A stretch of 15,229 nucleotides of DNA from Acidimicrobiaceae bacterium (lineage in GTDB: Bacteria; Actinomycetota; Acidimicrobiia; Acidimicrobiales; MedAcidi-G1). The stretch spans positions 16,161 through 31,389 of the forward strand of contig PATJ01000013.1 of the NCBI GenBank assembly GCA_002713545.1, read 5' to 3'. The position numbers were made by a program, and so were the translations under genes. This document shows, piece by piece, positions 1 to 15,229 of this stretch (the stretch's first letter is position 1; each line of letters opens with the position of its first letter). The notes below the pieces were generated by a model. It saw only the letters and a list, made by a program, of their open reading frames with translations. It was not told the origin of the DNA and searched no databases.

Positions 1-317
1 GTGACAACTGTAAAATCATGTAAATGACCCGTTCCCTTCCATGGGTCATTGGTTATGTAAACGTCACCTTCGTAAATCCTGTGTGGTCCTATATCTTCGA
101 TGAAGTTAACTACAGCCGCTGCCATAGTGTTTACGTGCCCCGGAGTTCCAGTTATTGCCTGTGCGATCATTCTTCCTTTAGTGTCGTAGACACCCGCTGA
201 TAGATCTCCTGCTTCTCTAACGCTCGTGCTAAAGGCTGTACGAACTAGTGCCAGAGCTTGTTCTTCGACTATTGATATAAGGCGATTCCACATCACTTGG
301 TTTTTTAACTGGTTCAT
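1..317 (-). CDS. hyuB: Hydantoinase B/oxoprolinase (HyuB) family subunit, N-terminal part, cut by window edge
   Basis: This is the first ~105 codons of a HyuB-type subunit; the rest lies left of the window. Reading the minus strand from the ATG at 317-315 gives an open frame to the edge. It contains MNQLKNQVMWNRLISIVEEQ, then AFSTSVREAGDLSAGVYD, GTPGHVNTM and VYITNDPWKGTGHLHD. These blocks are characteristic of the N-terminus of N-methylhydantoinase B / 5-oxoprolinase B-half proteins. HyuB works with HyuA in ATP-dependent opening of hydantoin or oxoproline rings; relatives carboxylate acetone or acetophenone. The ATG overlaps the TGA stop of hyuA by four bases (ATGA), the normal sign of coupled translation of two subunits. 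The family is clear. The substrate cannot be told from this fragment. Confidence 0.88.
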   Translation of the reverse strand, partial: MNQLKNQVMWNRLISIVEEQALALVRTAFSTSVREAGDLSAGVYDTKGRMIAQAITGTPGHVNTMAAAVVNFIEDIGPHRIYEGDVYITNDPWKGTGHLHDFTVV

Positions 318-2407
318 TCGACAGTCTCAGTTTTTTTTGTAATCAGTAGACAATCATCATGCTGGGTGGAGGATTTCTTCTCACTTGAAACCCAAGTCGT
401 TGTTTGACTCTCGACAATTATGGCTGGTCCCATCACACAATCACCAGGGTTTAGATTTTCACGCTGGAAGACAGAAGCTTCAACTTTGCTATCTTTGGCG
501 GGATCGTAGATAACACGTTTCAAATCAGTCGTAACAATATTTTCAGAGTCGACAGTAGTAGTTTTTTCAGTTTCTGGTCTTGGTGATGTGACTTTAACGG
601 ACCACCCGACGACTTCGATCTGTAGACCATCTATGGCCCTACCGAAATGTTCTTCATAAGTTTTCTCAAATTTGTTATTGAGCAATTCGATACCAAGATA
701 GTCAAATATCTCATTTTCTAGAGGTACAGTAATTTCCCATCCTTGCCCCGCGTATCTCATAAAAGCACAACGTTCCACAAGTAGCTCCTCTGGATGAATG
801 TTTTCGTTTGATGCTTCCATCACAAATTCTGTTGCTTCTGAAGTGAGGTTCTCAAGAAGTTGGTTCACACTTTTATGATCAAAATTTTCTATAGAAATGT
901 AGAAGCTTTTTAAAGCTTCGTAAGAAAAAGGTGTTCGAAGAAAGCCTATGGCGGAACCTACTCCTGCTCCTGGGGGAATGAGTAGCCTTTCGATTTCAAG
1001 CTTGTCACATAAACGAGAGGCATGAAGAGGTGCTCCACCACCGAATGCAATCATTGTGTATTGAGATACATCTCTACCATTTTCCACTGCATGAACACGA
1101 GCTGCATTGGCCATATTCTCATCAACAACTTCGATTACTCCTATTGCCGCATTTTCAACGTCTGTTTTAAGCGGCTCTGCTATATCAGTTAATAGAGCTT
1201 TTCTCGATTCATCGGGAATGAGATCAATGTCATCAGCGCCGAAAGTCTCTGGTGATATTCGACCAAGTAACACGTTTGCATCCGTTACTGTTGCTAAAGA
1301 ACCGCCTAATCCGTATGCGGCTGGTCCTGGTTCAGAACCTGCACTTAGAGGGCCTACTCTTATTTGTTTAAGGTCATCAACATTTGCTATTGACCCACCC
1401 CCGGCTCCTATCTCAATCATTTCTATAACAGGTATTGAGATAGGCATTCCGCTTCCTTTTGTGAAGCGGTGGGTTCTTGCCACTTCAAATGTCTTTGCTG
1501 ATCTTGGCGATTGTTCATCTATCAGGCATATTTTTGCAGTTGTGCCTCCCATATCGTAAGAAAGAGCGGCATCTATCCCATGGCGTGCAGCGATTTCTGA
1601 AGCGAAAATAGCTCCGCCGGCCGGGCCTGATTCTATGAGTCTTACAGGAAATTTTATGGCACTTTCTATGCTGATTAATCCACCGCCCGAGTGGATGAGA
1701 TGAATATCGCATTTTGCTCCCGCTTCGGCTAATTTCGTTTTAAGTCTTTCAAGGTATGAAGCCATCATTGGCTGAACGTAAGCGTTTGCGCAGACTGTAT
1801 TAAATCTTTCAAATTCTCTCATTTGAGGTGACACTTCAGAAGAAATTGAAACTTTAATGTTTGGAAGCTGGTCCAAAAGCATTTGCTTAAAGAGAGATTC
1901 ATGTCTGTCGTTCATATATGAATGTATGAAACCAACTGCTACGGCTTCATACCTGTTCTCTTCAAGTGACAGGAGTTTGATCAGGTTTTTAGCTTCCGTC
2001 TGGTTAAAAGGTAAAAGTACCGAACCGTCTGCAGAGACACGTTCTGAAAGTACGTATCTGTCTTTCCGCTCGATCAGTGGTTTGGGTAATTCTAGATTGA
2101 GATCGTATTGCTCGAATCTGCTCTCCGTCCTCATCTCGATAGTGTCTCGAAAACCTTTTGTGGTTACGAAAGCTGTTTCAGCTCCCGTTCTAGAGATCAA
2201 AGCATTTGTGGCTAAAGTCGTACCATGTATGAAAGAGTCAAGTTCAGATAGATCAGATCCTGAATCTTCTATTACAGCATGTATGCCTTGGAGGATTCCT
2301 ATCTCTGGCGATTCATAAGTGGTAAGAACTTTTGTTGAAAAGATTTCTCCTTTTGCTTCGAGGACTATGTCAGTAAAAGTGCCTCCAACATCAGCTCCAA
2401 TTCGCAT
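314..2407 (-). CDS. hyuA: Hydantoinase A/oxoprolinase (HyuA) family ATP-dependent subunit
   Basis: This is the ATP-binding subunit that partners HyuB in ATP-dependent hydrolysis of N-methylhydantoin, oxoproline or similar rings, or in carboxylation in the acetone/acetophenone carboxylase branch; it is cytoplasmic. Visible family blocks include the N-terminal actin-like phosphate loop MRIGADVGGTFTDIVL, HGTTLATNALI, the central ESGPAGGA, YDMGGTTAKICLIDE and GAGGGSIA, then SEPGPAAYGLGG and FGGGAPLHASRL. The length of ~697 residues is normal. I chose the ATG at 2407 because AGGA sits 5 bases before it and homologues start at this MRIG block. An in-frame ATG at 2422 would add MVRNK and is also possible, with GGAG 14 bases before it. 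The gene starts shortly after the SDR stop at 2431 and overlaps hyuB by four bases. The substrate is unknown; a P450 and an SDR upstream suggest an oxidised ring or ketone. Confidence 0.9.
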   Translation of the reverse strand: MRIGADVGGTFTDIVLEAKGEIFSTKVLTTYESPEIGILQGIHAVIEDSGSDLSELDSFIHGTTLATNALISRTGAETAFVTTKGFRDTIEMRTESRFEQYDLNLELPKPLIERKDRYVLSERVSADGSVLLPFNQTEAKNLIKLLSLEENRYEAVAVGFIHSYMNDRHESLFKQMLLDQLPNIKVSISSEVSPQMREFERFNTVCANAYVQPMMASYLERLKTKLAEAGAKCDIHLIHSGGGLISIESAIKFPVRLIESGPAGGAIFASEIAARHGIDAALSYDMGGTTAKICLIDEQSPRSAKTFEVARTHRFTKGSGMPISIPVIEMIEIGAGGGSIANVDDLKQIRVGPLSAGSEPGPAAYGLGGSLATVTDANVLLGRISPETFGADDIDLIPDESRKALLTDIAEPLKTDVENAAIGVIEVVDENMANAARVHAVENGRDVSQYTMIAFGGGAPLHASRLCDKLEIERLLIPPGAGVGSAIGFLRTPFSYEALKSFYISIENFDHKSVNQLLENLTSEATEFVMEASNENIHPEELLVERCAFMRYAGQGWEITVPLENEIFDYLGIELLNNKFEKTYEEHFGRAIDGLQIEVVGWSVKVTSPRPETEKTTTVDSENIVTTDLKRVIYDPAKDSKVEASVFQRENLNPGDCVMGPAIIVESQTTTWVSSEKKSSTQHDDCLLITKKTETVE

Positions 2408-2430
2408 TTTATTCCTAACCATTAGGGGTA

Positions 2431-3246
2431 TTAGTCTCCTTCGAGAATGTCCTGTAAAGGTGGGAATGTGGAAGGTGGGACTATGTCAACGGTTGCGGAT
2501 CTCTGTTGCGAAAGCATTCCTCCATCAACTTTGATTACATCTCCAGTGATGTATTTAGCATCTTCAGAGGCAAGGAAAAGTGCAGGTCCTGCCATGTCGT
2601 CAGGGTCTCCAGGGCGACCAAGAGGTATGTTCTCACCTCGGAGATTTCTTGCTTCTTCGTCCATTCCTTCAGTATCGATTGAACCCGGCATTAGGGCACA
2701 GACTCTTATGCCATAGGGACCTAGGTCAAGTGCCATTGCTCTGGTGAGTGCTTCTATGCCTCCTTTTGAGGCGTCGTACGCGGTAAAAGATCTATGGGCG
2801 CGAGTGGCACCGCCTGACGACATGTTGATAATCACACCGTGCTTTTTGGAAGCCATAATTCTTGCTGCTTGTTGAGAGCAGAGAAAGTGGCCTGTTAAAT
2901 TAACGTCAATGATGCGTCTCCACCAGGCCTCATCTGCTTCGAAGAAATGAAGCATAGGACTTACGATGCCAGCATTGTTCACCAATACGTCGACAGTTCC
3001 AAAGTGTTCTAATGCTGAGTCAAAAATTATTTTCACCTGACTGCTGTCAGCTACGTCAGCAGGAACTCCAATAGAATCACCCCCAGAATCGTTTATGCCT
3101 GTTACTACTTCGCTCACGCTGTTTTCGTCAATGTCATTTACGACTACTTTGGCGCCTTCCTTTGAGAATCTTTCCGCTATAGCGCGGCCGATTCCTTTTC
3201 CTGCACCAGTTACCACCACGACTTGATCTTTGTGACTGTCACTCAT
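2431..3246 (-). CDS. Short-chain dehydrogenase/reductase (SDR), classical type
   Basis: This is an NAD(P)-dependent oxidoreductase of the classical SDR family, 271 residues, cytoplasmic, interconverting an alcohol and a ketone. The cofactor loop TGAGKGIG is at residues 13-20, VNNAGIV near 89-95, the catalytic Ser at ~144 (NMSSGG) and YDASK gives Tyr157 and Lys161, exactly 13 residues after the Ser. ND at 37-38 after the second strand suggests NAD rather than NADP preference. The C-terminus (GDVIKVDGGMLSQQ) is usual, followed by a proline-rich tail of ~25 residues that is longer than in many members. GGAG lies 8 bases before the ATG. It sits between the P450 and HyuA, so it probably oxidises the alcohol made by the P450, or prepares the HyuAB substrate. 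The substrate cannot be assigned. Confidence 0.88.
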   Translation of the reverse strand: MSDSHKDQVVVVTGAGKGIGRAIAERFSKEGAKVVVNDIDENSVSEVVTGINDSGGDSIGVPADVADSSQVKIIFDSALEHFGTVDVLVNNAGIVSPMLHFFEADEAWWRRIIDVNLTGHFLCSQQAARIMASKKHGVIINMSSGGATRAHRSFTAYDASKGGIEALTRAMALDLGPYGIRVCALMPGSIDTEGMDEEARNLRGENIPLGRPGDPDDMAGPALFLASEDAKYITGDVIKVDGGMLSQQRSATVDIVPPSTFPPLQDILEGD

Positions 3247-3264
3247 TAGTCATCTCCAAACATC

Positions 3265-3276
3265 CCTTAATTAAGG
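3265..3276. repeat. Perfect 12-bp palindrome CCTTAATTAAGG in P450-SDR gap
   Basis: The 58-base gap between the P450 stop and the SDR start contains an uninterrupted 12-bp palindrome. With no loop it makes a poor RNA hairpin and has no T-run, so it is not a typical terminator. It could be a dimeric protein-binding site or chance in AT-rich DNA. It lies about 19 bases upstream of the SDR start codon, before its Shine-Dalgarno sequence. Confidence 0.3.
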
Positions 3277-3304
3277 ATATCGAAGATAGAAAGATAATCT
3301 TTAA

Positions 3305-4480
3305 CTAGGCACTTGGGTGGAAAGCTAAATGCGTGTGTCTTCTTACATAGTTTCCGGTTGCGTAGGTAGAAGAAGTTTCATCAGCATAGAAATCAGGAAA
3401 ATTTCTCAAAATTTCTCTAAGCGCTATGGAGGACTGCAGGCGGGCAACAGAAGCACCTAGGCAGAAATGTGCCCCTGACCCAAAACTTAGTATTCGCTTT
3501 ATTTTCCGCTGAATGTCTAACTTTTCAGAATCTTCACCAAATTCACGCTCATCTCTATTCCCAGATCCATAACCAAGAAGAACACGCGATCCAGAAGGTA
3601 TTTTTTCATCATGCAATTCGAAATCTTCCAAAAGAACTCGACTCAAGCCTTGGACAGGGGAGGTCATTCTTAGCAACTCTTCAATCGCGCCGGGTAAAAG
3701 GCGTAAATCTTCTGACAAAAGTTTTCGTTGATCAGGGTTCTCGCTCAGCAGTACTGCCGAACCACCTAATAAACCGGTTGTTGTATCGTTACCCCCAGCG
3801 ATCATAGTGAAAGCCAAACCTAGGATCCACATGATAGAAACTTTCTCTTCGCCCATTTCTATGAGTTCTGAGATCAAGTCATCTCCAGGTGTTTTCTTTC
3901 TCCATTCGATTAATTCGGTAAAATAATTTGTTACTTCGTAAATAGCTTCGAGTCCCTCATTTTCTTCATTGTGTATTGCGCCCGCCACAATTTTTTCTGT
4001 CCAAGTGTCAAAAACAACGCGATCGGATGCTGGTACACCTAAGTACTTTGAAACTACGAAACTTGGTAGCGGTTTAAACAGTTCAGAAATAATGTCGCAG
4101 GTTTCGAGTTCCTTTATTCTATTTATTGCAGATTCAACAAAAGCGGAAATGTCTTCTGTCATATCCTCAGCTTTCCTGGGAGTGAAACCTTTACTTATAA
4201 GCCTTCTAAATTCAGTGTGCTCAGGCGGGTCTAAAAAAACTATCGGAGCAGAATCTCCCATATCTAGATTGTTAGAGTCCTGATCGATCGTTAGACCATG
4301 GCGAGAGGAAAACACTCGAGGATTTCGTGCAGCATTAAAAACATCTTCGAATCGAGACAAAACCCAAAAAGAACCTGTTTCCACGAAATGAACAGGAGAA
4401 TTATTTCTTAGATCAGAGTACATGGGATAAGGATTTCGCCACGATTCACCAGATCTCAGCACGTATGCACTTTCCCCCAT
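3305..4480 (-). CDS. Cytochrome P450
   Basis: This is a soluble bacterial P450 of 391 residues, expected to hydroxylate a small hydrophobic substrate using electrons from ferredoxin or a similar partner; no ferredoxin gene is seen here. The I-helix oxygen-activation motif AGGNDTTTG is at ~228-236, the K-helix ExxR is E268-L-L-R271, and the haem loop FGSGAHFCLG places the axial Cys at ~340. HTEFRRLISKGFTPRKAE near residue 88 is the conserved C-helix region of CYP107/CYP125-like bacterial P450s. No membrane segment is seen. It is the first gene of the minus-strand run and is divergent from the GMC gene 105 bases away. The ATG at 4480 has no good Shine-Dalgarno, so it may be leaderless, or may start at the GTG six codons later, with GGGGGA before it. 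The substrate is unknown. Confidence 0.92.
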   Translation of the reverse strand: MGESAYVLRSGESWRNPYPMYSDLRNNSPVHFVETGSFWVLSRFEDVFNAARNPRVFSSRHGLTIDQDSNNLDMGDSAPIVFLDPPEHTEFRRLISKGFTPRKAEDMTEDISAFVESAINRIKELETCDIISELFKPLPSFVVSKYLGVPASDRVVFDTWTEKIVAGAIHNEENEGLEAIYEVTNYFTELIEWRKKTPGDDLISELIEMGEEKVSIMWILGLAFTMIAGGNDTTTGLLGGSAVLLSENPDQRKLLSEDLRLLPGAIEELLRMTSPVQGLSRVLLEDFELHDEKIPSGSRVLLGYGSGNRDEREFGEDSEKLDIQRKIKRILSFGSGAHFCLGASVARLQSSIALREILRNFPDFYADETSSTYATGNYVRRHTHLAFHPSA

Positions 4481-4585
4481 AAGTAAGGATACTTTTTAGT
4501 AAAAAATTTTCCTTGACACCACTAAGCGTAAGTTTGAAGGCAGAATCAATTCGTATGAAAAATTTGATTAATTCGGAGACCTTTA
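4481..4585. promoter_or_regulatory. Divergent intergenic region between P450 and GMC operons
   Basis: These 105 bases separate two diverging gene runs, so promoters for both are expected here. A TTGACA matching the sigma-70 -35 consensus is at 4513-4518 on the plus strand, but I cannot find a convincing -10 at 16-19 bases from it. The DNA is AT-rich with AAAAAATTTT at 4501-4510. The GMC Shine-Dalgarno GGAG is at 4575-4578, 7 bases before ATG 4586. Promoter presence is inferred from layout more than from motifs. Confidence 0.4.
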
Positions 4586-6235
4586 ATGAGTGATTACGAC
4601 ATAGTTATCGTTGGCGGAGGCTCTGCTGGATGTGTACTCGCAAATCGTTTAAGTGAAAACAGTGATGTGAGCGTTCTCTTAATCGAAGCAGGCAGGCGAG
4701 ACCATCGATGGGATTTTGTAATTCATATGCCGGCAGCACTTTCTCTCGGTATAGGTAACAAATTTTACGACTGGAAGTATGAATCTGACCCTGAACCAGG
4801 ACTCGGGGGCAGAAGAGTGTCTCATGCCAGAGGAAAGGTTCTGGGAGGCTCTTCAAGTATAAACGGCATGATATTCCAACGTGGTAATCCCGCTGACTAT
4901 GAACGCTGGGCTGCAACACCGGGTTGCAAAGAGTGGAGCTATTCCCACTGTCTGCCTTATTTTCAACGAATGGAAACCTGTCTTCACGGAGTAGATCGAT
5001 ATAGAGGGGACAGTGGCCCGTTAATGTTGGAAAGAGGACCTGCTTCGAGTCCTTTATTCGGGGCTTTTTTTGATGCAGTGCAGGAAGCCGGTTATGAACT
5101 TACCGAAGATGTAAATGGATACCGACAAGAGGGGTTTTCTTCTTTTGACCGAAATATTTACCAGGGTAGACGAAACTCTGCCTCAGTTGCCTATTTACAC
5201 CCTGTTGCCTCAAGAACGAACTTAGATGTCATAACAAGAGCCCATGTAACAAAAATAATTTTTGACGGCAATAAGGCGGTGGGAGTTGAGTTGAAAAAAG
5301 ATAGACGAAACAAAACAATTAAGGCGGGTGAAGTAATTTGTTGTGGGGGTGCTATAAACACCCCGCAACTCCTACAACTGTCAGGAATAGGTTCAGCTAG
5401 AACTCTTGAGGAAGCCGATGTGAAGACGCTGATTGATCTGCCTGGTGTGGGTGAAAATTTGCAGGATCATCTCGAAGTTTATGTTCAGTACGCCTGTAAA
5501 AAACCTGTTTCAATGTCACCCTATTTAAAAGTTTGGAGGCGACCTTTTGTTTTCCTCCAATGGCTTTTAAGAAGAGGCCCAGGTTCCACCAACCATTTCG
5601 AAGCAGGGGGCTTTGTGAGGGGTAACGAAAGAGTTGAGTGGCCAAATCTTATGTTTCATTTTTTACCTATTGCAATTAGATATGACGGGACCACTCCGGT
5701 CGCAGGTCACGGTTACCAGTTTCACGTCGGGCCAATGTTTTCAGATAGTCGCGGAAGTATCAAAATCAAAACTAATGATCCTTTTGAAAAGCCTTCTATT
5801 AGATTTAATTATCTTTCCACTGAAGAAGATAGAAAAGAATGGATCGAGGCCATTCGTGTTGCCAGAAATATAATGGGCCAGGCAGCTTTCGAAGAATTTA
5901 ACGGGGGCGAGATATCGCCAGGTCCAAATGTGAAAGATGATGATGAGATTTTGAATTGGATCAAAAAGGACTCAGAGACGGCGCTTCATCCATCCTGTTC
6001 TGCTCGAATGGGAACAGACCATATGGCAGTCGTCGATCCTTCATCAATGCGGGTTCATGGAACAGAACAACTGCGAGTGGTTGATGCCTCTGTTATGCCT
6101 AATATCACTAACGGAAATATTTATGCGCCAGTTATGATGCTTGCCGAGAAGGCAGCAGATCTAATATTGGGTAACACTCCACTAACAAGAGACGACTCAC
6201 CTGTCTATAGACATAAAGGAGATGAAAAAATATGA
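4586..6235 (+). CDS. GMC-family flavin oxidoreductase, choline dehydrogenase (BetA)-like
   Basis: This is an FAD-dependent alcohol oxidoreductase of 549 residues in the glucose-methanol-choline family. The dinucleotide fold VGGGSAG is at 9-15 with the acidic E34 after strand 2 (LLIEAG). The two GMC signatures are [13 protein letters not shown] at 83-95 and [16 protein letters not shown] at 254-269. The C-terminal HPSCSARMG gives catalytic His468, and PNITNGN gives Asn511, the same His/Asn pair used by choline oxidase. The tail [11 protein letters not shown]...[14 protein letters not shown] is very BetA-like. Membership is certain. Choline as substrate is only one possibility, because BetA-like GMC enzymes also oxidise long-chain, polyethoxylated and aromatic alcohols. 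No signal peptide is seen. GGAG precedes the ATG, and the TGA overlaps the next gene's ATG by four bases, so the two are translated together. Confidence 0.92.
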
Positions 6236-7344
6236 CCAGTGAAATTGCTATCGGCCCGCGAGTCAGAAAGTCCCCTTTTTACGACGCGACGATTTCACAT
6301 GGAGTTAAGCAATTTTCGGTTTACAACCATATGTATATGCCAACTTCATATGGGGACCCAGTTGCTGAGTATCAGGCGTTAACTGAAAGGGTTTCCATTT
6401 GGGATGTGGCTGTAGAGCGTCAAGTCGAGATAGTCGGTTCTGGAGCTCTCGAATTAGTTGATTATTTGTCTACCAGAGGAATGAGATCATGCAAGGAAGG
6501 TAGATCTCGGTACACGCCAATTTGTGACCACACGGGAATTCTGATTAATGACCCCATAACACTGTGTCTTGAGAAAGACCGTTATTGGATGTCGATCGCA
6601 GATGGTGACCTACTACTCTGGGCACAAGCTATAAGTTATGAAAGAAACCTTGAATGTAGTGTCTTTGAGCCAGAAGTTTCACCTTTGGCAGTTCAAGGAC
6701 CTAAATCCTATGAAACTATGGCTGATTTACTCGGAGATTGGGTAATGAAAATACCATTTTTTGGTTTTGTAGATACTGAGTTAGACGGCATTCCATTTTT
6801 GATTTGTCGGTCAGGTTGGAGTGGTCAAGGTGGTTTTGAATTGTTTCTGACTGATGAATCTAAAGGTATAGATCTTTGGGAAAGAGTTTGGGAAGCTGGT
6901 TTGAAATATGGCATACACCCAGGGACACCTAACGCTGTCGAAAGAATAGAAAGTGAGCTACTTTCATATAGGGCCGACTGCGCGGCTTCAGCAACTCCTC
7001 TGGAATTGGGTCTGGAACGCTTTATGAATCTAGAAAGAGAAGATCATTTCATAGGAAAAGAAGCTTTACTCTCAGAAAAAAGTAGGGGGCCCTCCAGGCG
7101 ATTGGTAAAGGTCATGTTGTCAGGAGAGGGTCTAACTGCACCAAATCAAGAACCGTGGCCTGCATTTGATGAATCAGGAAATGAAATCGGAGAAATACGC
7201 GTAGTGGCATGGTCGCCTGCCATGAAAGGAAATTTGGGTTTGGCATTAGTTTCAAGTAAAAACGCCGGCGAAGATTTCAACGCAGTCAGTAAAGATGGCC
7301 AAAGTTATAGAGCAACACATCTAAGTTACTTTGGCGAAAGGTAA
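6232..7344 (+). CDS. DmdA-like tetrahydrofolate-dependent demethylase (GcvT/aminomethyltransferase family)
   Basis: This is a folate-binding protein of the GcvT family, 370 residues, resembling dimethylsulfoniopropionate (DMSP) demethylase DmdA more than glycine-cleavage T protein. Features I recognise from DmdA are YNHMYMPT at 31-38, WDVAVERQV at 57-65, [13 protein letters not shown] at ~94-108 and [13 protein letters not shown] at 121-133, then [11 protein letters not shown] at ~149-159 and [12 protein letters not shown] at 193-204. GcvT has an Asp-Asp at the NDP position (106-108), so NDP points away from true GcvT, and no gcvH or gcvP is nearby. DmdA moves a methyl group from DMSP to tetrahydrofolate. 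DmdA-like relatives act on other methylated sulfonium, amine or ether compounds, so DMSP is plausible but not proven. The ATG overlaps the GMC stop (ATGA), with GGAG 10 bases before it. Confidence 0.85.
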
Positions 7345-7350
7345 AAATTT

Positions 7351-7381
7351 TTTACATATTCGAAAAATTTCATGATCTAAT
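7351..7381 (+). promoter_or_regulatory. Possible weak promoter before the GWGDGLP/UGSC genes
   Basis: The 82-base gap after the DmdA-like gene holds TTTACA at 7351-7356 and TCTAAT at 7376-7381, each one base off the sigma-70 consensus, but 19 bases apart, which is longer than ideal. Just before it, GTAAAA at 7341-7346 can pair with TTTTAC at 7350-7355, a weak AT-only hairpin over the stop codon. This may mark a transcript boundary inside the plus-strand run; the evidence is thin. Confidence 0.25.
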
Positions 7382-7426
7382 TTTCCCAACTGTAAAGTAG
7401 GCAAGCTTATGAACAACAATGGGTGA

Positions 7427-8461
7427 ATGGAAAGTTCAAGCCAGTTTCTCGAACTCTCAGATGAAGACCCAGCCACTATTTATGAAGTATTTGAGAGTCA
7501 TGGTTGGGGAGATGGGCTGCCACTAGTGCCACCCACTGACAAACGTGTGACTGAAATGCTCAGTCATGTGAAGGCTTCTCCGGAAGAAGTACTCGCAGTT
7601 CTTCCGCCACGGGGAGGATCCGCAACTTATAGAGCTGTGGCGGTTAACGCAGTTTTAGCGGGATGCAAACCTGAGTATTTCCCTATTGTTGTAGAAGCGG
7701 TAAAGGCTTTAGGTAGTCAAAAAATCAATTTGCGTGGGGTCAATACAACTACCCATCCTGTAGCCCCGTTATTGATAGTTCATGGCAGGGTAGTTGATGA
7801 GCTTGGCTTTAATTCAGGTTTGGGTACGTTTGGGCCCGGCAACAGGGCAAACGCGACCGTAGGTAGGGCAATGCGACTCGTGTTGCTGCACATTGCTGGG
7901 GCAGTACCCGGTCCGGGTGATGCCTCAACGCAAGGTCAGCCTTCAAAATACACTTATTGCATTGCAGAGAATCAAAAAGAAAACCCTTGGGAGTCGTATC
8001 CCGAGTCACTCGGGCTTGATTCAGAAAGTGCACTGACTATTCACTGTGGTGAAAACCCACACAATTTTCACGATATGGAATCAGAAAACATAGAGAGGGT
8101 ACTTGATAAAGCAGCTTCGGTTATGACAACTTTTGGAGTAAATAATGCTTGTATCTCAGGCGGTGAATGGTTCGTAATTCTTTGTCCCGAACATGCTGCA
8201 ACTGCAGTAAACCAGGGATGGAGTAGGGAAGATGTTTCTAATTACTTATTTGAGAAAGCAAGAATGCCCGCTGGCAGCTTTCGAGAACAGTTTAACTTAT
8301 TAGCATGGGCAGATTGGATGACTTCACTTCCAGACAAAGAGTTAGTGCCGATGACTCAACAGGTTGAAAACATCAAAGTTTTAGTAAGTGGAGGTGCCGG
8401 AAAGCATTCGTGCGTAGTCCCCAGCTGGGGGATGACCAGAAGTGTGACAGTTCCAATATAA
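7427..8461 (+). CDS. Conserved protein with GWGDGLPLVPPT motif, adjacent to UGSC selenoprotein
   Basis: This 344-residue protein has no catalytic family I can name. It has a strong N-terminal motif GWGDGLPLVPPT at 26-37. Next come GLGTFGPGNRANATVGRA around 131-148 and GDASTQGQPSKYTYCIAENQ at 164-183, then CISGGEWFVILCPEHAA near 242-258. Near the end is a glycine-rich VSGGAGKHSCVVPSWG with Cys329. No signal peptide or membrane helix is evident. I have seen GWxDGLPxVPPT proteins as uncharacterised genes in actinobacteria and marine lineages, and I recall them beside UGSC proteins, which I cannot check here. It ends 22 bases before the UGSC gene, so a shared complex or reaction is likely. Several conserved-looking Cys and His residues could serve redox or metal chemistry. 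The ATG at 7427 has only GGGTG directly before it, a poor Shine-Dalgarno, so the start is uncertain. Confidence 0.8.
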   Translation: MESSSQFLELSDEDPATIYEVFESHGWGDGLPLVPPTDKRVTEMLSHVKASPEEVLAVLPPRGGSATYRAVAVNAVLAGCKPEYFPIVVEAVKALGSQKINLRGVNTTTHPVAPLLIVHGRVVDELGFNSGLGTFGPGNRANATVGRAMRLVLLHIAGAVPGPGDASTQGQPSKYTYCIAENQKENPWESYPESLGLDSESALTIHCGENPHNFHDMESENIERVLDKAASVMTTFGVNNACISGGEWFVILCPEHAATAVNQGWSREDVSNYLFEKARMPAGSFREQFNLLAWADWMTSLPDKELVPMTQQVENIKVLVSGGAGKHSCVVPSWGMTRSVTVPI

Positions 8462-8463
8462 AT

Positions 8464-8475
8464 GGAGAGGAGAGG
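8464..8475 (+). promoter_or_regulatory. Strong ribosome binding site of the UGSC selenoprotein gene
   Basis: GGAGAGGAGAGG offers two stacked Shine-Dalgarno cores ending 8 bases before the ATG at 8484. It is purine-rich and far stronger than the site before the preceding gene. It fixes the start and shows that the first part, upstream of the in-frame TGA, is really translated. Confidence 0.75.
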
Positions 8476-8483
8476 TTTAATCT

Positions 8484-9017
8484 ATGAATATGAAGATTCA
8501 CAGTCCTGAGGGTGAGCTAATAGATGAAGTGGTTGAACTGTGTTCAACTGCACCATTATTTTCTGGTGGGAAGATAGGGGTTCTTGAGAACGGCAAACCT
8601 AATGCTGATCTTTTATTAACAAAAATTGCTGAAGGACTTGCGGAGAGAATTAATGCAAAGGTTTCGGTAATCACTGGAAAAGGCGAAAGAGCTAATGCTG
8701 CCACGGCATGCAATCCCCAAGTAATTGGAATGCTTGCAGAGGAAGTTCAATTAGTTTTAACGGGGTCGGCTGATTGAGGATCCTGCACTTCGTGGAGTGT
8801 CCACGATTTGATTGAAATCGAAAAAGCAGGAGTACCAGCAGTTGTTTTCACCACAGAAAATTTTGAAGAATTAACCCGTTCGGCTGCTAATAGCTTGGGT
8901 GTGCCTAAAGCGAGGATAGTTGTGGTTCCACATCCTTTAGGTGGTACAGAAAAAGAAGTTGTCGCTAGCTGGGCTGATTCGGCCATAGACGATTTGCTTA
9001 AAGTATTGGAGGCTTAG
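8484..9017 (+). CDS. UGSC-family selenoprotein with in-frame TGA (selenocysteine 98)
   Basis: This is a 177-residue protein if the TGA at 8775-8777 is read as selenocysteine. The frame before it (97 codons) and after it (to TAG at 9017) is the same, and the junction reads GSAD-U-GSCTSWSVHD. That creates the U-G-S-C motif for which a family of marine and soil (seleno)proteins is named; Cys replaces Sec in other members. The N-terminal half (KIGVLENGKPNAD, then a helix and VSVITGKG) and the C-terminal half (GVPAVVFTTENFEE, RIVVVPHPLGG) look like one alpha/beta fold around the motif. The Sec/Cys pair, spaced U-x-x-C like thioredoxin-type redox centres, suggests redox catalysis, but no function is established to my knowledge. 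It follows the GWGDGLP protein by 22 bases and ends 1 base before the next SDR start. Normal callers would report two broken ORFs. Confidence 0.88.
8775..8777 (+). other. Selenocysteine codon TGA (Sec98)
   Basis: The TGA is followed in frame by GGA TCC TGC ACT TCG TGG, giving U-G-S-C-T-S-W. Nearby genes in the window end with ordinary TGA stops (hyuA, GMC, the 9019 SDR), so this is local recoding rather than a changed genetic code. Recoding requires selA, selB, selC and selD elsewhere in the genome; none is in this window. Confidence 0.85.
8790..8806 (+). promoter_or_regulatory. Candidate bacterial SECIS hairpin just after the Sec codon
   Basis: TCGTGGAGTGTCCACGA folds into a perfect 7-bp stem with the loop GUG (8797-8799). 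The stem begins 12 bases after the TGA, and 19 bases separate the TGA from the loop. Bacterial SECIS elements lie right behind the UGA, with a small apical loop carrying a G in its first two positions, at roughly this distance. Two further pairs (8786-8787 with 8809-8810) can extend it below a 2x2 internal loop. The hairpin lies inside the coding sequence (Ser-Trp-Ser-Val-His-Asp). Confidence 0.7.
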
Positions 9018-9018
9018 T

Positions 9019-9810
9019 TTGTCTATCGAAATCGATCATTCGGAAAAAAATGTTGTTGTAACAGGTGCGGGCGCTGGAATAGGACGCTCTATAGCACTAG
9101 AGTTCGCTCGAGCTGGGGCAAATGTTGCTGTTCTGGATAAGAGAGCCGACAAAGCACAGGAAACTGTTGAAGTGATAACTGCCCTAAATCAAGGGTTTTC
9201 TTATTCTGTTGTTGGTGACGCTCGCGAAGAGGGTCAGATCGAAAGAATGTTTGATGAGTCTTCAACCAAGCTAGGTGGAATTGATATAGCGGTCAACAAT
9301 ATTGGAATGCTTGGTTCTGAGGGAACTGCCCCACTGTTGGAAATGAATGAGAAAAAGTGGAGAGACGTGTTAGAACAAAATCTTTTAGTAACGGCTTTGT
9401 CCATGAAGTCAGAAGTAAAACACATGAGAGAGACCGGAAATGGTGTAATCATTAATGTGAGTTCAGGAGAAACGACGAGGCCAAGCCCCTTCTTAGCTGG
9501 TTACGGTGCGGCCAAAGCAGGAATAAATCACCTGACTCAGACAGCGGCAGTGGAATTTGGACCTATGGGTATAAGAGTGATTGCAGTTGCTCCAGGTACA
9601 ACCTTGACCGAAACAGTTGTAGATTTTTTTGATGAAGATCGAATTTCAGCTATACAACAATCAAATCCATTAAGAAGAATGAGTGAAATAGAAGACCTAG
9701 GTTACTTGTCTGTTTTTTTAGCCTCTGATTTTGCTCAGAATATTACTGGTCAGTTATTTTTAGCTGATGCAGGTGCCCATTTGTCACGCGAAAGGCCACC
9801 AAATGTCTGA
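9019..9810 (+). CDS. Short-chain dehydrogenase/reductase (SDR), TTG start
   Basis: This is a classical SDR of 263 residues, an NAD(P)-dependent alcohol/ketone oxidoreductase. It has TGAGAGIG at 15-22, Asp40 after strand 2 (VAVLDK), which favours NAD, and NNIG at 93-96, where most members have NNAG. The catalytic Ser is ~149 (NVSSGE), with Tyr162 and Lys166 (YGAAK). The C-terminus GQLFLADAGAHLS replaces the usual VDGG. The start is TTG; it is supported by GGAGG at 9008-9012, six bases upstream, inside the end of the selenoprotein gene and one base after its stop. This arrangement couples its translation to reading through the Sec codon. It likely serves the same pathway as the selenoprotein; the substrate is unknown. 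Confidence 0.87.
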   Translation: MSIEIDHSEKNVVVTGAGAGIGRSIALEFARAGANVAVLDKRADKAQETVEVITALNQGFSYSVVGDAREEGQIERMFDESSTKLGGIDIAVNNIGMLGSEGTAPLLEMNEKKWRDVLEQNLLVTALSMKSEVKHMRETGNGVIINVSSGETTRPSPFLAGYGAAKAGINHLTQTAAVEFGPMGIRVIAVAPGTTLTETVVDFFDEDRISAIQQSNPLRRMSEIEDLGYLSVFLASDFAQNITGQLFLADAGAHLSRERPPNV

Positions 9811-9853
9811 GTGGCTTTATGAAAAATACGATCCTATGAATAAATATGGATAG
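9803..9853 (+). CDS. Possible 16-residue leader peptide overlapping the SDR end and PhyH start
   Basis: An ATG at 9803, inside the last codons of the SDR, has AAAGG about 8 bases before it and opens a frame reading MSEWLYEKYDPMNKYG before TAG at 9851-9853. The PhyH ATG at 9846 lies inside its final codons, in another frame. PhyH has no Shine-Dalgarno of its own, so the mini-frame could carry ribosomes to it. Alternatively it is the true N-terminus of PhyH separated by a one- or two-base indel, real or a sequencing error. I cannot tell which. Confidence 0.35.
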   Translation: MSEWLYEKYDPMNKYG

Positions 9854-10721
9854 TTTCCCGTCTTCTGATCCAATGAGGTCTGTTACTCAGGCAGAGGTCT
9901 CTTCTTTTGCTTCAGATGGGGTGGTCCATCTGCCCGATATTGTGAAAAAAGATTGGATCGAACTGCTTGATTCCTCTCTGGAAAAGATGCTTAACGACCC
10001 CAAAATGTTTGCGGACCTTACAGCGCTGAGCAACGATTTAAATGAAACCCAAGATCTGTTGGCATTAAAAGAAAATGAGATGAAAAGTGGGAGATTTTTA
10101 TCGGGTATAGACCACTGGAAAGAAGATAAAAATTTTGCTGCGTTTGCAAAAGTTTCCCCACTCCCTTCAATAGTGGCGAAACTTATGAACTCAAAAAGAG
10201 TTTACCTGTATGAAGATTCTGTTTTGATTAAAGAACCCGGCACAACTGAAGAAACTGCCTTCCATCAAGATCTTGGATATTTCCATTTGACAGGTGAGAG
10301 TATATGTACAGTCTGGGCTCCTTTAGATGACGTGGACTCTGAAACAGGTAGTGTCGTTTATCTCCGCTCATCTCACAAGAATAAAAAAGTGTTCAAGCCG
10401 AATTGGTTTGTCGCGAATGAACCTTTACCTGATACAAAAGGCAAATACCTACCCAATATTGAAATCGATGACAAAAAGCTAGATTTGTTAAGGTTCGATA
10501 CAAAACCTGGAGATTTAGTTGTGCATCACGCGCTGACTCTTCACGGGGCAGGTGCAAACAGCTCAGCCACTAGACAACGACGCGCTGTTTCGGTTCGCTA
10601 CTGTGGAGATGATTCCACCTATAAGATTCGCTCTGGTGCTCCTAAAAAACCTCATCATGAAAATATACGAACCGGAGACCCTGTGGTAGACCACCCAGAT
10701 TGTCCGCTGGTTTGGGGTTAG
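9846..10721 (+). CDS. Phytanoyl-CoA dioxygenase (PhyH) family Fe(II)/2-oxoglutarate oxygenase
   Basis: This is a non-haem iron, 2-oxoglutarate-dependent dioxygenase of 291 residues, expected to hydroxylate a small substrate and release succinate and CO2. The N-terminus has the family start TQAEVSSFASDGVVHLPDIV. The iron triad is visible: FHQD gives His140 and Asp142, and TLHGAG gives His233. The Arg residues at 243-246 (TRQRRAVSVRY) fit the 2-oxoglutarate carboxylate site. WAPLDDVDSETGSVVYLRSSH is the usual core between them. Family members act on phytanoyl-CoA, ectoine and many natural products; nothing here points to one. It closes the plus-strand run and converges, 17 bases apart, with the alcohol dehydrogenase. 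The start lacks a Shine-Dalgarno and overlaps a short upstream frame, so the exact N-terminus is uncertain. Confidence 0.87.
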   Translation: MDSFPSSDPMRSVTQAEVSSFASDGVVHLPDIVKKDWIELLDSSLEKMLNDPKMFADLTALSNDLNETQDLLALKENEMKSGRFLSGIDHWKEDKNFAAFAKVSPLPSIVAKLMNSKRVYLYEDSVLIKEPGTTEETAFHQDLGYFHLTGESICTVWAPLDDVDSETGSVVYLRSSHKNKKVFKPNWFVANEPLPDTKGKYLPNIEIDDKKLDLLRFDTKPGDLVVHHALTLHGAGANSSATRQRRAVSVRYCGDDSTYKIRSGAPKKPHHENIRTGDPVVDHPDCPLVWG

Positions 10722-10738
10722 GTGTAGAAGTTCTTAAG

Positions 10739-11815
10739 TTACTTATGTCTATGAGATAAGACAGCCCGAACAGCATCATTTGACGCGGTTCTATTTAATA
10801 CCGCCATGGCCTCATCTATTTGGTCCATTCCGAAAACTTCTCCTAGTAACGGAGCAGTAGGAAATTTTTTTGTATTAAGAATCTCGACAGCTTCCTTCAA
10901 TGACTTGTTGGTACCACCAGCTCCGCCATGAATAGTAAGTCCTCTCATCACTGCAGTGTCCGTTACGACTGGAACTGCTTCTCGATCTTTAAGACCTGCC
11001 CAAATAACATCCCCTCCATACCGGACTAGATCAAGACATAACCCAGGCACTAGCGAGGCACTACTTAGATCTACTACAAGGTCAGCCATTATGCCGTTAG
11101 TAATTTCTGTAATCTTTTCGATGGGGTCCTCATTTGATACATCAATAACAAAATCGGCTCCTACTTCTTCTGCTATTGAGAGCCTGTGGTTATCTTCGCT
11201 GGTTCCTGTGACGATCACTTTGTCGGCTCCCATTTGCTTGGCCATAGCAGCAAAAGTCAAACCCATGTGGCCAGGCCCTTGTATTACCACTTTCATTTTT
11301 TGACTCCAATGAATGCGACTTGTCCAGGCGATGACATTGCTTAGAGGTTCAAAAATAGTTAACTCTTCGGCTGATATTTCGTCAGTTAATCGTTCAAGTT
11401 GGGTTCTCGGGAGAATAGACATGTATTCTCCGTAACCTCCCCAGAGCCCCTCAGCTTCATCAAGTCCAAAACTGTATCCATAGCAACTGAAACCAAAGGG
11501 ATTTGAATCTGAAGGTTCTGTGGGTACAACAATGTTTACTGCTACACGGTCTCCAATTTTGACCCCAAGTTCTGCATCCGGATCCAAGTCATAGACTCTG
11601 CCAACAATTTCGTGACCGGGAACAGTTGGAGAAACTTCCCCTGGAACGTGTTTTTGACCGTTTAATTGCGCCACATCGCTATGACAGAGGCCCACAGCTT
11701 CAACGGCAATGACTGCTCCACCTTCTGGGGGTTTGGGGATATCAAAGTTGTCTTTTCGCTCCCAACTGCCATCCCCATTAAAGATGACAGCTGAACAGTT
11801 ATCCATGTTTGACAT
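10739..11815 (-). CDS. Zinc-type alcohol dehydrogenase (MDR superfamily) lacking the structural-zinc cysteines
   Basis: This is a medium-chain dehydrogenase/reductase, about 358 residues, NAD(P)-dependent. Catalytic zinc ligands are present: GLCHSD (Cys44), GHE (His68-Glu69) and FEPL (Glu156). The Rossmann loop is GPGHMG at 180-185, followed by a strand ending VIVTGT. The structural-zinc loop, usually four cysteines after GDRV, is replaced by a stretch with a single Cys (PFGFSCYGYSFG), so only the catalytic metal is expected. It may oxidise an alcohol intermediate of the neighbouring beta-oxidation genes. The frame opens at a TTG at 11830, three bases after the thiolase stop. I prefer the ATG at 11815 because GGA lies 10 bases before it and TTG has no Shine-Dalgarno. 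A further ATG at 11806 is also possible. It is the last gene of the right-hand minus-strand run. Confidence 0.85.
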   Translation of the reverse strand: MSNMDNCSAVIFNGDGSWERKDNFDIPKPPEGGAVIAVEAVGLCHSDVAQLNGQKHVPGEVSPTVPGHEIVGRVYDLDPDAELGVKIGDRVAVNIVVPTEPSDSNPFGFSCYGYSFGLDEAEGLWGGYGEYMSILPRTQLERLTDEISAEELTIFEPLSNVIAWTSRIHWSQKMKVVIQGPGHMGLTFAAMAKQMGADKVIVTGTSEDNHRLSIAEEVGADFVIDVSNEDPIEKITEITNGIMADLVVDLSSASLVPGLCLDLVRYGGDVIWAGLKDREAVPVVTDTAVMRGLTIHGGAGGTNKSLKEAVEILNTKKFPTAPLLGEVFGMDQIDEAMAVLNRTASNDAVRAVLSHRHK

Positions 11816-11833
11816 TGACGTTAAATCCAAAAG

Positions 11834-13012
11834 TTATAAACGTTGTAAAAGGGTTCCGGTTCCCAGACCTCCACCGCAACACATTGTTACCAAGGCGTGT
11901 TCAGTGTCAGTCCGATGAAGTTCATGGACTGCCTTAGTCATTAATATTGCACCTGTTCCACCAAGAGGGTGACCTAAAGCTATTGCTCCTCCGTTTGGGT
12001 TGACACGTTCCATGTCGGGGTTTGTCTCCTTTTCCCACGCTAGAACAACAGATGCAAATGCCTCATTGATTTCAACGAGATCTATGTCGTCAATTTTCAT
12101 TCCATTATCATTTAAGATTTTTTCGGTCGCAAATATTGGTCCAGTTAGCATGAATTCAGGGTCTGAACCAACTAAACAGCTGTCAACAATTTTTGCCAAA
12201 GGTTTCAATCCAAGGTCCGCTGCTTTTTGTGCCGTCATCATTAATACTGCTCCAGCACCATCCGAGATTTGTGAAGAAGTTCCAGCAGTGTGAACACCAT
12301 TTTCACGTCCTGATGGTTTCAGACCAGCGAGTGATTCCATAGTGGTTTCTCGAAGCCCTTCGTCGCGAGTAACTGTAACATTCTCTCCTGAAGGGTTTCC
12401 TTCTTCATCATTAACTGGGACCTCTATTGAAGTTATTTGTGTAGCGAATCGATCTTCTGACCAGGCTCTAGCAGCGCGATCTTGCGAAAGCTTTCCGAAA
12501 GTATCACAATCGTTGCGACTGATTTTCCAATGATCAGCAATTCTTTCAGATCCTTCGAATTGACTTGTCATCTCGAAATGGTCAAAGTAGTTACGATTTA
12601 CTGGACTTCCAGCATTTGGTTCTTTAGGAATCGTCGCCCCGAAGCCAACCTGGCTCATAAGTTCCACACCACATCCAACAGCAGAGTCGACAGTTCCCGA
12701 AGCCACGAGAGCGTATGCAAGATTAGTCGCTTGTTGAGAAGAACCGCATTGCGCATCGACCGTCGTAGCGGCCACTTCAATTGGCAGCCCTGCAGTTAGC
12801 CATGCTGTACGAGTGACATTCATAGTCTGCATACCTACTTGACCTACACACCCGCCAACTACTTGACCAACTTCTTTAGGATCCATCCCGGTTCTCTCGA
12901 ATAAGGAACTTTGAACTGCTCCTAGTAGGTCTATGGAGTGTGAGTTGGAAAGACCTCCACCTCTCTTACCTATGGGGCTTCTCACAGCATCTACTATCAC
13001 AACTTCTTGCAT
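11834..13012 (-). CDS. Acetyl-CoA acetyltransferase / 3-ketoacyl-CoA thiolase
   Basis: This is a thiolase of 392 residues that cleaves 3-ketoacyl-CoA with CoA to release acetyl- or propionyl-CoA, the last step of beta-oxidation. Catalytic residues are visible: Cys89 in VDAQCGSSQQ (acyl carrier), His348 in GHPLGGTGA and Cys378 in MCCGGGLGTG, plus the NEAF motif. The DAQCGSSQQATNLAYA block and the GGTGA after GHPL resemble mycobacterial FadA5/FadA6-type thiolases of steroid breakdown more than E. coli FadA (from memory, not aligned). AAGGAGA at 13019-13025 lies 6 bases before the ATG. It follows the acyl-CoA dehydrogenase by 43 bases and is followed by the alcohol dehydrogenase after 3-18 bases. 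A degradative role is inferred from the neighbours. Confidence 0.93.
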   Translation of the reverse strand: MQEVVIVDAVRSPIGKRGGGLSNSHSIDLLGAVQSSLFERTGMDPKEVGQVVGGCVGQVGMQTMNVTRTAWLTAGLPIEVAATTVDAQCGSSQQATNLAYALVASGTVDSAVGCGVELMSQVGFGATIPKEPNAGSPVNRNYFDHFEMTSQFEGSERIADHWKISRNDCDTFGKLSQDRAARAWSEDRFATQITSIEVPVNDEEGNPSGENVTVTRDEGLRETTMESLAGLKPSGRENGVHTAGTSSQISDGAGAVLMMTAQKAADLGLKPLAKIVDSCLVGSDPEFMLTGPIFATEKILNDNGMKIDDIDLVEINEAFASVVLAWEKETNPDMERVNPNGGAIALGHPLGGTGAILMTKAVHELHRTDTEHALVTMCCGGGLGTGTLLQRL

Positions 13013-13055
13013 TTTATATCTCCTTATTTATTACAGTTAGTGGGTATCAGTACTT

Positions 13056-14294
13056 TCAGATCGGTAAGTTTCCGGTAGCCGAAGAAGTTGAGCCATGATC
13101 TTTGAAAGCGGCTATTGTCCTCTGAGCTATGCGCATTTGATGAATCTCATCGGCACCATCAGCAAATCTAGACCATCTAGCATGTTGATACATGTGAGCT
13201 AGGGGAGTGTCTGTCGAGTAGCCCAGAGCACCATGCACTTGTATAGCGCGATCTATTATTCGGTTTAGACTGTTTGCTACGAAGTGTTTTGCCATTGAAA
13301 CTTCTGATTTGAAGTCATCTCCATTGTCGATTTTCGAAGCGGCATGCAAGACCATTAGTTTGCATTGGTAAAGTTCCATCGCAGAATCAGCAATCATCCA
13401 CTGGATTCCTTGCTTTTCAGCCAGGATTGAACCATGGCTATATCTTTCTAAAGATCTTTCAACGGTCATGTCAAGCGCCATCTCAGCCTGGGCGATCCAT
13501 CTCATGCAGTGTGCCAATCGAGCTGGACCTAAACGATATTGACCGAGCAAATGCCCCTGACCTCTTCCGCCTAGCATCTGGGAGTCGTGAACCCTTAGGT
13601 CTTCGATTACTATTTCGGAATGACCAGTTGAGCCGTGCATTGTTTCTATTTCTCGCGCTTCGGTCCAACCTTCGGAAGGAAGGTCGATAATAAAGGCTGT
13701 GTTTGCTGCCTGAGGTAGTTCAGGATCATCTTCGGTTCTGGCAATTAGGATCGCAAAATTTGCTCGATGTGCATTTGAAATGAACCATTTATGCCCGTTG
13801 ATAACCCACTCTTCGCCATCTTGGTAAGCATTTGTCTGGATAAGCGTTGGATCTGACCCAGCTACTTCAGGTTCAGTCATAGCAAAGCAAGAAGTAGCTG
13901 TTCCCTGACAAAGAGGTTTAAGGTATTTTTCTTTTTGATCGTCCGTAGCCCAGTGCAACATGGTGTGCATGTTTCCTTCATCTGGGGCCTGACAATTCAG
14001 CACCCAAGGTCCGTAATAGGACTTGGCTGCTTCAGCTTGGACCATAGCCATAGCCACGTGTCCCAATTCCATTCCGCCCCATTCTTTTGGCATGTGGGGC
14101 AGCCAGAGGCCCTCTTCGAAGGCTTCTTTGCGCATTTCAATTAATTTGCTAATCCTGTCTTTAGGATTTAATGGTTCTGTCCCATTGGAGCCTTCTATCG
14201 TTTCTTCTCCGGGTTTTACTACCCGGTCAATGAAGTCGCGTACGTTATTCCGTATTTCTTCCAACTCTGGCGAAAGTGTGAAATCAATTGCCAT
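13056..14294 (-). CDS. Acyl-CoA dehydrogenase, ACAD10/11-like
   Basis: This is a flavoprotein of 412 residues that makes the trans-2 double bond in acyl-CoA and passes electrons to ETF. The N-terminal helical domain contains LPKEWGG-type HMPKEWGGMELG; the middle domain has CFAMTEPEVAGSDPT (FAD/substrate loop) and WVINGHKWFISNAHRA; the C-terminal domain has RAIQVHGALGYSTDTPLAHMYQHAR. In the C-terminal motif FADGADEIH, Asp379 occupies the place of the catalytic Glu in YEGTNEI, as in ACAD10/11-type enzymes. This group handles long, branched or hydroxylated acyl-CoAs. The ATG overlaps the last base of the upstream SDR stop (TAATG), so translation is coupled and no separate Shine-Dalgarno is needed. 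The substrate is unknown. Confidence 0.92.
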   Translation of the reverse strand: MAIDFTLSPELEEIRNNVRDFIDRVVKPGEETIEGSNGTEPLNPKDRISKLIEMRKEAFEEGLWLPHMPKEWGGMELGHVAMAMVQAEAAKSYYGPWVLNCQAPDEGNMHTMLHWATDDQKEKYLKPLCQGTATSCFAMTEPEVAGSDPTLIQTNAYQDGEEWVINGHKWFISNAHRANFAILIARTEDDPELPQAANTAFIIDLPSEGWTEAREIETMHGSTGHSEIVIEDLRVHDSQMLGGRGQGHLLGQYRLGPARLAHCMRWIAQAEMALDMTVERSLERYSHGSILAEKQGIQWMIADSAMELYQCKLMVLHAASKIDNGDDFKSEVSMAKHFVANSLNRIIDRAIQVHGALGYSTDTPLAHMYQHARWSRFADGADEIHQMRIAQRTIAAFKDHGSTSSATGNLPI

Positions 14295-15226
14295 TAGATA
14301 TCTTTGCTGGGCCTTCCAGGTCCTTCCGTTGGCATACCGCTCATATCGGGATTAAGTTGCGCATCTTTCATTAGTTCTTTGACTATGTCTGTGAGCCCCT
14401 CAGGGTCATCGGTCTGTTTAGCAGATGGCCCTAGATGCCATTGTTCGGCTATTCCAAGTCTTTCCCCGACAACGTCGAAAACACGTCCTGTTACGTTTTG
14501 AGCTGCTTCGCTGCAAAGCCAAGCAGTGATTACAGAAATCCATCTTGGACTCATTGCTTCTTCAGCACCTTCGTCTGTGCCAACTATTCCTGGTAGGTCA
14601 GCGGTCATACGTGTGAAAGCTGCAGGTGCAAGACAGTTTACTGTTACGCCATATTTGACCAGTTCCATTGCTGTGATAACAGAAAATGCTGCGATACCAG
14701 CTTTAGCTGCACCATAGTTTGCCTGACCAACGTTGCCGTAAATTCCGGAAGGTGAAGAAGTATTAATGATTCTTCCAAAGGCTTCGCCTCCAGCCTTTAC
14801 TGTTTCCCGCCAGAATACTGATGCGTGATGAACAGTTGAGAATGTCCCTTTAAGATGGACATTTATAACAGCATCGAAGTCGTCTTCAGACATTGAAAAA
14901 ATCATTCGGTCACGCAAAATTCCAGCGTTATTGATCAAAATGTCCAACCGTCCCCAAGTGTCAATTGCTTGTTGAACCATCTCACCAGCAGCAGTAAAGT
15001 CGGCTACATTCGCGCCATTTACGATTGCTTCGCCACCCATTTCAACTATTTCGTTGACTACTTCTTGTGCGGGGCTTAGGTCACTGCCGGATCCATCCAT
15101 ATCGCCACCGAGATCGTTTACGACCACTTTTGCACCCTGGCTTGCAAGCATGATCGCATGTTCGCGCCCAATGCCTCTTCCCGCTCCAGTAACGATAGCT
15201 ACACGACCTTCACAGAGGTTGCCCAT
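14294..15226 (-). CDS. SDR resembling the (3R)-hydroxyacyl-CoA dehydrogenase domain of MFE-2 / 17-beta-HSD4
   Basis: This is an SDR of 310 residues. TGAGRGIGREHA at 13-24 and VVVNDLGGDMDGSG at ~34-47 are hallmarks of the dehydrogenase part of peroxisomal multifunctional enzyme 2 and its actinobacterial relatives. INNAGILRDRMIFSMSEDD follows near 98-116. The catalytic Ser is ~158, with Tyr171 and Lys175 (YGAAK). A C-terminal extension of ~60 residues past the SDR core ends GPGRPSKDI. Such proteins oxidise 3-hydroxyacyl-CoA to 3-ketoacyl-CoA, which fits the acyl-CoA dehydrogenase and thiolase downstream. A matching MaoC-type hydratase is not in view and may lie right of the window. The ATG is at 15226, three bases from the edge, so the ribosome site is not visible and a longer start cannot be excluded. 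Confidence 0.88.
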   Translation of the reverse strand: MGNLCEGRVAIVTGAGRGIGREHAIMLASQGAKVVVNDLGGDMDGSGSDLSPAQEVVNEIVEMGGEAIVNGANVADFTAAGEMVQQAIDTWGRLDILINNAGILRDRMIFSMSEDDFDAVINVHLKGTFSTVHHASVFWRETVKAGGEAFGRIINTSSPSGIYGNVGQANYGAAKAGIAAFSVITAMELVKYGVTVNCLAPAAFTRMTADLPGIVGTDEGAEEAMSPRWISVITAWLCSEAAQNVTGRVFDVVGERLGIAEQWHLGPSAKQTDDPEGLTDIVKELMKDAQLNPDMSGMPTEGPGRPSKDI

Positions 15227-15229
15227 TAT

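Follow-up and report, generated by a model that had tools for sequence, protein, structure and literature searches.

The window considered here, a stretch of 15,229 nucleotides from an Acidimicrobiaceae genome, contains two open stretches in one reading frame that are separated by a single TGA. This arrangement raises the question of whether the codon is read as selenocysteine (Sec) and, if so, what kind of enzyme the resulting protein represents. The frame starts with the ATG at position 8484, passes through the in-frame TGA at positions 8775 to 8777, and ends with the TAG at positions 9015 to 9017, all on the forward strand. With TGA translated as Sec, positions 8484 to 9017 yield a protein of 177 residues carrying the motif U98-G99-S100-C101, with Sec as its first position. 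A preliminary description had joined the two stretches in exactly this way, and coordinates, translation, and homology all agree with it. A purine-rich stretch resembling a ribosome-binding site (positions 8464 to 8475, forward strand) is located 8 nt 5' of the start codon. Open stretches joined across a TGA are little proof alone, and chance joins occur in the window: nine TGA-ended stretches reach at least 90 codons, two of these nine are open for 79 codons further, and the other member of this pair (at 12291) runs antisense within a thiolase gene. TGA is the normal terminator of 4 of the 13 window genes and is therefore also an ordinary stop here; the only internal stop among these 13 genes is the TGA of the UGSC gene. 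The readthrough frame amounts to more than chance because its homologues continue across the TGA.

Read with Cys at the position of the TGA, the protein scores 140.4 bits with the Pfam model UGSC (PF24696; cut-off of 25), covering the full domain, and 133.1 bits with the NCBIfam model UGSC_fam (NF041046; cut-off of 125). The two curated cut-offs passed, the full domain, the U-G-S-C motif, and the exchange of Sec for Cys are all shared with this known selenoprotein family; the protein, referred to below as the small subunit, differs from the family in nothing and is, on sequence grounds, a new member of it. A database search gives 254 matches, of which 120 are listed; from these, 48 site-spanning ones (153 to 196 residues) were aligned. 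All 48 aligned homologues carry Cys at the Sec site and extend past the position of the TGA, continuing beyond residue 97, in line with the support that the preliminary description had looked for. Among the 120 homologues listed, 15 are proteins of 97 residues with 82 to 97% identity. These entries evidently represent the UGSC gene of close relatives, truncated at the TGA; databases do hold this form, as expected from the claim that gene callers break the gene in two. One 97-residue entry without source, P0029, is perhaps the window's own gene. C101 is kept in 30 of 30 rows of a broad UGSC alignment, and Sec, G116, P118, and H150-P151 are nearly invariant across the family. Ten UGSC matches are found in the single genome G048, in which the family is expanded. 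A PDB sequence search with the UGSC protein gives a single match, a designed protein with an E value of 0.21. Three metagenome bins titled Bifidobacterium breve (L153, L154, and L159) hold Cys-type UGSC pairs like those in other actinobacterial bins, and these titles look doubtful.

Comparison with relatives shows constraint on both sides of the TGA. In six UGSC orthologues of the same genus, changes fall mainly on third codon positions before as well as after the codon; the nearest of them shows 24 third-position versus 11 other changes before the TGA and 22 versus 5 after it. In a position-wise check of 57 loci, 55 have a stop at the motif, which is TGA in every case, and 83 of 85 UGSC matches from 61 genomes contain one TGA.

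The window's genome (1.50 Mb in 47 contigs, 78.6% complete) encodes SelA, SelB, and SelD with scores of 390.9, 282.8, and 279.5 bits, all above the respective cut-offs. The genes selA and selB are adjacent on contig C20, and selD is located on contig C28. This selD gene (C28:16495-17412, reverse strand) contains an in-frame TGA, and the SelD of this genome is probably a selenoprotein itself. The genome search for selA, selB, selC, and selD that the preliminary description had proposed is thus positive for three of the four genes. No tRNA-Sec (selC) above the cut-off is found in the 78.6%-complete assembly, where eight of the nine weaker matches were checked and all eight are ordinary tRNAs. 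A tRNA-Sec above the cut-off is present in 31 of 41 genomes searched, this one included, and in seven of eight same-genus relatives; the tRNA-Sec of the window's genome is presumably encoded in sequence that the assembly lacks. Within the 41 genomes, UGSC and tRNA-Sec occur together in 28, UGSC alone in 4, tRNA-Sec alone in 3, and neither in 6, a co-occurrence with a Fisher p value of 0.003 when the genomes are treated as independent, which they are not. The genomes with UGSC and without tRNA-Sec are the window's own, G008, G018, and G037, with a completeness of 69 to 85%.

A SECIS-like hairpin of 17 nt (TCGTGG-AGTGT-CCACGA; positions 8790 to 8806, forward strand) follows 12 nt past the TGA and is conserved and covarying in the Sec copies of the family. 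The comparison comprises 97 distinct UGSC copies (106 before identical 78-nt stretches were dropped), of which 73 have a stop codon and 24 have Cys at the motif. A stem with five or all six of its pairs is formed by 71 of the 73 stop-codon copies versus 8 of the 24 Cys copies; the Fisher values for the hairpin serve as a guide only, the UGSC copies being related. Of the 73 stop-codon copies, 36 close the loop with G-C and another 36 with C-G. In copies with the residues Trp-Ser-Val, Ser-Val is spelled AGT GTC in 34 of 34 Sec copies and AGC GTG in 3 of 3 Cys copies, and the same protein letters appear here in different codons, depending on the need for selenocysteine. Other Cys copies differ in residues too, which explains part of their lost stem pairs. 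An Rfam scan of the window gives nothing at gathering scores, and single-sequence folds are weak (z of -1.5 to -2.2), with a 51-nt piece favoring a hairpin other than the conserved one; the hairpin claim therefore rests on the 97-copy comparison, which indicates that a SECIS hairpin is present directly past the Sec codon. The UGSC gene of Geodermatophilus sp. DSM 45219 (L176:7001-7516) shows TAG at the Sec site and retains the hairpin, and the tRNA-Sec of this strain (L185:1501-1592) has the anticodon CTA. This codon swap in the Geodermatophilaceae, including their UGSC proteins, was published previously (PMC5330540).

The reading of the TGA at positions 8775 to 8777 as selenocysteine in vivo is strongly supported by these comparisons and almost certain. 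The earlier identification of a UGSC selenoprotein stands on the family cut-offs, the Cys homologues across the TGA, the selA, selB, and selD genes, and the conserved hairpin. A genuine stop, with the shorter frame being a 97-residue protein, a pseudogene, or the product of a sequencing error, would agree with the four window genes that end in TGA, with the chance joining of open stretches, and with the tRNA-Sec not found in this assembly. The recurrence of the TGA at the motif across the loci and matches counted above, the constraint past the codon, the hairpin, and the sel genes speak against such a stop, which is very improbable.

The most informative part of the locus is the gene upstream of UGSC, which the preliminary description had not singled out. 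This gene (positions 7427 to 8461, forward strand) encodes a protein of 344 residues with a DGLPxVPPT-type motif and ends 22 nt 5' of the UGSC gene. C178 and E181 of this protein are conserved. Broad profiles of the UGSC family and the partner family were searched over 61 genomes; most proteins behind the partner profile were UGSC neighbors, but nothing confined the genome search to such neighbors. The 85 UGSC and 84 partner matches are distributed over exactly the same 47 genomes. For 83 of the 85 UGSC matches, a partner is located within 2 kb on the same strand, in 82 of these 83 at no more than 123 nt, and UGSC adjoins 83 of the 84 partner matches. The partner precedes UGSC in 76 pairs and follows it in 7. 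Two of the three unpaired matches are located at contig ends of G048, and the third (G015 C18:57555) is without explanation. A natural fusion, P0247, is encoded in the DNA of a relative (G048, L092:4399-6084, reverse strand) as a 561-residue frame in which the partner comes after a UGSC domain of the Cys type. A Cys form of the pair is also present in Yinghuangia. A chimera of partner and UGSC was also used as a protein database query; of 1700 matches, the best 120 cover at most 67% of it, and fusions are neither found nor excluded by them. A survey from 2008 describes UGSC fused to "Unknown_1" (PMC2398784), which may be the present partner.

From this pairing and the fusion, UGSC is very probably the small catalytic subunit, and the product of positions 7427 to 8461 the large subunit, of the same two-subunit enzyme. 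Both the TGA readthrough and the pairing of UGSC with its partner are well supported. The published passages on UGSC that were consulted name no partner protein and no link between UGSC and GrdB, and the proposed two-subunit enzyme is a variant absent from these passages. The partner family comprises 2696 database proteins at an E value of ≤1e-3. Searches against Pfam and NCBIfam give no convincing match for the window's partner, nine divergent relatives, or the partner part of the fusion, and a PDB sequence search with the partner gives none. An assignment as a nickel-dependent epimerase type (one homologue only, E value of 0.0064) and one as a HEAT-repeat protein (one protein only, E value of 0.0077) were both set aside as weak.

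Beyond its own family, UGSC shows distant similarity to protein B of glycine reductase. The model TIGR01917 (glycine reductase protein B) matches 33 of 49 UGSC members at an E value of ≤0.01, the best reaching 9e-7, and related models match less often. BLASTP of the window protein against the GrdB of a related genome gives an E value of 1e-5, with Sec98 aligned on Sec346. The aligned stretch of GrdB shows the same residues at G116, P118, and H150-P151, and Asp where UGSC has E113. The window protein reaches 21 bits versus a curated GrdB score of 602, and a profile comparison of UGSC with that single GrdB gives an E value of 0.0018 with a probability of only 15%. No UGSC member matches the Pfam model GRDB (PF07355) at an E value of ≤0.1, a result that may reflect the model, as matched here, ending right where Sec stands. 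With its 347 positions (L118:1501-2538 and further matches), the Pfam GRDB model apparently goes no further than the Sec codon, many short matches in relatives also stop near its last positions, and proteins truncated at this codon may have been the basis of the model.

The GrdB motif is UxxCxxxC. It is given as UxxCxxC in one publication (PMC13188914). A further Cys after UxxC is missing in the window protein, which has Trp at residue 104 and Ser at residue 105; this motif separates UGSC from GrdB little because the two GrdB relatives compared are also without it. UGSC probably descends alongside the Sec domain of GrdB, so that the similarity would be one of homology, and it can be regarded as at most a distant relative of GrdB, not a GrdB. 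The features shared with GrdB, GrdF, and GrdH of the glycine, sarcosine, and betaine reductases are the distant similarity around Sec, the position of Sec, and a second subunit alongside. In contrast to these proteins of about 435 residues, UGSC comprises 177 residues, lacks the further Cys, and has C101 at a position taken by Gly in the two GrdB relatives; furthermore, its partner is unlike GrdE, and the window's genome shows no GrdA match. Comparisons of the partner with GrdB and GrdE gave no relation, the profile reaching E values of 0.39 and 0.51 against two GrdE-like proteins. GrdA has no match in 57 of the 61 genomes searched, including the incomplete assembly of the window's genome, and the four genomes with GrdA are the four with a strong GrdB match.

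Two further systems invite comparison. PrdB of the D-proline reductase is a Sec subunit with UxxC that acts in reductive ring cleavage (PMC13188914, PMC9312934). UGSC resembles it as a Sec subunit with UxxC, but only 4 of 49 UGSC members match the PrdB model, with a best E value of 0.0025. The fluoroacetate dehalogenase FarB/FarE of Cloacibacillus combines a GrdB-like Sec subunit with a second subunit and is proposed to act in C-F breakage (PMC10838667). The present pair shares the GrdB-like Sec subunit and the presence of a second subunit with this enzyme, whereas FarB/FarE has subunits of the GrdB/GrdE type, comes from a bacterium of the rumen, and, according to predictions, feeds GrdA.

The AlphaFold2 model of UGSC (pLDDT of 89) predicts an alternating alpha/beta structure with five strands, in which a helix begins at Sec. 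The structures most similar to this model resemble CheY, flavodoxin, and cobalamin domains; these are common folds, with no enzyme family being prominent. Neither thioredoxin nor GrdB is among the best 50 matches listed, and the absence of thioredoxin from them excludes nothing. Thioredoxin shows an order of strands and helices other than this five-fold alternation.

The neighboring genes place the pair in a conserved run. A GMC oxidoreductase (positions 4586 to 6235, forward strand) scores 797.2 bits with the choline dehydrogenase model TIGR01810, above the cut-off of 732.1. The next gene (positions 6232 to 7344, forward strand) encodes a tetrahydrofolate (THF)-dependent methyltransferase type that is nearest to the DMSP demethylase DmdA, with a score of 350.5 bits (NF009133) below the cut-off of 410. 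A short-chain dehydrogenase (SDR) (positions 9019 to 9810, forward strand; PF13561/PF00106) is located directly 3' of UGSC, as in many type A loci, and a PhyH-family dioxygenase (positions 9846 to 10721, forward strand; PF05721, 78.3 bits) closes the run. The order GMC, DmdA-like, partner, UGSC, SDR, and PhyH is kept in eight loci, seven from the same genus, among them the window's, and one from a different genus in the same family. More distant type A loci show mostly partner and UGSC, often with the SDR. The view of the preliminary description that a redox enzyme is central to a catabolic operon is plausible and fits the gene order kept in the eight loci. On the other strand, positions 314 to 4480 and 10739 to 15226 contain genes for a caprolactamase/hydantoinase-type subunit, SDRs, a steroid-type thiolase, and an acyl-CoA dehydrogenase as well as, by sequence alone, a P450-like gene.

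The same genome carries a second UGSC gene (C10:51959-52387, reverse strand; L025:11947-12465), which also contains a TGA. A thioredoxin-like gene (CPTC) and a separate paralogue of the partner precede it, and a D-2-hydroxyacid dehydrogenase gene follows. The surrounding region (L025:5000-20000) shows scattered undetermined positions, seen as X in translations. The thioredoxin-like query from such type B operons is found in 22 of 58 loci searched and the D-2-hydroxyacid dehydrogenase query in 13 of 58, one of them at only 31% identity. A MauE-type gene follows some type B copies, and some other UGSC copies are located near transporters or CoA-transferase genes. Two clusterings of gene neighbors were made with a crude gene finder that over-calls long open reading frames in GC-rich DNA, and they were used only for same-strand runs backed by tblastn and for the MauE-type neighbor. 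As circumstantial evidence, the neighborhoods fit a pathway that degrades small organic acids and is supplied with thiols.

The best overall explanation, to which we give somewhat better than an even chance, is a hairpin-directed Sec in a two-subunit, GrdB-like selenoenzyme that carries out reductive carbon-heteroatom cleavage. Here, the hairpin at positions 8790 to 8806 together with SelA, SelB, SelD, and tRNA-Sec would place Sec at the TGA. The partner would hold the small substrate, followed by an attack of the Sec98 selenolate on a substrate carbon in which an amine, a thiol, or a similar leaving group is expelled. In the last step, a thiol reductant would resolve the Se-bound intermediate, perhaps via C101, and the reduced product would be released. 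The GrdB-like cleavage by Sec98, proposed by analogy, is tentative in itself, and its probability was lowered from even to slightly less because C101 is not common to the GrdB relatives. Because GrdA was not found, the pair probably does without the acetyl-phosphate branch of glycine reductase.

A thioredoxin-like redox protein reducing disulfides or peroxides would explain the UxxC motif and the C101 kept throughout the broad alignment, though the two GrdB relatives have Gly at that place, and the 2008 survey (PMC2398784) also favors it. This function appears unlikely in view of the predicted five-fold alternation of strand and helix and of the CheY-, flavodoxin-, and cobalamin-domain-like best matches, though the 50 matches listed exclude nothing. 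The distant similarity, moreover, goes to GrdB, and a near-obligate partner and many paralogues, as in the ten matches of G048, better suit substrate-specific enzymes. Equally unlikely is a pair that uses Sec otherwise, for instance to hold a metal, a thiol cofactor, or an acyl group, as a new type of selenoenzyme in which the likeness to GrdB is merely ancestral. Such a pair is consistent with a partner unlike GrdE and GrdB, with the lack of GrdA matches in most genomes including the window's own, with the absence of C101 from the two GrdB relatives, and with the weak match of one partner homologue to the nickel-dependent epimerase model (E value of 0.0064). The retained residues argue against it, as Sec, G116, P118, and H150-P151 are nearly invariant in UGSC and identical in the aligned GrdB stretch, with Asp in place of E113.

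Within the preferred reading of a reductive cleavage, a substrate can be suggested from the DMSP-demethylase-like and choline-dehydrogenase-like neighbors. A demethylated sulfonium or ammonium compound is a guess on this basis and rather unlikely. Still less likely is the joint proposal that UGSC and its partner form a large overlooked class of GrdA-free selenoenzymes, in which the partner would set the substrate and the Sec/Cys subunit would reductively cleave C-S or C-N bonds, here those of a methylated onium compound demethylated by the DmdA-like enzyme.

From 2008 onward, marine surveys have found UGSC to be one of the more frequent selenoproteins, with 255 sequences in the survey of that year (PMC2398784), and it is given as 8.2% of selenoprotein genes (PMC9402790). 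The designation of the family as marine in the preliminary description is too narrow, as the 2008 survey has UGSC relatively more in non-marine samples (PMC2398784). A review from 2026 counts UGSC among the selenoproteins with largely uncharacterized biological functions (PMC13188914). A literature search for selenoproteins together with DMSP demethylase gives nothing relevant among the best-ranked matches listed. An assay of the small UGSC protein alone could fail if the partner is needed. The near-obligate partner family and the GrdB-based chemical model make the function of UGSC directly testable. The onium reading, if true, would represent an undescribed branch of marine organic sulfur or nitrogen turnover.
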